Of a stretch of 64,000 bases of DNA, positions 1 through 64,000 are shown piece by piece; within the stretch, counting starts at the first letter, position 1, and each line of letters begins with the position of its first letter. The notes beneath the pieces are model-generated. The model saw only the letters and a list, made by a program, of their open reading frames with translations. It was not told the DNA's origin and did not search any database. Made by a program: the position numbers and the translations under genes. The DNA comes from Martinezella rhizogenes (GTDB taxonomy: Bacteria; Pseudomonadota; Alphaproteobacteria; Rhizobiales; Rhizobiaceae), in the NCBI GenBank assembly GCA_013322215.1, contig JAAMEZ010000014.1:310001-374000 (forward strand). The letters are read 5' to 3'.

Positions 1-96
1 CTGTCGACGGCCGGGAATGTCATCCTGTTCATCCTCATCGGCGCGATCATTCTACCGATAACAGCCTGGTTTAACCGTAGGGAGGTGGACCTTTGA
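1..96 (+). CDS. Sugar ABC transporter permease, MalF-type (3' end only)
   Basis: Only the last 31 codons are in the window. They encode a hydrophobic segment followed by a short basic tail ending in NRREVDL, the usual end of an inner-membrane permease. The stop at 94-96 overlaps the TTG start of the next permease at 93, so the two are translationally coupled. Calling it the MalF-type partner follows from the MalG-type permease and MsmK/UgpC-type ATPase that come next. The substrate cannot be told, because the binding protein lies outside the window. Confidence 0.7.
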   Translation: MSTAGNVILFILIGAIILPITAWFNRREVDL

Positions 97-917
97 CACG
101 CCGTCAGCTTTATACCGGCATTGCGTCCCTGGTTACCTGTGGCTTGATATTCGTCTTGCCCTTCCTGTTCATCTTCATAACCGCTGCCAAGACAAAGCAG
201 GATGCTGCATCATTGACTTTTACCCTGCCTCAGGAATGGCACCTGCTGCAGAATTTCATCGAGGTTATTCAAACGCGTAATTGTATGCTTCTACTGGCAT
301 ATTTCAATTCGACCGTTATCACTGTTGCTGCCGTTTCGCTTCTCGTTCTGCTCGGTGCCATGGTCGGCTACATCCTGCAGCGTCGCCCATCCGGCTGGAA
401 TAGAATTATCTACGGTTGTGTTCTCGCCGGCCTCATGATTCCGCCTGCCGTTGTGCCAACCATCTGGGTCCTGCAGTCGATCGGCCTCTTCAAGTCCATA
501 TCGGGAATGATACTGATTCAGGTTGCCTATGGTCTTGCCTTTACCGTCCTCATGTTCCGTAGCTTCATCGCCACAATCCCACGCGATCTCGATGAGGCGG
601 CGATCATCGATGGAGCAAAGCCGCTGCAGATCTTCTTTCGCGTCGTGCTGCCACTGCTGAAGCCCGTGACCGTGACCATCATCGTTGTGCAGTCGATCGC
701 CATCTTCAACGACTTCACGAACCCTCTCTACTACCTGCCTGGCAGAGAAAACGTAACGGTACAGCTGACGCTCTACAATTTTCAGGGACAGTTTCAAACG
801 CAGTACAATCTTCTTTTCATGAATATTCTATTGGTGACGATCCCGCCGCTCATCGTCTTCGTATTCTTCAACAGGCAGATCGTAGCAGGCATGACGGCCG
901 GCGCAGTGAAAGGATGA
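93..917 (+). CDS. Carbohydrate ABC transporter permease, MalG family
   Basis: Inner-membrane permease of 274 residues, the normal size for the family. It has an N-terminal membrane segment, further hydrophobic helices, and the EAA-loop signature that contacts the ATPase: DEAAIIDGAKPLQIFFRVVL, near residues 167-186. The TTG start at 93 overlaps the upstream stop by a few bases and follows GGGAGGTGG, a good ribosome site. The ATPase gene begins 3 bp after this stop, so permease, permease and ATPase form one operon. It should import a sugar or sugar alcohol with a periplasmic binding protein encoded upstream of the window. Confidence 0.9.
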   Translation: MTRRQLYTGIASLVTCGLIFVLPFLFIFITAAKTKQDAASLTFTLPQEWHLLQNFIEVIQTRNCMLLLAYFNSTVITVAAVSLLVLLGAMVGYILQRRPSGWNRIIYGCVLAGLMIPPAVVPTIWVLQSIGLFKSISGMILIQVAYGLAFTVLMFRSFIATIPRDLDEAAIIDGAKPLQIFFRVVLPLLKPVTVTIIVVQSIAIFNDFTNPLYYLPGRENVTVQLTLYNFQGQFQTQYNLLFMNILLVTIPPLIVFVFFNRQIVAGMTAGAVKG

Positions 918-920
918 ACC

Positions 921-1901
921 ATGGCAAGTGTCGTTCTTCAAAATATCCGCAAGGACTTCGGCAGTTTAACCGTGATGAACGGTGTCGATCTGACCGTCGA
1001 AGGAGGCGAATTCTGCGTCTTCGTCGGCCCGTCCGGCTGTGGAAAGTCCACTCTTCTGCGCATGATCGCGGGATTGGAAACCTCGACCTCGGGCCGGATC
1101 TCCATCGACGGCAAGGATGTGACGGACGCCGAGCCTTCGGAACGCGGCATCGCGATGGTGTTTCAGTCCTACGCGCTCTATCCGCATCTGACCGTCAGCG
1201 AAAACATCGGTTTCGGTCTTTCGCTCGCCAAGCGCCCCAAGGCTGAGATTCAGGAAAAGGTTCGGCAGACGGCCGATATTCTCCAGCTCTCGCATCTGCT
1301 GGATCGAAAGCCGAAGGCGCTCTCCGGCGGTCAACGGCAACGGGTCGCGATCGGCCGGGCAATCATTCGCAATCCAAAGGTCTTCCTGTTTGACGAACCC
1401 CTCTCCAATCTCGACGCATCCTTGCGGTCGCAGATGCGGATGGAACTGACCGAACTCCATGCCAAACTCGGAGCAACGATGATCTATGTCACCCATGATC
1501 AGGTCGAGGCCATGACCATGGCAGACAAGATCGTCGTGCTCAACGGTGGCCGGATCGAACAGATCGGAACGCCGATGGACCTTTATCATAACCCGGCCAC
1601 ACCTTTCGTCGCAGGCTTCATCGGATCGCCGAAGATGAACCTGTTTGAAGGCGAAATCGCTGCCAGGGAGGGGTGCGGGACCTACGGAATCCGGCCGGAA
1701 CATATCGCACTTTCCTCGGCGGAAGGAAAATGGCAAGGGCGAGTGCGCCATATCGAACGGCTCGGGGCCGACACGGTCGTCCATCTGGATGTCCCCGAAT
1801 TGGTATCGCTTGTCGCACGCACCGATGGCGATCGGCCGATCCAGATTGGCGAGACTTTGTTCGCCACGCCGTTGACCGGCAAGGAGCACAGATTCTCATA
1901 G
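921..1901 (+). CDS. Sugar ABC transporter ATP-binding protein, MsmK/UgpC type
   Basis: Cytoplasmic ATPase energising the two permeases just upstream. Visible motifs are Walker [10 protein letters not shown] (about residues 38-46), Q-loop [10 protein letters not shown], signature LSGGQRQR, Walker [14 protein letters not shown] and switch histidine VTHD, followed by a C-terminal TOBE-like region containing YGIRPEH. It is 326 residues, slightly shorter than the usual 350-370, because the final beta-rich domain is abbreviated. Last gene of the sugar-importer operon; no clear intrinsic terminator was seen directly after it. Confidence 0.93.
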
Positions 1902-2440
1902 GAGCGAGCCACGATTAATCTTGATTCAAGAGATGCCGGGCCGTAAATCCGTGGTGACGGCAACCTCATCGCCAAGGTCAAGAATGCGCGGACTGGGATA
2001 TGGCCGCCAAGACGACCCAGTTAAAAGGCCATAGCATGCGCTAATGTAGGCGGCGGTTGCAGTTTGTTCGCTCTTCCACGCAATAACGACAATCAAGAAC
2101 TGCATCTCGATGCAAGCTTGCTATTCCCGCACTGTACGTTGCAAGCAGATGCACTTCGTTTCAGTCAAGAAACTACTGCTGATTTGCAAATAATTTCGAA
2201 TTATACAATTTGAAGTTACCACTCAAGCCTATGAATTATTTCAATAAAATTATTTAATGTTGGTCATCGTTAATTATTTTCTCAGACATATCTGGCTTCT
2301 TTAATATTGCAGCGCCAAATGCGACGAGCAGAATGCTCCTTACCTGCAATGTTCCCGACGTTCAGAGCAGGCAATCGCCGACCTATATCAATCTTCGTGG
2401 TGTAGGCAGCCGCCAGCTCGCTAAAAATCAACGAGCCGCC
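1902..2440. other. Intergenic region before the chemoreceptor gene
   Basis: About 540 bp without a convincing gene. The first half has ordinary GC content. From about 2170 to 2300 it becomes strongly AT-rich, with runs such as AATTATTTCAATAAAATTA, which suits a promoter for the chemoreceptor. I could not pick a single -35/-10 pair with confidence. An in-frame extension of the chemoreceptor frame from 2333 lacks a ribosome site and does not look like protein. Confidence 0.5.
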
Positions 2441-4375
2441 ATGTCATTCCTTCAGAACGCCAAGATCCGCACGAAGGTGCTCTCCATCATCATTCCGATC
2501 TGTCTGATCGGGATCGCAGGTGTCCTTGTCGTATCGAGCCAATATAAGGACACGGTTGCCACCTATTCGAATTTCATTGCCAAAAATGAAGCGGCAGCGG
2601 TGGAAATGTCGAGAGCCAGCCAGCGCATAACCGCCATGAGTTACAACGCCTACCAGATCCTGCAATATACAGCCAAGGACCCGGAGATGGCGACGTTTTC
2701 GAAGGACTATGAGGAGAATAAGCAAATTCTTCTGCAGCGTTTCGCGAACGTTAAACGGTTGATGCCCGCTGAAGCGGATGCCGTGGAAAAGCTGGCCTCA
2801 AGGGCCAATGATATCATCGTCCTTACGGATCAAGCCGTAAAAGCCGGTCTGGTCGATGACAACGACACCGCCGCCAAGCTCTTGAAGCAGGTGGATCCGA
2901 TGATCAATGACGAGGTGGTTTCGGTTCGCCAGTGGCTCGATACGTTCAATAAGAACATCAATGACAAGAGCAACATGCTGGCGGAACATGCGAGCAGCAC
3001 CATTACAAATGCTCTGATCGCGCTTGGCCTTCTCTTTGCCGCGGCCATTGCGATCGCCGTTCTCGCGTCCACTCGCTGCATTGCCACCCCCATCGAACGG
3101 CTGCGGGCGCGCATGGTTTCCCTCGCCGACGGCAATACCGATGAGCAGATCGTCGGCATTGGGCGCAAAGACGAAGTCGGTCAGATGGCTGCGGCCGTCT
3201 CCATCTTCCGAGACCATGCCATCGAGCGAATAAGACTGGAACAGGAGGCGAGCGCCAATCGTAGTCTCTCCGAGAAGGAAAGACTTGAACGCGAAGCGCA
3301 GAAGGCCAAGGATGCGGCGGACACGCAATTTGCCGTCGATGGCCTGGCAGGCGGCCTGGCCGAGCTTTCGAACGGCAACCTAGTCTATCGCATCGAGCAG
3401 CCCTTCGTCGATCATCTCGACCGCCTGAGGGCGAATTTCAACGCCTCGATGGCGAAACTGGAGGAAACGCTGCGTTCCGTTGGCCAGGGAGGTCAGGCCA
3501 TTGCCGCGGGCGCCAGCCAGATCCGCTCCGCCGCCGATGATCTCTCCAAGCGCACCGAGCAGCAGGCAGCCTCCGTCGAGGAGACAGCGGCCGCCCTTGA
3601 GGAGATCACCACCACCGTCAAGGATTCCACCCGGCGCGCAGAAGAAGCGAGCTCGCTGGTCGGACGCGCGCGCATCGGCGCCGAAAAATCCGGCGAAGTC
3701 ATGCAGGAAGCAATTGCCGCAATGGAGGCTATCTCGAAGTCCTCGGGCGAGATCAGCAACATCATCGGCGTCATCGACGACATCGCCTTCCAGACGAACC
3801 TGCTTGCTCTCAATGCCGGCGTCGAGGCAGCGCGGGCGGGCGAAGCGGGCAAGGGCTTTGCCGTTGTCGCGCAGGAGGTGCGCGAGCTGGCGCAACGATC
3901 CGCCACGGCCGCCAAGGAGATCAAGGCGCTGATTTCGACATCGGGCCAGCAGGTCGACAGTGGCGTCAACCTCGTCACCAGAACCGGGCAATCGCTCCAG
4001 CAGATCGTCAAGGAAGTCGAAGAAATCGACCGCAACGTGCGAGCGATCGTCGAGGCAGCCCGCGAGCAGGCGACCGGCCTGCAGGAGATCAACACGGCCG
4101 TCAACAGCATCGATCAGGGCACACAGCAGAATGCTGCCATGGTCGAAGAATCCACCGCGGCAAGCTACAGCCTTGCCAAGGAGGTAACGTCCCTGAATGA
4201 GCTGCTCGGACAGTTCAACCTGCAAAATGGCCGCAGCCATGCACGACCGGCCGCTGCAACGGAACGATCCAGCCCTGCCGCATCGCCTGCGCGTGCGCTC
4301 CGCTCCAAAATCGCCGGCGCATTCGGTGGTTCCGGCGCGGCCGCAGCCGCATCGGCGTCCTGGGAAGAGTTTTGA
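2441..4375 (+). CDS. Methyl-accepting chemotaxis protein
   Basis: Transmembrane chemoreceptor of 644 residues. I start it at ATG 2441 ([14 protein letters not shown]) because this places a basic stretch directly before TM1 (about residues 12-33). A roughly 155-residue helical sensor domain follows, then TM2 (189-210), a HAMP domain, a second HAMP-like stretch (about 300-350), and a long coiled-coil signalling domain. The conserved hairpin tip ([19 protein letters not shown]) lies near residues 449-470. The protein ends in ASASWEEF, matching the xWxxF tether that recruits CheR to some receptors. It stands alone, with no che genes beside it. The ligand is unknown. Confidence 0.93.
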
Positions 4376-4531
4376 TCTTTAGGTCTTCTCCAATCCTAAA
4401 AGGATTGCCAGGCTTCACAATCAGGATCGCGGTCAAGCTGACCGCGATCTTGTTGCACCGAGACAGCGCCCCATTGGTTGCTGCAACACCATCGCCGGAT
4501 AGTCCGGTGATGACGCTTTTCCGGGGTTCGC

Positions 4532-5923
4532 CTAGCTGACCCCGTTGAATACCACCATCTTGTCGTCGGCCATCTCTTCCATCGTCCATGGAATACCCCC
4601 GACACCATATCCCGACTGCCTGCGCCCGGCAAAAGGCATCCAGTCGGTTCGAAAGGCAGTGTGGTCGTTGACGAGCACGGCTGATGCATCAAGATGCCTT
4701 GCAGCCTTGAGCGCAACGGCTATGTCCGCAGAAAAAACGCTCGCCTGGAATGCATACGGCAGCGAGTTGGCTATGCCGATCGCCTCATCAACGTCGCTAT
4801 AGCCATAGACACAGGTCAGCGGTCCGAAGACCTCAAGCCGCGACACCTTGGCGTCCGCCGGCGGATCGAGCAGGACAGAAGGCAGGAGCGTAGTCTCGGA
4901 CAGTCGCCCTCCACCGAATTGCCTTGCTCCGGCATCGGTCGCTTCCTTGATCCAGCTTGCGACACGCTCAGTCTCGCGCGGCAGGATCAGCGGCCCGACC
5001 TCCGTCTCTTTCAGCGTGGGGTCACCCACACGGAGGCTTGCGACCTTGGCGGCGAGCGCCTCGGTGAAGTTGGTTCGAATGTCATTGTGTACGAAGATGC
5101 GCTGCACCGACACGCAGACCTGCCCTGCGTGATAATAGCCGCCTTTGACGATCGTCCCGACAATTGCCTCGATGCTGGCGCTGCGATCGACGATGACGGG
5201 GGCTGCTCCGCCATGCTCCAGAGCGCATCTCGTGCCTGGAGGCAGCTTGCTTTTCAGATACCAGCCGACCTTTGCTGAGCCAATGAAGCTCATGAAGGCA
5301 ACGCGTTGATCCGTAGCAAAGCTCTCGGCAAGCGCATTGTCCTCCGTGATGAAGGTCTGGCACCAGCGCTCGTCCAGTCCCGCCTCCCAGAACAGCTTGA
5401 CGATCTCGACGCAGGAGATCGGCGTGGTCGCGGCCGGCTTGACGATGACCGGGCAGCCGACGGCCACGGCCGGCGCAATCTGGTGGATGATGAGATTGAG
5501 GGGGTGGTTGAACGCCGATATTGCCGCCACGACGCCGATCGGCTCCTTGGTGGTGAAGGCCCATCGGTTGCTGCTTGCAGCAGTCAGGCCCATCGGGATT
5601 TCCTTGCCGCCAAAATTGCGCAGCTCGTCTGCCGCGTTGACGAGACCGTCGATCCCGCGCGTGACCTCGATGATCGCATCCGTCAGTGGCTTGCCACCTT
5701 CGCGGGCGATCATGATGGCAAAGCGGTCACGGTTCTCCGCGAGAAGCTCGGACGCCCTTCTGAGGATAGCCATCCTGCGATGCGTCGGCAGCCAACCCTC
5801 GCGGTCGGCAAAGGCCCTCGCGGCGACGTCAAGCTTGCGCTCGAGAGCTCCCGCATCATCGGCCGGGATTTCCGCAATGAGCTCGCGATCGAATGCCTGA
5901 TAGACCTTCAGGTTAGGCGTCAT
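4532..5923 (-). CDS. NAD(P)-dependent aldehyde dehydrogenase
   Basis: Oxidises an aldehyde to an acid. The 463-residue protein has the ALDH essentials: Asn139 in SAFNHPLN, general base Glu236 in LEHGGAAPVIV and nucleophile Cys270 in HAGQVCVSVQR. The GQVCxSxQR form is closer to the lactaldehyde/phosphonoacetaldehyde group than to betaine aldehyde dehydrogenases. Its start overlaps the stop of the ThDP enzyme gene upstream by 11 bp, so both are in one operon. The pairing suggests that the upstream enzyme produces an aldehyde or ketol that this enzyme helps to clear. The true substrate is not visible. Confidence 0.9.
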   Translation of the reverse strand: MTPNLKVYQAFDRELIAEIPADDAGALERKLDVAARAFADREGWLPTHRRMAILRRASELLAENRDRFAIMIAREGGKPLTDAIIEVTRGIDGLVNAADELRNFGGKEIPMGLTAASSNRWAFTTKEPIGVVAAISAFNHPLNLIIHQIAPAVAVGCPVIVKPAATTPISCVEIVKLFWEAGLDERWCQTFITEDNALAESFATDQRVAFMSFIGSAKVGWYLKSKLPPGTRCALEHGGAAPVIVDRSASIEAIVGTIVKGGYYHAGQVCVSVQRIFVHNDIRTNFTEALAAKVASLRVGDPTLKETEVGPLILPRETERVASWIKEATDAGARQFGGGRLSETTLLPSVLLDPPADAKVSRLEVFGPLTCVYGYSDVDEAIGIANSLPYAFQASVFSADIAVALKAARHLDASAVLVNDHTAFRTDWMPFAGRRQSGYGVGGIPWTMEEMADDKMVVFNGVS

Positions 5924-7571
5924 CTTGATCCTCCAGAATGGCGGGAAGCCGCTCGCGCAATTCCTTCACCAGCACACGCTCGTTTTCCGAGTAATCGACG
6001 GGGACGTTCACCACATGAACGCCACCTCCGGAAAAGGCATCTTCGAGAGCTTGCTTGAACTGGCTGATGTCGTCGACCCTCGTTCCCTTGGCGCCATAGG
6101 ATTGTGCATATTTCACGAAATCCGGGTTGCCGAACGTCATTCCGAAGTCCGGGAACTCGTCCACCGCCTGCTTCCAGCGGATCATGCCATAAGCATCATC
6201 CTCGATGACGAGGATGACGAGGTTGAGTTTCAGCCGGACGGCCGTCTCGATTTCCTGCGAATTCATCATGAAGCCGCCATCCCCGCAGACCGCCATGACA
6301 CGCCGCTCGGGATAGAGCATCGAGGCGACCATGGCCGACGGCAGCCCCGCGCCCATCGTTGCAAGAGCGTTGTCGAGCAGCAGAGTGTTCGCCATGCGCG
6401 TCCGATAGTTCCGTGCGAACCAGATCTTGTACATGCCGTTGTCAAGCGCCAGGATGCCGTCATGCGGCATGACCTCGCGGATGTCGTGGACCAGCCGCTG
6501 GGGCGTGAAGCGATCCTCCGTGGCTCGATCCGCGATGCGATCAAGGATGCGTTCCCTCAGGTGAAGAAGGGCCTGTGCGTTCGGCAGCTTGCCTTCGAGA
6601 CGATCCGCCAGCGCCTTCAGCGATGGGCCGATATCGCCGATAACCTCCGATTGCGGGAAATAGACCTGCTCGACGGTCGCAGGCTGATATCCGACATGGA
6701 CGACGTTCGGGCCGCCCTTGCCCATGATGAAGGGCGGTTTCTCGATCGTGTCATGGCCGATGGTGATGATGAGATCGGCCTGTTCGATCGCCTCATGGAC
6801 ATAGTCTCGCTCCGATAATGCGGCGGTGCCCATGTAGAGCTCGGTTCCGCCTGGGACCGTTCCCTTGCCCATCTGGGTCGTGAAGAACGGGATACCGGTG
6901 CGGATGACGAATTGTGCGATGTCCGATGTCGAGCGGGGGCGCGAGGCTGCGGCGCCCAGCATGAGCAACGGGCGTTTCGCCGCGATGATGAGCCCAGCTG
7001 CGCGATCAAGCGCCGCGTCACTGGCGATCGGCAGCTCCAGCTGATGCGGGGCGATGAGAGCGACCGGTTCGCATTCCTCGGCGGCGATGTCCTCCGGAAG
7101 CTCGAGATGGACCGGCCCCGGCCGTTCCTCCTGTGCGATCCGGAATGCTTCCCTGACCATCGTCGGGATCATCTGCGGCGAGACGATCTGCCGGGCAAGC
7201 TTGGTGAGCGGCTTCATCGACGCTACCACGTCAACCACTTGGAACCGTGCCTGCCGGGACGAAAGTATCCCTTTCTGGCCGGTGATCATCACCATTGGCA
7301 TGGCTCCGAGCAGCGCGTATGCCGCGCCCGTCGAAAGGTTCAAGGCGCCCGGCCCGAGCGTCGTCAGGCAGACACCCGGTTTGCCCGTCAGCCGGCCATA
7401 GGTCGCGGCCATGAATGCGGCCGCCTGCTCATGCCGGGTCAATACCAGTTGAATGGATGATTTGCGGATGGACTCGACAACATCGAGATTTTCTTCGCCT
7501 GGAATACCGAAAATGCGGTCGACACCTTCGTTCTCAAGTGCGGCCACTAGGAGATCGGAGCCTTTGGTCAT
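5913..7571 (-). CDS. ThDP-dependent enzyme, acetolactate synthase (AlsS/BudB) type
   Basis: Thiamine-diphosphate enzyme of 552 residues from ATG 7571 (MTKGSDLLVAALE). The frame is open to 7634, but the extra residues are not family-like. It carries the N-terminal fold FGIPGEENLD, the catalytic glutamate in TRHEQAAAFMA, and the ThDP/Mg motif GDGGFMM...EDDAYGM near the C-terminus. The stretches DNGMYKIWFARNY and VPVDYSENE resemble catabolic acetolactate synthases more than the anabolic IlvB. No ilvH-like regulatory subunit is adjacent. It is co-transcribed with an aldehyde dehydrogenase. A 2-keto-acid decarboxylase or carboligase with another substrate remains possible. Confidence 0.85.
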   Translation of the reverse strand: MTKGSDLLVAALENEGVDRIFGIPGEENLDVVESIRKSSIQLVLTRHEQAAAFMAATYGRLTGKPGVCLTTLGPGALNLSTGAAYALLGAMPMVMITGQKGILSSRQARFQVVDVVASMKPLTKLARQIVSPQMIPTMVREAFRIAQEERPGPVHLELPEDIAAEECEPVALIAPHQLELPIASDAALDRAAGLIIAAKRPLLMLGAAASRPRSTSDIAQFVIRTGIPFFTTQMGKGTVPGGTELYMGTAALSERDYVHEAIEQADLIITIGHDTIEKPPFIMGKGGPNVVHVGYQPATVEQVYFPQSEVIGDIGPSLKALADRLEGKLPNAQALLHLRERILDRIADRATEDRFTPQRLVHDIREVMPHDGILALDNGMYKIWFARNYRTRMANTLLLDNALATMGAGLPSAMVASMLYPERRVMAVCGDGGFMMNSQEIETAVRLKLNLVILVIEDDAYGMIRWKQAVDEFPDFGMTFGNPDFVKYAQSYGAKGTRVDDISQFKQALEDAFSGGGVHVVNVPVDYSENERVLVKELRERLPAILEDQDDA

Positions 7572-7909
7572 GGATGGAGCTCGTGCTTGTTGGCAGATCG
7601 ATTGATGCCTCCAAAACTGGGAGGCAGGCCGCAAGAATAGATCCTTTTACGGGCTAGTCCATCATAGTTGTATCAGATTCCAGTTACCGCAGATGACCGG
7701 AGCTGCGCGCGAATGCTCGACGAAAGCAGGCGAAGCCGAGTCACGGAAGGGATGGCTATCGCTGATGCCGAGGCTTCAAAGACGATCTGGTGCGAAAAAA
7801 ACACGTTTGATCACAGGACTTGGCGGGCACGATTAGCAGATGTGCTTGATCTGACAGCAGTTGCCCGCTAGGTTGCCGCCGCGATCAACTGCAAAGACAT
7901 GGGGATATC
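7572..7909. other. Intergenic region between ThDP operon and cold-shock gene
   Basis: About 340 bp separating divergent genes. A 67-codon frame at 7668-7871 has no ribosome site and no family-like sequence, so I leave it out. The region should hold the promoter of the leftward ThDP/aldehyde dehydrogenase operon and the promoter and 5' leader of the cold-shock gene. Long leaders are common for csp genes, but I see no clear hairpin to prove one here. Confidence 0.4.
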
Positions 7910-8113
7910 ATGCCAACTGGCACGGTTAAGTTTTTCAACACCGATAAGGGCTTTGGCTTCATTACGCCGGAAAGCGGAGGACCAGACGTTTTCGTTCACG
8001 TCTCCGCTCTGCAATACGGCAACGTGCTCAGGGAGGGGCAATCCGTCTCCTACGATCTGGGTCAGGACCGGAAGACCGGCAAGTCAAAGGCGGAAAACGT
8101 CAGACCGCTCTAA
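7910..8113 (+). CDS. Cold-shock protein, CspA family
   Basis: Single cold-shock domain of 67 residues, the standard length. The RNP1 motif KGFGFI and RNP2 motif VFVHVSAL are both intact, and the protein starts with the typical TGTVKFFN strand. It binds single-stranded RNA or DNA and probably acts as an RNA chaperone. The start ATG at 7910 follows GGGGATATC. Downstream lies a 24-bp perfect palindrome (8129-8152) that probably ends the transcript. Csp paralogues are usually numerous in rhizobia, so no specific gene name is given. Confidence 0.95.
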
Positions 8114-8128
8114 TCATTATGGACACGT

Positions 8129-8152
8129 CACTACCCGAGATCTCGGGTAGTG
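8129..8152. terminator. 24-bp perfect palindrome after the cold-shock gene
   Basis: The arms CACTACCCGAGA and TCTCGGGTAGTG are exact reverse complements with no spacer, beginning 15 bp after the csp stop. As RNA it would form a stem with a small loop on either strand. No T-run follows, so it may be a weak or bidirectional terminator between this gene and the convergent WGR gene, or a protein-binding site. Confidence 0.5.
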
Positions 8153-8172
8153 CACTCGGGCGCGATGAGAAT

Positions 8173-8439
8173 TCATGTGAGCGCCCTGCCTTGTAGTGGG
8201 CATGGGCGGTAGCCTTTCGCCCGTTTCTGCCGCGTCAGCGCGAGAAACATTCTGACGGCATCCCTCTCATCCTCGAAATGATGCGCCATCGTCTGCCCGC
8301 CGAAGCCTATGCGGCCCCAGCGTCGGGTGAGACAGGTGTCCCCGAACAATGTCGTCGATATCTCCAGCGCGTAGTAGCGGGCCATGTTCTTCGCAGCATT
8401 GGTGCGTTCGATGTAGAGATGATAGGGCTGAGTGAGCAT
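8173..8439 (-). CDS. WGR domain protein
   Basis: Small protein of 88 residues from ATG 8439. The frame stays open to 8511, which would give 112. It is essentially one WGR domain: aromatic residues near the start (YHLYIERTNAAKNMARYYALE), then the signature RRWGRIG and a C-terminal helix with basic residues. WGR domains occur in PARPs and DNA-ligase-associated proteins and are thought to bind nucleic acid; single-domain copies are frequent in rhizobia. It lies downstream of, and convergent with, the cold-shock gene. The exact role is unknown. Confidence 0.82.
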   Translation of the reverse strand: MLTQPYHLYIERTNAAKNMARYYALEISTTLFGDTCLTRRWGRIGFGGQTMAHHFEDERDAVRMFLALTRQKRAKGYRPCPLQGRALT

Positions 8440-8618
8440 GCCGGAAGAATCGTCGATCACGCGGCTGCGGTCCAACGAGTGTTTTGAATCGGTCGGCCAG
8501 CTTCGATTCATTTCCGTTATGTATTCGGCGATCCGCCGAACAATCGTCAGCCGAAGCGGCCTGGAGCCGCTTCCGGCCTAGCAATGCCTCAAGGTTCACG
8601 TGCTGCGTTGGCGACGGA

Positions 8619-9329
8619 TCACCAGGGAACCGTTCGGCCCAGATAGTCCAGATATTCAAGGCCGCGCTTCCCCTGCTGGCCGATAAGCACGTTCACCAGG
8701 TTTGGAATGCTTTCCTCGATCGTCAGCCGCCCGTCGGGGCCGCCCAGATCGGTCTTGACCCAACCGGGGGCCATGAGCACCAATGCACGCGCATCATCTG
8801 CATGCCGGGCGGCATAGCTGCGCATCAATGTGTTCAAGGCTGCCTTGCTGCCGCGATAGACCTCCCGCATGCCCGTCGTATTGTTGCTGACGCTTCCCTG
8901 CCCGGACGACATGACGCCGATCAGCCCCGTGGGCGAAACGAGGTCCTGCAGCCCTTCCACGGTTCGCATCGGGCTCAGCGCATTCGTCACCATGACACGC
9001 ACGAACTCTTCGGTCGTCACCTCCGCGATGGTTTCGGTCGGGACATTCGTCGTCCCGGCATTGACGAACAGCATGTCGAAGACGCGGTCGTCGAGCCGCG
9101 CGCGCAGCGAGGCGAGCTGTTCCGGTTCGTTGATGTCAAGCGTTTCGATGGCGACACGCCCCTCGGAACGGTCTGCCAGATCGTGCAGTTTCGTCCTTGC
9201 TGCCGATGCCCGCACCGTGCCGACGACGGACCAGCCTTTCGTGAAGAATTCCTCGACCATGGCGTGGCCGAGCCCGCGCGACGCACCGATGATCAGGATG
9301 CTGCCGGCGGACGATGATGATGACGGCAT
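8619..9329 (-). CDS. Short-chain dehydrogenase/reductase
   Basis: NAD(P)-dependent oxidoreductase of 236 residues. Cofactor motif GASRGLG is at residues 15-21, structural NAG at 90-92, and the catalytic tyrosine and lysine are Tyr158 and Lys162 in YRGSK, with Ser141/142 preceding. The sequence is of the classical type, resembling the CsgA/C-factor-like group of SDRs. A strong AGGAGG lies 7 bp before the ATG. It is divergent from a LysR gene, which is its most likely regulator. The substrate cannot be deduced. Confidence 0.88.
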   Translation of the reverse strand: MPSSSSSAGSILIIGASRGLGHAMVEEFFTKGWSVVGTVRASAARTKLHDLADRSEGRVAIETLDINEPEQLASLRARLDDRVFDMLFVNAGTTNVPTETIAEVTTEEFVRVMVTNALSPMRTVEGLQDLVSPTGLIGVMSSGQGSVSNNTTGMREVYRGSKAALNTLMRSYAARHADDARALVLMAPGWVKTDLGGPDGRLTIEESIPNLVNVLIGQQGKRGLEYLDYLGRTVPW

Positions 9330-9378
9330 GGGGCACGCCTCCTCTGTCTATTTGTTGTGAGCGCAATATGAAAGCCCG

Positions 9379-9396
9379 GTCTGGATTTCGCCAGAC
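9379..9396. promoter_or_regulatory. Candidate LysR operator between SDR and LysR genes
   Basis: The inverted repeat GTCTGG-N6-CCAGAC lies between the divergent SDR gene and the LysR gene, about 50 bp upstream of the SDR start and 70 bp upstream of the LysR start. LysR proteins usually bind imperfect dyads of about this size in such intergenic regions. This is a positional inference. Confidence 0.45.
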
Positions 9397-9464
9397 GCAC
9401 AGGATGCAAAGAATAGTTGCGTTAGACGCTAGGCATGTTGATCGATCTGGTCTACCCAATTGCC

Positions 9465-10391
9465 ATGGAAGACATCGATCTCAATCTGCTCGTCGCCCTT
9501 GATGTCCTACTTGCCGAGGGGAGCGTGACGGAAGCGGCGAAGCGTCTCGGCTTGAGCCCCTCCGCCATGAGCCGCACACTGTCGCGGCTACGTATCGTGA
9601 CGGGTGATCCGTTGCTCGTCAGAGCGGGCAGATCCCTCGTGCCGACACGGTTTGCCGAGACCCTTCAAGATCGCGTTCACGCCGTCACGCAGGATGCGCG
9701 CGCCATTCTTCGGCCTGCTGCGGCCGGCGAACTCGATGTCACCACATTGGACACCACGTTTTCGATCCGCGTGAGTGAAGCCTTTCTCGAGCTTTTGTCG
9801 GCACCCCTCGTCGCGGCTATCACGCAAGTCGCCCCTCATGTCCGTGTCCGCTTCGTGCTGAAGCAGGACAAGGAGCCGCATATGCTGCGGGAAGGACTGA
9901 TCGATCTCGAAATCGGCGTGCTGGGTGTGCCTGCGCCGGAGCTGCGCACGCGACTTCTGCTTCGTGATCGGCTGGTTGGAGTGGCGCGGGAAGGCCATCC
10001 TCTGCTGACGGGCGGGGCGATAACAGCAAAGCGCTATGCCGCCTGCGCCCACATCGCCGCTTCCAGAAGGGGAGAATTTGCCGAAGTGGTTGACGAGGCC
10101 TTGGACAGGAAAGGTCTGAAGCGGGAAATCCGCGTTGTGGTGCCTGGCTTTCCGGATGCAATGAGAATTGCCGCTTCGACGGATTTCATCGCGGCTGTCC
10201 CCCTCTCCTGCCTCGGCAAGAGCAAGCTGAACGAACCGGTGGGCGAGTTCGGTGTTCGAAGCTTTGAATTGCCGTTCGAAACGCCGGAAATACTCATTGC
10301 CGCCATATGGCATCCGCGCGTCGACGCCGACCCCGCCCATAGATGGCTGCGCAATATCATCACGCGCGTCTGCCGCGCGGCCTATCCATGA
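9465..10391 (+). CDS. LysR-family transcriptional regulator
   Basis: Regulator of 308 residues from ATG 9465 (MEDIDLNLLVALDVLL); an alternative ATG at 9435 would add ten residues. The N-terminal winged helix is typical: GSVTEAAKRLGLSPSAMSRTLSRLR, with a recognition helix near residues 29-44. A C-terminal substrate-binding domain follows, beginning around residue 90 with TFSIRVSEAF. It faces the SDR gene across about 135 bp and probably controls it and itself. The DLNLL start and PAHRWLRN end are common in NodD-like/PnbR-type LysR proteins. The effector is unknown. Confidence 0.9.
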   Translation: MEDIDLNLLVALDVLLAEGSVTEAAKRLGLSPSAMSRTLSRLRIVTGDPLLVRAGRSLVPTRFAETLQDRVHAVTQDARAILRPAAAGELDVTTLDTTFSIRVSEAFLELLSAPLVAAITQVAPHVRVRFVLKQDKEPHMLREGLIDLEIGVLGVPAPELRTRLLLRDRLVGVAREGHPLLTGGAITAKRYAACAHIAASRRGEFAEVVDEALDRKGLKREIRVVVPGFPDAMRIAASTDFIAAVPLSCLGKSKLNEPVGEFGVRSFELPFETPEILIAAIWHPRVDADPAHRWLRNIITRVCRAAYP

Positions 10392-10532
10392 ATTGATCCG
10401 GCAGTCGGTGAACTGCAAAATGAGAAGCATTCGCCCACGTCGTTCCCGACCGTGGAAACTATCTTGAAAATGGAGTGTCGGAATTTCGTTCGGCCAATCG
10501 TCTTTAAGGCAGATAGGTCATGGAGATCAGCA

Positions 10533-11183
10533 ATGACGATAACGATCACCGCCTTTGAAAAATCGCCGGATCGCGGCAGGGGTCTGGCGCGCGACATGCG
10601 CGTTCGCTGGGCGCTCGAAGAAGTCGGCCAGCCTTACGAGGCGCGTCTCCTCTCCTTCAAGGCGATGAAGGAGCCCGCGCATCTTGCCCTTCATCCCTTC
10701 GGGCAGATCCCGACCTATGAAGAGGATGGCCTTGCCTTGTTCGAATCGGGGTCGATCGTGTTCCATATCGCAGAGCACTACGCCGGCCTGTTTCCAGACG
10801 ATGCCAATGCGCGGGCGCGGGCGATCACATGGATGTTTGCAGCTCTCTCCACAGTCGAGCCGCCGATCATCGAGCGCGCGACCGCAAGGTTCCAGGAGCG
10901 CGATCAGAGTTGGTATGAGCAGCGCCTGTCCATGGTCGACGAACGCATCCACCAGCTGCTGAAGGCACTTTCCGATCGCCTCGGCAGTGCCGATTGGCTC
11001 GAGGAGGCATTCAGCGCCGGTGATCTTATGATGATATCAGTCCTGCTCAGAGTGAAGGACTCGGGCCTATTGCGGGAGTATCCGAACCTCTCAGCCTATA
11101 TCGCCCGCGGCGAAGCCAGGCCCGCATATAAACGGGCTTTCGCAGCTCAGCTCGCAGTCTTCACCGCCGCATCGAGCGACTGA
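10533..11183 (+). CDS. Glutathione S-transferase family protein
   Basis: Cytosolic GST-fold protein of 216 residues. Start chosen at ATG 10533 because GGAGATCA sits just before it; the frame upstream to 10452 has no ribosome site. The N-terminal thioredoxin-like half has the HPFGQIPTYEEDGLALFESGSIVFHIAE stretch that binds glutathione, and the C-terminal half is all-helical. It follows a LysR gene on the same strand, about 140 bp away. Likely detoxification or stress role; substrate unknown. Confidence 0.88.
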   Translation: MTITITAFEKSPDRGRGLARDMRVRWALEEVGQPYEARLLSFKAMKEPAHLALHPFGQIPTYEEDGLALFESGSIVFHIAEHYAGLFPDDANARARAITWMFAALSTVEPPIIERATARFQERDQSWYEQRLSMVDERIHQLLKALSDRLGSADWLEEAFSAGDLMMISVLLRVKDSGLLREYPNLSAYIARGEARPAYKRAFAAQLAVFTAASSD

Positions 11184-11199
11184 CTGGGCGCAAGGCCAA

Positions 11200-11793
11200 T
11201 CAGTCCTTCTCGATCCGCAAGCCTTCTAGGAACGTCCGAAAAGCGCCGACCGCCAGTTTCGACGTCACTTCTGGATCGTCCGAATTGGCGATCCACTGCG
11301 CGGCACTGATGCTTGCCGCATTGATGAGGCGGGCGCCCGCCTCCGGGTCGATATCGACGATCACCCCCTCGTCGCGAAGGCAACGAAGGCTTTCGGTGAT
11401 CGTCGCAATGCAGCCATTGGCACTCGGCCACCCAGAGGGATCGCCAAGCACGGCTGGACCGTCGCGAAACATGATGCGCTGGATTTCCGGCTCCAGCGCC
11501 ATTTCGACGTAGCCAACATTCTCGTCGACCAGGCCCTGCCAGCGCGACGGCGCTTTCGACGAAAGCGCGCACAGCCTCGAAGCCATTTCGGCATCGATCT
11601 CGCTGACAACCGCCTGCAGCAGCCCCTTCTTGTCGCCGAAATGATGATAAAGTGCACCCCGCGTCAATCCGGCGGCGGCCGTAAAGTCATCCATCGATGC
11701 TTCGGCATAGCCGACGCTGCCGAATGCCTTACGACCGGCGGCGAGTAACTTGGCTCGCGTCTCGGCGATCATTTCACTGCGAGGTTTGCGCAT
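11200..11793 (-). CDS. TetR-family repressor
   Basis: Regulator of 197 residues from ATG 11793; a GTG at 11811 is an alternative. The helix-turn-helix occupies about residues 27-52 (MDDFTAAAGLTRGALYHHFGDKKGLLQAVV), the classical TetR pattern. The C-terminal ligand domain has no specific signature. It is divergent from an MFS exporter gene, and three copies of a 15-bp palindrome lie between the two, one across the exporter's presumed promoter. It most likely represses both genes until a transported compound binds. Confidence 0.92.
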   Translation of the reverse strand: MRKPRSEMIAETRAKLLAAGRKAFGSVGYAEASMDDFTAAAGLTRGALYHHFGDKKGLLQAVVSEIDAEMASRLCALSSKAPSRWQGLVDENVGYVEMALEPEIQRIMFRDGPAVLGDPSGWPSANGCIATITESLRCLRDEGVIVDIDPEAGARLINAASISAAQWIANSDDPEVTSKLAVGAFRTFLEGLRIEKD

Positions 11794-11824
11794 TGCGTTT
11801 CCGTCGATCACTCACATTAATTTG

Positions 11825-11892
11825 CATACGCCACGTATATTAGTTGACATACGCGGCGTATGCAATTATTTCATTCACATACGCCGCGTATG
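11825..11892. promoter_or_regulatory. Three-copy TetR operator (tetR-MFS intergenic)
   Basis: Two perfect 15-bp palindromes of the form CATACGC-N-GCGTATG lie at 11848-11862 and 11878-11892. A degenerate third copy lies at 11825-11839 (13 of 15 bases match). Centre-to-centre spacings are 23 and 30 bp. The middle copy falls between the putative -35 and -10 of the MFS promoter and the third copy falls close to its transcription start, as expected for repression by the adjacent TetR protein. Confidence 0.85.
11844..11872 (+). promoter_or_regulatory. Putative sigma-70-type promoter of the MFS gene
   Basis: TTGACA at 11844-11849 is followed after 17 bp by TATTTC at 11867-11872. The start codon lies about 57 bp further on. 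The middle TetR operator copy covers the spacer. No experimental support. Confidence 0.6.
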
Positions 11893-11928
11893 TGTGCGGT
11901 CACTTTGTCCAATCCAGGGAATGTTCCG

Positions 11929-13152
11929 ATGTCCAATCCGTACAGAGAGATTTTCCGAGCACCGGGCGCCAAGAGTTTTTCGGCCGCAGCTTTCTTCGCC
12001 CGCCTTCCGCTTGCTATGGCTCCGATCGGCATCGTCGCCATGCTGTCGCAGACACACGGTGAATATTGGCTGGCCGGCGCCGTTTCGGCGACCTTCGCCC
12101 TGACCAATGCTGTTGTCTCGCCGCAAATATCGCGCTTCGTCGACCGGCTCGGCCAGCGTAAGGTCGTCACGCCGGCCACCATCGTCTCGGTCATCGCCTT
12201 CATCATCCTCGTCCTCGCGGCAAACCGGGTCTGGCCGGCCTGGACGCTGTTTGCCTCGGCCTTCTTCGCGGCGGTCATGCCGAGCATACCGGCCATGGTG
12301 CGCGCCCGCTGGACGGAGATTTTCCGAGACCGACCCGAGTTGAACACGGCCTTCGCGTTCGAATCGGCAGCCGACGAGCTTGTCTACATCACCGGCGCAT
12401 CCCTTTCCGTCGGGCTTGCGGTCTCGTTGTTCCCGGAAGCCGGGATGGTCGCCAGTACCATCTTTCTCGTGCTTGGATCGGCAGCCTTTCTGATGCAGCG
12501 ATCGACCGAACCCAAGGTGCGCGCAGCCGGCTCCGAAGGCGTGCAACACTCGGCGATCTGGCTGCGGCCGGTCCAGATCATCACGCTCGCCCTGATCTTC
12601 GTCGGTGCCACCTGCGCCACGGCGGAAGTCAGTGCCGTTGCCATCACCAAGCAGCTCGGCCAACCGGGTGCCGCCAGCATCGTCATCGGCGTCTATGCGC
12701 TTGGCTCCTTCGTCGTCGGTCTCATCATCGGAGCGCTGAACCTCAAGATGCCGTTGCAGCGCCAATTGCTGGTTGCTGTCAGCGTTCTCGCCCTTACCTC
12801 CCTGCCGCTTCTCGCTGCCAGTACCTCGGTCGCTCTGCTAGCCTTTGCCGTCTTCCTCAGCGGCGTTGCGATTTCCCCCACCTTCATCACCGCCTTCGGC
12901 CTGATCGAACGCCGCGTGCCCGAAGCCATGCTGACGGAAGGCGTGACCTGGGTAATGACCGGCATCGGTATCGGCATGGCGCTCGGTGCCTTCGTCACCG
13001 GCTGGGTGGTGGACAGCTTCGGGCCTGCAAACGGCTTCTGGGTTTCGGTCGCGGCAAGCATCACAACCGTCGTGGTCGTGACGCTCGGCCAGACAAGCCT
13101 TTCCGGAACGCGAGCGTCCAGTCCGGCCACCGTCACACAGCTGGCGGAATGA
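11929..13152 (+). CDS. MFS transporter (probable exporter)
   Basis: Integral membrane protein of 407 residues with about twelve hydrophobic segments. Start chosen at ATG 11929 (MSNPYREIFRAPGAKSF), which has AGGGA upstream; the frame open from 11860 runs through the operator and is not protein-like. The loop between TM2 and TM3 holds the RFVDRLGQRKVV stretch typical of the MFS family. Divergent TetR gene with three operators suggests inducible efflux of a toxic or signalling molecule. Substrate unknown; sugar-efflux-type MFS proteins look similar. Confidence 0.88.
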   Translation: MSNPYREIFRAPGAKSFSAAAFFARLPLAMAPIGIVAMLSQTHGEYWLAGAVSATFALTNAVVSPQISRFVDRLGQRKVVTPATIVSVIAFIILVLAANRVWPAWTLFASAFFAAVMPSIPAMVRARWTEIFRDRPELNTAFAFESAADELVYITGASLSVGLAVSLFPEAGMVASTIFLVLGSAAFLMQRSTEPKVRAAGSEGVQHSAIWLRPVQIITLALIFVGATCATAEVSAVAITKQLGQPGAASIVIGVYALGSFVVGLIIGALNLKMPLQRQLLVAVSVLALTSLPLLAASTSVALLAFAVFLSGVAISPTFITAFGLIERRVPEAMLTEGVTWVMTGIGIGMALGAFVTGWVVDSFGPANGFWVSVAASITTVVVVTLGQTSLSGTRASSPATVTQLAE

Positions 13153-13247
13153 GCGGACTGGCGCAGAGATCGGCAAGCGTGCCCTTAGAGCCTAGGGCTT
13201 CCCACAAGTGGGAGGCACATACCCAGCAAAGACGATATCTTTGCAGG

Positions 13248-14033
13248 TCAGGGCTTGCGCGCCCGGATATGCAGAAAGATCGGGGCAATACGTGTATCGG
13301 CAACTACCGGCTCTGCCAACGCCACTTCGCTGCTTGCCATCGGCTCGCCGAAGGCCTCGATGGTCAGGCCAGCATTGACGATCATCGAGACCCAGCTTGT
13401 GAGCGTTCGATGGAAACGAGGGATCGAGAAGGGCGTCAACTGCGCGCGCTCCTCGGCCGGGATCGTGGAAAAAATCCAGCGATCGATCCGACCGGTGCTT
13501 TCGTCGAAATAGTCGGCGATTTGCACGGCGACCGCTTCTCCGGTTTCGTTGCGGATGTTCTTACGGGTCGGCGGCACGAAACAAGGGTGCAAAATGGAAA
13601 ACTGGAGGAAGCCCCCGGGACGAAGGATACGCTCTATCTCCTTCAACGCGCCTTGCTGGTCCGCCATATCCATCATTGACATGAAGGCCGTGACAAAATC
13701 GAAACTGGCATCCGGAAAATCGATAGATTGGCCGTTGCCCAGCACATAGTCGATACCGAGAGGATCTTGCATCTCCGTCTCTCGGGCATATCTGACGAAG
13801 GTGGGCGCAATATCGAGTCCCGTCATGGGCACACCCAGGCGCGCGACTGCCCGGGTGTTGCTACCCTCGCCGCAACCAAGATCAAGCCCCTTTAGACCGG
13901 CAACCGGCGGCAGCATGTTGAGAAAGGCAGGCGTGTTCAACGCATCGCGGTACTTGTCGTAGCCCGCGCGGCTGTAGATGGTCCAGGTTTCGGCGTTGCT
14001 TTCCCAATGAGCGGCGACGTCATTCGCATTCAT
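13248..14033 (-). CDS. Class I SAM-dependent methyltransferase
   Basis: Methyltransferase of 261 residues. Start at ATG 14033 is preferred because AGGAGG lies 6 bp before it; two further in-frame ATGs upstream at 14039 and 14054 sit too close to or before this site. SAM-binding motif I is LDLGCGEGSNTRAVA, motif II acidic residue in MTGLDIA, and the post-motif region GIDYVLGNGQSIDFPDASFDFV is typical of UbiE/BioC-like enzymes. The acceptor substrate is not evident. It is convergent with the MFS gene. Confidence 0.87.
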   Translation of the reverse strand: MNANDVAAHWESNAETWTIYSRAGYDKYRDALNTPAFLNMLPPVAGLKGLDLGCGEGSNTRAVARLGVPMTGLDIAPTFVRYARETEMQDPLGIDYVLGNGQSIDFPDASFDFVTAFMSMMDMADQQGALKEIERILRPGGFLQFSILHPCFVPPTRKNIRNETGEAVAVQIADYFDESTGRIDRWIFSTIPAEERAQLTPFSIPRFHRTLTSWVSMIVNAGLTIEAFGEPMASSEVALAEPVVADTRIAPIFLHIRARKP

Positions 14034-14167
14034 GATCATCCTCCTGCCCGACATTGCGGGACCGGGAGCTATAAAGGAGAAGCAACGCGAGCGGAAGAGA
14101 CGCTTTGCGAGGAAGGGGCACCAGCTCGCCTTGATGAACCTCGTCTGTTTTCGACGGGTTCAAAAAG

Positions 14168-14725
14168 CTACTCCTCCGGAAAGCGACGATGGGTCGCCGC
14201 ACTTCTCGCCACATGCTCGTAGATGCCGGTCATCAGGTCGAGCGTGCTTGCCGCCTCCTCCAGGCGCCGTCCCATGTTCGGGACACTCTGCACGGCTTTC
14301 ACCAGAAGAGCCGCGCGCACGGCGGCATACTGGTCCGTGACATCCCTGCCCTTTTCCGTCACTGAGTAGGTGACGCCCGAACGGCCGCTGCCCTTCCGTT
14401 CCACCAAGCCTGCGCCGACCAGCTTTCGAAGGCTGTATTGCATGTTGGGGATGTCTTCCCGATTGGCGAGACGGGCGAGATCCTTGATGGATTTCGGCCG
14501 ATCATGCATGCGGATGATATGCAGCATGGCATTTTCCGGACCGCTCGCCGCAAGGCCCGTAACCGATGCCAGACATTCGGTCTGCCAACGTCCGAAGGCT
14601 TCGAATGCGCGCATGAGGGCGAATTCCAGCTCTGTCAGCTCCACCTGCAAAGGCGTTTTCGCCAGGTGCCAGCTCCGGTCAAGCCCCCGCGGCTGGGCTT
14701 TTTGGTCGTCTGCTTCAGTGCTCAT
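14168..14725 (-). CDS. MarR-like winged-helix regulator
   Basis: DNA-binding protein of 185 residues. The winged helix spans about residues 60-130: SGPENAMLHIIRMHDRPKSIKDLARLANRED forms the helices and GLVERKGSGRSGVTYSVTEKG the wing. This is the MarR family layout with extra residues at both ends. It is divergent from a flavin monooxygenase gene across 112 bp holding a sigma-70-like promoter with an inverted repeat, so it probably controls that gene. The ligand is unknown. Confidence 0.85.
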   Translation of the reverse strand: MSTEADDQKAQPRGLDRSWHLAKTPLQVELTELEFALMRAFEAFGRWQTECLASVTGLAASGPENAMLHIIRMHDRPKSIKDLARLANREDIPNMQYSLRKLVGAGLVERKGSGRSGVTYSVTEKGRDVTDQYAAVRAALLVKAVQSVPNMGRRLEEAASTLDLMTGIYEHVARSAATHRRFPEE

Positions 14726-14771
14726 ATGCTTCCTTTTCAGGATGTTTGAAATGATGCCGAGACGGCAAGCG

Positions 14772-14799
14772 TTGACAAATTTGAAGTTTCAAATAGAAT
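14772..14799 (+). promoter_or_regulatory. Promoter and MarR-type operator of the flavin monooxygenase gene
   Basis: TTGACA (14772-14777) and TAGAAT (14794-14799) are separated by 16 bp. An inverted repeat ATTTGAA-GT-TTCAAAT covers 14779-14794, exactly between the two promoter elements. A MarR dimer bound there would block RNA polymerase. The divergent MarR gene supports this; the arrangement is read directly from the sequence. Confidence 0.7.
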
Positions 14800-14837
14800 T
14801 TCTATCGTAAATTATATCAAAAAATAAAGGGAACGAA

Positions 14838-15959
14838 ATGTCGGAGAACTCCATGTTCGCCGCAGGGCAGTTTTTGCTTGGCACTTTTGCCAGCAATTGC
14901 TCCAGCGGCATGAGCGTCACCAAAGTGAACGAGCGCTGGGTCAATTCCTGGGACAACAATCTGAAGCTGGCCCGCCAGCTGGACGAGGCGGGCATCGATT
15001 TCATGCTGCCGATCGCCCGATGGATTGGCTATGGCGGCGAGACCAATTTTCACGGCAATGTGCTGGAAACGATGACCTGGGCGGCGGGCCTGCTTGCCAG
15101 CACCACCAACATCAACGTCTTCGCCACCATTCACACGGCCGCCAATCATCCGGTCGTTGTCGCCAAGCAGATGGCGACGATCGATCGGATCAGCGGCGGC
15201 CGCATCGGCCTCAACGTCGTGGCCGGCTGGAACCAGCCGGAATATGAGGCGCTGGGGCTTGATCTGCCGGCCGATCATGAAAGCCGCTACGCCTATGCCG
15301 AGGAATGGTTCGATGTCGTCGAGAGCCTGTGGGAGCGAGATCAGGCTTTCGACTATGACGGACGGTTCTTTCACTTGAAAAACGTACTCGGCGATCCCCG
15401 CCCGCAGCGTCGCGCTCCCATTCTCAATGCGGCAGGTTCCGGCCAGGGCCGCGCATTTGTCGTGCGCAATGCGGATTTTCTGTTTACGCCGGCGATCGAT
15501 CTGAACCGTTCGACGGCTGAGATCGCCGAGCTCAAGGAACAGGGCAAGGCTGCCGGCCGCAATCTCGGTGTTCTCACCTTCGCCCATGTTGTGTGCCGGC
15601 CGAGCGAGAAGGAGGCACGAGACTATCTCCAGCATTTCGGCAAGGACAATGCCGATTGGGAAGCCGTCGACAATCTGGTGCGCCTGCAATTTGCCCATGC
15701 CCAATCCTTTCCGCATGACCTGCTGGCCTTGATCCGCGACCGGATGGCGGCAGGGCATGGTGGCTTTCCGCTCGTCGGAACGCCCGAACAGATTGCGGAG
15801 GGCCTGCTCGCCCTTCATCAGGCCGGGTTCGGCGGGACGACCCTCTCCTTCGTCGACTACAATGCGGAGTTCCCGTATTTCCGCGATCAGGTGCTGCCGC
15901 TGCTGGAGCAGGCGGGCATTCGCAGGCCAGTCTCGACGGCGGCGGATGCGTCAGCATAG
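14838..15959 (+). CDS. LLM-class FMN-dependent monooxygenase (RutA/SfnG-like)
   Basis: Luciferase-like monooxygenase of 373 residues, using reduced flavin from a partner reductase. Family features are the N-terminal strand, RWIGYGGETNFHGNVLETMTWAAGL, the SGGRIGLNVVAGWNQPEYEALG stretch (about residues 118-139) that is nearly diagnostic for the RutA/DszA/SfnG branch, and AGSGQGRAF further on. Known relatives open pyrimidine rings or oxidise sulfones and alkanesulfonates. No rut or ssu genes are adjacent, so the substrate is open. The divergent MarR protein is the likely regulator. Confidence 0.88.
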   Translation: MSENSMFAAGQFLLGTFASNCSSGMSVTKVNERWVNSWDNNLKLARQLDEAGIDFMLPIARWIGYGGETNFHGNVLETMTWAAGLLASTTNINVFATIHTAANHPVVVAKQMATIDRISGGRIGLNVVAGWNQPEYEALGLDLPADHESRYAYAEEWFDVVESLWERDQAFDYDGRFFHLKNVLGDPRPQRRAPILNAAGSGQGRAFVVRNADFLFTPAIDLNRSTAEIAELKEQGKAAGRNLGVLTFAHVVCRPSEKEARDYLQHFGKDNADWEAVDNLVRLQFAHAQSFPHDLLALIRDRMAAGHGGFPLVGTPEQIAEGLLALHQAGFGGTTLSFVDYNAEFPYFRDQVLPLLEQAGIRRPVSTAADASA

Positions 15960-16029
15960 GGACGGTTCACCCCTGCCCGTCATCGGAAATGGCGTCATTT
16001 TGGATCAGAACATTCACAGAAACGCCGAT

Positions 16030-16053
16030 CGGAGAGAAGGTTTATTCTCTCCG
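16030..16053. terminator. Hairpin between convergent monooxygenase and ketosynthase genes
   Basis: Stem CGGAGAGAA / TTCTCTCCG with a six-base loop, lying in the 107-bp gap between two convergent stop codons. No T-run follows on either strand, so it may work as a bidirectional, factor-assisted terminator. Confidence 0.5.
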
Positions 16054-16066
16054 GCCTCCGATGAAG

Positions 16067-17281
16067 CTAGGCATCATACCGCGTGAAAGCGAGGACCGCA
16101 TTCAATCCGCCAAAGGCAAAGGAGTTGCTCAATGCGACGCGGATCGGCTGAGAGCGAGCCGCGTTGGGCACGACATCGAGATCGCATTCCGGATCGCCCA
16201 CGGTAAAATTGGCGGTCGGCGGTATTGTTTCTGTCTTTATGGCAAGCGCCGTGGCGATCGCCTCCAAAGCTCCGGCAGCACCAAGTGCGTGGCCGTGCAC
16301 CGCTTTTGTCGAGCTGACCGCGATCTGGTCCGCCCGGGTGTCAAAAACCGTGCGGATCGCGCGGCATTCCATCGCATCGTTGGTCGGCGTGCCGGTGCCA
16401 TGTGCATTTATGTAATCGACGGACGCCGGCTCGAGCGCGGCATCCTTCAGAGCCGACTGCATTGCCCTGACCGGTCCGTCCAGCTGCGGTTGGGTGAGAT
16501 GATGCGCATCGGCGGACATGCCGAAGCCAACGATTTCGGCATAGATTTTGGCTCCGCGAGCGATGGCGTCGTCAATGGGTTCCAGTACCAGTATTGCGCC
16601 GGCCTCGCCGAGGTTCAGGCCTTGCCTGTCCTTGGAAAAAGGCCGGCAAGGCTCGGGATCGACGACCTGCAACGCGTCCCATGCCTTCAGATAGCCGAAG
16701 CTGAAAGGCGCCTCGCTTCCCCCGGCAATGGCCATATCCAGCGTGCCCTGGCGCACCATCCAGAAGGCCTGACCGATCGCATGGGCCGATGAAGCACATG
16801 CCGTCGAAAGCGTGTAGGACGGTCCGGTCAGACCGAAATCCATCGAAATCGCAACCGTCGCAGCGCAAGGCATCACTTTCGGAATGGTAACCGGATTGAC
16901 GGGCCGCACCGTGCTGCCATAGAGCCTCAGAAAAGCTTCGTCCTGGGTTGCCTGCCCGCCGATCGTCGAGCCGGTAATGACGCCCGTATTGCGCTTGAGC
17001 GTCTCGGTCCACTCAATACCCGCATCCACTATCGCCTCGTGAGCGGCCGACAATGCCAGTTGCGCGAAGCGATCGAGATAGCCGAGTTTCTTGCGATTGA
17101 TCTGCTGGTCCGGCTGAAAATCACGCGCAACTGCGCCATGACGGATATTGAGGCGACTTTCGTCGAAGCCTTCCAGAGGGCCGAAACAGTGCCGTCCACT
17201 TTTGACGGCCTGCCAGAATGGCTCAACTCCATTGCCCGTTCCAGCGACGACGCCCATACCGGTAATCGCTACTCTGCGCAT
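16067..17281 (-). CDS. Beta-ketoacyl-ACP synthase, FabF/NodE type
   Basis: Condensing enzyme of 404 residues that elongates an acyl chain carried on ACP. The catalytic triad is complete: Cys162 in STACASS, His294 in NAHGTGTP and His331 in VHGHALGAAG, with Lys326 before it. Length fits FabF and NodE. No fabG, fabZ or nod gene is near. Instead a free-standing acyl carrier protein is divergent from it, 97 bp away. This suggests a dedicated KS-ACP pair for a special fatty acyl product rather than housekeeping fatty-acid synthesis. Confidence 0.9.
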   Translation of the reverse strand: MRRVAITGMGVVAGTGNGVEPFWQAVKSGRHCFGPLEGFDESRLNIRHGAVARDFQPDQQINRKKLGYLDRFAQLALSAAHEAIVDAGIEWTETLKRNTGVITGSTIGGQATQDEAFLRLYGSTVRPVNPVTIPKVMPCAATVAISMDFGLTGPSYTLSTACASSAHAIGQAFWMVRQGTLDMAIAGGSEAPFSFGYLKAWDALQVVDPEPCRPFSKDRQGLNLGEAGAILVLEPIDDAIARGAKIYAEIVGFGMSADAHHLTQPQLDGPVRAMQSALKDAALEPASVDYINAHGTGTPTNDAMECRAIRTVFDTRADQIAVSSTKAVHGHALGAAGALEAIATALAIKTETIPPTANFTVGDPECDLDVVPNAARSQPIRVALSNSFAFGGLNAVLAFTRYDA

Positions 17282-17378
17282 GCTATTCTCCTCAGCGTCT
17301 CGACATCAACATTTCAGCCCAGCTTAATCTTGCGATGGAATAACCGGCTTCCCGCAACCCAGTTTTGTGGAGAGATAA

Positions 17379-17663
17379 ATGACTGAGCCACACCCCCCCA
17401 TCGCCGACAAGCTGCGCGATTTGATCGCGGATTTTCTCGGTGTTCCGCCTGCTGAATTGACGCCAGACCGGAAGCTGGAAGAATTCAATGTCGACTCGTT
17501 CGATTTCATCGAAATTCTGTATCTCATTGAAGATAAGACAGGCCTTGAAATCCCCGCCAGCCCCACCGAACTCCGCGGCAAGATCGACTGTATTGGAGAC
17601 ATCTATCGTCTCGCAGAAGAATACGCGATTGCGGCAAATCAAAAGCAAGCATCGAACGGCTGA
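17379..17663 (+). CDS. Acyl carrier protein
   Basis: ACP of 94 residues, acidic and helical. The phosphopantetheine attachment site is Ser40 in FNVDSFDFIE; the usual DSL is DSF here, as in some specialised ACPs. It is not the very-long-chain AcpXL, which has a different sequence around the serine. It is divergent from a FabF/NodE-type ketosynthase, and the two probably work together on one acyl chain. A specialised phosphopantetheinyl transferase would be encoded elsewhere. The product is unknown. Confidence 0.88.
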   Translation: MTEPHPPIADKLRDLIADFLGVPPAELTPDRKLEEFNVDSFDFIEILYLIEDKTGLEIPASPTELRGKIDCIGDIYRLAEEYAIAANQKQASNG

Positions 17664-17791
17664 AGAAATCCTTTAGCTGAGACGCGACGCGTATCGTCAT
17701 CGAGCGGCGAGCTGTCGGCCTGCCGCCCTTCCTGCCGAATGATGTGATGCTTTTCGAGCTGGCCTTCTCTATCAGGCCGGGCGTGACGGGC

Positions 17792-19096
17792 TCAGCCGAG
17801 CCCGGAGAGCGGAATGCCGAAGGTCTGGAGAAGCAGGACCACGTTCAGGCACAGGATGACGATCGTTCCGACGATCGCGGCGATATCGGTCAGCCGGCCA
17901 TTTGCGAAATTCCCCATGATGGCGCGATTGCGCGTGAACATGACGAGTGCGATCATCGGAACCGGCAGCGCGAAGGACAAGACGACCTGGCTGTAAAGCA
18001 GGGCGTCGGTCGTGTTGACGCCGAAGAGGACGACCACGAAGGCCGGCAGCATCGTCACGAGACGACGCAGCCAGATCGGAATGTGGAAGCCGACGAAGCC
18101 CTGCATGATCATCTGGCCCGCCATGGTACCGACAGCCGACGACGAAATGCCAGACGCCATCAGCGATACGAGGAAGACGGCAGCTGCCGCGCCACCCAGA
18201 AGCGGCGTCAGCATATGATAGGCGGTCTCGATCTCGGCGACCTCCGGATGCCCGGCATGAAAGGCAGCGGACGCCATGACCACCATGGCGATATTGACGG
18301 CACCCGCCACCGCCAGCGCGATGATGCATTCCCAATTCGAAAAACGGACCAGCTTCTGCCGCTCGAAATCGTTGCGGGCCGGCGCGCGATGCTGCGTGAG
18401 GCCGGAATGCAGATAGACGGCATGCGGCATGACCGTTGCGCCGATAATGCCGACGGAGATGGTCAGCGCAGTCATATCAGGCATGGATGGGGTTATCAGC
18501 CCCATGCCAACCTGTCCCCAGGCCACCGGCGCAATGAACATTTCGATGACGTAGCAAAGGCCGATGACGGCCACCAAAGCGCCGATGATGAGCTCCATCG
18601 GCCGGAAGCCGCGTCCCTCGAACAGGAGGACGCCATAGGTGACGATGGCGGTTACCGCCATCCCCGCCAGAAGCGGCATCTGGAAAAGCAGCGATAGCCC
18701 GATGGCACCGCCGAGGAACTCGGCAAGATCGGTCGCCATGGCCGCGACCTCGCTGACAATCCACATCGCGATGCGAACCGGCGTCGAAAACTGATCGTGG
18801 CATATTTCGGCGAGATTGCGGCCCGTGACGATGCCGAGCTTGGCCGACAGCGCCTGGAACAGCATGGCGATCAAATTCGCCATCAGCACCACCCATAGCA
18901 GCGAATAGCCATAGCTGGAGCCGGCCTGGATATTCGTCGCGAAGTTGCCTGGGTCCATGTAGGCGATGGAGGCGATCATGGCGGGGCCGGCAAAAAGCAG
19001 CATCGCACGAATGCCTCGCCGCCGTCCGGCAAGCACCTCTCGGATCTGCTCATCCGTCCGCTCCGACAATGTCGGCTGCCTCACTATTTCCGTCAT
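17792..19096 (-). CDS. mntH: Nramp-family divalent metal transporter MntH
   Basis: Proton-coupled Mn2+ (and Fe2+) importer of the inner membrane, 434 residues. Start at ATG 19096, preceded by GGAGAAATG; the open frame to 19141 has no ribosome site. The metal-binding motifs of Nramp are intact: MDPGNFATN in TM1 and MPHAVYLHS in TM6. About eleven transmembrane segments follow. It is divergent from sitABCD. A 21-bp box close to those regulated by Mur lies 41 bp before the start. A short GC hairpin (17787-17804) overlaps the stop codon. Confidence 0.95.
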   Translation of the reverse strand: MTEIVRQPTLSERTDEQIREVLAGRRRGIRAMLLFAGPAMIASIAYMDPGNFATNIQAGSSYGYSLLWVVLMANLIAMLFQALSAKLGIVTGRNLAEICHDQFSTPVRIAMWIVSEVAAMATDLAEFLGGAIGLSLLFQMPLLAGMAVTAIVTYGVLLFEGRGFRPMELIIGALVAVIGLCYVIEMFIAPVAWGQVGMGLITPSMPDMTALTISVGIIGATVMPHAVYLHSGLTQHRAPARNDFERQKLVRFSNWECIIALAVAGAVNIAMVVMASAAFHAGHPEVAEIETAYHMLTPLLGGAAAAVFLVSLMASGISSSAVGTMAGQMIMQGFVGFHIPIWLRRLVTMLPAFVVVLFGVNTTDALLYSQVVLSFALPVPMIALVMFTRNRAIMGNFANGRLTDIAAIVGTIVILCLNVVLLLQTFGIPLSGLG

Positions 19097-19136
19097 CGCA
19101 TTTCTCCAGCCTGGGGGTCTGTCGCTGATTTTTACT

Positions 19137-19157
19137 TGCAACTCATTCTTAATTGCA
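19137..19157. promoter_or_regulatory. Mur/Fur-type box 1, mntH side
   Basis: A 21-bp element starting TGCAACTCATT and ending AATTGCA, 41 bp from the mntH start. It matches box 2 at 18 of 21 positions and is an imperfect dyad (TGCAA-N11-TTGCA). It resembles manganese-responsive Mur sites in rhizobia. The Fur/Mur-type gene at 22871-23311 would supply the repressor. Confidence 0.7.
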
Positions 19158-19191
19158 CGATATGGGAAATCGGGCGGGCGTCAACCCTTTT

Positions 19192-19212
19192 TGCTAATCA
19201 TTATCAATTGCA
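19192..19212. promoter_or_regulatory. Mur/Fur-type box 2, sitA side
   Basis: Second 21-bp copy, starting TGCTAATCATT and ending AATTGCA, 60 bp before the sitA start. It has the same length and orientation as box 1 and differs from it at three positions. Expected to repress sitABCD when manganese is plentiful. Confidence 0.7.
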
Positions 19213-19236
19213 AAAAGAACAAGACCGACCACCAGA

Positions 19237-19257
19237 TGCAATTAAGTCTGAATATCA
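19237..19257. promoter_or_regulatory. Degenerate third Mur-type half site
   Basis: In the opposite orientation, TGCAATTAAG matches ten of ten bases of the box-1 complement; the other half is degraded (about 16 of 21 in total). It lies 15 bp before sitA, partly next to the ribosome site. May be an accessory site or chance. Confidence 0.4.
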
Positions 19258-19271
19258 ATCAGGAGGTGGGT

Positions 19272-20189
19272 ATGTTCGATAAGGTGAGACGGTCTGTCCT
19301 GGCAGGAATGGCGGGCGCATTTGCCGTCGCGCTGGCAGCGGCCCCAGTCGCTGCTCAAGAAAAATTCAAGGCGGTCACGACCTTCACAATCATCGCCGAC
19401 ATGGCAAGGAACGTTGCGGGCGACGCTGCGACCATCGAATCCATTACCAAACCGGGTGCGGAGATCCACGAATATCAGCCGACGCCAGGAGATATCCAGC
19501 GGGCGCAGGGGGCAAAGCTCATTTTCTCGAACGGACTCAATCTGGAACTCTGGTTCCAGAAATTCTATCGGAATCTCAAGGATGTTCCGGATGTCGTCGT
19601 CTCGACCGGCATAGAGCCGATGGGCATCGCCGAAGGCCCATACGAAGGCAAACCCAACCCACATGCCTGGATGTCACCCGAGAACGCGATCATCTATGTC
19701 GACAATATCCGCGACGCCTTCGCCAAATACGACCCGGAAAACGCCAATACCTACGAGGCCAACGCCGAGACCTATAAGGAAAGGATCAGGGCGACGATCG
19801 CTCCGATCCGCGAAACGTTCGGCAATATCCCTGAGGACAAGCGCTGGCTGGTATCGAGCGAAGGCGCCTTTTCCTATCTGGCCCGCGATTTCGGTCTGAA
19901 GGAACTCTATCTCTGGCCGATCAATGCCGACCAGCAGGGGACACCGCAGCAGGTGCGCAAGGTCGTCGACACAGTCAGGAAAAACCGGATTCCCGCCGTC
20001 TTCAGCGAGAGTACGGTTTCCGATAAACCAGCCCGACAGGTCGTCCGCGAAACGGGTGCCCATTATGGCGGCTTGCTCTATGTCGATTCCCTGAGCGAGG
20101 CCGATGGTCCGGTGCCGACCTATCTCGACCTTTTGCGAGTGACCTCTGAGACACTCGCCAAGGGTCTGAGCGAAGGTCTGCCGCAATGA
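19272..20189 (+). CDS. sitA: Manganese/iron ABC transporter substrate-binding protein SitA
   Basis: Periplasmic metal-binding lipoprotein-like protein of 305 residues (cluster A-I, PsaA/ZnuA family). ATG 19272 follows AGGAGG. A signal peptide covers about residues 1-28 (ending PVAAQ). Likely metal ligands are His in [11 protein letters not shown], His in NPHAWMSP, Glu in [10 protein letters not shown] and Asp in STVSDKPA, the H-H-E-D set of Mn/Fe binders. The first of four overlapping genes; every junction is a 4-bp ATGA overlap, so the set is translated as one unit. Confidence 0.95.
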
Positions 20190-21091
20190 GCGCCTCCGGC
20201 AATGGCGCTAACCGGCCCGCATCCGACGATGCGGGCTCCGGCATCACGGTCAGGAATGCCACCGTTACCTATCGCAACGGGCATACGGCCCTTCGGAATG
20301 CCAGCTTTCGCATTCCCAAAGGGACGATCGCTGCGCTGGTCGGGGTAAACGGTTCGGGAAAGTCCACCCTTTTCAAGGCCATCATGGGCTTTGTCCGGCT
20401 TGCGAGAGGCGAAATCCGCGTGCTCGGCATGCCGATCGAAGATGCGCTGCACAGGAACCTTGTCGCCTATGTACCGCAGGCCGAAGAGGTCGACTGGAAT
20501 TTTCCGGTTCTGGTCGAGGATGTCGTGATGATGGGGCGCTATGGCCACATGGGCATGATGCGCATCGCCAAGGCGGCCGACCGCGAAGCGGTCGCCGCCG
20601 CGCTTGCCCGCGTCGGCATGAGCGAGTTTCGCAAGCGTCAGATCGGAGAGCTCTCCGGCGGCCAGAAGAAACGGGTCTTCCTCGCCCGTGCGCTGGCGCA
20701 GGACGGCCGCGTCATTCTCCTGGACGAGCCGTTCACGGGCGTCGATGTCAAGACTGAGGAGCAGATCATCAAGCTCCTCCGCGAGTTGCGGGACGAGGGT
20801 CGCGTGATGCTGGTGTCGACCCACAATCTCGGCTCCGTACCGGAGTTCTGTGACCGGACCATTCTCATCAAAGGCACCGTGCTCGCCTGCGGGCCGACGG
20901 CCGGTACCTTCACACAAGAGAATCTCGAGAAAACATTCGGAGGCGTGCTGCGTCATTTCGTGCTGAACAGGACACAAGATGGCGCGAAGGCGGCGGTCCG
21001 CGTGCTCGGCGACGACGAGCGCCCGATGGTTCTCGAAGATGGCAGGGTGGTCATCCAAGGAGCCGAAGTCGACGGAGGGCGCCGCGAATGA
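20186..21091 (+). CDS. sitB: Manganese/iron ABC transporter ATPase SitB
   Basis: ATP-binding subunit of 301 residues. Walker [10 protein letters not shown] (about residues 52-60), Q-loop [10 protein letters not shown], signature LSGGQKKR, Walker [13 protein letters not shown] and switch histidine STHN are all present. The VPQ..EVDW Q-loop is characteristic of metal-type ATPases. It overlaps sitA and sitC by 4 bp each. Energises the two permeases SitC and SitD. Confidence 0.95.
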
Positions 21092-21948
21092 TGACCGGCA
21101 TCCTCGAACCCTTTGCCTATGAATATATGCTGAATGCCATGTGGGTTTCCGCGCTTGTCGGCGGCGTTTGCGCTTTCCTATCCTGCTATCTCATGCTCAA
21201 GGGCTGGTCGCTCATCGGCGACGCGCTTTCGCACGCAATCGTACCAGGTGTCGCAGGAGCTTACATGCTCGGGCTCCCCTTTTCTCTCGGTGCCTTCTTC
21301 TCCGGCGGTCTCGCCGCCGCCGCGATGCTTTTTCTCAATCAACGAACCAAGCTGCGGGAGGATGCCATTATCGGCCTGACCTTCTCTTCCTTCTTCGCGC
21401 TCGGCCTGTTCATGGTATCCCTGAAACCTATGGCGGTGAACATACAGACGATCGTTCTCGGAAATGTTCTCGCCATTACGCCCGGTGACACGCTACAACT
21501 CGCGATCATCGGCTTCGTCTCCCTGGCTATCCTGCTGGTGAAATGGAAGGACCTCATGGTTACCTTCTTCGATGAAAGTCATGCGCGCTCCATCGGGCTC
21601 AATCCGACGGCGCTCAAACTGATGTTCTTCACCCTGCTTTCGGCCTCGACGGTTGCAGCCCTTCAGACGGTCGGCGCCTTCCTCGTGATCTGCATGGTGG
21701 TGACGCCCGGCGCGACAGCCTATCTGCTCACCGACCGCTTCCCGAAACTATTGGCGATCGCCGTCGCCATCGGCTCGCTGACGAGCTTCGTCGGCGCCTA
21801 TGCGAGCTATTTCCTCGACGGTGCCACAGGCGGCATCATCGTGGTGCTGCAAACGGCGATCTTCCTGATCGCATTCTTCCTTGCACCCAAGCGTGGCATG
21901 CTGGCGGCACGCCGGCGAGCGGTGCATGCGCTGGAGGATGAACGATGA
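21088..21948 (+). CDS. sitC: Manganese/iron ABC transporter permease SitC
   Basis: ABC-3 family permease of 286 residues with about eight transmembrane segments. The conserved [13 protein letters not shown] stretch near residues 45-57 identifies the metal permease family, as does [14 protein letters not shown] in the cytoplasmic loop. It is 4 bp overlapped with both neighbours. It forms the membrane channel as a pair with SitD. Confidence 0.94.
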
Positions 21949-22790
21949 GCTTGATCGACACCATCCTTTCCCCCATCCGGTTCGATTTTATGGTCAATGC
22001 ACTGGCAATCTCGATGCTCGTTGCCGTGCCGATGGCGCTTCTCTCCTGTTTCCTGGTGCTGAAGGGCTGGTCGCTGATGGGCGATGCGATCAGCCACGCG
22101 GTCTTCCCCGGCGTGGTCATGGCCTATATTGCCGGCTTTCCCTTTGCCATCGGCGCATTCGCTGCCGGCATGTTCTGCGCCATCGCCACCGGCTTTCTCA
22201 AGGACAATAGCCGCATCAAGCAGGATACGGTGATGGGCGTCGTCTTCTCCGGCATGTTCGGCCTCGGTCTCGTCCTTTATGTCAAAGTCCGCTCCGAGGT
22301 GCATCTCGATCACATCCTGTTCGGCGACATGCTCGGCGTTTCCCGGCACGATATCGGCATGGCGGCCGTCATCGCCGCGATCACAGCAGCCATCATCGGC
22401 ATCAAGTGGAAGGACTTTCTGCTGCATGCGTTCGATCCGGCCCAAGCACGCGCCGTCGGCCTGCGGGTGAAGCTGCTGCATTATGGGTTGCTGGGGCTGA
22501 TCTCGCTGACCATTGTCGGTGCCCTGCAGGCGGTCGGCCTCATCCTTGCGGTTGCCATGCTGATCGCGCCGGGAGCGATCGCCTTTCTGCTTGCCCGCAA
22601 GTTCAGCACGATGCTCTTTCTGGCAGTGGCGATCGCCGTGATCGGCTCCTTTGCCGGCGTCTATCTGTCCTTCTTCATCGACAGCGCACCGGCGCCGACC
22701 ATCGTGCTTCTGCTTGCCGCGCTCTTCATTCTTGCCTTCGTGCGCGCCACCCGCAGAGCGGCATTGGTCGAGGCAGATGACGTCAGATAG
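21945..22790 (+). CDS. sitD: Manganese/iron ABC transporter permease SitD
   Basis: Second ABC-3 permease, 281 residues. GDAISHAVFPGVV and AVGLRVKLLHYGLLG correspond to the SitC stretches, showing that the two permeases are paralogues by duplication. Last gene of the sitABCD operon. The intergenic gap of 80 bp to the convergent Fur/Mur gene holds no obvious T-rich terminator. Confidence 0.94.
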   Translation: MSLIDTILSPIRFDFMVNALAISMLVAVPMALLSCFLVLKGWSLMGDAISHAVFPGVVMAYIAGFPFAIGAFAAGMFCAIATGFLKDNSRIKQDTVMGVVFSGMFGLGLVLYVKVRSEVHLDHILFGDMLGVSRHDIGMAAVIAAITAAIIGIKWKDFLLHAFDPAQARAVGLRVKLLHYGLLGLISLTIVGALQAVGLILAVAMLIAPGAIAFLLARKFSTMLFLAVAIAVIGSFAGVYLSFFIDSAPAPTIVLLLAALFILAFVRATRRAALVEADDVR

Positions 22791-22870
22791 ATCCTCCGTC
22801 GGAAGAGGCGGTACAATGCCGCCCCGAGGACACTTCCCATTTTTGACCGGCAGGTCCAAAGCGGGTCTGA

Positions 22871-23311
22871 CTATCCCGTTCTTTTGCGGCCACGCGTTCC
22901 TTTCAAGGGTCTGACATAGATCTCGAGCTTGTGCCCGACAATCTCGAAACCGTGCTTTCGCGCGATTTCTTCCTGAAGGCGCTCGATTTCATCAGACCGG
23001 AATTCAATGATCGTGCCGGTCTCCAGATTGATCAGGTGGTCGTGGTGCTCCTGATCTGCAGTTTCGAAGCGCGCGGGGCCATTTCCGAAGGAATGACGCT
23101 CGAGGATGCCATTTTCCTCAAGGATGCTCAAAGTCCGGTAGACGGTGGCGATCGCGATGCCGGGATCGATCGCGGTGACGCGGCGATGAATTTCCAGCGC
23201 GTCGGGATGATCCGACGCCTCGGACAAAACCTTGGCTATCGCCTGTCTCGGAGACGTCAGGCGCAGCCCCTTCTCCTTGCAAAGCCCGGCAATATCTTTT
23301 TTTTCATCCAT
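22871..23311 (-). CDS. Fur-family metalloregulator, probably Mur
   Basis: Regulator of 146 residues. The N-terminal winged helix (GLRLTSPRQAIAKVLSEA) and central IDPGIAIATVYRTLSILEENGIL are the Fur signature, followed by the metal-binding HHDHLI and a C-terminal dimerisation part. In rhizobia the nearest Fur protein is the manganese regulator Mur, while iron is handled by RirA and Irr. Position next to sitABCD, and the Mur-type boxes before sitA and mntH, favour Mur over Fur or Zur. It lacks the C-terminal CxxC pairs seen in many Zur and PerR proteins. Confidence 0.9.
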   Translation of the reverse strand: MDEKKDIAGLCKEKGLRLTSPRQAIAKVLSEASDHPDALEIHRRVTAIDPGIAIATVYRTLSILEENGILERHSFGNGPARFETADQEHHDHLINLETGTIIEFRSDEIERLQEEIARKHGFEIVGHKLEIYVRPLKGTRGRKRTG

Positions 23312-23552
23312 GGATCAGAACCCAAATACCTTCGGCGCACCGCAATTATCGTGAGCCTGCGGCGATATTCCACGCCAAGCCTAGGCGCAATCCCATCTGC
23401 TTTACAGTCATCGACACTGCGTCGCAACGATCCGGCGGAGACGTCTCGATAATCGTCTCCGCGCACGCGCCAGCTTATCGCCAGATCACCGGCTGATATC
23501 GTCACCTTACCCCTTGCAGGCGATTTGCCTCTCGGGACTTCGAAAAAGATCG

Positions 23553-25181
23553 TCAGATGCGCATTCGCGGCACGTCGTTGGGATCGAGGCGCAGCTCAAT
23601 CAATACAGGGCGATTGCGGTTCCGGATGGCATCAAGAGCGCTTTCAAGCTCGTCAGCCGAGCTCACCGTAACGCCGTGTCCGCCGAGCGCGGTCGCGACC
23701 TCGGCAAATGAGGGCCAATTGAACTGGGTGAGACCCGGGTCCATCTTCCGATCGCGAAACTGGATATGTTCGGCCCCATAGGCCGAGTCGTTGCAGACGA
23801 TGACGATCAGGTCCTGACCGAGACGCACGGCGGTGTTGAACTCGTTGACACCGCTCATCATGAAACCGCCATCCCCGGTGAAAAGCGCCACCGGCCGATC
23901 CGGCGCGGCAACGCTGGCGCCGATTGCTTCCTGCAAGCCAAGGCCGATCGAGCCGAAATTTGCCGTCACGACGAAGCTGCGCGGGTCGCTGACGGAAATC
24001 CGGCACCAGACCTCGGTCATGAAACGCCCGCCGTCGGTCACAAGTACCCGGTTCTTCGGCAAGGCCTTTTCCAGCTCTTCGAGCGCCCAGATGTAGTTCA
24101 CATATCCGGCATTCGTCTTGCTGCGCTGGTCGCGTGGATGGGTGGTGAGCGAAGGGACATCCAGTTCGTGCGTGAAACCGCTCGGCGGAATCTCCGCGGC
24201 ATCCAGCCAATGGACGAAATTGTCTGCCGTCAGGCCCGAATCGGCCACCAGGGCCGCATCCGGATGAATGTTCTTGCCGATGGCGCGTGCATCCATGTCG
24301 ATCTGGACGACACGCTTACCCTTCAGGAGCTTGCCCCTGTCAGTGGTGAAATCATGCAATCCCGCTCCGAAACAGATCAGGCAATCCGTCTTGGCAATCA
24401 GATCATAGGCGGCAGGCGTGCTAAGCGTGCCGAAAATGTCCATATTATAGGGATGGCCGCTGAAGAGTCCCTTTGCCTTCAAGGTCGTCGCAAGCGGCGC
24501 TTCCAGCCGATCGGCCAGGCGGATAAGCTGATCGCGCGCACCGCAAGCCCCGCCTCCGGCGAGGATGAGCGGGCGCTTTGCCGAAGCGATGATGCCGATG
24601 GCTCTGTCCAGCCCATCGCCCTCAGGCACATATCCGGGAGCATCGAAGACTTCGAACACGGCCCGCACATGAGCCTGTTCGCACCACATGAAATCGGCCG
24701 GCATGTTCAAGACGATCGGACGCCGCTCGACCCGGGCACGATAGAAAGCGCGGGCAACGTCCCGGGTTGCGGTTTCCGGCGAGCGCATCTGCTCGAAGCC
24801 GGCGCTGGTGGCCTTGACGACCTCGCGCTGGTCGATGCTCTGCAGATGGTGCGGGTTGACGACCGGCGTATCGCCCGCCAGAAGCACCATGGGGATGGAG
24901 CCGCGGGCACCTTCGGTGAGCGCTGTGACACAATTGGTCAATGCCGGACCATGGGTCACGCTCGCCACACCTACCTTTCCGGAGACATGGGCATAGGCGA
25001 GCGCCATCAGGACCGAGCTTCCCTCATGAGCTGCCGGCACGAACCGACCGCCGCATCCGCGCACATAATGGTCGATCATGAACAGGTTGGCATCCCCCAT
25101 GAGACCGAACATCGTACCGACATCGTGATCACAAACCGCACGCGCAATCGACTGGTAAACATAGATCGCATTCTCGGTCAT
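23553..25181 (-). CDS. ThDP-dependent enzyme of unknown substrate
   Basis: Thiamine-diphosphate enzyme of 542 residues. It shows the N-terminal ThDP-activation glutamate in PAAHEGSSVLMA, a middle domain, and the cofactor motif TGDGGFMMSGVN...CNDSAYG in the C-terminal domain. The fold is that of acetolactate synthase, benzoylformate decarboxylase and relatives. It differs clearly from the other ThDP enzyme in this window and has no obvious metabolic neighbour. A decarboxylase or lyase role is the best general guess. The start ATG 25181 has GGAGGAG upstream. Confidence 0.85.
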   Translation of the reverse strand: MTENAIYVYQSIARAVCDHDVGTMFGLMGDANLFMIDHYVRGCGGRFVPAAHEGSSVLMALAYAHVSGKVGVASVTHGPALTNCVTALTEGARGSIPMVLLAGDTPVVNPHHLQSIDQREVVKATSAGFEQMRSPETATRDVARAFYRARVERRPIVLNMPADFMWCEQAHVRAVFEVFDAPGYVPEGDGLDRAIGIIASAKRPLILAGGGACGARDQLIRLADRLEAPLATTLKAKGLFSGHPYNMDIFGTLSTPAAYDLIAKTDCLICFGAGLHDFTTDRGKLLKGKRVVQIDMDARAIGKNIHPDAALVADSGLTADNFVHWLDAAEIPPSGFTHELDVPSLTTHPRDQRSKTNAGYVNYIWALEELEKALPKNRVLVTDGGRFMTEVWCRISVSDPRSFVVTANFGSIGLGLQEAIGASVAAPDRPVALFTGDGGFMMSGVNEFNTAVRLGQDLIVIVCNDSAYGAEHIQFRDRKMDPGLTQFNWPSFAEVATALGGHGVTVSSADELESALDAIRNRNRPVLIELRLDPNDVPRMRI

Positions 25182-25475
25182 CTTGAGTATTTTCTCCTCC
25201 TGCAGCGCTTCGAGCCATTGATGCTCAGAATATCAGCAAGAGCGTACAAGGGGTGCGCAAGTTCCGAATGGGAAGCCTATCGATGCGCACAATAATTGCC
25301 ACTATGCAGAAGAAGATGCACGATACGTGCGTTTATCGCCAGGAGTCCACGGCATCTCCAGAGCCCACCATTCTATCAGGAAGATGGACAGGCGGCTTTG
25401 GGACACGAGGTATAAAGGGGATCGAACGATTTTTTCACACGACTCTGCAGCCGCCGATAAGGGAAACCAACGCTC

Positions 25476-25808
25476 CTATCGGGAAAGATCCGGGCTCTCG
25501 CCTGCAAGTTTCTGCTTCGTGTCGTCAAGCTTATTATAAGCTGCTTGTATAATATCGATGTCGGCAGCGTGACCGATGCCGGCCAATTTATAAAGCACAT
25601 GCCCAACGGCTATATCGACGCGCGTCTTGTTCTGCGAATAGACTTTTTCGACAATCGGCTGGATTGCATCTTCGGCACCGTCAGCTGCGAAATAGAGCTC
25701 CAGAGCCCGATACAAAAACGCATCCCGACGATCATTCAGATCCAGCAGGGACTCGTCGCCGACGCTCGAAGCCAGCAGCCTGACTGCTTTGTTTTGATAT
25801 TCGCTCAT
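25476..25808 (-). CDS. Small helical protein of unknown function
   Basis: From ATG 25808 this gives 110 residues (MSEYQNKAVRLLASS), with GGGTGGGG upstream. The frame upstream to 26060 is not protein-like. The protein is acidic, helical and free of membrane segments. It has a repeat-like run of charged helices with DDTKQKLAGESP at the C-terminus. No recognised domain. It lies between two unrelated genes, so the context gives no function. Confidence 0.6.
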   Translation of the reverse strand: MSEYQNKAVRLLASSVGDESLLDLNDRRDAFLYRALELYFAADGAEDAIQPIVEKVYSQNKTRVDIAVGHVLYKLAGIGHAADIDIIQAAYNKLDDTKQKLAGESPDLSR

Positions 25809-26135
25809 TATACCCCACCCAAATCTTCTGAATGATACCCGAACCGGAAAATGGACTATATGTTTCTGCCCATATATTCTTTCCCGAGACTGAACCGGCT
25901 TCGATGGCCAGATCGCCAGTTGCGTCGACACGAGCCGACATAAAGTTGCTGCCCGGTCTCGACGGCATGAGGCCTTTCCGCTTCCCAATTCCACCGGCAA
26001 AAGACGTAGTCTGCCGACCGGACCACAGCGGGCGCGGCCTTCCAGTAAGGTGTTTCGCATTTTTCTATAAAGTCATGAGACGGCACACACCGTAACGTGC
26101 AACGCTCGTTTGGAGGAAACGAGAAACGCAAAGGT
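25809..26135. other. Intergenic region before the NCS2 transporter gene
   Basis: About 330 bp between divergent genes. It should hold both promoters. The sequence is mixed in composition; no clear operator repeat or terminator was found. Confidence 0.35.
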
Positions 26136-27623
26136 ATGGAGGAGATTACCTTGGCAGCAGCCGCAGAGGAAAATACCGCACGCCTGTCCCCTGAAGATGA
26201 AAAGCTCAGCCTTGGCGCCAATCTGGCCTATGGCCTGCAACATGTTCTGACCATGTATGGCGGCATCGTTGCCGTTCCGTTGATCGTCGGCCAGGCTTCG
26301 GGTCTTACGCCGGCCGACGTCGGCCTGCTCGTGACCGCATCGCTGTTTGCCGGCGGTCTCGCGACCATCCTGCAGACGATCGGGATACCGTTCTTCGGCA
26401 GCCGCCTCCCCCTTGTACAGGGCGTATCCTTTTCCGGCGTCGCGACGATGATCGCCATTACCGGACATGGAGGCATCCAGGCCGTTCTCGGCGCAGTCAT
26501 TGCGGCATCGTTCATCGGGCTGCTCATCACGCCCGTCTTTTCACGCATCACCCGCTTCTTTCCGCCGATCGTCACCGGCATCGTAATTACGACCATTGGG
26601 TTGACGCTGATGCCGGTTGCCGCCGGCTGGGCCATGGGCGGCAACAGAAGCGCACCGGATTTCGGCAGCCAGTCCAACATCCTGCTTGCGGGGGTAACGC
26701 TCGTGATCGTGCTGCTACTCAGCAAGCTCGGCAGTTCCGCCATATCGAGGCTCTCGATCCTGCTCGCCATTATTATCGGCACAGGCATAGCCTATGCGGT
26801 CGGGATAGCGGATTTCTCTCGGGTGATGAACGGCCCGGTCGTCGCCCTGCCGCAGATCTTCCATTTCGGCTATCCCGTGTTCGATACGGCGGCGATCATT
26901 TCGATGTGCATCGTCATCATGGTGACGCTGGTCGAAACCTCAGCGGATATTCTCGCCGTCGGCGAAATCGTCGGCACCAAGGTCGATGCGCGCCGGCTCG
27001 GCAACGGCCTGCGCGCCGATATGCTCTCCAGCATCCTGGCTCCCGTCGTCGGCTCATTCACGCAAAGCGCCTTTGCCCAGAATGTCGGCCTCGTGGCTGT
27101 GACCGGCATCAAGAGCCGATTCGTCGTGGCAACCGGCGGCCTCTTTCTCGTCGCCCTGGGCTTGCTACCGATCGTCGGCCGCATCGTCGCTGCCGTTCCG
27201 AGTTCAGTCCTCGGAGGAGCAGGCCTCGTCCTGTTCGGGACAGTCGCTGCGAGCGGTATCCGCACGCTCGCCAAGGTCGACTATGAGAACAACATGAACC
27301 TCATCATCGTGGCGACCTCGATCGGGTTCGGCATGATCCCGATCGCCTCACCGGGCTTCTACGAGCATTTTCCCGCATGGGTGGTCACCATCTTCCACTC
27401 GGGCATCAGTTCAGCAGCCTTGATGGCGATCATGCTGAATCTGTTATTCAACCATCTGACAACAGGCAACTCGGATCAGCAATCGGTCTTCGTCGCCGGA
27501 ACGGAACGCCTGATCCGGTATCAGGATATCGCCGGCCTGCACGAGGGCGACTACTTTCTGAACGGCAAGCTTTATGACGTCAAGGGCGCGGAGGTGCCGT
27601 TGATCTCTGCAGAAGCCCATTAA
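26136..27623 (+). CDS. Nucleobase:cation symporter-2 (xanthine/uracil permease family)
   Basis: Inner-membrane transporter of 495 residues with 13-14 hydrophobic segments. The family stretch is QHVLTMYGGIVAVPLIVG in TM1, and VTLVETSADILAVGEIVG and SFTQSAFAQNVGLVAVTGIKSR in the middle carry the substrate-site residues, where the acidic and Asn-Val-Gly positions are retained. Start: ATG 26136 or, with a better ribosome site (GGAGG), TTG 26151. The QNVGLVxxTxI motif favours purine (xanthine or urate) transport over uracil, but that is inference. A strong terminator follows. Confidence 0.9.
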   Translation: MEEITLAAAAEENTARLSPEDEKLSLGANLAYGLQHVLTMYGGIVAVPLIVGQASGLTPADVGLLVTASLFAGGLATILQTIGIPFFGSRLPLVQGVSFSGVATMIAITGHGGIQAVLGAVIAASFIGLLITPVFSRITRFFPPIVTGIVITTIGLTLMPVAAGWAMGGNRSAPDFGSQSNILLAGVTLVIVLLLSKLGSSAISRLSILLAIIIGTGIAYAVGIADFSRVMNGPVVALPQIFHFGYPVFDTAAIISMCIVIMVTLVETSADILAVGEIVGTKVDARRLGNGLRADMLSSILAPVVGSFTQSAFAQNVGLVAVTGIKSRFVVATGGLFLVALGLLPIVGRIVAAVPSSVLGGAGLVLFGTVAASGIRTLAKVDYENNMNLIIVATSIGFGMIPIASPGFYEHFPAWVVTIFHSGISSAALMAIMLNLLFNHLTTGNSDQQSVFVAGTERLIRYQDIAGLHEGDYFLNGKLYDVKGAEVPLISAEAH

Positions 27624-27643
27624 ATACGACCGTATCAGCTTCG

Positions 27644-27683
27644 GCGGCTTCAAAACGTTTCGGCGTTTTGGAGCCGCTTTTTT
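27644..27683 (+). terminator. Intrinsic terminator after the NCS2 gene
   Basis: GCGGCT and CAAAACG pair with CGTTTTG and AGCCGC, forming a 14-bp stem (one T-G mismatch) with a six-base loop. A run of six T follows. It lies about 20 bp after the stop codon and is a textbook intrinsic terminator. Confidence 0.92.
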
Positions 27684-28303
27684 GTAAAATCAGGTCGCCG
27701 CTGCTGATGGATATGCCGGCGACCATCTCACCCCCAGCCGTCCGGGCCGGAGCGGGCACGGTCTGATGAGGCGTTGCGCAAGTTCGCAAATAGGTCCCGG
27801 GCTAGTCTGGCGTTGGGCACTGCGCCGGGCGGGTCTTTTCACAGACCGCACGCGAACCGGCAGGCCATCAGCGCGGCCCCTTCTTTTCCTTTGACAAGGC
27901 ATCTTCACGACTTCGCATAAGCCGACACTGGCCGATCGGAGCCGGCGCCGCACGATTCGCCTCATGCGCTTCCAATGTATAGTTTGTATGCAAAACTTAC
28001 TACTTTTGATGTTTTTGCCATAAATAATATACATCTGGTATGTTTATTAAGTATATCCTCCTAATATACTGGTAAAAATTATTAAGTTATTCTTAGTTTC
28101 TGCTGCATTTTTGCATCTGTGACGGATTTATGTCGAGAAATACATGGTGTCCAAGAATTATTATATTTCGATACATCGTCAGTCCCGATAGCGTGCCTGC
28201 ACGAAAGTCTTTCGGGCTTTCGACAAGAGGGAACGGCCGAATTGACGAACGTAGCGGATAGCCTCCGGCCGCGTTCTTATCCGGCAAATCGATTGGAGAA
28301 AAA
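27684..28303. other. Long intergenic leader region upstream of ropA
   Basis: Roughly 620 bp without a supported gene. The first 270 bp are GC-rich with several CG-rich inverted segments but no promoter-terminator pair that would prove an RNA. From about 27980 to 28170 the DNA is AT-rich and probably holds the ropA promoter. A 7-bp dyad AGTATAT-N7-ATATACT is at 28050-28070, and CGAAAG/CTTTCG is near 28200. The latter may be part of the 5' leader. Confidence 0.5.
28050..28070. promoter_or_regulatory. Inverted repeat in the ropA promoter region
   Basis: AGTATAT and ATATACT are separated by seven bases in an AT-rich stretch about 230 bp before the porin start. It could be an operator or simply AT-rich DNA. 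Low confidence. Confidence 0.35.
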
Positions 28304-29365
28304 ATGAATATCAAGAGCCTTCTTCTCGGCTCCGCTGCTGCGCTTGCAGTAGTATCCGGTGCTCACGCGGCTGACGCTGTTGTCGCTGCCGAGCCGGAGC
28401 CCCTGGAATATGTCCGTATCTGCGACGCATACGGTGCTGGCTACTTCTTCATTCCGGGCAGCGAAACCTGCCTCAAGATCGGCGGCAAGGTTCGTACCGA
28501 AGGTCAGTGGTACGATGCCTACAACCCGAGCGCTCGTTTCGGCACGAAGTGGCACACCCGCGCTGAGCTGCAGCTGCAGACGGCAACCGACACCGAATAC
28601 GGCCCGCTGAAGACCAACACCGAGCTGCGTTGGGACTGGAATGACGGCGGCGCTACCTCCACCAACCTGCTGCACGCCAGCATCAGCCTCGGCGGCTTCA
28701 CCGTTGGTAAGGAAGACTCGCAGTTCAACGTCTTCACCGGTTACGCCGGCGACGTCATCAACGACGACGTGGTCTATGACGGCCCGTACGAACTGAACCA
28801 GATCACCTACAACTACGACGCCGGCAACGGCTTCTCGGCTGTGATCTCGCTCGAAGACACGAACTCCGGTTCGGGCGCAACTGGCTCGAATGGCGAAGAC
28901 AGCTCGGATCACTACGCTCCTGACGTTGTCGCCGGTGCTGGCTTCAAGTCCGGCGCATGGGGCTTCAAGGTCGTCGGCGGTTACGACTCGATCGTTGAAG
29001 AAGGCGCCATCAAGGCTCGTGTCGACGCTGACTTCGGTGTCTTCTCGGCCTTCGTCATGGGCGGCTGGAATACCGATGGCTCCAAGCTCAACAAGTATGC
29101 CGGTGCAAACGGCGCTGGCGCTGCCTCCGGCATCGGCTGGGGCGACTGGGCACTCTGGGGCGGCGCAAGCGTTCCGATCAACGAAAAGCTGAAGTGGAAC
29201 TTCCAGGTCGCCTACACCGACTCGAAGATCTTCTCGGCAACCACGAACCTCAAGTTCAAGCCGGTCAAGAACCTTCTGGTCGAGCCGGAAGTTACCTACA
29301 CCAACTGGGACTCCATCAATCAGGACCAGTGGGCTGGTATCATCCGCTTCGAGCGTACGTTCTAA
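28304..29365 (+). CDS. ropA: Outer-membrane porin RopA (Omp2b family)
   Basis: Porin of 353 residues for passive entry of small solutes. Signal peptide about residues 1-22 (ends GAHAAD). The N-terminal constriction EYVRICDAYGAGYFFIPGSETCLKIGGKV, with two cysteines, is characteristic of the alphaproteobacterial porin family (RopA, Omp2a/b). The sequence is rich in alternating beta strands with G, N and W and ends in the outer-membrane signal RFERTF (final Phe). GGAGAAAAA precedes the ATG. It is highly expressed in rhizobia and its codon use looks strongly biased here. A terminator follows. Confidence 0.95.
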   Translation: MNIKSLLLGSAAALAVVSGAHAADAVVAAEPEPLEYVRICDAYGAGYFFIPGSETCLKIGGKVRTEGQWYDAYNPSARFGTKWHTRAELQLQTATDTEYGPLKTNTELRWDWNDGGATSTNLLHASISLGGFTVGKEDSQFNVFTGYAGDVINDDVVYDGPYELNQITYNYDAGNGFSAVISLEDTNSGSGATGSNGEDSSDHYAPDVVAGAGFKSGAWGFKVVGGYDSIVEEGAIKARVDADFGVFSAFVMGGWNTDGSKLNKYAGANGAGAASGIGWGDWALWGGASVPINEKLKWNFQVAYTDSKIFSATTNLKFKPVKNLLVEPEVTYTNWDSINQDQWAGIIRFERTF

Positions 29366-29397
29366 TCTGATCTGAACTAGACCTCCGATCAGAGACG

Positions 29398-29437
29398 GAA
29401 GAAGACCTGGTTTCCCTCCGGGTCTTCTTCTATTTCA
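29398..29437 (+). terminator. Terminator after ropA
   Basis: Stem GAAGAAGACC / GGTCTTCTTC, 10 bp, with a 13-base loop and a following TATTTCATT, 33 bp after the porin stop. Good intrinsic terminator. Confidence 0.85.
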
Positions 29438-29778
29438 TTGCAGCTGTATTTGGGCGATCATTCCAGGCCGCATGGCAGGCGAGCCCCAATCGCGCGACCG
29501 GATGGGTCACCGATGGGCCGATCCGACGATGATTCCGCCGGGCCTACGGCGGCGCAGCCACCGAACGGCTTGCGCGGCACCCTCTGACATTCGAAGGTCG
29601 ACTTTGGCGCCCCTGGCTTCGAATTTATCGACTTGTCGACGGTCGTCACACTCGCTTCACGCAAATGTTTCGAGAATCTTTCCCGAAGGAAAGCATCTGT
29701 CTGGTTGCCAAAAAACCATAATTGTTCCACCTAGATTATAGATTGAACATTTAACGTTGAGAATCGGGCCAAGACTTG
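29438..29778. other. Intergenic region ropA to prc
   Basis: About 340 bp. Short frames on both strands have no ribosome site or family-like sequence. The AT-rich part near 29710-29770 is the likely prc promoter. Confidence 0.4.
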
Positions 29779-31875
29779 ATGCGTACGAAATATGGTTTCC
29801 TCTGCCTGTTCCTGGCATTTGCCTCATCGGCTTATGCTCTGGAAGCCGGTTCACCGCCAGTTTTGACACCGCTGCCGCAGCAGGCGCAAGCCGCTCATTT
29901 GACAGCGCAATTCCTGCAGCGCTTCCACTATAAGCCCGTTCCCCTGGACGACGTCCTGTCCGCCAGGATCATGAATCGCTTCATCAAGTCCCTCGATCCG
30001 GATCGTGTCATCTTTCTGCAGAGCGATATCGACAAGTTCATGGCGGGCAGCACCAAGATCGATGACGCCATCAATCAGGAAGACCTGAATATCCCGTTTT
30101 CCATTTTCAATGTGTACGAGCAGCGTGTCGTCGACCGCATGACCTATGCGCGCAGCCTGCTCAATCAGAAGTTCGATTTCACCACCAAGGAAGACTACTC
30201 GCTTGTGCGCGACAAGGAGCCCTGGCCACAAACCGAAGCGGAAAGCAACGATCTCTGGCGCAAGCGCGTCAAGAACGACTGGCTGCGTTTGAAGCTTGCC
30301 GGCAAGGATGATGCCGCCATTCGCGATACGCTCGACAAGCGCTACGAAAACTCCCTCGAGCGCGCCTATAAGTACAAAAACGACGATGTCTTCCAGACAT
30401 TCATGGACGCCTATACGACGTCCGTCGACCCGCATACCGATTATTTCGGCGCGACCGCCTCGGCCGAGTTCGATATTTCGATGAAACTCTCGCTGGTCGG
30501 TATCGGCGCGGTCCTGCAGGAAAGGGACGACTATACCACGATCCGCGAACTGGTCGCTGGCGGCCCGGCACAACTGTCCGGCAAACTTGCGGTCGGCGAT
30601 CGCATCATCGGCGTCGGTCAAGGCGAGAACGGTCCGATAAAGGAAGTCGTCGGCACGCGACTCGATGAAATCGTGCAGATGATCCGCGGCGCCAAGGGCT
30701 CGGTCGTGCGCCTTGACATTTTGCCTGGTGATGCCGGGCCGGATGGCAAGCATCACATCATCAGTCTCGTGCGTGACAAGATCAGCCTCGACAAACAGGC
30801 TGCCAAGCAGACGATCCTGTCGGTGAAAGACGGCAATACGACGCGCAGGATCGGTGTGATCACGCTGCCGGCTTTCTATGAAGATTTCGAAGCGCGGCGC
30901 AAGGGCGACAAGGATTACCGCAGCGCCAGCCGCGACGTCGCCAAGCTTCTCGGTGAATTGAAGCAGGAGAAGGTCGATGGCGTCCTGATCGACCTGCGCA
31001 ACAATGGCGGCGGCTCGCTGGCCGAAGCGATCGACCTGACGGGCCTGTTCGTCGGCAAGGGTCCGGTCGTCCAGCAGCGCGATGCAGGCGGCGAGGTAGA
31101 GGTCGAGAGCGATGATCTTGCCGCCCCGGCCTGGACCGGCCCGGTCGGCGTGCTGATCAATCGCGGCTCGGCATCGGCCTCCGAGATCTTTGCCGCAGCG
31201 ATCCAGGATTACGGTCGCGGCGTCATCATCGGCGAGCCGAGCTTCGGCAAGGGCACGGTGCAGACAGTAGTCAATCTCGATCAGGTCGCCCATAATGCCA
31301 AGCCGAAATTCGGCGAGCTGAAACTGACGGTCGCTCAATTCTTCCGCGTCAACGGCGGTACGACGCAGTTGCGCGGCGTGACGCCGGATATCAGCCTGCC
31401 GGGACTTTCCGACCTCAAGACCTTTGGCGAGTCGAGCTACGACAATGCGCTGCCGTGGACACAGGTAAAACCCGCGAACTACAAGCCCTGGGGTGACATC
31501 CAGGCGCTGCTGCCGCAATTGCAAAGTCGCCATGACACGCGAGTGAAGGATGATCCGGAATACCAGCGTTTCGTGGAAGACGTCACCACGCTGAGGGACC
31601 AGCGCGACAAGAAGGTCATATCCCTCAACGAAGCTGAACGCCGCAACGAGCTGACTGCCCAGGCAAACCGTCTCAAGTCGCGCGGACAGGTAAATGATGG
31701 CATCGATACCGGCGAAGATGATGGCCTGCAGGCCAATGAGCGCAGCCTGAGCGCCGATATCGCCATCGAAAAAGCCCGCAAGAACGCAAAGGATATCCTG
31801 CAGAACGAGGCGGCCTCCATCGTTGCCGACGAGGCGGACCTGCAGGCCGGCATGTCGCGGGCCGCGGCAAAATAG
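29779..31875 (+). CDS. C-terminal processing protease Tsp/Prc (S41)
   Basis: Periplasmic tail-specific protease of 698 residues. Signal peptide residues 1-20 (ends AYALEAG). An N-terminal helical region extends to about 230. The PDZ domain is at about 240-325 (GIGAVLQERDDYTTI), the S41 catalytic core at about 355-520 with SASASE (464-469) and lysine 491 in SFGKGT, and the C-terminal DUF3340-like tail with charged helices ends at 698. This long layout is that of E. coli Prc (about 680 residues), not of the short CtpA (about 440). It trims or degrades envelope proteins. Start at ATG 29779 rather than TTG 29776. Confidence 0.93.
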   Translation: MRTKYGFLCLFLAFASSAYALEAGSPPVLTPLPQQAQAAHLTAQFLQRFHYKPVPLDDVLSARIMNRFIKSLDPDRVIFLQSDIDKFMAGSTKIDDAINQEDLNIPFSIFNVYEQRVVDRMTYARSLLNQKFDFTTKEDYSLVRDKEPWPQTEAESNDLWRKRVKNDWLRLKLAGKDDAAIRDTLDKRYENSLERAYKYKNDDVFQTFMDAYTTSVDPHTDYFGATASAEFDISMKLSLVGIGAVLQERDDYTTIRELVAGGPAQLSGKLAVGDRIIGVGQGENGPIKEVVGTRLDEIVQMIRGAKGSVVRLDILPGDAGPDGKHHIISLVRDKISLDKQAAKQTILSVKDGNTTRRIGVITLPAFYEDFEARRKGDKDYRSASRDVAKLLGELKQEKVDGVLIDLRNNGGGSLAEAIDLTGLFVGKGPVVQQRDAGGEVEVESDDLAAPAWTGPVGVLINRGSASASEIFAAAIQDYGRGVIIGEPSFGKGTVQTVVNLDQVAHNAKPKFGELKLTVAQFFRVNGGTTQLRGVTPDISLPGLSDLKTFGESSYDNALPWTQVKPANYKPWGDIQALLPQLQSRHDTRVKDDPEYQRFVEDVTTLRDQRDKKVISLNEAERRNELTAQANRLKSRGQVNDGIDTGEDDGLQANERSLSADIAIEKARKNAKDILQNEAASIVADEADLQAGMSRAAAK

Positions 31876-31908
31876 TCACGAAGTTGCATCGTGCGCTCAC
31901 GGCCGGTG

Positions 31909-31936
31909 GGTCGACGTCACCGCCGTGACGTCGACC
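31909..31936. terminator. 12-bp perfect stem-loop after prc
   Basis: GGTCGACGTCAC and GTGACGTCGACC with loop CGCC, 33 bp after the prc stop. Very stable, but no T-run follows, so it is either a rho-assisted terminator, a 3'-end protector or a protein site. Confidence 0.6.
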
Positions 31937-32182
31937 GGCTCGCTGGCTGCGGGTGCACAGGGCCGTGGCCAGAGCAGAATACTGAAACGTGTGGACAGTT
32001 TTCGGGCGGCCTCCTGCTCTATTTCTTTGATTTCAGAGCGAATTCAGAATTTAGACCGAATAAACCTGAAATCATCCGGTCCCAGGCCCTCAGCTACATT
32101 TCAGCTAGCCGTTGTAAGTTAAATGCGTGCGAATACTTGCGCCCCCAACAAAGTGTCGCACGAGGCGCCGATAAGGCTCTCT

Positions 32183-32210
32183 GCTCTGCCTCACGACAAT
32201 GAGGCAGAGC
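32183..32210. terminator. 11-bp stem-loop, TTCC-rich flank
   Basis: GCTCTGCCTCA and TGAGGCAGAGC with a six-base loop, followed by TTCCTTGTCT. It resembles a weak terminator. No gene ends nearby, so it may end an unannotated transcript or be part of the YigZ leader. Confidence 0.45.
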
Positions 32211-32408
32211 TTCCTTGTCTGGATTACGCTTGGCGAGCTTTGGCTTCGCCATCGAAGGCGTTGGATACCCTTCGTCGGCCATCTCAATTCACCCTGGTAA
32301 AGGCGGCAGGACTGGTCTCATTTCACCCCCACAGCGCGCCACCGCATGTCTTTCCGGACGGCGGCGACTGCCTCTTCGCATAGAGCGTGAAATTGGCTAA
32401 GAGGCCAT

Positions 32409-32993
32409 ATGTTTGAGCTTGTTTCGATCGCCACCGCCAATCAGGACGTCAAGCGAAGCCGGTTCGTTGCGACGGCCGCTCCGATTGCCGATATCGAGGC
32501 TGCTAAGGCATTTGTCGCACAGCACTCGGTCATGGATGCCAATCATAATTGCTGGGCTTGGCGCATCGGACAGAACTATCGCTTCAGCGACGATGGCGAG
32601 CCGAGCGGCACGGCCGGCAAGCCGATCCTCCAGGCCATCGACGGCTTCGAATTGGACATGGTGGTGATCGTCGTGACACGCTGGTTCGGCGGCACGCTGT
32701 TGGGCGCTGGCGGATTGATCCGTGCTTATGGCGGCACTGCCGCAATATGCCTGCAAGGTGCGGAGAAAAGAGAAATACTCCCAACCGTTGCGGCAACGAT
32801 CGATGTGCAGTTCTCACATCTTGCTCTCGTAAAAGCGAAACTTCTCGCCGAGACAGGCGTGCAGCTTCTGGAGGAACGCTTCACCGAATCCGGAGCCGTG
32901 CTCGGTGTGACCATAGCGGCCTCGATTGTCGAACGGGTCATTGACAATATCCAGGATCTCACAAGCGGTCGAGCTACTGTCAAATTGGATTGA
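32409..32993 (+). CDS. YigZ/IMPACT-family protein
   Basis: Two-domain protein of 194 residues. The N-terminal half has the signature SRFVATAAPI..., HNCWAWRIG, and FSDDGEPSGTAGKPIL, and the C-terminal half has VTRWFGGTLLGAGGLIRAYGG, all nearly invariant in the family. Function is poorly defined; the eukaryotic relative IMPACT controls translation under stress, and bacterial YigZ proteins bind nucleic acid in vitro. It stands alone between a non-coding region and an MFS gene. Confidence 0.92.
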   Translation: MFELVSIATANQDVKRSRFVATAAPIADIEAAKAFVAQHSVMDANHNCWAWRIGQNYRFSDDGEPSGTAGKPILQAIDGFELDMVVIVVTRWFGGTLLGAGGLIRAYGGTAAICLQGAEKREILPTVAATIDVQFSHLALVKAKLLAETGVQLLEERFTESGAVLGVTIAASIVERVIDNIQDLTSGRATVKLD

Positions 32994-33060
32994 TCGGAGC
33001 ACTCAGAAATGCGCAGAACGATGATACTCTCCTGTCCCAGTGATCGATGAGGACAGGCAA

Positions 33061-34350
33061 TCAATCACCAGAGAATACAACGCCCCGAGATGACACCGGC
33101 ACTGAAGCGGCCACGCGCAGCATGCCGTGAAATCCAACCCAAAGCGCAATCGACCCGAGCGCGAAGCTGCCGAGGATCATGAACATCGCGCCATAGCCGA
33201 TCTCCTGCGCCAGCCAGCCGCCGATCGCCGGGCTCAGTGATGCGCCGACCCCTTGCATGGTCATGACGACGCCTTGGCCGACATTGATTCGGCCGGTTCC
33301 GTTCAGGATGCGGGCGACGAGCGTTGGCACGGCAACGCTCTGCAGACCCGCGCCGATACCATCGAGAACCTGAACGGGATAGACACCCCAGGATGTGATC
33401 AGATGCGCCGCGACGAAGCCGCGGATCGGCAAGGAGACGAACGAGATCAGCAGCACGAGCCATTGCCCTCGCCGTTCCGCCATATGCATGGCGATCAAGG
33501 AGGTGACGATCATCGTGCCCTGCGCCACCACCACGGTCAGGGCGACGAAACCCGCGGGATCGGCCTGACCGGCGGAGACGACAGCCAGCCCGAACAGCGG
33601 CAGCATCGCGCCGTTGCCAAGATGAAACAATGCAAGCGCACCGGCCAGGATGAGCAAGGGCTTCGATTCGGCAAGCACTTTGAAGCCGCTCGGTTTGCGG
33701 TGTTTGGCAGGCTCCGCCTCGCCCAGCGGATCGACGGCGGCAAGGGTCGCACCACGTGCTTCATCATCGTCGATCGCATCGGGCGGGATCATCAGCACGG
33801 AAATGATGGTCAGCACGCCGAAGACGGCTGATAGCCAGAATACGGCGGTAAGCCCGAACATCCAGCCGAGCCATCCCGACAGTCCAGCGCCGACCAGATT
33901 GCCGGCATGATTGAATGCCTGATTGTAACCATTCTGCCGATTGAAGCCCGCCTGCCGGACAATGCCAAGAGTGATGCCATTGAGAGCAGGCCCGATCACG
34001 GCGCCGGCAATAGCGGTCGCAACCTGCGACAGCGCCACGACCCAGAAGAGCTGCGACACCAATATGATCATCGAGGCAAGGACGGTGCAGATGCCAAGCA
34101 CAATCACGCATGTGCGCTTGTGCGTCGTCTCATCGATGAAGGCTCCGGCGGGAGCCATCATCACCATGCCCGCAATCCCGCCGATCGTCATGACGGAGCC
34201 GATCGATCCGCTTTGCCAGCCATGGGCGACGAGGAAAACCCCGAGGAAGGGTCCGATACCCGCCTGCACATCGGCCATGAAGAAATTCAGAAATCCAAGT
34301 GGGATGAGAGCTCGGGCTTGATGCCGGTCGAGGGGAGATGAGCGCGACAA
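33061..34350 (-). CDS. MFS transporter
   Basis: Twelve-segment transporter of 429 residues. The loop after TM2 has APAGAFIDETTHKRTCV, the MFS signature, and TM5 has GLSGWLGWMFGL. The start is a TTG at 34350, as no in-frame ATG lies before TM1; this makes the start uncertain. It has a short C-terminal tail. It lies next to a VOC protein and a LysR regulator, but on the opposite strand to the regulator. Likely drug or metabolite efflux. Confidence 0.85.
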   Translation of the reverse strand: MSRSSPLDRHQARALIPLGFLNFFMADVQAGIGPFLGVFLVAHGWQSGSIGSVMTIGGIAGMVMMAPAGAFIDETTHKRTCVIVLGICTVLASMIILVSQLFWVVALSQVATAIAGAVIGPALNGITLGIVRQAGFNRQNGYNQAFNHAGNLVGAGLSGWLGWMFGLTAVFWLSAVFGVLTIISVLMIPPDAIDDDEARGATLAAVDPLGEAEPAKHRKPSGFKVLAESKPLLILAGALALFHLGNGAMLPLFGLAVVSAGQADPAGFVALTVVVAQGTMIVTSLIAMHMAERRGQWLVLLISFVSLPIRGFVAAHLITSWGVYPVQVLDGIGAGLQSVAVPTLVARILNGTGRINVGQGVVMTMQGVGASLSPAIGGWLAQEIGYGAMFMILGSFALGSIALWVGFHGMLRVAASVPVSSRGVVFSGD

Positions 34351-34432
34351 GTGACAACCATATGGTTCCTGAAATCGTCAAATGAAAAGCACTGGACGGC
34401 AAAAGGTTCCCATATGTTTAGAGAGGCGTGGC

Positions 34433-34876
34433 CTATGCCTGCGCTCCCAGCTGCCCCGTCGTGAACGCGATTTCCTGGCCGAAGGACAATTCGAGCGTAT
34501 TGCCATCGGGATCGGCAATATAGGTCCAGCAACCGACGGGAGGGCCGTCGTCCCGGGGCTTGGATCTCAATATGCCCCGGCGCTCGGCTTCGTTGGCTTG
34601 CCGCAGCACCTCCTCGTGCGTGGAGCAGGCGATGCCGAGATGTCCAAAGGGTCCCAGTGGCGTATCTTGGAGGCTGTGCGATGCGACGAGAACGAGCGCA
34701 AACGGGCGCAAGCCGTCCACCATCCATGCGACCGCGTCCAGCGGTGCCTTTGCGTCCCGGCGATGGATCACCTGAAGACCGGCAAATTCCTCGTAGAAGG
34801 CAATGCTCCTGTCGAGATCGCGCACGAGCAGTGCGACATGGGATAATCCCAGATCCGTGTTTGTTGATTGGCTCAT
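34433..34876 (-). CDS. VOC (glyoxalase/bleomycin-resistance fold) protein
   Basis: Metal-dependent VOC-superfamily protein of 147 residues from ATG 34876, which has AAGGAG upstream. The paired beta-alpha-beta-beta-beta units are visible: LSHVALLVRDLDRSIAFYEEFAGLQVI, with His at about position 12, and PFGHLGIACSTHEEV. The end YIADPDGNTLELSFGQEI contains the usual D-P-x-G-N and Glu ligand. It is divergent from a LysR gene. Enzymatic, antibiotic-binding or dioxygenase roles cannot be told apart. Confidence 0.88.
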   Translation of the reverse strand: MSQSTNTDLGLSHVALLVRDLDRSIAFYEEFAGLQVIHRRDAKAPLDAVAWMVDGLRPFALVLVASHSLQDTPLGPFGHLGIACSTHEEVLRQANEAERRGILRSKPRDDGPPVGCWTYIADPDGNTLELSFGQEIAFTTGQLGAQA

Positions 34877-34935
34877 GGTCAATTCTCCTTTCCTTTTCAG
34901 TCTGAAGCATTGATACTGAGAATGGAAATCGAGAT

Positions 34936-34951
34936 ATGATATAAAAATCAT
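34936..34951. promoter_or_regulatory. Candidate LysR operator before VOC and LysR genes
   Basis: ATGAT-N6-ATCAT dyad whose last bases overlap the LysR start codon. It is an AT-rich repeat in the 73-bp divergent region. It might be an autoregulatory LysR site. Confidence 0.4.
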
Positions 34952-35870
34952 GCACGAAATGAATAATGTCGCCGCCTCGGACTTGAACCTTCTGCTCGTC
35001 CTGGAGGCGTTGCTTGAGGAGCGTCACGTCTCGCGCGCGGCTCTGCGGCTCAATCGCTCGCAACCGGCCGTCAGCCACGCACTGGCAAGGCTGAGGGATA
35101 TCTTCAACGATCCATTACTGGTGAGAGGCGGCGATGGGATGCAGCCGACGGCACGAGCGCTGCAGCTCGCCGAGCCGCTGTCGGAAGCCCTTGCGCTCGT
35201 GCGCTCCCTGGTGGAACAGCCACTATTCGATATCAGGCGGACCGAGCGCCTTTTCCGCCTGTCGCTATCGGACTATGGCGCCGCCATTCTCCTGCCGGCC
35301 CTTGTCTCGCGGCTGAGGCAATGCGCCCCGCTCGTCGATCTCACCGTCGTCTCCTATGGCAGGGAGAAAGCTCTTGCCACCTTGACGGATGGCGAGCTCG
35401 ACCTTGCCGTCGGCGTCTATCCGACATTGAAACAGCCGAGTCATCGCGATCTCAACAGCACGCTATTGTTCAAGGAGAGCTTCGCCTGCCTGGTGGATGC
35501 GAAGTCCGCACCTGCGCCCCTGGACCTCACCGGCTATCTGTCGCGGCCTCATGTTCAGGTTTCCGTTGCGCTGCAGGACAGCAGCGAGATCGATGCAGCA
35601 CTCTTGCGACTGGGTCACAAGCGCCGGATCGCCGTTCAGATTCCACATTGGTCGACCGCACCGGATCTCGTACGCGGCACCGATCTCATATTGACCGCGG
35701 CACGACGCAGCATAGAACATTTGTCGGACCAGGGTCTTCTATGTCTTGACGTGCCCTTCGCCCTGCCGAGCTTTCCCTTCGTCCAGACCTGGCATCGTCG
35801 CCGCGATCGGGATGCGGCGCATCGTTGGCTCCGCGGGCAGATCGAGGACTTGGTGCGGCAGGCGACATGA
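34950..35870 (+). CDS. LysR-family transcriptional regulator
   Basis: Regulator of 306 residues. Winged helix: DLNLLLVLEALLEERHVSRAALRLNRSQPAVSHALARLRDIFNDPLL, with recognition helix near residues 33-48. Substrate-binding domain from about residue 90 (LFRLSLSDYGAAILLPALV). ATG 34950 is used; ATG 34959 is an alternative. The neighbouring VOC gene is divergent and is its likely target. Effector unknown. Confidence 0.9.
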   Translation: MHEMNNVAASDLNLLLVLEALLEERHVSRAALRLNRSQPAVSHALARLRDIFNDPLLVRGGDGMQPTARALQLAEPLSEALALVRSLVEQPLFDIRRTERLFRLSLSDYGAAILLPALVSRLRQCAPLVDLTVVSYGREKALATLTDGELDLAVGVYPTLKQPSHRDLNSTLLFKESFACLVDAKSAPAPLDLTGYLSRPHVQVSVALQDSSEIDAALLRLGHKRRIAVQIPHWSTAPDLVRGTDLILTAARRSIEHLSDQGLLCLDVPFALPSFPFVQTWHRRRDRDAAHRWLRGQIEDLVRQAT

Positions 35871-36019
35871 AACGCAGGCGCTAGACCTCTGGATCAAGTC
35901 GAAAGGCAAGTTCATTCGGATCGGCCCCTTTCGGTGTAAAGCCGGCAATGTACACGCTTGTCCGACCCGGATCACCGACGGATAAGCTCCACAATATTGT
36001 CGAAGGTCTCCACGCAGCT

Positions 36020-36190
36020 AAAAAAGAGAAGGATTCGGAGGGAAAGCCGAATCCTTCTCGTCTTGATCGGAGGTCAACCGATCGGGGTGGGCAGCCGCAT
36101 CGGATTGGAACGATGGGCTGCTGCTACCGACACAATGTGTCGGATGCCGGTCGGACGCGGACGTTTGAAAACGTCCTCTCGTCCGTGCTT
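36020..36190 (-). ncRNA. Candidate structured small RNA, about 170 nt
   Basis: Read on the minus strand. A sigma-70-type promoter lies at 36197-36225, and the region downstream folds into five successive hairpins: 36159-36175 (7 bp, UUCA loop), 36127-36143 (7 bp), 36091-36121 (11 bp, one bulged base), 36065-36083 (6 bp), and a terminator of 13 bp at 36026-36059. That terminator is followed by six T in the RNA sense. The pyrimidine-rich loops (UUGACCU, CUUUCCCU) could bind ribosome sites of mRNAs. No ORF with a ribosome site fits either strand. The family is not identified. Confidence 0.72.
36026..36059 (-). terminator. Intrinsic terminator of the small RNA
   Basis: Stem GAGAAGGATTCGG / CCGAATCCTTCTC, 13 bp with an eight-base loop. 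On the minus strand it is followed by six T (positions 36025-36020). Strongest terminator in this part of the window, and no protein gene on that strand ends here. Confidence 0.88.
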
Positions 36191-36196
36191 GGCTCC

Positions 36197-36225
36197 TATA
36201 TACATACATTCGGTATGTTTGACAA
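36197..36225 (-). promoter_or_regulatory. Promoter of the small RNA, with a dyad in the spacer
   Basis: On the minus strand, TTGTCA (36225-36220) and TATATA (36202-36197) with a spacer of exactly 17 bp. The spacer holds an inverted repeat ACATAC-N5-GTATGT (36202-36218), a possible repressor site. Start of transcription is expected near 36190. Confidence 0.75.
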
Positions 36226-36531
36226 CCAATTCGATGCGGATTAAGGCAGCATCTGGAAAAAAATTGTTGTTGGTACTTGGCACGGCATTCATATTCCCGC
36301 AGCCATAGGCAGTTATTTGACTAGGCGGATTCGCCCAGCGTAATACGGAAGCGCTGAACGCGACGAACGACGAGGATGCTTGACGACCTGGCTACCCAAG
36401 GAATGATATCTGGTAAATCAGATCTGCCCTCGAGATGCCGCCCCCTTGAAATCTTACTGAAAACGATTGTGCCGTCGCGACATCTATGACATGGCGCGTG
36501 CGACGATAGTGGCAATCGCACGGAGAACCGG
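36226..36531. other. Intergenic region before the glycosyltransferase gene
   Basis: About 300 bp between the small-RNA promoter and the GT39-type gene. It should hold the promoter of the rightward gene. Several short frames are present without start signals. No operator repeat stands out. Confidence 0.4.
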
Positions 36532-38091
36532 ATGAACTTTCTGGGAAAAGACAGTTTTGCGGGTGCGCATCGGCAGGCTGCGTCAATCGACAGCAGGTCA
36601 TCCTCCGAATATTGGTGGGTGCCTGGGAGCCTGGCCATCTATTTCATCGTGCAGGCAGTCGTCCGCATCGCTATCTCCAACTCGCTGCGGATCGACGAAG
36701 CACAGCAGTTTCTCGTGGGCCAATGGCTCGCCTGGGGATATGACGCCCAACCGCCGCTCTACAACTGGATTCAGTACGGCATCTTCGAAATTTTCGGCAC
36801 GACTGTCGCATCGCTCGTCATAGTGAAGAATCTTCTGCTCTTCCTCGTCTACTTCGCTTATTACAAGCTTCTTGGACTGCTCGTGACCGACAAAAAGCTG
36901 GCGGCGGTCGGAACGCTGTCGCTCTTGACGATGCCACAGATGTTCTGGCAGGCGCAGAGAGACCTGACGCATACCGTCGGCACTCTGCTTGCGGTGCTGA
37001 TGCTAATCTACTTCGTCGTTGCGACCATTCGCCGCCCTACGGTCATTTCCTATGCGCTGATCGGCCTCTGGGCCGGGCTTGGAATGCTTACCAAATACAA
37101 CTTCGCTCTGGTCATTGTCAGCGTCCTCGTCGCGACCTTCTTTCATCCCGAAGGACGAAAAAGACTTTTGGACTGGCGCCTTCTGCTGACACTCGTGATC
37201 GCCGGTCTCGTGTTCCTGCCGCATGCCGTGTGGATGGTGTCCAACATGGACCGCGTCCTGACAACGACCGTAAACACCATGTCGGAACAAGGCGCCGGCG
37301 GAAAGCTTTCCGACATCGGTTTCGGACTTCTCGAACTGGTCAAAACGAGCATCGCAATCGTCGCGCCTACGAGCGTGATCTTTCTGCTGTTCTTCCGTCA
37401 ATCGTTCCTGCGTTCGCTGCGTGCCAGAAGCGAGTGGAGCGATTTCGTCGGAAGGATACTATTAAGCACGGTCGCGATTCTGCTGGTGTTGATACTGGTG
37501 ATAACGCTCACGGAGTTTCGCGACCGCTGGCTGCTCCCTTTCCTGTTTCTGCTGCCCGCCTACTTCTGTCTGAAACTCGATGCCGCGGGCGAGCAACTTG
37601 GCACTGAGATAAAGAAATTCCTTTATCTACCCATCGTCATGATGGTGGCACTGCCATTGATATTGGCGGGAGGCATCCTCTTCGCTCGGTTTTTCCATTC
37701 TTATGAGCATCTGAACACGCCCTATGCGACCTTCGTAGACAAAATCGTTGCCGCAGAAGGAAAACAACCCTCGGCAGTCGTGACGACGACCTGGCACAAG
37801 GCGGGCAATCTCCGTGTGAACATGCCACACACAGCCGTGATATCAACGGAATATCCTGCTTCGGACCTTAGTCGCCAGGTTATAGGAGATGGGCCGGTCC
37901 TGTTGGTCTGGAACGAGCGAGACGGGCATCAGTCAAGCATGCCGAACGCCTTGAAGCTATGGTTCACGTCGAAATTCGGAACAGCGGCGCAATTGCCATC
38001 GCAACAGGATATTGCCCTTCCCTATTATTACGGGAAGGACCCGGATCGCTATCATTTTGGCTATGCGTGGTATTATCCGAAGCCGAACTGA
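36532..38091 (+). CDS. GT39-type membrane glycosyltransferase (PMT/ArnT fold)
   Basis: Integral membrane protein of 519 residues with 10-12 hydrophobic segments, followed by a soluble C-terminal domain. The N-terminal loop after TM1 holds the acidic catalytic residue of the family in LRIDEAQQF (about residues 53-61), and AQPPLYNWIQY is the matching periplasmic PPL motif. Related proteins move sugars from a polyprenyl phosphate to lipid A, proteins or glycans. No adjacent sugar genes, so the acceptor is unknown. Start ATG 36532 has GGAGA upstream. Confidence 0.87.
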   Translation: MNFLGKDSFAGAHRQAASIDSRSSSEYWWVPGSLAIYFIVQAVVRIAISNSLRIDEAQQFLVGQWLAWGYDAQPPLYNWIQYGIFEIFGTTVASLVIVKNLLLFLVYFAYYKLLGLLVTDKKLAAVGTLSLLTMPQMFWQAQRDLTHTVGTLLAVLMLIYFVVATIRRPTVISYALIGLWAGLGMLTKYNFALVIVSVLVATFFHPEGRKRLLDWRLLLTLVIAGLVFLPHAVWMVSNMDRVLTTTVNTMSEQGAGGKLSDIGFGLLELVKTSIAIVAPTSVIFLLFFRQSFLRSLRARSEWSDFVGRILLSTVAILLVLILVITLTEFRDRWLLPFLFLLPAYFCLKLDAAGEQLGTEIKKFLYLPIVMMVALPLILAGGILFARFFHSYEHLNTPYATFVDKIVAAEGKQPSAVVTTTWHKAGNLRVNMPHTAVISTEYPASDLSRQVIGDGPVLLVWNERDGHQSSMPNALKLWFTSKFGTAAQLPSQQDIALPYYYGKDPDRYHFGYAWYYPKPN

Positions 38092-38264
38092 CCTGCGACA
38101 TTGCCGCCGCGCGACTTCATCGATGAAGAGATGGTTGAGGCGCGGCAAGTTTCCGCTGCACATTCGTCAATCGTGAGCAGTTTCCGCCGAGCATCACCCG
38201 GCGATGAAACGCCGTACGTATCTCGAACATCCAGTTTGGAAGCGAGTTGCTCGCGAATTGCCGG

Positions 38265-38885
38265 TTACCGCTCCAGCGCACCCTTTCCAGCAAGAATATG
38301 ATTGCGGAATTTCGCAATCCGTGCGCTTCGTGTTTCGGACTTCTTCACAGAATTCAGATTGAGCACATAGCTCTTCTTTCGCCCCGGCGTCAGATCATGG
38401 AAAGCCTCCGCCAGCTCGGGATCGGAATCCAGCGCCTCGATCAACTCGTCTGGCAATTCGACTTCGCTTTGCTCCTTCGGCGGCTTGATGCCAGCTTCCG
38501 CATAACCCATCGCCTCCTTCAGATAAGATCGGATGACAGGCTCCATCTTCGCGACGGCGTCATTGCTCACAAAGCGGATCATATCGGGATGCTGGGTGTT
38601 CTGCCCTTGCTTTTCGAGCACGCCCTCAGGGTCCTTCATCAGCGCCGCATTGAAGAAACTGGCGCGAAAATCGCCGCGAAAGGCACCAATGATCACGATG
38701 TTGCGGCCCTCATGCATGTAGCATGGATGCGCCCACTTGACCGTCTCGACGAGCCCCGCCTCCAGACAGATTCGGCGAAGTTTGTTCAGACCGTCAATCC
38801 ACAGCCTCGTCGAACAGTCCGGCGTCGCAAAGCGTTCGCATCGTCCGCATCCCTTGGTAAAGAAGTCCTCGATATCGGTAATCAT
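38265..38885 (-). CDS. DUF1801/YdeI-family protein
   Basis: Protein of 206 residues from ATG 38885 (MITDIEDFF); GTG 38897 is the alternative. An N-terminal DUF1801-type domain includes ETVKWAHPCYMHEGRNIVIIGAFRGDFRASFF, and the C-terminal part LDSDPELAEAFHDLTPGRKKSYVLNLNSVKKSETRSARIAKF is the YdeI/OmpD-associated module. The role is not well defined; the members are linked to acid or peptide resistance in enterobacteria. It follows the glycosyltransferase gene in convergent orientation. Confidence 0.85.
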   Translation of the reverse strand: MITDIEDFFTKGCGRCERFATPDCSTRLWIDGLNKLRRICLEAGLVETVKWAHPCYMHEGRNIVIIGAFRGDFRASFFNAALMKDPEGVLEKQGQNTQHPDMIRFVSNDAVAKMEPVIRSYLKEAMGYAEAGIKPPKEQSEVELPDELIEALDSDPELAEAFHDLTPGRKKSYVLNLNSVKKSETRSARIAKFRNHILAGKGALER

Positions 38886-39018
38886 TTCCTCATCCACTTC
38901 GTAGTCCGGCTATTTGACGCATCCATGCCATCAGCCCGAGCAGGATAAAAACCTGACGAAAGCAAGCGGCCGGACCATACTCGCATGATTGTACCCCGGG
39001 GCTTGCCAGCGATAGGTC

Positions 39019-39450
39019 TCAACTCACTTCCGCCAGCACCTGTTCCAGTCTTTCAAGGAATTGCCGCCATCCCGCGTTGGCCCCTCCATAGGCCTGCTTC
39101 TGGTCCGGTCGGAAGCCAACCTGCTCCATGCGCAGATGGGTTCCCTTATCCGTCTGCATCAGCATAAAGGTCACGACGCTCTTCAGATCGAAAGCCGGAT
39201 CATCATGTGCAAAATTCCATCGATAGGACAGCCTGCTGTTCGGCTCGACGATGAGCACCTCGCAATCCAGGATACCGCCCCAGTCGCTGTGAAAGCTAAA
39301 CCGGTGGCCTAGGACGGGAACGAAGTCATTCCTCATCAGCCACTCTGCCATCAGATGCGGCTGTGTGAGTGCGCGCCAGACCTTTGCCGGCGGATGCGCA
39401 ATTTCGCGCTCAACGACGACAGCGCGCACTTCGCCCGATGCCGCCTTCAT
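39019..39450 (-). CDS. SRPBCC-family protein (AHSA1-like)
   Basis: START-like lipid/ligand-binding fold of 143 residues. It starts with VVVEREIAHPPAKVWRALTQPHLMAEWLMRNDF, the usual AHSA1 beginning, and ends with GWRQFLERLEQVL, the long C-terminal helix. Its ATG overlaps the stop of the ArsR gene by 4 bp (39447-39450), so it is the regulated partner of the repressor. Such ArsR-SRPBCC pairs are frequent in alphaproteobacteria; the ligand is unknown. Confidence 0.9.
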   Translation of the reverse strand: MKAASGEVRAVVVEREIAHPPAKVWRALTQPHLMAEWLMRNDFVPVLGHRFSFHSDWGGILDCEVLIVEPNSRLSYRWNFAHDDPAFDLKSVVTFMLMQTDKGTHLRMEQVGFRPDQKQAYGGANAGWRQFLERLEQVLAEVS

Positions 39451-39770
39451 TGATCCATCCGATCGAGCAAGCCTTCGAGATCGTCGAACTTGTCTTCCCA
39501 GAAACCGGCCATTTCGCTCGTCCAGTCAAGCAATGGCGCAAGAGCGTTTCGTTGTGCGCGATAATGCGTCTGGCGTCCTTCGTGCCGGTCACACACCAGC
39601 CCCGCCTGTTTCAGAACGGCTAGATGCTTTGAAACACCCGGCTGGGAGACCCCGGCGTAAGCCGTGAGCGCAGCGACGGTCTGATCGCCGCCACGGCACA
39701 ATCGCTCGAATATCGCCCGCCGCGTCGGATCGGCGAGCGCGCGGAAAATAGGATCATGGGTATTTGCCAT
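39447..39770 (-). CDS. ArsR-family regulator
   Basis: Winged-helix repressor of 107 residues. The recognition region is VAALTAYAGVSQPGVSKHLAVLKQAGLV, and the wing is DRHEGRQTHYRAQRNALAPL. It lacks the cysteine pair CVC of metal-sensing ArsR proteins; thus it probably senses something other than arsenite or cadmium. The ATG is preceded by a nested palindromic operator at 39775-39825. The first gene of a two-gene operon with the SRPBCC gene. Confidence 0.92.
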   Translation of the reverse strand: MANTHDPIFRALADPTRRAIFERLCRGGDQTVAALTAYAGVSQPGVSKHLAVLKQAGLVCDRHEGRQTHYRAQRNALAPLLDWTSEMAGFWEDKFDDLEGLLDRMDQ

Positions 39771-39774
39771 GGCA

Positions 39775-39825
39775 ATTCATAACTCTGCGGCTATTGATTT
39801 GATCAATAGCTGACAGGCTATGAAT
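39775..39825. promoter_or_regulatory. Nested palindromic operator upstream of the ArsR operon
   Basis: The inner palindrome GCTATTGAT-TTG-ATCAATAGC (39790-39810) is flanked by outer arms ATTCATA (39775-39781) and TATGAAT (39819-39825). Both dyads share the same centre at 39800. It begins 5 bp before the arsR start codon. Very likely the autoregulatory site. Confidence 0.82.
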
Positions 39826-39854
39826 GAGTCAAGCGTGGATCAGCCACGCTGTTC

Positions 39855-40652
39855 TCAGGCGCTCGCGCCCAGCATCCGGAGGAAATCCACATCGTCGCCG
39901 ATGAGAGCATCGACCAGCCGGTCCCTGACACAGTCCCGGATCATCGGCAGCGGGTCCCTGCCGCCCTGCCAGAAGATGGCAAGCTTTTCCGGCAGCGGCA
40001 GGCTCAGGCGCACGGCAATGCCGGCCTCCTGCAGCGCCTCGGCGTCGGCGCGGTGAAAGCGGTTCAATTCCAGCGAGACACCATCAATGCCGCCGGCGCG
40101 CATCGAGGCGACAATGTCCACGGGGCGATGGTGAAGGATCGCTTCCGTCTCCAGGCGCGGTTCGATCTCTTTCACGCGCATCAGATCGATATGGTCGAAG
40201 GAGGATATGGCAACATGGTCGAAAGCGTCGAGCTCTCGCAACGTGCCGATCATGATATCGATGAGGCGATCGGGACGTTCGGGCTCCTTCATTTCGATCG
40301 CAAGGCGGGTATCCGTTTGCTTGGCCCACAGCAGCGTATCGGCAAGCGTCGGCACACGGGTCCCGGCAAAGCGCGGGTCGAATTTCGCACCAGCATCGAG
40401 CGAAAGAATGTGCTGGAGATCATGATCTGCAACGAAGCCGAAGCCGCTGGTCGTCCGACCAAGCGTTCTGTCGTGGATCACGACGATCTGGTCGTCACGC
40501 GTCAGCATGAGGTCGATTTCGCACTCGTTGGCGCCTGCGTTCACACCCTCCTGGAAGGCGAGAATAGTGTTTTCCGGGAAGCGCCGGCTGAAGCCGCGGT
40601 GAGCGGCAATGCGGAGCGAACCATGACGAGCAGCGTGAAGGGGCAAAGGCAA
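39855..40652 (-). CDS. Glycerophosphodiester phosphodiesterase
   Basis: GDPD enzyme of 265 residues, hydrolysing glycerophosphodiesters to glycerol-3-phosphate and an alcohol. The catalytic set is complete: His18 and Arg19 in AAHRGFSRRFPENT, Glu43, Glu45 and Asp47 in NECEIDLML, and His60 in VVIHDRTLG. No signal peptide is seen, so it acts in the cytoplasm. It is the last gene of a peptide-type ABC importer operon, 39 bp after the permease, so it probably processes the imported compound. Confidence 0.92.
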   Translation of the reverse strand: MPLPLHAARHGSLRIAAHRGFSRRFPENTILAFQEGVNAGANECEIDLMLTRDDQIVVIHDRTLGRTTSGFGFVADHDLQHILSLDAGAKFDPRFAGTRVPTLADTLLWAKQTDTRLAIEMKEPERPDRLIDIMIGTLRELDAFDHVAISSFDHIDLMRVKEIEPRLETEAILHHRPVDIVASMRAGGIDGVSLELNRFHRADAEALQEAGIAVRLSLPLPEKLAIFWQGGRDPLPMIRDCVRDRLVDALIGDDVDFLRMLGASA

Positions 40653-40691
40653 TGCAAGTCTCCTTGGAAGTCAGGTCTTTACGGGGGCAAT

Positions 40692-41582
40692 CTAGTGAAG
40701 TGTCGGATCGAGAACGTCGCGCAGATAGTCGCCGATCAGGCTGATCGACAGCGACAGGATGAAGATCACGATGCCCGGCAGGATAGCGATCCACCACTCG
40801 GTCATCACATAGTCGCGGCCTGCACCGACCATGCTGCCGAGGCTGACAAGCGGCGGCTGGATGCCGAGGCCGAGGAAGCTCAGCGCCGATTCCTGCAGCA
40901 GAATTTCCGGCAGGACGATCGTCAGGTTGACGAGGACGACGGAAAGGATGTTGGGCAAGACGTGCAAAAAGGCGATGCGTCCTGTTCCGGCGCCATTGCG
41001 CCTCAACGCCGCGACATAGCCGCGCTCGAGCTCCAGCCCGGCCATGGTCCGAACCAGCCGCGCGTAACGCTCCCAGCCGTAGAGGCCGAGCAACGCCATG
41101 AAAAGCCAGAGATTATCGCCGAAGAAGGCGAGAACGGCGAGCGCGATGATCAGGAACGGCATCGATGCCTGAAAATCCACGGCGACGCGGATCAGCATGT
41201 CGGCAAATCCGCGGCCAAAAGCGGCAAGCAGCCCAAGCACCGTGCCAAGCGCCAAGCTGATCGCCGAAGCGCCGAGCGCGATCAGCAGGCTGGTGCGCAA
41301 GCCGTAGAAGATCCGGCTCAGAATATCGCGACCGAGCTCGTCGGTGCCGAGAATATGCTTGAACGAGCCGCCGAACAGGATCGGCGGCGCCTTGCGGGCA
41401 TGAAGATCGATCTGTGCAAAGCCATGGGGTGCCAACACATTGGCAAAGATCGCGACCAGAATGAAGGTCACGAGGATGAGGGCACAAACCGCCGTCATCA
41501 GATCGAACCGAAGGCTGGGCCGGAAGGTTTTCTCTGATCTGACCTTTTGGGAAACATCGGCGCCGGTCGCTGTATTCGCCAT
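40692..41582 (-). CDS. ABC transporter permease, DppC/OppC type
   Basis: Inner-membrane permease of 296 residues from ATG 41582, with a long N-terminal cytoplasmic part, TM1, and the family's DELGRDILSRIFYGLRTSLLIA stretch. The EAA loop is AALRRNGAGTGRIAFLHVLPN. Partner of the DppB-type permease encoded just before. The frame upstream to 41621 overlaps that gene and lacks a start signal. Confidence 0.92.
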   Translation of the reverse strand: MANTATGADVSQKVRSEKTFRPSLRFDLMTAVCALILVTFILVAIFANVLAPHGFAQIDLHARKAPPILFGGSFKHILGTDELGRDILSRIFYGLRTSLLIALGASAISLALGTVLGLLAAFGRGFADMLIRVAVDFQASMPFLIIALAVLAFFGDNLWLFMALLGLYGWERYARLVRTMAGLELERGYVAALRRNGAGTGRIAFLHVLPNILSVVLVNLTIVLPEILLQESALSFLGLGIQPPLVSLGSMVGAGRDYVMTEWWIAILPGIVIFILSLSISLIGDYLRDVLDPTLH

Positions 41583-41607
41583 GGCTGATACCTTTCGAGG
41601 CGGCCGA

Positions 41608-42534
41608 TCAGGCCGATGCACGATGCCGCAGACGCGGATCGGCGAGAATGTAGAGACAATCGATCATGAGATTGGCCGTCACCATCGTCGCCGTGATGAG
41701 CAATACGATGGTCTGCACGATGTTCAGATCGCGCTGCGCGACGGAGGAGACGAGAAAGCGGCCGACACCCGGCCAGGCATAGACGCTCTCGACCACGGCC
41801 GCGCCGCCAATCATGCCGCCGACGAGAAAGCCGAGCATCGTCAGAAGCGGCAGGGCTGCATTGGGCATGATATGCCGCCAAAGAAGGGCGCTTTCGCCGA
41901 TGCGCTTGGCACGCGCCGCCAATATGAAACGCTGTCCCAGCACCTCCAGCACGCTTGAGCGGACGAAGCGGGCGATGATGCCGGCGTTGTAGAGACCGAT
42001 GACCAGAACGGGCATGACGAGATGTGCCATCGTCGATCCCCCACCGCTCGGCAATAGCCGCAGGGAGACGGCGAAAAGCTGGATGAGCAGGATAGCGATC
42101 AGGAAATTCGGAAGCGAATGCATCAGCACCGCAAGCGCCATCACGAAACGGTCGATCAAGCCGCCGCGATTGCGCGCGGCCAGAATGCCGAAGGGCACGC
42201 CGGCGCCGAACGCCAATATCAGGGCGGCGCCCATCAATTCCAGCGTCGCTGGGACCTTCGACATGACCAGTGTCAGCGCGTCCTGCCCATTCAGCAGCGA
42301 CGTACCGAAATCGCCGCGCAGAAGATGGCCGAGATAGGCGAAATACTGGATGTAGAGCGGCTGATCGAGACCCCATTGCTGCCGCATCAGCGCCACCACT
42401 TCCGGCGGCGTCTCGATGGGCAACAGAGAATGCAACGGGTCGCCGCTGACGCGCAGAATGACGAAGGTGAAGGTCATCGCCAGGAACAGCGTCACGAGTG
42501 CTCTTAGAAACGCCCGCAGGATGGATTGAAGCAT
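41608..42534 (-). CDS. ABC transporter permease, DppB/OppB type
   Basis: First permease of the peptide-type importer, 308 residues. N-terminal TM, then a periplasmic loop containing GDPLHSLLPIETPPEVVALMRQQWGLDQPLYIQYFAYLGHLLRGDFGTS, and EAA loop AARAKRIGESALLWRHIMPNA, all typical of DppB. The gene lies 11 bp after the ATPase stop, so it is in the same operon. Confidence 0.92.
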   Translation of the reverse strand: MLQSILRAFLRALVTLFLAMTFTFVILRVSGDPLHSLLPIETPPEVVALMRQQWGLDQPLYIQYFAYLGHLLRGDFGTSLLNGQDALTLVMSKVPATLELMGAALILAFGAGVPFGILAARNRGGLIDRFVMALAVLMHSLPNFLIAILLIQLFAVSLRLLPSGGGSTMAHLVMPVLVIGLYNAGIIARFVRSSVLEVLGQRFILAARAKRIGESALLWRHIMPNAALPLLTMLGFLVGGMIGGAAVVESVYAWPGVGRFLVSSVAQRDLNIVQTIVLLITATMVTANLMIDCLYILADPRLRHRASA

Positions 42535-42545
42535 TGTCTGTTCCT

Positions 42546-43418
42546 TCAGAGCGTTTCAAGCATGGCTGCCGCCGCCTGCTGCACCCTGCCGCGCCGCCCG
42601 CGGGGAACGGCGGAGAGGAGCTTTGCGGTATAGGGGTGGGTCGGGTTTGCGAAGACCTCATCCGTCGGACCGGTCTCCACGATCGAGCCCGCCTCCATGA
42701 TCGCCACGCGATGTGAGACATGCCGGACCACCCGCACGTCATGGCTGATGAAAAGCAGCGACAGGCCGCGGGCTCGCTGCAATTCGAGCAGGAGATTGAG
42801 CACCTGCGCCTGCACCGAGACGTCGAGCGCCGAGACCGGCTCGTCGCAAAGCAGAATTTGCGGCTCGACCACCAGGGCACGGGCGATGGCGACGCGCTGG
42901 CGCTGGCCACCGGAGAGCTGATGCGGAAATTTCTGCAAGGCGGAGACCGGCAGGCTGACGGCTTTGAACGTCTCCGCCGCGCGATCGAGCCTGCTGGCCG
43001 GATAGCCGATGCCGTGAATTGCCAGCGTCTCCACCATCTGATGACCGACGCTCCGGCGCGGATCGAGCGCGCCCATGGTATCCTGCGAAATGACCTGGAG
43101 ATGTTTTGCCAGACCACGCCGGTTCGGCTTCATCAGGCTTTTGAAGGACTGGCCGAACAGCGTGATTTCGCCTGACGTCGGCTCGCGGTCGCCGCAGAGC
43201 AGCGAGGCAAGCGTTGACTTACCGCAACCGGACTCGCCGACAAGACCCAGGGTCTCGCCGGGCTTCAACTCCAGGCTCACATCCTTGATGGCGTGAAATC
43301 CCTTCACCCGTCCCGGCCAAAGGGAAAAGCCCGGCGCATAGGAAAATTGCAGATCGCGGGCGGCAAGTGCCGCGCCAGCAATCTGCGCATCGGGTGGCAT
43401 TTGCTTCTCAGGCATCAT
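42546..43418 (-). CDS. ABC transporter ATPase, DppF/OppF type
   Basis: ATPase subunit of 290 residues from ATG 43418, which has GGAG upstream; the longer frame to 43463 runs into the previous gene. Walker A GESGCGKST, signature LSGGQRQR, Walker B ILLCDEPVSALDV and switch histidine FISHD are present, with the DppF-style end NPTHPYTAKLLSAVP. Its start overlaps the stop of the preceding ATPase gene. Together the two ATPases power the permease pair. Confidence 0.93.
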   Translation of the reverse strand: MMPEKQMPPDAQIAGAALAARDLQFSYAPGFSLWPGRVKGFHAIKDVSLELKPGETLGLVGESGCGKSTLASLLCGDREPTSGEITLFGQSFKSLMKPNRRGLAKHLQVISQDTMGALDPRRSVGHQMVETLAIHGIGYPASRLDRAAETFKAVSLPVSALQKFPHQLSGGQRQRVAIARALVVEPQILLCDEPVSALDVSVQAQVLNLLLELQRARGLSLLFISHDVRVVRHVSHRVAIMEAGSIVETGPTDEVFANPTHPYTAKLLSAVPRGRRGRVQQAAAAMLETL

Positions 43419-44382
43419 GGGAGCTCCATGGATTGAAGCAGGCAAGCGCTGCCGCACCGGCAATCAACGGCGGAACCATCGTCGCGCAATTCGGTTCCGC
43501 GCGCGGACAGCGGGGTGCGAAGGCGCAGGCCTGCGGCAGGTCATCATGCAATTTCAGCTCACCGGGAATGTCCGCAAGCCTCTCCAGCGGCCTGCCCCGG
43601 CCAGGCATCGCCTCCAGCAGCAGCCGCGTATAGGGATGGCGCGGATTGTCGTAGAGATCGTCGGTGCGATTGATCTCGACCAGCGACCCCGCATACATCA
43701 CCGCGATACGGTCGCAGACCTCCGAGACGAGATCGAGATCGTGGCTGATGAAGATCATGGGGATGCCACGCTCACGCACCGCCTTGACCAGGAGAGCGAC
43801 GACCTGCGCCTGTACCGTGACGTCGAGCGCCGTTGTCGGCTCATCAGCGATGATCAATCGCGGCTGCATGGCAAGGGCCGTCGCGATCATCACGCGCTGG
43901 CACATGCCACCGGAAAATTGCGCGGGATAGGCATTGTAGCGCGTCTCGGGTTGCGGAATGGCGACTTCCGCCAGAAGCCGGAGCGCTTCGTCCCTTGCCT
44001 CCTTTGCCGACATGCCGGCGCTGATGGCCGCCTCGGCGATCTGGGAGCCGATGGTGCGCACCGGATCGAGGCAGGAGACGGGCTCCTGAAAGATCAACCC
44101 GATCGGCGGCAGCTTCACCCGCGACCGCCGACCAAGCTCGGCCGCATCATACATGGCGTCCTGGAAGGAAATATAGCCCGTCGCGCTGGCGGTCGATCCC
44201 AGAAGACCTGCAAGCGCAAGGCAGGTGAGGCTCTTTCCCGATCCGCTCTCTCCGACGATGCCGAGAATCTCGCCCTCGGCAAGGTCGAAAGATACGTTGT
44301 TGACCGGATGAAACCGCCCGGCACCCGTTCTGAACGAGACGCTCAGATTGTCGACCGAAAGGACAGGTGTCGCCACTACCAA
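43408..44382 (-). CDS. ABC transporter ATPase, DppD/OppD type
   Basis: First ATPase of the importer, 324 residues, TTG start at 44382 only 4 bp after the binding-protein stop (a GTG at 44376 is possible). Walker A GESGSGKS, signature FSGGMCQR, Walker B LIIADEPTTALDV, switch FISHD, and a C-terminal ACAFAPRCPRAEPNC with the four cysteines of the peptide/nickel family. The cysteine cluster may hold an iron-sulphur site as in related ATPases. Confidence 0.92.
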   Translation of the reverse strand: MVVATPVLSVDNLSVSFRTGAGRFHPVNNVSFDLAEGEILGIVGESGSGKSLTCLALAGLLGSTASATGYISFQDAMYDAAELGRRSRVKLPPIGLIFQEPVSCLDPVRTIGSQIAEAAISAGMSAKEARDEALRLLAEVAIPQPETRYNAYPAQFSGGMCQRVMIATALAMQPRLIIADEPTTALDVTVQAQVVALLVKAVRERGIPMIFISHDLDLVSEVCDRIAVMYAGSLVEINRTDDLYDNPRHPYTRLLLEAMPGRGRPLERLADIPGELKLHDDLPQACAFAPRCPRAEPNCATMVPPLIAGAAALACFNPWSSHDA

Positions 44383-44386
44383 CAGC

Positions 44387-45994
44387 TCAGCTCTTCTGTT
44401 CTTCGAAGGAAAGGCTGCCGGCGCCGAGATCCATCTGGAAGGCCGGCAGGGGCTGCCACTTGATGCCCTTGCGAATACCGAAGAAGACGGCGTTCTGATG
44501 CAGGACGGTCACGCCCGGATCTTCCCATTCGATCAGATGCAGCATGTCACGGAATATCTTGGCACGGTCAGCGGGATCGACCGCCGTTTCCATTTTCGCA
44601 CCGAGCGCATCGAAATCGGCGTTTTGCCAGATCTTGAACGAGGTGAGCGAGCCGGCCGCGCTGAACTGCGTGAAGAAGGAGATATAGGGGTCGGGGATCT
44701 GCCCGGTGCTCGACCAGTTGCCGGTGGCGCGGGTCGGCGAGTTGTCAAACAGCTTGCCCGATTCGACGAACTTCATCTTGGCGTTGACGCCGACAGCCTG
44801 CCACATGGCGACAACGGCCTGCGTGACCGGGTTTTCCGCCGTGTAATAATTGTTCTGCGAGCGGACTTCGATCTCCTCGCCATTGTAGCCGGCATCCTTC
44901 AGGAGTTGCATCGCCTGGTCCGGATCATATTTGTAGGCCGGATAGTCCTTGAGGTAGACAGGCCCATAGAGCTCGAACTGCAGGCCGTTCGGCACCCTCG
45001 TGCGGCCATTCCAGATCGTGTCGACGATCGCCTGACGGTCGATGGCGAGAATGAGTGCCTGACGGACGCGCGGGTCCTTCAGCGCCGGATTGTTCTTGTC
45101 GAAGAACAGGATGCGGTTGTTCGGAACCGGGCCGCCGACGATCTCGTGATCGGTGCTGGCGGTGACGACCGAAAGCTGATCCGGCGGCAGGTCCGTGGCA
45201 ATGTCGTAGTCGCCTGCCAACAGCCCGGCAATGCGCGAGGAAACCTCCGGCACGATGCGCAAGGTCACGCGCTTGGCGGCCGGTTTGCCGCGATAGGCCT
45301 GATCGTGGGCGACCAGCACGACGCTTTCATTGGCCGTATAGCTTTCGACCTTATAGGGACCGGCGCCGACCGGCTTCTGCCGCCAGGTCGTCCAGTTGCC
45401 GCCGTTCTTCTGCCAGGCATCCTTGCTGATGACGACAGCGGCATAGGATGCAAGACGCTGCAGGAAGATCGGGTCCTGGAACTTGGTGACGAAGCGGACC
45501 GTCAGGGGATCGACCACTTCGACATGGTCGAGGCTGGTAAAGTTGGTGCGATAGGTCGGATAGCCCGGCGCATCCTTGTTCAGGAGCCGCTCAGGGCCGA
45601 AGGAGAAGGCGACGTCCTCAGCGGTCATCTCGCGGCCATCATGGAAGATCACGCCGGGGCGCAGCTTCATTTCGAGCACGGTCGGCGAAATCCAGGTCCA
45701 CGAGGTAGCGAGATTAGGTTTCACCGAGAAATCGCCGCGCATGTCCAGCGCAAGCACGGTCTCGTGGATGGAATAGTTGTTGCGGAAGGCAACGTTGCTG
45801 GCGGCATCCACAGGTTCCTGAGACACCGGATTCATCTGAACGGCGATGCGCAGTTCCGGCCTCTTGTCGGCGTTGTCATCAGCTGAGGCAGACAGCGCCG
45901 GGACGAAAGCGGAGAGGCCGGCCGCAGCTCCCAGCAGAAGGGTCGTGCGGCGGGTAACCGGGCTGTTGAAGCCGCTGAGCAGATATTCGGACAT
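44387..45994 (-). CDS. Periplasmic substrate-binding protein, family 5
   Basis: Binding protein of 535 residues with a Tat-like signal: VTRRTTLLLGAAAGLSAFVPALSASA, so it may be exported folded. Family-5 signatures are LRIAVQMNPVSQEPVD and LRPGVIFHDGREMTAEDVAFSF. The start ATG 45994 has AGGAAA upstream. It defines the substrate of the operon. Homology is to the peptide/nickel/opine group; the terminal phosphodiesterase gene suggests glycerophosphodiesters or another phosphorylated compound. A LacI operator lies 27 bp before the start. Confidence 0.92.
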   Translation of the reverse strand: MSEYLLSGFNSPVTRRTTLLLGAAAGLSAFVPALSASADDNADKRPELRIAVQMNPVSQEPVDAASNVAFRNNYSIHETVLALDMRGDFSVKPNLATSWTWISPTVLEMKLRPGVIFHDGREMTAEDVAFSFGPERLLNKDAPGYPTYRTNFTSLDHVEVVDPLTVRFVTKFQDPIFLQRLASYAAVVISKDAWQKNGGNWTTWRQKPVGAGPYKVESYTANESVVLVAHDQAYRGKPAAKRVTLRIVPEVSSRIAGLLAGDYDIATDLPPDQLSVVTASTDHEIVGGPVPNNRILFFDKNNPALKDPRVRQALILAIDRQAIVDTIWNGRTRVPNGLQFELYGPVYLKDYPAYKYDPDQAMQLLKDAGYNGEEIEVRSQNNYYTAENPVTQAVVAMWQAVGVNAKMKFVESGKLFDNSPTRATGNWSSTGQIPDPYISFFTQFSAAGSLTSFKIWQNADFDALGAKMETAVDPADRAKIFRDMLHLIEWEDPGVTVLHQNAVFFGIRKGIKWQPLPAFQMDLGAGSLSFEEQKS

Positions 45995-46020
45995 CGGCAC
46001 ACTTTCCTATTGAAGCTTAT

Positions 46021-46036
46021 GCACAAACGTTTGCGC
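46021..46036. promoter_or_regulatory. LacI-family operator before the ABC importer operon
   Basis: GCACAAACGTTTGCGC, a 16-bp dyad with one mismatch around the CG centre common to LacI/GalR operators (AANCGNTT). It sits between the lacI stop and the binding-protein start, so the adjacent LacI protein should act here. Confidence 0.85.
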
Positions 46037-46077
46037 AAATGAAAAACGGCCACTTGCATTCAGAACTGTCGTTTCTT

Positions 46078-47124
46078 TTATGCAAGGGAGAATGGCCGCA
46101 AGCTAGGCGAGCTCGATGACGCACGTATGACAAGTTCAGGGGTAACGAACCGCATCGGACGCATTGCAACGCGGGCGTCTACCGGGAGGTTGGAAAGTTC
46201 AACCAGGAGGTCGAGCGATGCTTCGCATAGCGCATCCGTCGGCTGTGCGACCGTCGTCAAAGGCGGAGCCCAATAGGCGGTGTCGGGCACGTTGTCATAG
46301 CCGACGACGGAAATATCGGCAGGTATCCGCAGGCCGAGATCGCGCAAGAATGCAACGACCTCGATCGCAAGCCCATCGCTGCCACAGATCAGTGCCGTCG
46401 GGCATTGCGGCGATACCAGGAGATCCCCAAAGAGCTTGCGGTCGCGCTCGCCCTTCTCAAAGGAAATGACATCACCGACGACCAAACCCGCACTGCCGAC
46501 AACAGCATCCTGGAAAATCGACAGCCGATCGCGAAGCGCGCTACGGCTGACACGGTAGACGAAAGAAATGCGGCGGTGGCCGAGCTCTACCAGGTGGTTG
46601 AACAGCAGTCTTATGCCCTGGCGGTCGTCGGTGAGAACCGCGGGAAGCGGCCCCGTCAGCCCGGCGCCGAGCGTCACATGCGCCTTTCCGATGAGATCGA
46701 GATGGTCGCAAAGCGCCTGCTGGCCCGGCAGGTCGCTGACCATGATGACGCCATCGAAGAAATCCTGTTGAAACAGGCGCAACTGGCCAGCGATCTCGCC
46801 GGCCTCTGCCTTGGCCTGCGCGACCAGCAGTTCCACACCACGACGTTGCGCCACGATTTGGAGGCGGCTTGTCAGATGCGGCTGATAGTGGCCCGACAGG
46901 CTATTGACGATCGCCCCGAAGACGCCGGTCCTATGTGTCCTCAGCGATGTCGCCAGACGGTTGACGACATAGCCGACGTTGCTCGCCGTTGCCCTGACGC
47001 GCTCCTGCGTCTCCGGACTGATGCGGCTGTCAGCCTGGCCGTTCAGGACGCGGGATACCGTGGTCGCGGACACGCCAGCCAGCCTGGCGACGTCGAGAAT
47101 GCCGATTCTCTTTGGTGCTTTCAT
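46078..47124 (-). CDS. LacI-family transcriptional repressor
   Basis: Regulator of 348 residues. N-terminal HTH: RIGILDVARLAGVSATTVSRVLNGQADSRISPETQERVRAT, with hinge helix NRLATSLRTHRTG. The periplasmic-binding-protein-like ligand domain extends to about residue 335. It lies at the head of the family-5 ABC importer operon on the same strand, with an operator in between. Its ligand is probably the imported compound or a product of it. Confidence 0.93.
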   Translation of the reverse strand: MKAPKRIGILDVARLAGVSATTVSRVLNGQADSRISPETQERVRATASNVGYVVNRLATSLRTHRTGVFGAIVNSLSGHYQPHLTSRLQIVAQRRGVELLVAQAKAEAGEIAGQLRLFQQDFFDGVIMVSDLPGQQALCDHLDLIGKAHVTLGAGLTGPLPAVLTDDRQGIRLLFNHLVELGHRRISFVYRVSRSALRDRLSIFQDAVVGSAGLVVGDVISFEKGERDRKLFGDLLVSPQCPTALICGSDGLAIEVVAFLRDLGLRIPADISVVGYDNVPDTAYWAPPLTTVAQPTDALCEASLDLLVELSNLPVDARVAMRPMRFVTPELVIRASSSSPSLRPFSLA

Positions 47125-47554
47125 ACTGGCTGCGAAACTCCTCCCTTCGCGCCGACCCGGCGCCGAGGGTTCCGAACTCTTGCCTCACTTCATTCAAGAC
47201 GCAAGCTTACATTGCGGTTTCAGTGAGATTTTCAGAGGCGGGCGTGAACATGAAGCCGAAGCAGAGTGAGAAGCAGCTGTCTGCCATTTGGCGAGCTGCG
47301 GGTGTCAAAAATGGACGCAGACAACGGGAACCGAAATGCCGCAGATCAACCAAAAATGGAAACGCAGCTCAGGCGCTTGCCGAGCTTTTCTTTCGAGATT
47401 GAAGCCGCGGTTCCCTATGCGATGGCAGTTTGTTTTGTTCATGCGCATAGTGAAACCACGAAATTTGACCTTCCCAAAATTGTAGCAACGATCGACAACG
47501 ATACGTCCGGGCTTGCTGAAGCTCATTGAAATCCAAATTTTTGAGGGCTCTTCC
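47125..47554. other. Intergenic region lacI to phosphatase gene
   Basis: About 430 bp of mixed composition with no strong repeat. A small frame at 47311-47529 (72 codons, MDADNGNRNAADQPK...) ends near the start of the phosphatase gene, but it lacks a good ribosome site. It may be a real small gene or simply open DNA. Confidence 0.4.
47311..47529 (+). CDS. Possible small protein upstream of the phosphatase gene
   Basis: A 72-residue frame, MDADNGNRNAADQPKMETQL... to ...IDNDTSGLAEAH. It has a modest hydrophobic patch (AAVPYAMAVCFVHAH) but no recognised domain. The start lacks a clear ribosome site. If real, it would precede the phosphatase-DUF2278-PLD genes. Reported because the trio is unusual; weak support. 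Confidence 0.25.
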   Translation: MDADNGNRNAADQPKMETQLRRLPSFSFEIEAAVPYAMAVCFVHAHSETTKFDLPKIVATIDNDTSGLAEAH

Positions 47555-48106
47555 TTGGCACCACGCAAGATCATGATCATTCGCCATGCCGAACGTCCGA
47601 TGGACGACGGCAAGGACCAGGGCGTCCGGCTCGACGGGACGCCGAACGAGAACTTTCTGACCGTGAGGGGATGGCAGCGGGCAGGCGCCTTGGTTCGCCT
47701 GTTCTGCCCGCTTGGCAAGAACGGCACCCAAGGCGCTATCGAACGGCCGACCTCGCTCTATGCGGCGCATCCCGACGACAAGCATCGCAGCCACCGCACT
47801 CGATCGACCCTTCAACCACTGGCTGACCTGATGGGGCTCACCGTCAATATCGATCACGCACGCGGCGAAGAACCGGAACTGGCAAAGGCCGTCCTCAATC
47901 AAACGGGTGTGGTGCTCATTGCCTGGGAGCACAAGGCAATTCATGAGATCGTCACGGCGTTGACGCAAAGTGCGATAAACGCGCCCGTTTGGCCCGATGA
48001 TCGATTCGACATGATCTTCGTGCTGACGCCGGATCCGGCCTGGCATCTCCTCCAAGTGCCGCAACAGGTTCTGGCGGGCGATCAGGCAAGCATTTTCCAG
48101 CCCTAG
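47555..48106 (+). CDS. Histidine phosphatase (phosphoglycerate-mutase fold)
   Basis: Phosphatase of 183 residues from TTG 47555, which has GAGGG seven bases upstream; TTG 47513 would extend it. The nucleophile histidine is in MIIRHAERPMD (the RHGE-type motif with RHAE), and the second histidine in VVLIAWEHKAIHEIV. Both are required, and both are present. The central part is short and cofactor-type residues are unclear. The next gene begins 2 bp later, so it is co-translated with a DUF2278 gene and, further on, a PLD-like gene. Confidence 0.8.
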   Translation: MAPRKIMIIRHAERPMDDGKDQGVRLDGTPNENFLTVRGWQRAGALVRLFCPLGKNGTQGAIERPTSLYAAHPDDKHRSHRTRSTLQPLADLMGLTVNIDHARGEEPELAKAVLNQTGVVLIAWEHKAIHEIVTALTQSAINAPVWPDDRFDMIFVLTPDPAWHLLQVPQQVLAGDQASIFQP

Positions 48107-48108
48107 AA

Positions 48109-48798
48109 ATGAAGGCCCCACTCATGACACGTGAACGCCGGAAACCCAAAAATGCCAAGCGCACCTACGGAGTCCTCGTCGGCAGGGTTGCCGATGGCGC
48201 AATGAAGCCGTCGGGTTCCTCGCCGCATTATGAGATCTGGGTCAAAGCAGGCGACGATGATTTCCGGATTGCCGTCAACGTCCAGTCGGTTGATGGCAGC
48301 GAAGTGTTGGTTCACTACGACCCCGAGTTCAAGGACAATAGCGGCCACGATATTGCCGGGCTTGCCCAGGGGCCGGCAGGCTTCAAGGCCTTGCAGACCG
48401 GACCGGATGGCGAGGGCCTGGACTATATTCGCGACACGCTTTTCCCGATCAAGGATATGACCGCCATTCCGGTCGAAGGTGCGCAGCTGTCGCTGGCCAA
48501 CATGCTGGACGGACAAATCGAACGGGCAAAGGCGGATACCGGCGCTGTCATCGTTGCCTTCGGCGAATATTTTCAGGACCAGGGAAGCGACGAAACCTTT
48601 CATTTCAGCCCGGAACGCGGCGTCCACGATATCCACTTCATGCAAGGCAACTCCGGCAGTTTCGCCGACGACAATCGCGTCCATGGCGATGGCGGGCTGT
48701 TCATCCGATTTGCCGGCGGCGAGACCATAGCCTTGTTCGTGCGCTTCAGCGTTCAGTCGCTCAAGACCGACGATCAGACCGGCGCCCCGCTCACCTGA
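48109..48798 (+). CDS. DUF2278 (YukJ-like) protein
   Basis: Protein of 229 residues; ATG 48109, with ATG 48124 as an alternative. It begins with the YGVLVGRVADG...HYEIWVKAGDDDFRIAVNVQS pattern and contains DYIRDTLFPIKDM and HDIHFMQGNSGSFADDNRVHGDGGLFIRF, the distinguishing parts of DUF2278. No catalytic residue is established for the family. It has no signal peptide or membrane segment. Gene order phosphatase, DUF2278, PLD suggests one functional unit. Confidence 0.87.
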   Translation: MKAPLMTRERRKPKNAKRTYGVLVGRVADGAMKPSGSSPHYEIWVKAGDDDFRIAVNVQSVDGSEVLVHYDPEFKDNSGHDIAGLAQGPAGFKALQTGPDGEGLDYIRDTLFPIKDMTAIPVEGAQLSLANMLDGQIERAKADTGAVIVAFGEYFQDQGSDETFHFSPERGVHDIHFMQGNSGSFADDNRVHGDGGLFIRFAGGETIALFVRFSVQSLKTDDQTGAPLT

Positions 48799-48899
48799 CA
48801 GGCCTTTCGGTCAAAGTCTCGCGGCGATCGGAGAACAGCGCAAATTCCATGGTCGACAGCAAATGCAGAAACTGAAGCAACCATCGAGGGAGAGGTACA

Positions 48900-50633
48900 A
48901 TGAACATAAGTCTGATCGTGCATCCCGGTGTCGATAGTGCTCTTATTGCCTGGCGCAGCGACTTTATCGACCAGTGCCGTGGTTTTGCCTTGCGACGGAA
49001 GATCAAGCGAGCGGCTGGAAGCCCGCAAAGCCCGAATACGGTCTCCGATGTCGACGCCGACGGCTTTCATGAGGAGATCGTTGCCAGTTGGGTCGGCTTC
49101 GCCGATGGGCCGACCGTCGAAGAAGGCACGCGCAAGCCGACGACGGAATGGCCGATCCAGAAGTACCTCTGGTCCGATTTCGCCGTCAATCCGGGCGATG
49201 TCGTCGCCTACCGGGTCTCCGCCATGGTCGGGCCTGAGACGGCGCTGCAGGAATCGGCCGATCACGTATCGGACTGGAGCGATGCCCTGCAGATCGGGGC
49301 AGAAACCAGCGGCCATGTCAGCTGCTATTTCAATCGAGGCATCGTTGCCAGCCAATGGCTGGCACGCGTGCTGCCCGAAGAGGCTCCAACCACCAAACTC
49401 AAGAAGGCGATCGCCAACCCGGAAGATCCGATCCGCCGCTTTCTCGCGGGGCCGATCCGCGACAAGCTGGTATCGCTCTTGAACGATGCGCGATCGAATA
49501 GCGGCCATATCTATGCCGCCCTGTTCGAGCTGGACGATCCCGAATTGATACCTCTGCTGCAGGGCTTCAAGAAGCGTGCCCATATCGTGCTTGGCAATGG
49601 CAGCGTGAAGAAAAAGGGCGAGGACGAAAACGAGGATGCCCGATCCGCGCTGTCTTCCTGCGATGTCAAGGATCGCATGAGCGCGCCGCGGGCACTGGCG
49701 CACAATAAATTCCTGGTCATCTGCGATGCAGACAAGGCGCCTCAAGCCGTGTGGACCGGCAGCACGAACTGGACGATGACCGGCCTTTGCACCCAGGCCA
49801 ACAATGCGCTCCTGATCGACAACCCGGCCGTGGCGGAATTCTACCTTGACCAGTGGAAGACGCTTGCCTCCGATGGCAATGATTCCCCGCCTGCTCTCTA
49901 CCAGAGCAATGCCGAACCCAGGACGACATCGAAAGCCAAGAATACGACGGTCTGGTTCACGCCGATGCGTGAGGGGCTCGATCTCGAACAGGCAGGCGAG
50001 CTGATCCGCGGCGCCCAACAGGGCATCCTGTTCGCCATGTTCAATCCAGGGCCTCGCGGTACGCTTCTCAACGACATCATCGAGCTTGCATCTCCGTCGA
50101 GCCCGTCGTTCAAGCCCGATCTCTACATCCAGGGCGTGGTCAACCAGAACCCCGGCACGGCAAAGAACCCTGTCGTGCTGTTCAACAGAGGCGAACGGAT
50201 CGATGCCAACGCCGATGTCGTCCTGCCCGCCGCAATCCCCGGCCGTTTTGCCTATTGGCAGAAGGAAGTCCTGAAGCTGCCGACTGCCCACGCCATGGTC
50301 CACAGCAAAGTGGTCATCATCGATCCGTATGGTCCCAATCCCGTCGTGATGACCGGCTCCCACAATATGGGTCCGAAGGCGAGCGGCGTGAACGACGAAA
50401 ACCTGGTGATCATCACCGGCAACGGCGATCTTGCCAGCCAATATGCCGGCAAGATCATGGAAATCTATGCCCAGTATCGCTGGCGGCAATCCGTTCTGAA
50501 ACAGGGCGGCGCGCCCAAGTGGACCGGTCTTGCCGATGATGACAACTGGCAGATCAAATCGCCCGACCAACCCTATGACAAACGCCGCATACGCGAGCTC
50601 GACTTCTGGTTCGGCAAAAATGACAATGCCTGA
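48900..50633 (+). CDS. Phospholipase-D-like protein with two HKD motifs
   Basis: Protein of 577 residues. The first HKD motif is His268 and Lys270 in HNKFLVICD, where the acidic residue is at +6 (Asp276) instead of +5, followed by GSTNW. The second is His468, Lys470, Asp475 in HSKVVIIDPYG, followed by GSHN. Two motifs in one chain make a complete PLD active site for phosphodiesters of lipid or nucleic acid. The N-terminal 180 residues are novel to me. No signal peptide, so cytoplasmic. Gene trio with DUF2278 and phosphatase. Confidence 0.85.
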   Translation: MNISLIVHPGVDSALIAWRSDFIDQCRGFALRRKIKRAAGSPQSPNTVSDVDADGFHEEIVASWVGFADGPTVEEGTRKPTTEWPIQKYLWSDFAVNPGDVVAYRVSAMVGPETALQESADHVSDWSDALQIGAETSGHVSCYFNRGIVASQWLARVLPEEAPTTKLKKAIANPEDPIRRFLAGPIRDKLVSLLNDARSNSGHIYAALFELDDPELIPLLQGFKKRAHIVLGNGSVKKKGEDENEDARSALSSCDVKDRMSAPRALAHNKFLVICDADKAPQAVWTGSTNWTMTGLCTQANNALLIDNPAVAEFYLDQWKTLASDGNDSPPALYQSNAEPRTTSKAKNTTVWFTPMREGLDLEQAGELIRGAQQGILFAMFNPGPRGTLLNDIIELASPSSPSFKPDLYIQGVVNQNPGTAKNPVVLFNRGERIDANADVVLPAAIPGRFAYWQKEVLKLPTAHAMVHSKVVIIDPYGPNPVVMTGSHNMGPKASGVNDENLVIITGNGDLASQYAGKIMEIYAQYRWRQSVLKQGGAPKWTGLADDDNWQIKSPDQPYDKRRIRELDFWFGKNDNA

Positions 50634-51406
50634 CACCTGACGCGCATCAACCCCGGATCGCAGCGAACTCACTGCGATCCTCCCTGCAGGCATGGTTCGA
50701 CTTGCTCAGGCATTTGTAATGCCGACGCAATCTTCGGCTTCTAGTGGCTTGGCAACAATCTGGATTCCCAAATGTTGCTTCGCTGCATCCTTCCCATGCT
50801 TCTCTGTGTCGGCGCTTTGGCGCTTGCGGAGTGGGCTTTCATCATCGTCAAAACCCATAGGGACCGGTCGGACGAAATGGTCGCGCAAGATCACGGGCCG
50901 CTTGCAGGCGTGCTTCGTCGCATACCCGAACGGCAGCTTATTGCAGGACATGAGATTGCCGGCAATGCCGCGCCGCTCCGCTTCGGTAGCGAGTTCCGCC
51001 AGGCTTCCCTACACGACGATGGCAGCTCGCCCGCAACGCCTGGCTATTTCGAAAGATCGAGGATCCTTCTATACCTTCTGCGTTCGCGCCACTGGCGAAA
51101 AGCAGCTCCTAGCGAACCTTCGCAAGTCGACTGCCGGACATGAATAATCCCGCCGCATTTGCTTAGATAACGCCAATAGACGAGCGACAGTTACTCTTTG
51201 CGCAAACACGCCGCTGGCTCTCGCTCGCTGCCCGAGTTTCCAGCCGTCCATTCGGGTAGGTTAAATAAACCTCTGGTAGATGCTATGACTTACTCTACCG
51301 GCTTGGATGCCACCCCCGAGCCGGCCATTGCAGCGTCCGACGAGACTGCATGCCCTCGCAGTGTCGTCGGACACCCTCTCTGAGAAGAGCGTCCATTTCG
51401 ACCGGT
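50634..51406. other. Long intergenic region after the PLD gene
   Basis: About 770 bp. A frame at 50772-51143 would give a 123-residue protein with a hydrophobic N-terminus (MLLRCILPMLLCVGALALAEWAFI), but it has no ribosome site, and a 50692-51147 frame overlaps it on the same strand. The rest holds no repeat or terminator that I can support. Confidence 0.4.
50772..51143 (+). CDS. Doubtful small membrane or secreted protein
   Basis: A 123-residue frame with one N-terminal hydrophobic segment (residues 1-26) and a charged remainder rich in Arg, Ser and Pro. No recognised domain and no Shine-Dalgarno. Included only because the N-terminus looks like a signal anchor. It may well be spurious. Confidence 0.25.
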   Translation: MLLRCILPMLLCVGALALAEWAFIIVKTHRDRSDEMVAQDHGPLAGVLRRIPERQLIAGHEIAGNAAPLRFGSEFRQASLHDDGSSPATPGYFERSRILLYLLRSRHWRKAAPSEPSQVDCRT

Positions 51407-53047
51407 TCATGCCGCCCGTCCCGCTTTGCGGCCGGAGAAAATGCATCCTCCCAGGAACGTGCCCTCCAGCGCATTGTAGCCGTGATATCCACCGCCACCA
51501 AAGCCTGCCGCCTCGCCGCAAGCATATAATCCCGGTATGAGCGCGCCGCTCTGCCCAAGCGCCTGGCTATTCAGATCGGTTTCAAGCCCGCCCAGAGATT
51601 TGCGAGTGAGAATATTGAGGCGCACGGCAATCAATGGGCCGGCCTTTACATCCAATATGCGATGCGGTGGGGCCGTGCGCATGAAGCGATCACCGAGATA
51701 TCCGCGCGCCTGTCTCAACGCGACGATCTGGGCATCCTTGGCAAAGGGATTATCCAACTCGCGATCGCGGGCTTCGATCTGGGTGCGCAGATGGCCAAGA
51801 TCGAGCGGGTGGTCGCCGATACGGTTCATGCCCGCGACCAGCTCTTCCAACGTTTCGGCAACGATGAAATCCTTGCCCTTCGCCTTGAAGGCTTCCACCG
51901 GCGGGGGAGCCGACCGGCCAAGACGGCTGCGCAGAAGGAGTCCGATATCGCGTCCCGTAAGATCCGGATTCTGCTCGGAGCCCGAAAGAGCAAACTCCTT
52001 CTTGACGATCTTCTGCGTGGTCACGAACCAGCTGTAACTATGGCCGAGCTTGCAGATGTGCTGCAGCGTCGCAAGGCTGTCGAAGCCCGGCAGGCAAGGT
52101 GCCGGCATGCGATTGCCATTGGCGTCGAACCAGAGCGAAGACGGGCCTGGCAAAATGCGAATGCCATGGTTCGGCCAGATCGGGTCCCAGTTGGCAACGC
52201 CTTCGGTATAGTGCCACATCCTGTCGCCATTGATCGGCCGCGCGCCGGCTGCCTCGGCATGACCGATCATCAAGCCGTCCACATGATGGGGCACGCCGCT
52301 CAGCATCCGCTCCGGGGGCGTGCCAAGACGGTCGACGGGCCAGGCGCGGCGAACCAGTTCCGGATTGCCGCCGATGCCGCCGCTCGCCACGATAACGGCA
52401 CCCTCGATGCGGAAGTCCCCCACGATATCACGGTTCGACTGCCGACCACGGGAGATACCATCCTCAGCCAGGATCTCACCTTCCACGCCGGTTATGCCAT
52501 TGTGATCACCGATCAGCCGCGTCACCCGCCGACGGAACAACAGCTCGACCTTGCCTTGCTTCTCTGCCGCCAGAATCCGCTTTAGGAATGGATCGAGAAC
52601 GCCGGGACCCGTGCCCCAGGTGAGATGGAAGCGCGGCACCGAATTGCCATGCCCGTCGGCAAGGCCTCCGCCACGCTCAGCCCAGCCGACGACAGGAAAC
52701 CAGCGCATGCCGAGCCCGTGCAGCCAGCTGCGCATCTCGCCTGCGGCAAAATTGAGATAGGCATCCGCCCAGGCACGCGGCCAGAAATCTTCAAGCCTGT
52801 CGAAGGCGGCAGCGCCCAGCCAATCCTGACGGGCGAGATCGAGACTGTCGCGAATTCGCATCCGCCGCTGTTCGGGCGTATCGATCATGAACAGCCCGCC
52901 AAGAGACCAGAAGGCCTGACCACCAAGACTTGCCCGCGGCTCCTGATCGATAAGGATCACCCGTTTCCCGCGCTCTATCAGCTCGCAGGCGGCAACAAGA
53001 CCGGACAAGCCTGTTCCGACGATGATGACATCTGCACGACTGCTCAT
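51407..53047 (-). CDS. FAD-dependent dehydrogenase (KstD/fumarate-reductase fold)
   Basis: Flavoprotein of 546 residues from ATG 53047 with GGGGGAGAA upstream. N-terminal dinucleotide motif VIIVGTGLSGLVAACELIERGKRVILID, an inner GGIGGNPELVRRAWP and a C-terminal GLYACGEAAGFGGGGYHGYNALEGTFLGGCIFSG with the FAD-contact glycines, all typical of the family. Close relatives are called FAD-binding dehydrogenases; the substrate may be a ketosteroid or something else. No steroid genes are nearby. Confidence 0.87.
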   Translation of the reverse strand: MSSRADVIIVGTGLSGLVAACELIERGKRVILIDQEPRASLGGQAFWSLGGLFMIDTPEQRRMRIRDSLDLARQDWLGAAAFDRLEDFWPRAWADAYLNFAAGEMRSWLHGLGMRWFPVVGWAERGGGLADGHGNSVPRFHLTWGTGPGVLDPFLKRILAAEKQGKVELLFRRRVTRLIGDHNGITGVEGEILAEDGISRGRQSNRDIVGDFRIEGAVIVASGGIGGNPELVRRAWPVDRLGTPPERMLSGVPHHVDGLMIGHAEAAGARPINGDRMWHYTEGVANWDPIWPNHGIRILPGPSSLWFDANGNRMPAPCLPGFDSLATLQHICKLGHSYSWFVTTQKIVKKEFALSGSEQNPDLTGRDIGLLLRSRLGRSAPPPVEAFKAKGKDFIVAETLEELVAGMNRIGDHPLDLGHLRTQIEARDRELDNPFAKDAQIVALRQARGYLGDRFMRTAPPHRILDVKAGPLIAVRLNILTRKSLGGLETDLNSQALGQSGALIPGLYACGEAAGFGGGGYHGYNALEGTFLGGCIFSGRKAGRAA

Positions 53048-53468
53048 TCGTTCTCCCCCAGCGAATAGCGGACTCACCTGGAAGTTTAATGAAGCTTACG
53101 TAAAAGTAAAACAGATCTGATGAGCGTCGGGGCCAATCGTTCGACGGCTTCATGCTTCTCTTCAATACCGCTTTCCGTTGCAGCGCATTCGGACTGCGCA
53201 CTGGACGCAACGGCGCCCGAACAGCGTCCAACACGATTAGATAGCCGGCATCGCAATGGATCGAACGGCGGCATCCACCAAGCCTGCATCCCATATCCAC
53301 GAAACCTGCACCATATTCATATTGTCTTCCGATGCCGACAGGCGACCAGTCGCCCGTTTTCCAATGAGGCAGCCGCTGTCACCGCGAAAGAGCCTTCAGC
53401 AGGCATCGGGCTCCGAGCGGAGACGGGCAATGCCAAACGACAGGGCCAAGTCTCGCAGAGAAAGCATC

Positions 53469-53693
53469 ATGTATAAACGCAAGACACCCACGCTTGTCGA
53501 TTGGCTTGCGCTGCTAGCCCGCCTCGCGCCGATCATCAGCGCTTATCTTTGGCCGATATTCCTTCGTTTCATTCTAGGCGCTGTCTTTCTTGTCGCACTG
53601 GCCGCACTCATCTATCACTTGCTTGATGTGGAATTGAACTTTTCCGTGCATGGCTCTGCTCCCGGAATCGCTCCGTTCATGCACGAGCGATAG
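53469..53693 (+). CDS. Small two-helix membrane protein
   Basis: 74 residues from ATG 53469 with AGAGAAAG upstream; the frame upstream to 53256 does not look like protein. Residues about 12-35 and 36-53 are hydrophobic (WLALLARLAPIISAYLWPIF and ILGAVFLVALAALIYHLL). Short charged N-terminus MYKRKTPTL. No domain recognised. It lies beside another small gene of unknown role. Confidence 0.6.
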   Translation: MYKRKTPTLVDWLALLARLAPIISAYLWPIFLRFILGAVFLVALAALIYHLLDVELNFSVHGSAPGIAPFMHER

Positions 53694-53890
53694 TTTTGCC
53701 TTGGGGTCGATTGCCTCCCGCTATCGAGCCTGTGTGACATCCTTTCGGCGGAGCGCAAAAACCTGGGCTCGCAATTGACTGGAAGAAGGAAATCACGACA
53801 AGGTGCATCCCCACGGCCTTCTCCATCGCATCGGCTTGCCTGACATCGGAAAAGGCCATTCGATTGCTTAACGAGAGAGGAGCAGCAGCC

Positions 53891-54268
53891 ATGGGCAAGC
53901 TTCCCGACATGACGAAACATCGCGGCTTTCCTTCCGGCATGCCGGGAACCGGCGTCCAATTCACCATTCGCCGCGCGAACCCGAAAGGCGTGACGCCGAT
54001 CAAAAAGCTGCCGCGCCGCGCGCGGCCGGGAACGCAGGAACACCGGATCGACGCCGCATTCCTGCACGCGCTCTGGCACTATTTCGGACCCGAACCCTTC
54101 GAGCGCGGCAATCTCGACGCCGCACGCCTGAACCTGCTTTTTGAGCGCGAGGTCCTGCCGGCCGACAAGGATTTCGATCCGGTCTCCTATGAAGCCATGC
54201 TCGTCATCAACGAGAAACTGGCGCGCGAAAGCTTTCCCGAAGCGTTCGAAGACGTGATGGAAGTTTGA
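53891..54268 (+). CDS. Conserved-type small protein, unknown function
   Basis: 125 residues from ATG 53891 with AGGAG upstream. The N-terminus is basic with FPSGMPGTGVQFTIRRANPKGVTPIKKLPRRARP, and the C-terminal half is acidic and helical (FGPEPFERGNLDAARLNLLFEREVLPADKDFDPVSYEAMLVINEKLARESFPEAF). No signal or membrane segment. No family recognised. A hairpin at 54269-54288 follows directly. Confidence 0.65.
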   Translation: MGKLPDMTKHRGFPSGMPGTGVQFTIRRANPKGVTPIKKLPRRARPGTQEHRIDAAFLHALWHYFGPEPFERGNLDAARLNLLFEREVLPADKDFDPVSYEAMLVINEKLARESFPEAFEDVMEV

Positions 54269-54288
54269 CGCCACGCGGACGTGTGGCG
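54269..54288. terminator. Hairpin between convergent small gene and TetR gene
   Basis: CGCCACGC and GTGTGGCG with a four-base loop (one wobble pair), starting directly after the stop codon at 54268. No T-run. Possible weak bidirectional terminator. Confidence 0.45.
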
Positions 54289-54304
54289 AGCCTCGTGAGG
54301 GCCG

Positions 54305-54883
54305 TCAACTTAAGGGCTGCGCGGCCGAGCCGATACCTTCGACAAGGATGCGGACAATGCGCCTGATTTCCTGCCCGCTGAACGATCCCGTCGACAGTGC
54401 CGTCAGCATGGATTGCCCAAAAACCCCGAGCAGGACAAGGGTCATGAAATTGGGATCCTCGTCCTTGCGAATGATCCCTTGCCGCTGGCCAAGAGCCAGA
54501 ATGTCCCTCACAAGCCCTTGGAACGAAGGCCGACCGGACGGCGGGTCGAGCGATGGCCGGACGGCGGGACTGAGAGCAAGCCTTGCAAGCGACGGATTGG
54601 CAAGGCACCAGCCTGCGCTGTCGAGAAGCACCAGTTCGAGCAGGGACAGGACATTCTCGTTTGCCGCCATTCTCACGCGATAGCCGGCATCCTGCGCTTC
54701 GACCAGTGCGATCAGGCAGAGCGCAATGTCCTCTTTCGAGCGAAAAAGATTGTAGACTGTCTTGCGCGTCAGGCCGGCACGGCCAGCTATTTCCTCAATC
54801 GAGGTCTCCGCGAATCCAAGTTCCCTGAAAGCCGCGCCCGCGGCATCAAGGATGAGTTTCCTCGATCGTTCCCTGCGCTTCAT
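54305..54883 (-). CDS. TetR-family repressor
   Basis: 192 residues from ATG 54883 (MKRRERSRKLILDAAGAAF); further ATGs upstream lie inside the operator. The HTH is FAETSIEEIAGRAGLTRKTVYNLFRSKEDIAL. The C-terminal ligand domain is unspecific. Divergent from a DUF4336 gene, with palindromic operators between. Confidence 0.92.
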   Translation of the reverse strand: MKRRERSRKLILDAAGAAFRELGFAETSIEEIAGRAGLTRKTVYNLFRSKEDIALCLIALVEAQDAGYRVRMAANENVLSLLELVLLDSAGWCLANPSLARLALSPAVRPSLDPPSGRPSFQGLVRDILALGQRQGIIRKDEDPNFMTLVLLGVFGQSMLTALSTGSFSGQEIRRIVRILVEGIGSAAQPLS

Positions 54884-54904
54884 GATTGTCATTTTTATAC
54901 AATA

Positions 54905-54926
54905 GTGTAATTTTACACGAGTGTAA
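54905..54926. promoter_or_regulatory. TetR operator between TetR and DUF4336 genes
   Basis: GTGTAA-TT-TTACAC palindrome (54905-54918), plus a further half site GTGTAA at 54921-54926. It lies 21 bp from the TetR start and 18 bp from the DUF4336 start, so it can repress both. Confidence 0.78.
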
Positions 54927-54944
54927 ATAAAATCGGATGCTGCC

Positions 54945-55643
54945 ATGTTGAAGGAATTCGGCCCCGATATCTGGACTGCCGATGGCCCGGCCGTGACGGC
55001 CGCAGCGGGATTTCACTATCCCACGCGCATGGCCGTCATCCGACTGCGCAACCACGATCTGGTCCTCTGGTCGCCGGTAAAGCTCTCGAGCGACCTTCGC
55101 TTCGCGATCGAAGCGCTGGGCGTCGTGCGACACCTCGTGCCGCCGAACTCGCTGCATCACACATGGCTTGCCGAATGGCGGGAAGCTTTTCCGGAGGCGA
55201 AAATCTATGCACCGCCCGGCCTGCGGGAAAAGCGAAGGGATATCGCTTTTGATGAGGACCTTCGCCGTGACACGCCGATCTCCGCCTGGACGGGAGAGAT
55301 CGATATCGCCATCGTGGAGGGAAACAGGATAACGACGGAAGCCGTCCTCTTTCACTACCGCAGCGAGACGGCGATCTTTGCCGATCTCCTCCAGCAGTTT
55401 CCGCGGGATTGGTTCAGGGGATGGCGGGGCCTCGTCGCCCGGCTCGATCTCATGGTGGCGCCAGAACCCTCCGTGCCCCGCAAATTTCGTGTGGCTTTTA
55501 CCGATCGTCAGGTCGCTCGCGCGGCGCTCGACCATATTCTGGCCTGGCCCGCGAAAAAGGTTCTGATAGCGCACGGAACCCCGATCACCACGAATGGCCA
55601 GGCATTTCTCCGGCACGCTTTTCGCTGGCTTGCCAGTGAATGA
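54945..55643 (+). CDS. DUF4336 protein (metallo-beta-lactamase-like)
   Basis: 232 residues. N-terminal LKEFGPDIWTADGPAVTAAAGFHYPTRMAVIRLRNHDLVLWSPV and central HLVPPNSLHHTWLAEWREAFPEAKIYAPPGLREKR are the DUF4336 hallmark; the latter replaces the usual HxHxDH metal site with an atypical histidine set. Function is not known. It is controlled by the divergent TetR gene, and acetate kinase and phosphoketolase follow it on the same strand after 105 bp, possibly in the same transcript. Confidence 0.85.
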   Translation: MLKEFGPDIWTADGPAVTAAAGFHYPTRMAVIRLRNHDLVLWSPVKLSSDLRFAIEALGVVRHLVPPNSLHHTWLAEWREAFPEAKIYAPPGLREKRRDIAFDEDLRRDTPISAWTGEIDIAIVEGNRITTEAVLFHYRSETAIFADLLQQFPRDWFRGWRGLVARLDLMVAPEPSVPRKFRVAFTDRQVARAALDHILAWPAKKVLIAHGTPITTNGQAFLRHAFRWLASE

Positions 55644-55748
55644 CAGCCTCGTTTGGCGAGAAAGAGCCGGGTGCGACCGTCTGCACGGTTGCTTCCGCAG
55701 GCGAACGCACTAACTTGCGGTAGTCGACACTCTTCATTCGAGGCTGAC

Positions 55749-56921
55749 ATGTCCGACGATGTCTTGCTGACATTCAACGCCGGCTCCTCGACCTTGAAAA
55801 TCGGGGTCTTCGAACTGGCGACCGAGGGGCCAAGGAATGTCGGCCGCGGCAAGATCGATTTCGATCAGAACCCACTGATGCTTCGCTATTCCATCGGCCC
55901 GGATAGATACGAGAAGGCGATCAGGGGCGACAACGGTGCACAGTTCGTCTCCGTCATCTCCGAAACGCTGGATCATATGCTGGCTCACCTTCCCGGCAGG
56001 CTCCGCGCGGTCGCTCACCGCGTCGTCCATGGTGGCCTGACGTTTCAAGAGGCAACCCGGCTGGACGACGCTGCCATCGAGCGGATCGAGACGCTCGTGC
56101 CCCTTGCCCCCCTGCACCAACCCCAGGCACTGCGTGCCATCCGATCGATGGAAGCGCTGCGGCCGAACGTCCTGCAGACCGCCTCTTTCGACACGGCCTT
56201 TCATGCATCGCAAGCCGACCTGGTGCGGCGGCTGGCAATTCCGCGCGTCATGCATGACGACGGCATACGCCGCTACGGCTTTCATGGGCTTTCCTACAAA
56301 TATATCGCCTCGCAGCTTCGAAAGATCGATCCCGAAGCTGCAAGAGGCAGGGTCGTGGCCTGCCATCTCGGCAGTGGCGCCAGCCTCTGCGCGATGGAGA
56401 ACGGTATCAGCCGCGACACGAGCATGGGATTTTCGGCACTGGATGGCATTCCGATGGCAACGCGCCCCGGCTGGCTGGATCCGGGTGCCCTGCTCTACCT
56501 TATGAGGACAGGGATGCGGCAGGCCGAACGGATCGAGGACTTCCTGTACCATGAATGCGGCCTGCTCGGCGTTTCAGGCATCAGCGGCGACACGCGGGTT
56601 CTGCTCGATGACGAGAGCCCGGAAGCGGCAGAAGCTATAGATCTGTTCTGCCTGCGCATATCAGGCGAGATCGGGCGGCTAGGCGCCACGATCGGCGGCC
56701 TCGACGCCATCATCTTTACCGCCGGCATCGGTGAAAACCAGCCGCAGATCAGGACCCGCGTTGTACAAAGGTTGCAATGGTTGGGTATTGAGATCGATGA
56801 AGGCGCGAACATGCGCAACGCGATCGCAATCGACGCGGCATCCAGCCGCGTGAAGCTGTTCGTGATCCCGACCGACGAGGAACGGGTGATCGCCGACGAG
56901 GCCGTTGCCCTCATCGCTTGA
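55749..56921 (+). CDS. ackA: Acetate kinase
   Basis: Transfers phosphate between acetyl phosphate and ADP. 390 residues from ATG 55749 ([19 protein letters not shown]), preceded by GAGGCTGAC. Motifs: NAGSSTLK at the N-terminus, [22 protein letters not shown] and GISGDTR, and [13 protein letters not shown]. These cover the substrate and nucleotide sites. It lies 19 bp upstream of the phosphoketolase gene, and together they convert xylulose 5-phosphate or fructose 6-phosphate to acetate and ATP. Confidence 0.95.
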
Positions 56922-56940
56922 CGAAAACGAGGAGACGCAG

Positions 56941-59316
56941 ATGAATGCCGTTAGCACACCGCTTTCACCCGAAGAGCTCGTACTGATCGATCGCTACTGG
57001 AAGGCGGCCAATTATCTGTCGGTCGGCCAAATCTATCTGATGGACAATCCGCTGCTGCGTGAACCGCTGAAACCGGAGCATATCAAACCGAGACTGCTTG
57101 GCCACTGGGGCACGACGCCGGGTCTGAACTTCATCTACGCGCATCTCAACCGCATCATCAAGGCGCGCGACCTCGACCTCATCTACATATGCGGCCCCGG
57201 ACATGGCGGCCCCGGCATGGTCGCCAATACCTATCTCGAAGGCACCTATAGCGAAATCTATCCAGATATCTCCGAGACGACGGAGGGGATGCAAAGGCTG
57301 TTCAAGCAATTTTCCTTCCCCGGAGGCATTCCGAGCCATGCCGCACCAGAGACACCCGGCTCTATCCATGAGGGCGGCGAGCTCGGCTATGCACTCGTGC
57401 ATGCCTATGGCGCCGCCTTCGACAACCCCGATCTGATTGTTGCCTGCGTCGTCGGCGATGGCGAGGCCGAGACCGGACCTCTGGCGGCGAGCTGGCACTC
57501 CAACAAGTTCTTCAATCCGGTACGCGATGGTGCGGTACTGCCGATCCTCCACCTCAACGGCTACAAGATCGCCAATCCGACGATTCTTGGCCGGGAAAGC
57601 GACGACGATCTCCGCAAGCTGTTTTGGGGCTATGGCTACGAACCCTTCTTCGTCGAGGGACATGAACCATCCGCCATGCATCAGGCAATGGCCGCCGCGT
57701 TTGACGGGGTGTTCGACCGCATCCGCGACATACAAGGAAACGCGCGCGAAAAGACCTCGTCCGAAGGCATGCCGCGCTGGCCAATGATCGTGCTGCGGAG
57801 CCCGAAAGGCTGGACCGGCCCCAGGCAGGTCGATGGCAAGAAGGTCGAAGGCTTCTGGCGGGCACACCAGGTGCCGGTCGCCAATTGCCGCGGCGACGAG
57901 GGTCATCGCAAGATCCTGGAAGACTGGATGCGCAGTTACGATCCGGACGACCTTTTCGATCACAACGGGCGGCTGAAGGCCGAGCTGCAGGCGCTGGCGC
58001 CGCACGGCAAAAGGCGCATGGGCGCCAATCCCCACGCCAATGGCGGCCTGCTGCGCAAGGAGCTTCTGGTTCCCCCCATCGAGGATTACGCCATAGAGAT
58101 CGGCGAGCGCGGTAGCAAGCAGGTGCAATCCACGGAAATCCTTGGGCACTATTTGCGCGACACGCTGAAGCTCAATAATCCCGAGCAGAATTTCCGCATC
58201 TTCGGTCCCGACGAGACGGAATCGAACCGGCTCGGCAGCGTCTTCGAAGCCACCGATCGGGTCTGGATGGAGGCGATCGAGGATTATGACGTCCATCTGG
58301 CCCCGGATGGCCGGGTAATGGAAGTCCTGAGCGAGCATTTATGCCAGGGCTGGCTGGAAGGCTATCTGCTTACCGGCCGGCACGGGTTGTTCTCATGCTA
58401 TGAGGCTTTCATCCACATCGTCGATTCCATGTTCAACCAGCATGCCAAATGGCTGAAGGTTTCGCGCGAATTGCCGTGGCGCAAGCCGATCTCATCGCTG
58501 AACTATCTTTTGACGTCGCATGTCTGGCGCCAGGATCATAACGGCTTTTCCCATCAGGACCCCGGCTTTGTCGATCTCGTTGCCAACAAGAAGGCCGACA
58601 TCGTGCGTATCTATCTGCCGCCGGATGCCAATACGCTGTTATGCGTCGGCGATCACTGCCTCAGGACCTATGACCGGGTCAACGTCATCGTTGCCGGCAA
58701 GCAGCCGGAATCGCAATGGCTGAGCATGGATGAGGCGACCGCCCATTGTAAAGCCGGCGCCGGCATCTGGGACTGGGCGAGCTACGAGGACAACACGATC
58801 GCCCCTGACGTCGTGATGGCTTGTGCGGGCGACGTCCCGACCATGGAGACGCTCGCCGCCGTCATGCTGCTGCATGAGGCGATCCCCGATCTCAAGATCC
58901 GCACGGTCAATGTGGTCGATCTTCTGGCTCTGCAGGACCCGAAGCAGCATCCGCATGGCCTCGATCATCAGGCCTTCGATCAGATCTTCACGACAGACAA
59001 GCCGGTGATCTTCGCCTATCACGGCTATCCCTACCTGATCCACCGGCTGACCTACAGACGGACCAATCACGACAACATCCATGTGCGCGGCTTTATCGAG
59101 GAAGGCACGACGACCACGCCGTTCGACATGACCGTGCTGAACGAGCTGGACCGCTATCATCTCGCCCTTGAAGCAATCGACCGGGTTCCGGGCCTGGCGG
59201 ACAAAGTGCCCGACGTCGTCAACGGCCTGAAAGCAAAGCTCATCAAGCATCACGACTACGTCCGGCGGCACGGCGAAGACATGCCTGAAATCAGGGATTG
59301 GCGCTGGAAGCGATAG
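56941..59316 (+). CDS. xfp: Phosphoketolase
   Basis: ThDP-dependent phosphoketolase of 791 residues from ATG 56941, with GAGGAG upstream. Family motifs: N-terminal [27 protein letters not shown], ThDP site [19 protein letters not shown] (Mg/ThDP), and [24 protein letters not shown]. Length matches known Xfp/Xpk. It cleaves xylulose 5-phosphate and possibly fructose 6-phosphate to acetyl phosphate, which the linked acetate kinase then uses. Confidence 0.95.
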
Positions 59317-59359
59317 GCGCGGTCACGCCCATCATGCGCGATCGAAGAAACCATGCGAA

Positions 59360-59395
59360 ATCGCCGCACCGGCGGCGATCAATTGCAATTTTGCC
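59360..59395 (+). terminator. Terminator-like hairpin after the phosphoketolase gene
   Basis: ATCGCCGC and GCGGCGAT with loop ACCG form an 8-bp stem, followed by an AATTGCAATTTT stretch. It starts about 43 bp after the stop codon and probably ends the ackA-xfp transcript. Confidence 0.6.
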
Positions 59396-59429
59396 TTCCA
59401 GACATGATCGGGTGCTCAATTTCCTGCGC

Positions 59430-59600
59430 CTAGCCAGCGAAGCATACCAGCAGGATCACAAGCACGGCGGCGGCAAGCCCGACGATAAATGTCAGACGCT
59501 GCCACCGTCGCTTCAGAATGATCTCGCCTTGGCGGACATCATCGGCGGAAAATGTCCGAGGCTCGTGCTTGTCTGGATCACCTTGATCTCTTCTGCTCAT
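59430..59600 (-). CDS. Small single-pass membrane protein
   Basis: 56 residues from ATG 59600, with GAGGG nine bases upstream (a second ATG lies at 59609). The N-terminus is charged (MSRRDQGDPDKHEPRTFSAD) and the C-terminal helix LTFIVGLAAAVLVILLVCFAG is a membrane anchor. Such very short proteins are abundant in rhizobia and often stress-linked. It follows the YbhB-type gene on the same strand by 56 bp, so it may share its EcfG-like promoter. Confidence 0.7.
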   Translation of the reverse strand: MSRRDQGDPDKHEPRTFSADDVRQGEIILKRRWQRLTFIVGLAAAVLVILLVCFAG

Positions 59601-59656
59601 CGCAACCATCCCTCGGCGGCAAAACCCGCCGATCATGTCTGCTTGCAGATTATGGC

Positions 59657-60118
59657 TTACGACCGATAGGTGCCGGTAAGGCTTGCTTCTGCAAGCATAT
59701 GTTTCTTCACCTTTTGCCACATTGCTTCGGCTCCGGCGGCCTCAGGGAGCGTCATCCTCGGCACATTCAGAGCGGCGAGCCGGAAAACATAACGATGGGG
59801 AGAGTCGCCGTCCGGCGGCTGCGGACCGTCGTAACGGGCATTGCCGAAATCATTCTTATAAAAGCGCAGCGCCTGCTCCTGCATCGTATCCACGTTTTCA
59901 ACCAGGCCGCTCCACTCCGCCGGAATATTGGCGATGCCGCAATGGCGGAACGTGCCACCCGGCGCATCCGGGTCCTCGATGATCAAGGCGAAACTTTGGG
60001 TCTTTTCAGGGGCGCCACCCCAGGCAAGCGGCGGGAATACATTTTCCCCGTCCAGCGCATGTTTGCTCGGTATCGGCGCATCCTCAGCAAAGGCCTTGCT
60101 GATCAACGTCAAAGCCAT
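59657..60118 (-). CDS. YbhB/YbcL (Raf-kinase-inhibitor-like) protein
   Basis: PEBP-fold protein of 153 residues from ATG 60118, with GAGGAGG upstream. The family residues are in PPLAWGGAPEKTQSFALIIEDPDAPGGTFRHCGIANIP, with the D-P-D-A-P motif of the anion-binding pocket, and YDGPQPPDGDSPHRYVFRLAAL. Function in bacteria is poorly known. Its promoter is an EcfG-like element (60178-60202) that overlaps a divergent copy for the DUF2934 gene, so it is probably a general stress gene. Confidence 0.88.
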   Translation of the reverse strand: MALTLISKAFAEDAPIPSKHALDGENVFPPLAWGGAPEKTQSFALIIEDPDAPGGTFRHCGIANIPAEWSGLVENVDTMQEQALRFYKNDFGNARYDGPQPPDGDSPHRYVFRLAALNVPRMTLPEAAGAEAMWQKVKKHMLAEASLTGTYRS

Positions 60119-60175
60119 TCGATCCTCCTCTTGCTGTCGTGGATTCATGAGCCTGTGAAGTTCTGAACCTAAGGT

Positions 60176-60200
60176 GGAACACGTCAGAATCATTATTGTT
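60176..60200 (+). promoter_or_regulatory. EcfG-like promoter, rightward, DUF2934 gene
   Basis: GGAAC at 60176-60180, 16 bp spacer, TGTT at 60197-60200. It matches the alphaproteobacterial general stress sigma factor consensus (GGAAC-N16/17-CGTT) except for one base. A second copy follows at 60209-60233 (GGAAC-N16-AGTT). Confidence 0.75.
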
Positions 60201-60202
60201 CC
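60178..60202 (-). promoter_or_regulatory. EcfG-like promoter, leftward, YbhB gene
   Basis: On the minus strand GGAAC (60202-60198), 16 bp, TGTT (60181-60178). It overlaps the rightward promoter almost entirely, forming a symmetric divergent pair. Located 60 bp before the YbhB start. Confidence 0.75.
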
Positions 60203-60208
60203 CCACAG

Positions 60209-60233
60209 GGAACATTCGCGCTCACCCGCAGTT
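60209..60233 (+). promoter_or_regulatory. Second EcfG-like promoter, DUF2934 gene
   Basis: GGAAC at 60209-60213, 16 bp, AGTT at 60230-60233. It is 28 bp before the start codon of the DUF2934 gene at 60261. One base off the consensus -10. Confidence 0.6.
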
Positions 60234-60260
60234 GTTCGAGCGTCCACGAAGGAGGAAAAA

Positions 60261-60518
60261 ATGACGGATGAACGGTTCGAGTGGATCAGCAAACGGGCCT
60301 ACGCCATTTGGGAAGCGGCCGGCCGTCCCTGGGGACGCAGTCAGCATCACTGGGACCAGGCCGCCAAGGAGCGCGAGATCATGGAGAGAACGCGCGCATC
60401 CGTCGACGGCGAAGAAGTGCTCGCAAGATTTCGACGGACGACTGCAATACGGCCATCAGAGGATGATGCTCGGGAAACCAGGGAAAACGCGCACTCCGAC
60501 GACGGGCGTCTCGGATAA
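60261..60518 (+). CDS. DUF2934 protein
   Basis: 85 residues from ATG 60261 after GGAGGAAAAA. The DUF2934 signature is ERFEWISKRAYAIWEAAGRPWGRSQHHWDQAAKERE, near the N-terminus. Such proteins are short and abundant in rhizobia, with unknown function, and often stress-induced. Two EcfG-like promoters precede it. No membrane segment. Confidence 0.9.
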   Translation: MTDERFEWISKRAYAIWEAAGRPWGRSQHHWDQAAKEREIMERTRASVDGEEVLARFRRTTAIRPSEDDARETRENAHSDDGRLG

Positions 60519-60619
60519 TTTCCAATCATCGGCAGTTCCCGAGCTGTTCCGTTCCTCTGCAAGACGAACGGATATCCGCAATACATCTTGATCCCCCCGA
60601 AATTTCGAAAGCCGACCTG

Positions 60620-60976
60620 CTAGTTCTGCGTTCCGTCACGATTTGGTTGGGCCGGCGTGCTCTTCGTGCCCTGCTGATTGTTTTCCGTGCGATCGGTCGG
60701 GGCGAGCTGTGCCGATTGCCCTGCCGGTGGCGTATTGTCTATCGTGCCTGCCTGCGGCTGCCCGCTGGAGGAGCTTATCGTCGGCGCCGGGCTCTGCGGT
60801 TTGTTTGGTTCGATATAACGACCCCAGACCTCAACACCAGCCCATGCGATTGCCGCCAGAACCAACGCCGAGATCAGGACGGCGAACAGGTGCGTACCGC
60901 GCACTCCCTGCCGGGCCTCGGTTGCGGACAATGTTTTCCTCTGTTCCGAGGGGTTCTTCGGTTCCTGAAATGCCAT
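60620..60976 (-). CDS. Small membrane-anchored protein, unknown function
   Basis: 118 residues from ATG 60976 with GGAGG upstream. A charged N-terminus is followed by one membrane helix (HLFAVLISALVLAAIAWAGVEVW, about residues 29-51) and a low-complexity periplasmic tail rich in Pro, Ser, Thr and Gln. No domain recognised. The EcfG-like promoter at 61014-61038 is 38 bp before its start. Confidence 0.7.
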   Translation of the reverse strand: MAFQEPKNPSEQRKTLSATEARQGVRGTHLFAVLISALVLAAIAWAGVEVWGRYIEPNKPQSPAPTISSSSGQPQAGTIDNTPPAGQSAQLAPTDRTENNQQGTKSTPAQPNRDGTQN

Positions 60977-61013
60977 TGCAAACCTCCATTTGTTGGGGAT
61001 GCCATATGGGCCT

Positions 61014-61038
61014 AACCGTGACGCCGGGAGATGGTTCC
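61014..61038 (-). promoter_or_regulatory. EcfG-like promoter, leftward, small membrane protein
   Basis: On the minus strand GGAAC (61038-61034), 16 bp, GGTT (61017-61014). One base off the consensus -10. It fits the start codon at 60976. Confidence 0.65.
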
Positions 61039-61072
61039 ACAGAGGGGCACCGCATGCGATTGGCATGGAACC

Positions 61073-61097
61073 GGAACAATGCGCAAAGCCCGACGTT
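61073..61097 (+). promoter_or_regulatory. EcfG-like promoter, perfect consensus, unknown-function gene
   Basis: GGAAC (61073-61077), 16 bp, CGTT (61094-61097): an exact match to the general stress sigma factor consensus. It points to the gene at 61248, 150 bp further on. Confidence 0.82.
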
Positions 61098-61247
61098 AGC
61101 CTCATGAGGTTACAGATCGTGCCAAGCGGACGCGATGGTGCTGAAGAATATGGAGATTTTTCCGCTTTCTCTCCGTAGCCAACGAAACGGCAGACGAGCT
61201 TCCTATCCATCCGATCTGCAGCCTTCCAACGTTCAAGGAGATGGAAG

Positions 61248-61571
61248 ATGGATGAACCTTTGAAGCTTTACCGTCTGGTCCCAATCGCAGCCGACCAAGA
61301 CCCCAACTGGCTGGATGCAAAATCGCATGGCGAGGTCCTGGTTGCCGCCCGCACCGCGGGCGATGCCCGTATCGTGGCGGCCGAAAGGGAACTGGATTTC
61401 ATGGATATCGATGCCGCGCCCGCAGAAGACAAGACGACGAGGATGGCAAGCGTCTTTCGCAACGAGAAACTCTATACCGTCATAAAGGTGCACAATGGCA
61501 AGGAATATCGTAAACGCGGTGTCGTCGAAGGAACGATCGGCGTCGACACCATCATCTCGACCCAGGTCTGA
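61248..61571 (+). CDS. Small protein, unknown function, stress type
   Basis: 107 residues from ATG 61248 after AAGGAGATGG. It has KLYRLVPIAADQDPNWLDAKSHGEVLVAARTAGDARIVAAEREL, a pattern like short stress-linked proteins in rhizobia. No membrane segment or signal peptide. It has a perfect EcfG-like promoter upstream, so it should be under general stress control. Confidence 0.75.
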   Translation: MDEPLKLYRLVPIAADQDPNWLDAKSHGEVLVAARTAGDARIVAAERELDFMDIDAAPAEDKTTRMASVFRNEKLYTVIKVHNGKEYRKRGVVEGTIGVDTIISTQV

Positions 61572-61932
61572 TTGGCCGTGCCGTTCGAGCGGCCAGAGCC
61601 TGACCAAATGCGGCCGCTTCCTGCTGATAGCGGCGGTCGCGACCGTGCTGTCATCGAATTTCGTATTCGCGCAGCAGCAACCGGACAATGATCCATGCAA
61701 GGCGGAAGACACCAATCGGCAGACCGACAACAAGCAGGCGGAAAACGGAAAGGCGTCGCCGACGCCGGATAATCCCAGTCAGAAACTGTCCGACTGCGGC
61801 GGCGTGCTGAAGCCGCCGGCCGTTGGCGACAGCAAGATGGAGAAGCCCGCGCCGCAGGTCGGCAACATGCCCGTCATCAAGCCTGGCGATCAGCAAAAAG
61901 AACAGCAGAACGGCCAACAACCAGACAAATAA
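61495..61932 (+). CDS. Secreted low-complexity protein, start uncertain
   Basis: The frame from ATG 61495 gives 145 residues but overlaps the previous gene by 77 bp. The signal peptide CGRFLLIAAVATVLSSNFVFAQ is real-looking and begins only near residue 39, where no ATG, GTG or TTG is in frame; the nearest candidate is CTG 61600. The mature part is rich in Q, N, D and P. Either a rare start codon is used, or the first ATG is right, or the gene is slightly damaged. No domain recognised. Confidence 0.5.
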   Translation: MARNIVNAVSSKERSASTPSSRPRSDWPCRSSGQSLTKCGRFLLIAAVATVLSSNFVFAQQQPDNDPCKAEDTNRQTDNKQAENGKASPTPDNPSQKLSDCGGVLKPPAVGDSKMEKPAPQVGNMPVIKPGDQQKEQQNGQQPDK

Positions 61933-61942
61933 TGCCCATCTC

Positions 61943-62089
61943 TCATGGCTTTGGTTCGGGCTGCTCTATGGGGCCGCGCGTCACGGCCCCAGAGTCTCGA
62001 CCATCGCTCGACGTAAACGGCTTGATGACGAGAATCGCCAGGATGGACGCGATCATCAAACCGAAAATGACGAGCAGCAGCATTCGCAT
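61943..62089 (-). CDS. 48-residue single-TM protein downstream of BON gene
   Basis: ATG 62089 to TGA 61943. MRMLLLVIFGLMIASILAIL forms one hydrophobic helix, followed by a short periplasmic tail with a GPIEQPEPKP end. AGGA lies seven bases before the ATG. It starts 15 bp after the BON gene stop, so the two are probably co-transcribed. Role unknown. Confidence 0.65.
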   Translation of the reverse strand: MRMLLLVIFGLMIASILAILVIKPFTSSDGRDSGAVTRGPIEQPEPKP

Positions 62090-62104
62090 GTCGAAGTCCT
62101 GATG

Positions 62105-62656
62105 CTATGAGGATTTGCGCACGGCAAGATTGCTGTCATGTCCGACTATGCCGCTGGCTTGCCGGGAGATCGCCTCGGCGCGCTGCTTGGCCTCGTGATT
62201 TTCAACGGATCCTTCGACAATGACACGCCCGCGACTGACGGTGACGAAGATGCTTGCCTCATTGAGCAATTGATCGGCCTTCAGCCTGCCTTCGATCTCC
62301 GTGCGAATTTCCACATCCGTCCGTTCCTGCGTCAGCGAAGAGGTATTCGCGGGCCAGTCTTCAGGCATCGTGCCATCACCTGCTTCCCTTGATCCGGAAA
62401 CCGTCCTGATATTGGAAACCCTGACAGAGATTTCTTCGGCCGTTTGCTCGCGCTGCAGGTCACATTCGGCTGAATCCTCGCAGCGCGCATCATCGGTACC
62501 GTGCTCAGGCCGGATTTCCGCCGACGCATATTGTTTCGCCTCCTCGGCCACAATATCCCCCGAACCACCGGCAGCCTGATCAAGCGCCTGAAGAGTGCGC
62601 ATGTCGCCGCGATCTGGAGAATTCTTTGCCATTGTCTGTTGCTTGGTTTCGGTCAT
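62105..62656 (-). CDS. BON domain protein
   Basis: 183 residues. The BON domain is at about residues 113-180: VEIRTEIEGRLKADQLLNEASIFVTVSRGRVIVEGSVENHEAKQRAEAISRQASGIVGHDSNL, with the usual glycine after the second strand. The N-terminal 110 residues are acidic and low complexity with no signal peptide. BON domains bind phospholipid or are stress-linked. Its promoter matches the EcfG type. Confidence 0.88.
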   Translation of the reverse strand: MTETKQQTMAKNSPDRGDMRTLQALDQAAGGSGDIVAEEAKQYASAEIRPEHGTDDARCEDSAECDLQREQTAEEISVRVSNIRTVSGSREAGDGTMPEDWPANTSSLTQERTDVEIRTEIEGRLKADQLLNEASIFVTVSRGRVIVEGSVENHEAKQRAEAISRQASGIVGHDSNLAVRKSS

Positions 62657-62683
62657 CGTCTTCTCCCTCTTTGATAAGGGGCA

Positions 62684-62708
62684 AACTTGTACCGCTCCGG
62701 AATGTTCC
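62684..62708 (-). promoter_or_regulatory. EcfG-like promoter, leftward, BON gene
   Basis: On the minus strand GGAAC (62708-62704), 16 bp, AGTT (62687-62684). One base off consensus, 28 bp before the BON start codon. Confidence 0.65.
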
Positions 62709-62722
62709 GATATGGGCTTGTA

Positions 62723-63523
62723 TCAAGTTCCAGTTGTCAGCATTTCGAAGGATACGACCCTGTGATGCTCCTGCAGGGATGTCAGCAGTTGCGCGCCGCC
62801 GCCATCCGGCCCTGCCTGCCGCCATCGCACCTCGTAGGATATATGCGCAGCGGCCTCGGTCGGACCCGCCGCCTTGCCGATAAAGGAGAAGACATATCCG
62901 GGCGGTTCAAGCGCTGCTTGCATATCGGTAATCCCAACACCGGCATCGTAAGGCAGCTCTATCACGATACGCGCTTTCTGCCTGCGCGGGATCAGCCTGT
63001 CGAACCGCTTAAGCGGCGATAGCACCACAAAGGCAATAATGGCGCCGGCCGAGCCGACAATGAGTTGACCGCCGCCGATACACAGGCCGACGGCCGTCAT
63101 GATCCACAAGGTCGCAGCCGTGGTTACGCCGCTGACGAGATCTCCGCGCTTGAGAATGGCACCGCCACCGATGAAGCCGACGCCGGTCAGCACGCCGAGC
63201 GGAAAGCGCAGCACGTCCATCGAGACAAAGGACTGTGGCGTCTTGCCCAATGTGGACAGCAGCAGATTGGCCTGGATCATCGACAGGCACGCGGCAAGCC
63301 CGACGAGGATCGTCGTGCGAAACCCCGCCGCATGCCCGCCCATCTCTCGATTGATGCCGATCAGCCCCCCGGCGACGGTAACCAGCACCAGACGGACGAC
63401 AATATCCAGCCAGTCTACATCCATCCGCATGATATCGCTCAGGTCAGGCAAGATGTCCTCCCAGGAAGTGTCACCACCGGGATTTTTCAGTTGGGGAACA
63501 TCGCAGACGGCGTTTCGTTCCAT
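62723..63523 (-). CDS. MgtC/SapB-family membrane protein
   Basis: 266 residues. The N-terminal MgtC domain has VRLVLVTVAGGLIGINREMGGHAAGFRTTILVGLAACLSM, with R and E/D residues typical of the family, then VGFIGGGAILKRGDLVSGVTTAATLWIMTAVGL. The C-terminal part (about 190-266) is an ACT-like soluble domain. ATG 63523 has no strong ribosome site; ATG 63430 would give a shorter protein beginning MRMDVDWLD. Related proteins support growth at low magnesium and intracellular survival. Confidence 0.87.
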   Translation of the reverse strand: MERNAVCDVPQLKNPGGDTSWEDILPDLSDIMRMDVDWLDIVVRLVLVTVAGGLIGINREMGGHAAGFRTTILVGLAACLSMIQANLLLSTLGKTPQSFVSMDVLRFPLGVLTGVGFIGGGAILKRGDLVSGVTTAATLWIMTAVGLCIGGGQLIVGSAGAIIAFVVLSPLKRFDRLIPRRQKARIVIELPYDAGVGITDMQAALEPPGYVFSFIGKAAGPTEAAAHISYEVRWRQAGPDGGGAQLLTSLQEHHRVVSFEMLTTGT

Positions 63524-63695
63524 TCTCTATTGGAACTGCTCACGAAAAGCACAATAGAAGCAGCATGATAATTTCCGGCTCTCTTGTCAGTTCGTGGGAA
63601 AGCGCCTAGCCAGGAGATCGCTTGCGCATTGCGCCGCGAACCGCTTCCTGCAACGGGAAGCGACCATATCGATTAGACATACCCTGCGAGGCCAT

Positions 63696-64000
63696 ATGAT
63701 TTCCGGAAGCCGTGAGAAGGGACCCATTGCCGGGATCGCACTCGCCTGCGCAGGATATGCCTGCTTTTCACTTCAGGACGCGATGATGAAGTGGCTGGTC
63801 GCCAGCTATGAAGTTCCGGAGATCCTCTTCATGCGCAGCCTGGTCATCGTGCTCGTCGCAGGAGTGCTCGTCCGTTATCGACGCCATCCGTCAATTTTCA
63901 AGAGCCCCTATCGCGGCACGGTCGTCCTGCGCGCCGGGCTGATGCTGCTTGCCTGGCTGCTATTTTACAACGCGGCCCGCTATCTGGGGCTGGCGGAACT
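63696..64000 (+). CDS. EamA/DMT-family transporter (5' part only)
   Basis: Continues past the window end. The 101 visible codons give MISGSREKGPIAGIALACAG, then hydrophobic segments including FSLQDAMMKWLVASYEVPEILFMRSLVIVLVAGVLV and LRAGLMLLAWLLFYNAARYLGLAE, the EamA pattern with FMRS and NAARYL. Substrate and length cannot be told. Confidence 0.85.
   Translation, partial: MISGSREKGPIAGIALACAGYACFSLQDAMMKWLVASYEVPEILFMRSLVIVLVAGVLVRYRRHPSIFKSPYRGTVVLRAGLMLLAWLLFYNAARYLGLAE

Follow-up and report, generated by a model that had tools for sequence, protein, structure and literature searches.

The window, that is the whole 64,000-nucleotide stretch of DNA analysed here, carries between a LysR gene (34950-35870, plus strand) and a PMT_2-domain gene (36532-38091, plus strand) a minus-strand element at 36225-36020 that would be transcribed against both neighbours. 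This element is almost certainly a real, conserved small-RNA gene, and from its sequence it is likely to be transcribed. Its parts are the following:

36197-36225, minus strand: promoter, with the -35 box TTGTCA at 36225-36220, a 17-bp spacer and the -10 box TATATA at 36202-36197 (read from the sequence, with conservation)
36202-36218, no strand assigned: operator-like dyad ACATAC-N5-GTATGT within the promoter spacer, kept in seven aligned copies
36020-36190, minus strand: predicted small RNA of about 171 nt (positions of promoter and T tract, folding, and conservation ending after the T tract)
36152-36185, minus strand: hairpin 1, two stacked stems, not conserved (folding; alignment)
36127-36143, minus strand: hairpin 2, CCGACAC-AUU-GUGUCGG (alignment)
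36091-36121, minus strand: hairpin 3, equal to cassette hairpin B, with the loop UUCCAAUC at 36110-36103, common to some porin 3' ends
36065-36083, minus strand: hairpin 4, equal to cassette hairpin C, GAUCGG-UUGACCU-CCGAUC, with UUGACCUCC at 36077-36069, common to porin 3' ends and a second free-standing RNA
36020-36059, minus strand: hairpin 5, equal to cassette hairpin D and intrinsic terminator, with the loop CUUUCCCU at 36046-36039 (sequence, consensus scan)

The first-pass annotation of this DNA had proposed at this place a candidate small RNA, about 170 nt long and equipped with a promoter and a terminator of its own, that ends in a hairpin with a 13-bp stem and six T, and these points were borne out. 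The predicted transcript (36190-36020) measures 171 nt, and direct reading of the minus strand gave for hairpin 5 (36059-36026) a stem of 13 bp with the loop CTTTCCCT, followed by six T at 36025-36020; the terminator was also picked up by the consensus scan. Folding of 36195-36020 yielded -82.4 kcal/mol compared with -48.9 +/- 4.2 kcal/mol in 200 dinucleotide shuffles (z -7.9), none of which folded as well. The promoter was not listed by the consensus promoter scan because the scan requires T at the sixth base of the -10 box, which is A here; its support comes from the 29 of 32 promoter columns that are invariant in seven copies of the gene. The annotators had not recognised the family, and neither did Rfam 15: zero families matched the locus at the gathering score, and a permissive search returned nothing credible (best sub-threshold E 0.17). 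Elsewhere in the window (61110-61217, plus strand) the Rfam family RF02496, the small RNA Atu_At1, was found with 103.5 bits; it is unrelated to the RNA described here. A small protein encoded by a 63-aa minus-strand frame was considered and rejected, since the frame opens before the point at which the RNA is predicted to begin and the copies, which are 170, 169, and 167 nt long, do not preserve it.

For the seven-copy alignment the window's genome was combined with G141 (same species), G020, G021, G066, G104, and G103, in all six of which the neighbouring DNA also matched; the diverged copy L436 was excluded. Invariant columns numbered 142 of 246 upstream, 29 of 32 in the promoter with the dyad, 22 of 52 in the 5' part of the RNA (hairpin 1), 15 of 17 in hairpin 2, where variation was confined to the loop, 98 of 104 in hairpins 3-5 with the T tract, and 2 of 60 downstream. 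The constrained region in this alignment coincides with the predicted gene except that hairpin 1 falls outside it. Thus all five hairpins of the first-pass annotation are present, but the five are not the conserved unit because hairpin 1 is not conserved. A diverged eighth copy (G132) adjoins the same DNA on the PMT_2 side (76% over 1,612 nt) and keeps the promoter, the arms of the dyad (its centre is changed), and the hairpins, the stem changes being paired (GCAGCC/GGCUGC to GCAGCU/AGCUGC and GAUUCGG/CCGAAUC to GAUCCGG/CCGGAUC). The check proposed in the first-pass annotation, whether stems persist in relatives through compensatory changes, was passed in the seven-copy alignment and in the G132 copy, and also in the stem counts given below. 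Two further copies, in R. dioscoreae (L155) and isolate AFS049917 (L221), were read at the cassette end, and the dyad is present in both.

When the genome was searched with the element, two additional loci were found in which the similarity was restricted to its 3' part. Both lie directly 3' of stop codons, behind genes that end in ...ILRFERAF and ...ILRFQRSF and that were matched by a porin query. This query identified 10 porins in the genome, and the Porin_2 domain (PF02530) was confirmed in the two that were tested, the window's porin and a porin named P1 here. An exact cassette of hairpins C and D (hairpins 4-5) follows the stop codons of three of the ten porins (L099, L101, and L103), two of which (L101 and L103) also have hairpin B (hairpin 3) behind them; degenerate forms stand behind L106, L107, and L108, and P1 (L105) is without a cassette. 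The small RNA therefore shares both sequence and hairpins with mRNA 3' ends, as a 3'UTR-related small RNA does. This kinship of hairpins 3-5, and the predicted target P1 of the loop UUGACCUCC, had been overlooked in the first-pass annotation. The porin of the window lies 6.7 kb from the small RNA and has these features:

28027-28043, plus strand: dyad ATATACATCTGGTATGT, one mismatch to the dyad of the small RNA, upstream of the window's porin
28304-29365, plus strand: Porin_2 gene of 353 aa, given with its stop codon (Pfam PF02530, E 5.5e-81)
29366-29432, plus strand, end approximate: degenerate C-D cassette behind the stop codon of this porin (L107), CUAGACCUCC ... UUUCCCU

The cassette pattern was found in 65 of 120 genomes of the genus, with a single match for the reversed-pattern control, and there are five units in G000. 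Across units the stems vary and covary and the loops UUGACCUCC and UUCCCU are constant. Stems were counted by anchoring on the loop and no covariance model was built, because MAFFT set the terminators out of register when it aligned the units. At least nine pairs flank UUCCCU in 134 of 156 distinct units (mean 11.3 pairs, 78 distinct terminator stems), a set that contains some chance matches (minimum one pair). Swapping arms between units reduced the mean to 3.5 pairs (maximum 4.2 of 200 rounds). A second control, which is not clean as it still includes cassette sites, gave a mean of 5.8 pairs at 523 plain TTCCCT sites in the collected loci, 126 of which have at least nine.

Beyond the genus the exact two-loop pattern occurred in 10 of 297 genomes order-wide and 15 of 247 family-wide, the latter mostly by chance: among 21 matches outside the genus that were read, 20 have at most seven pairs round the second loop and were taken as chance. 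An intergenic match in another genus of the family (L095; G609:C4:32373-32419, minus strand) consists of TTGACCTCC and then a UUCCCU-loop terminator hairpin whose stem has at least 13 pairs, in a genome that also contains GGAGGTCATT porin sites; it may be a true, possibly free-standing relative. Two other out-of-genus matches (L088 and L089) run antisense across the starts of porin genes. Cassette variants with the second loop ACUUCCCU were observed in G034 and G064 (L375 and L381), where no long frame ends within 260 nt upstream, and G070 and G071 are listed with the same pattern; these variants are possibly another free-standing RNA.

The second free-standing RNA, at G000:C27:242531 (L053:4400-4620, plus strand), is about 75 nt long and has the two loops of the cassette, but its stems are quite different. 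The set for this RNA comprised 22 sequences, 21 of which were read after removal of L029, a porin tail. Its hexamers in this genome are TTGACA-N16-TATAAT, most copies have a CTAAG-N5-CTTA motif between the hexamers, and an Rfam search with it gave no match.

The loops suggest what the small RNA may pair with. P1 represents one porin class (G000:C27:667357-668415) and has the ribosome-binding site region CUUUGACUGGAGGUCAAUAUG; within it GGAGGUCAA is the exact 9-nt complement of loop C, UUGACCUCC, so that pairing in the cell is predicted. The earlier remark that the pyrimidine-rich loops could pair with Shine-Dalgarno sequences fits this complementarity. The pattern GGAGGTCAAN{1,8}ATG occurs six times in the 8.16-Mb genome (reversed control, two). 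Of these six GGAGGTCAA sites, 1-8 nt before ATG, two stand at clear gene starts, those of P1 and of an integrase-like frame of 481 aa; another is a cassette in reverse reading, and behind the remaining three there are 17, 100, and 261 codons. A scan of the genus for GGAGGTCAAT..ATGAA matched 62 of 120 genomes, and 28 of 30 loci read were the P1 porin, all 28 with AGGGAA upstream; the remaining two were one other gene.

For the comparison of site and cassette 80 regions among the matches listed were taken, and 122 distinct porins passed the start, length, and flank filters; the tenth porin of this genome (L104) was removed by the first of these filters and was examined on its own. Among these porins from the matches listed 22 of 122 have GGAGGUCA at the site, all 22 with AGGGAA between -75 and -45, and GAUUGGA, the complement of loop B, stands in the ribosome-binding sites of 40 of the other 100. 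The cassette follows none of the 22 GGAGGUCA porins versus 42 of the 100 others (Fisher p 4e-5, uncorrected for shared ancestry; paralogs also inherit ends). At the level of genomes (n = 120, shared ancestry likewise uncorrected) 55 have the 9-nt site and the cassette, seven the site only (two of these at a non-porin gene), 10 the cassette only, and 48 neither.

The site is more widespread than the cassette. In the same 247 family-level genomes GGAGGUCA precedes porins in 113 (62 of 109 genera), compared with the 15 that have the cassette pattern, and the P1 site is therefore older than the cassette and was not made by the RNA; loop C may have been shaped to fit it. In the 12 loci read the GGAGGUCA porin site is often inside UUGAC-UGGAG-GUCA, and this local hairpin is an alternative reason for its conservation. 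No change in loop C was found to compensate for one in the P1 site, or the reverse; loop C is unchanged in G034, where the site reads GGAGGUCAU. Family-level porin 5'UTRs (L404-L415) have a recurrent leader round GATGGGGCAGGGAA...CTGTCCTTCAGC before MNIKSLL porins of other genera; these leaders also carry the Shine-Dalgarno hairpin UUGAC-UGGAG-GUCA and may be a regulatory element in their own right.

Duplex energies were calculated for 48 gene starts, a small, non-random sample into which the integrase-like start entered via the same pattern as P1. With loop C, P1 ranked second at -18.1 kcal/mol, behind the integrase-like start at -20.7 kcal/mol. With loop B, porin L108 came first, porin L106 fifth, and the window's porin sixth; with loop D, the window's porin came second and P1 fell outside the top eight. 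That the predicted targets of hairpin B include the window's own porin sits badly with a simple switch.

The dyad of the promoter is enriched in the window: five matches with at most two mismatches were counted versus 0.47 expected, and none of 100 shuffles reached five. Upstream of same-class porins of other genomes (n = 9) the dyad stands with 0-1 mismatches in only five cases and with 2-4 mismatches in four, and a same-class porin also lies 5-7 kb from the small RNA in G020, G021, and G066. A dyad common to the small RNA and the nearby porin hints at co-regulation. Three of the five dyads in the window, ACATACGCCGCGTATGT and two variants, are clustered at 11824-11893 and may be operators of a different regulator.

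We put a probability of roughly 0.6 on the reading that the element is a porin-tail-related antisense RNA of the MicF kind, by which P1 would be repressed whenever accessory porins are produced. A regulator binding the dyad would permit the promoter to fire and the small RNA to be produced. Hairpin C would then form a kissing contact with the P1 Shine-Dalgarno sequence GGAGGUCAA, which can itself occupy the small hairpin UUGAC-UGGAG-GUCAA, and AGGGAA, some 57 nt before the start of P1, is a possible partner of hairpin D (UUCCCU), the antiparallel order being correct; the pairing would block initiation on the P1 mRNA. Hairpin B (UUCCAAUC) may target other porins with GAUUGGA sites. With the same loops on the 3' ends of accessory-porin mRNAs and on the second short RNA, several promoters could feed one effect, the lowering of P1 when another porin or programme is active. 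A wider proposal, which we offer tentatively and consider somewhat improbable as a whole, is that of a portable Rhizobium cassette for porin exclusion: one pair of anti-Shine-Dalgarno hairpins behind accessory porin genes and under at least two independent promoters, so that production of an accessory porin or firing of either small-RNA promoter would silence the ancestral P1, the loop having been shaped to fit the ancient ribosome-binding site of that porin.

Small RNAs antisense to the start region of porin mRNAs are described for enterobacteria in PMC5745476 (MicF and MicC), which also gives co-regulation with a nearby porin for the pairs ompC-micF and ompN-micC. The element would resemble these in its predicted antisense contact with the start region of P1 and, if the dyad it shares with a nearby porin does signal co-regulation, in that respect too. 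It differs in standing 6.7 kb from that porin and not beside it and in being made of porin 3'UTR hairpins; the comparison is one of descriptions. IpeX of E. coli originates at the 3' end of the porin gene nmpC. That RNA, mentioned as an ompC regulator in PMC5745476, is likewise a porin-regulating RNA (a predicted role here) from the end of a porin gene, in another host and again compared by description.

The presence of identical loops at the ends of porin mRNAs and in both free-standing RNAs would also be expected if the latter mimicked porin 3' ends and soaked up a factor that recognises the loops (an RNase, an RNA-binding protein, or another small RNA), so that the cassette-bearing porins would be protected or destabilised. 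The part of PMC3927594 on the SmelB053 family (section 2.5) provides a printed precedent: free-standing RNAs there share hairpins with 3'UTRs, mostly of cold-shock genes, and an interceptor role is proposed for SmelB053 and the cold-shock 3'UTRs. The element is similar in that its hairpins recur in 3'UTRs belonging to a single protein family, with porins and anti-Shine-Dalgarno loops here versus cold-shock genes and the second-hairpin loop GGAUGUA there; membership in that family was rejected on the absence of GGAUGUA and because the upstream genes are porins and not cold-shock genes. We regard such interception as unlikely, since it leaves unexplained both the complementarity of the loop to the P1 ribosome-binding site and the absence of the cassette from 22 of 22 P1-type porins among the matches listed.

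Rather less likely still is a general anti-Shine-Dalgarno RNA whose loops target many mRNAs, with P1 as just one among them. ACCUCC, the greater part of loop C, is a general anti-Shine-Dalgarno sequence; this motif and CCCUCC are found within or next to two of the loops, and other starts paired nearly as well in the small sample. RNAs of this kind, SmelA075 and SmelA099, have been called 'cuckoo RNA'. Section 2.7 of PMC3927594 describes for them several hairpins with conserved anti-Shine-Dalgarno loops CCUCCUCCC, variable stems, and several copies per genome, and is the precedent for this explanation. The cassette has constant loops, variable stems (78 distinct), and several copies per genome as well; its loops are UUGACCUCC, UUUCCCU, and UUCCAAUC and not CCUCCUCCC, the absence of which speaks against this explanation and led us to reject membership in the SmelA075/SmelA099 family, and it has a link to porins. 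Furthermore, taken out to its 9-mer, the loop has a complement that precedes few starts in the genome. That the element is a relic of a lost porin gene, with the 3' end retained solely as a terminator beside a chance promoter, would account for the kinship with porin 3' ends but is very improbable, given that promoter and hairpins are conserved while the flanks diverge and that a blastx comparison of the intergenic region with the 122 porins from the matches listed found nothing (best E 2.5).

Antisense RNAs, kinship with 3'UTRs, and anti-Shine-Dalgarno loops are each already known; the new point is the kinship of the small RNA with porin tails, and in the open-licence literature we recognised no report of the cassette or of porin 3'UTR RNAs in Rhizobium. 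If the antisense reading is true, it would illustrate one route to porin-regulating small RNAs in alphaproteobacteria, in which hairpins from the tails of porin mRNAs acquire promoters and become adapted to the ribosome-binding site of a paralog. Specialists would be interested in a logic like that of MicF arrived at from a different origin. It would also provide a testable rule, namely that cassette-bearing porins repress the cassette-free porin, with a named target and sites to mutate, and would suggest a way for a rhizobium to coordinate its ten porins.
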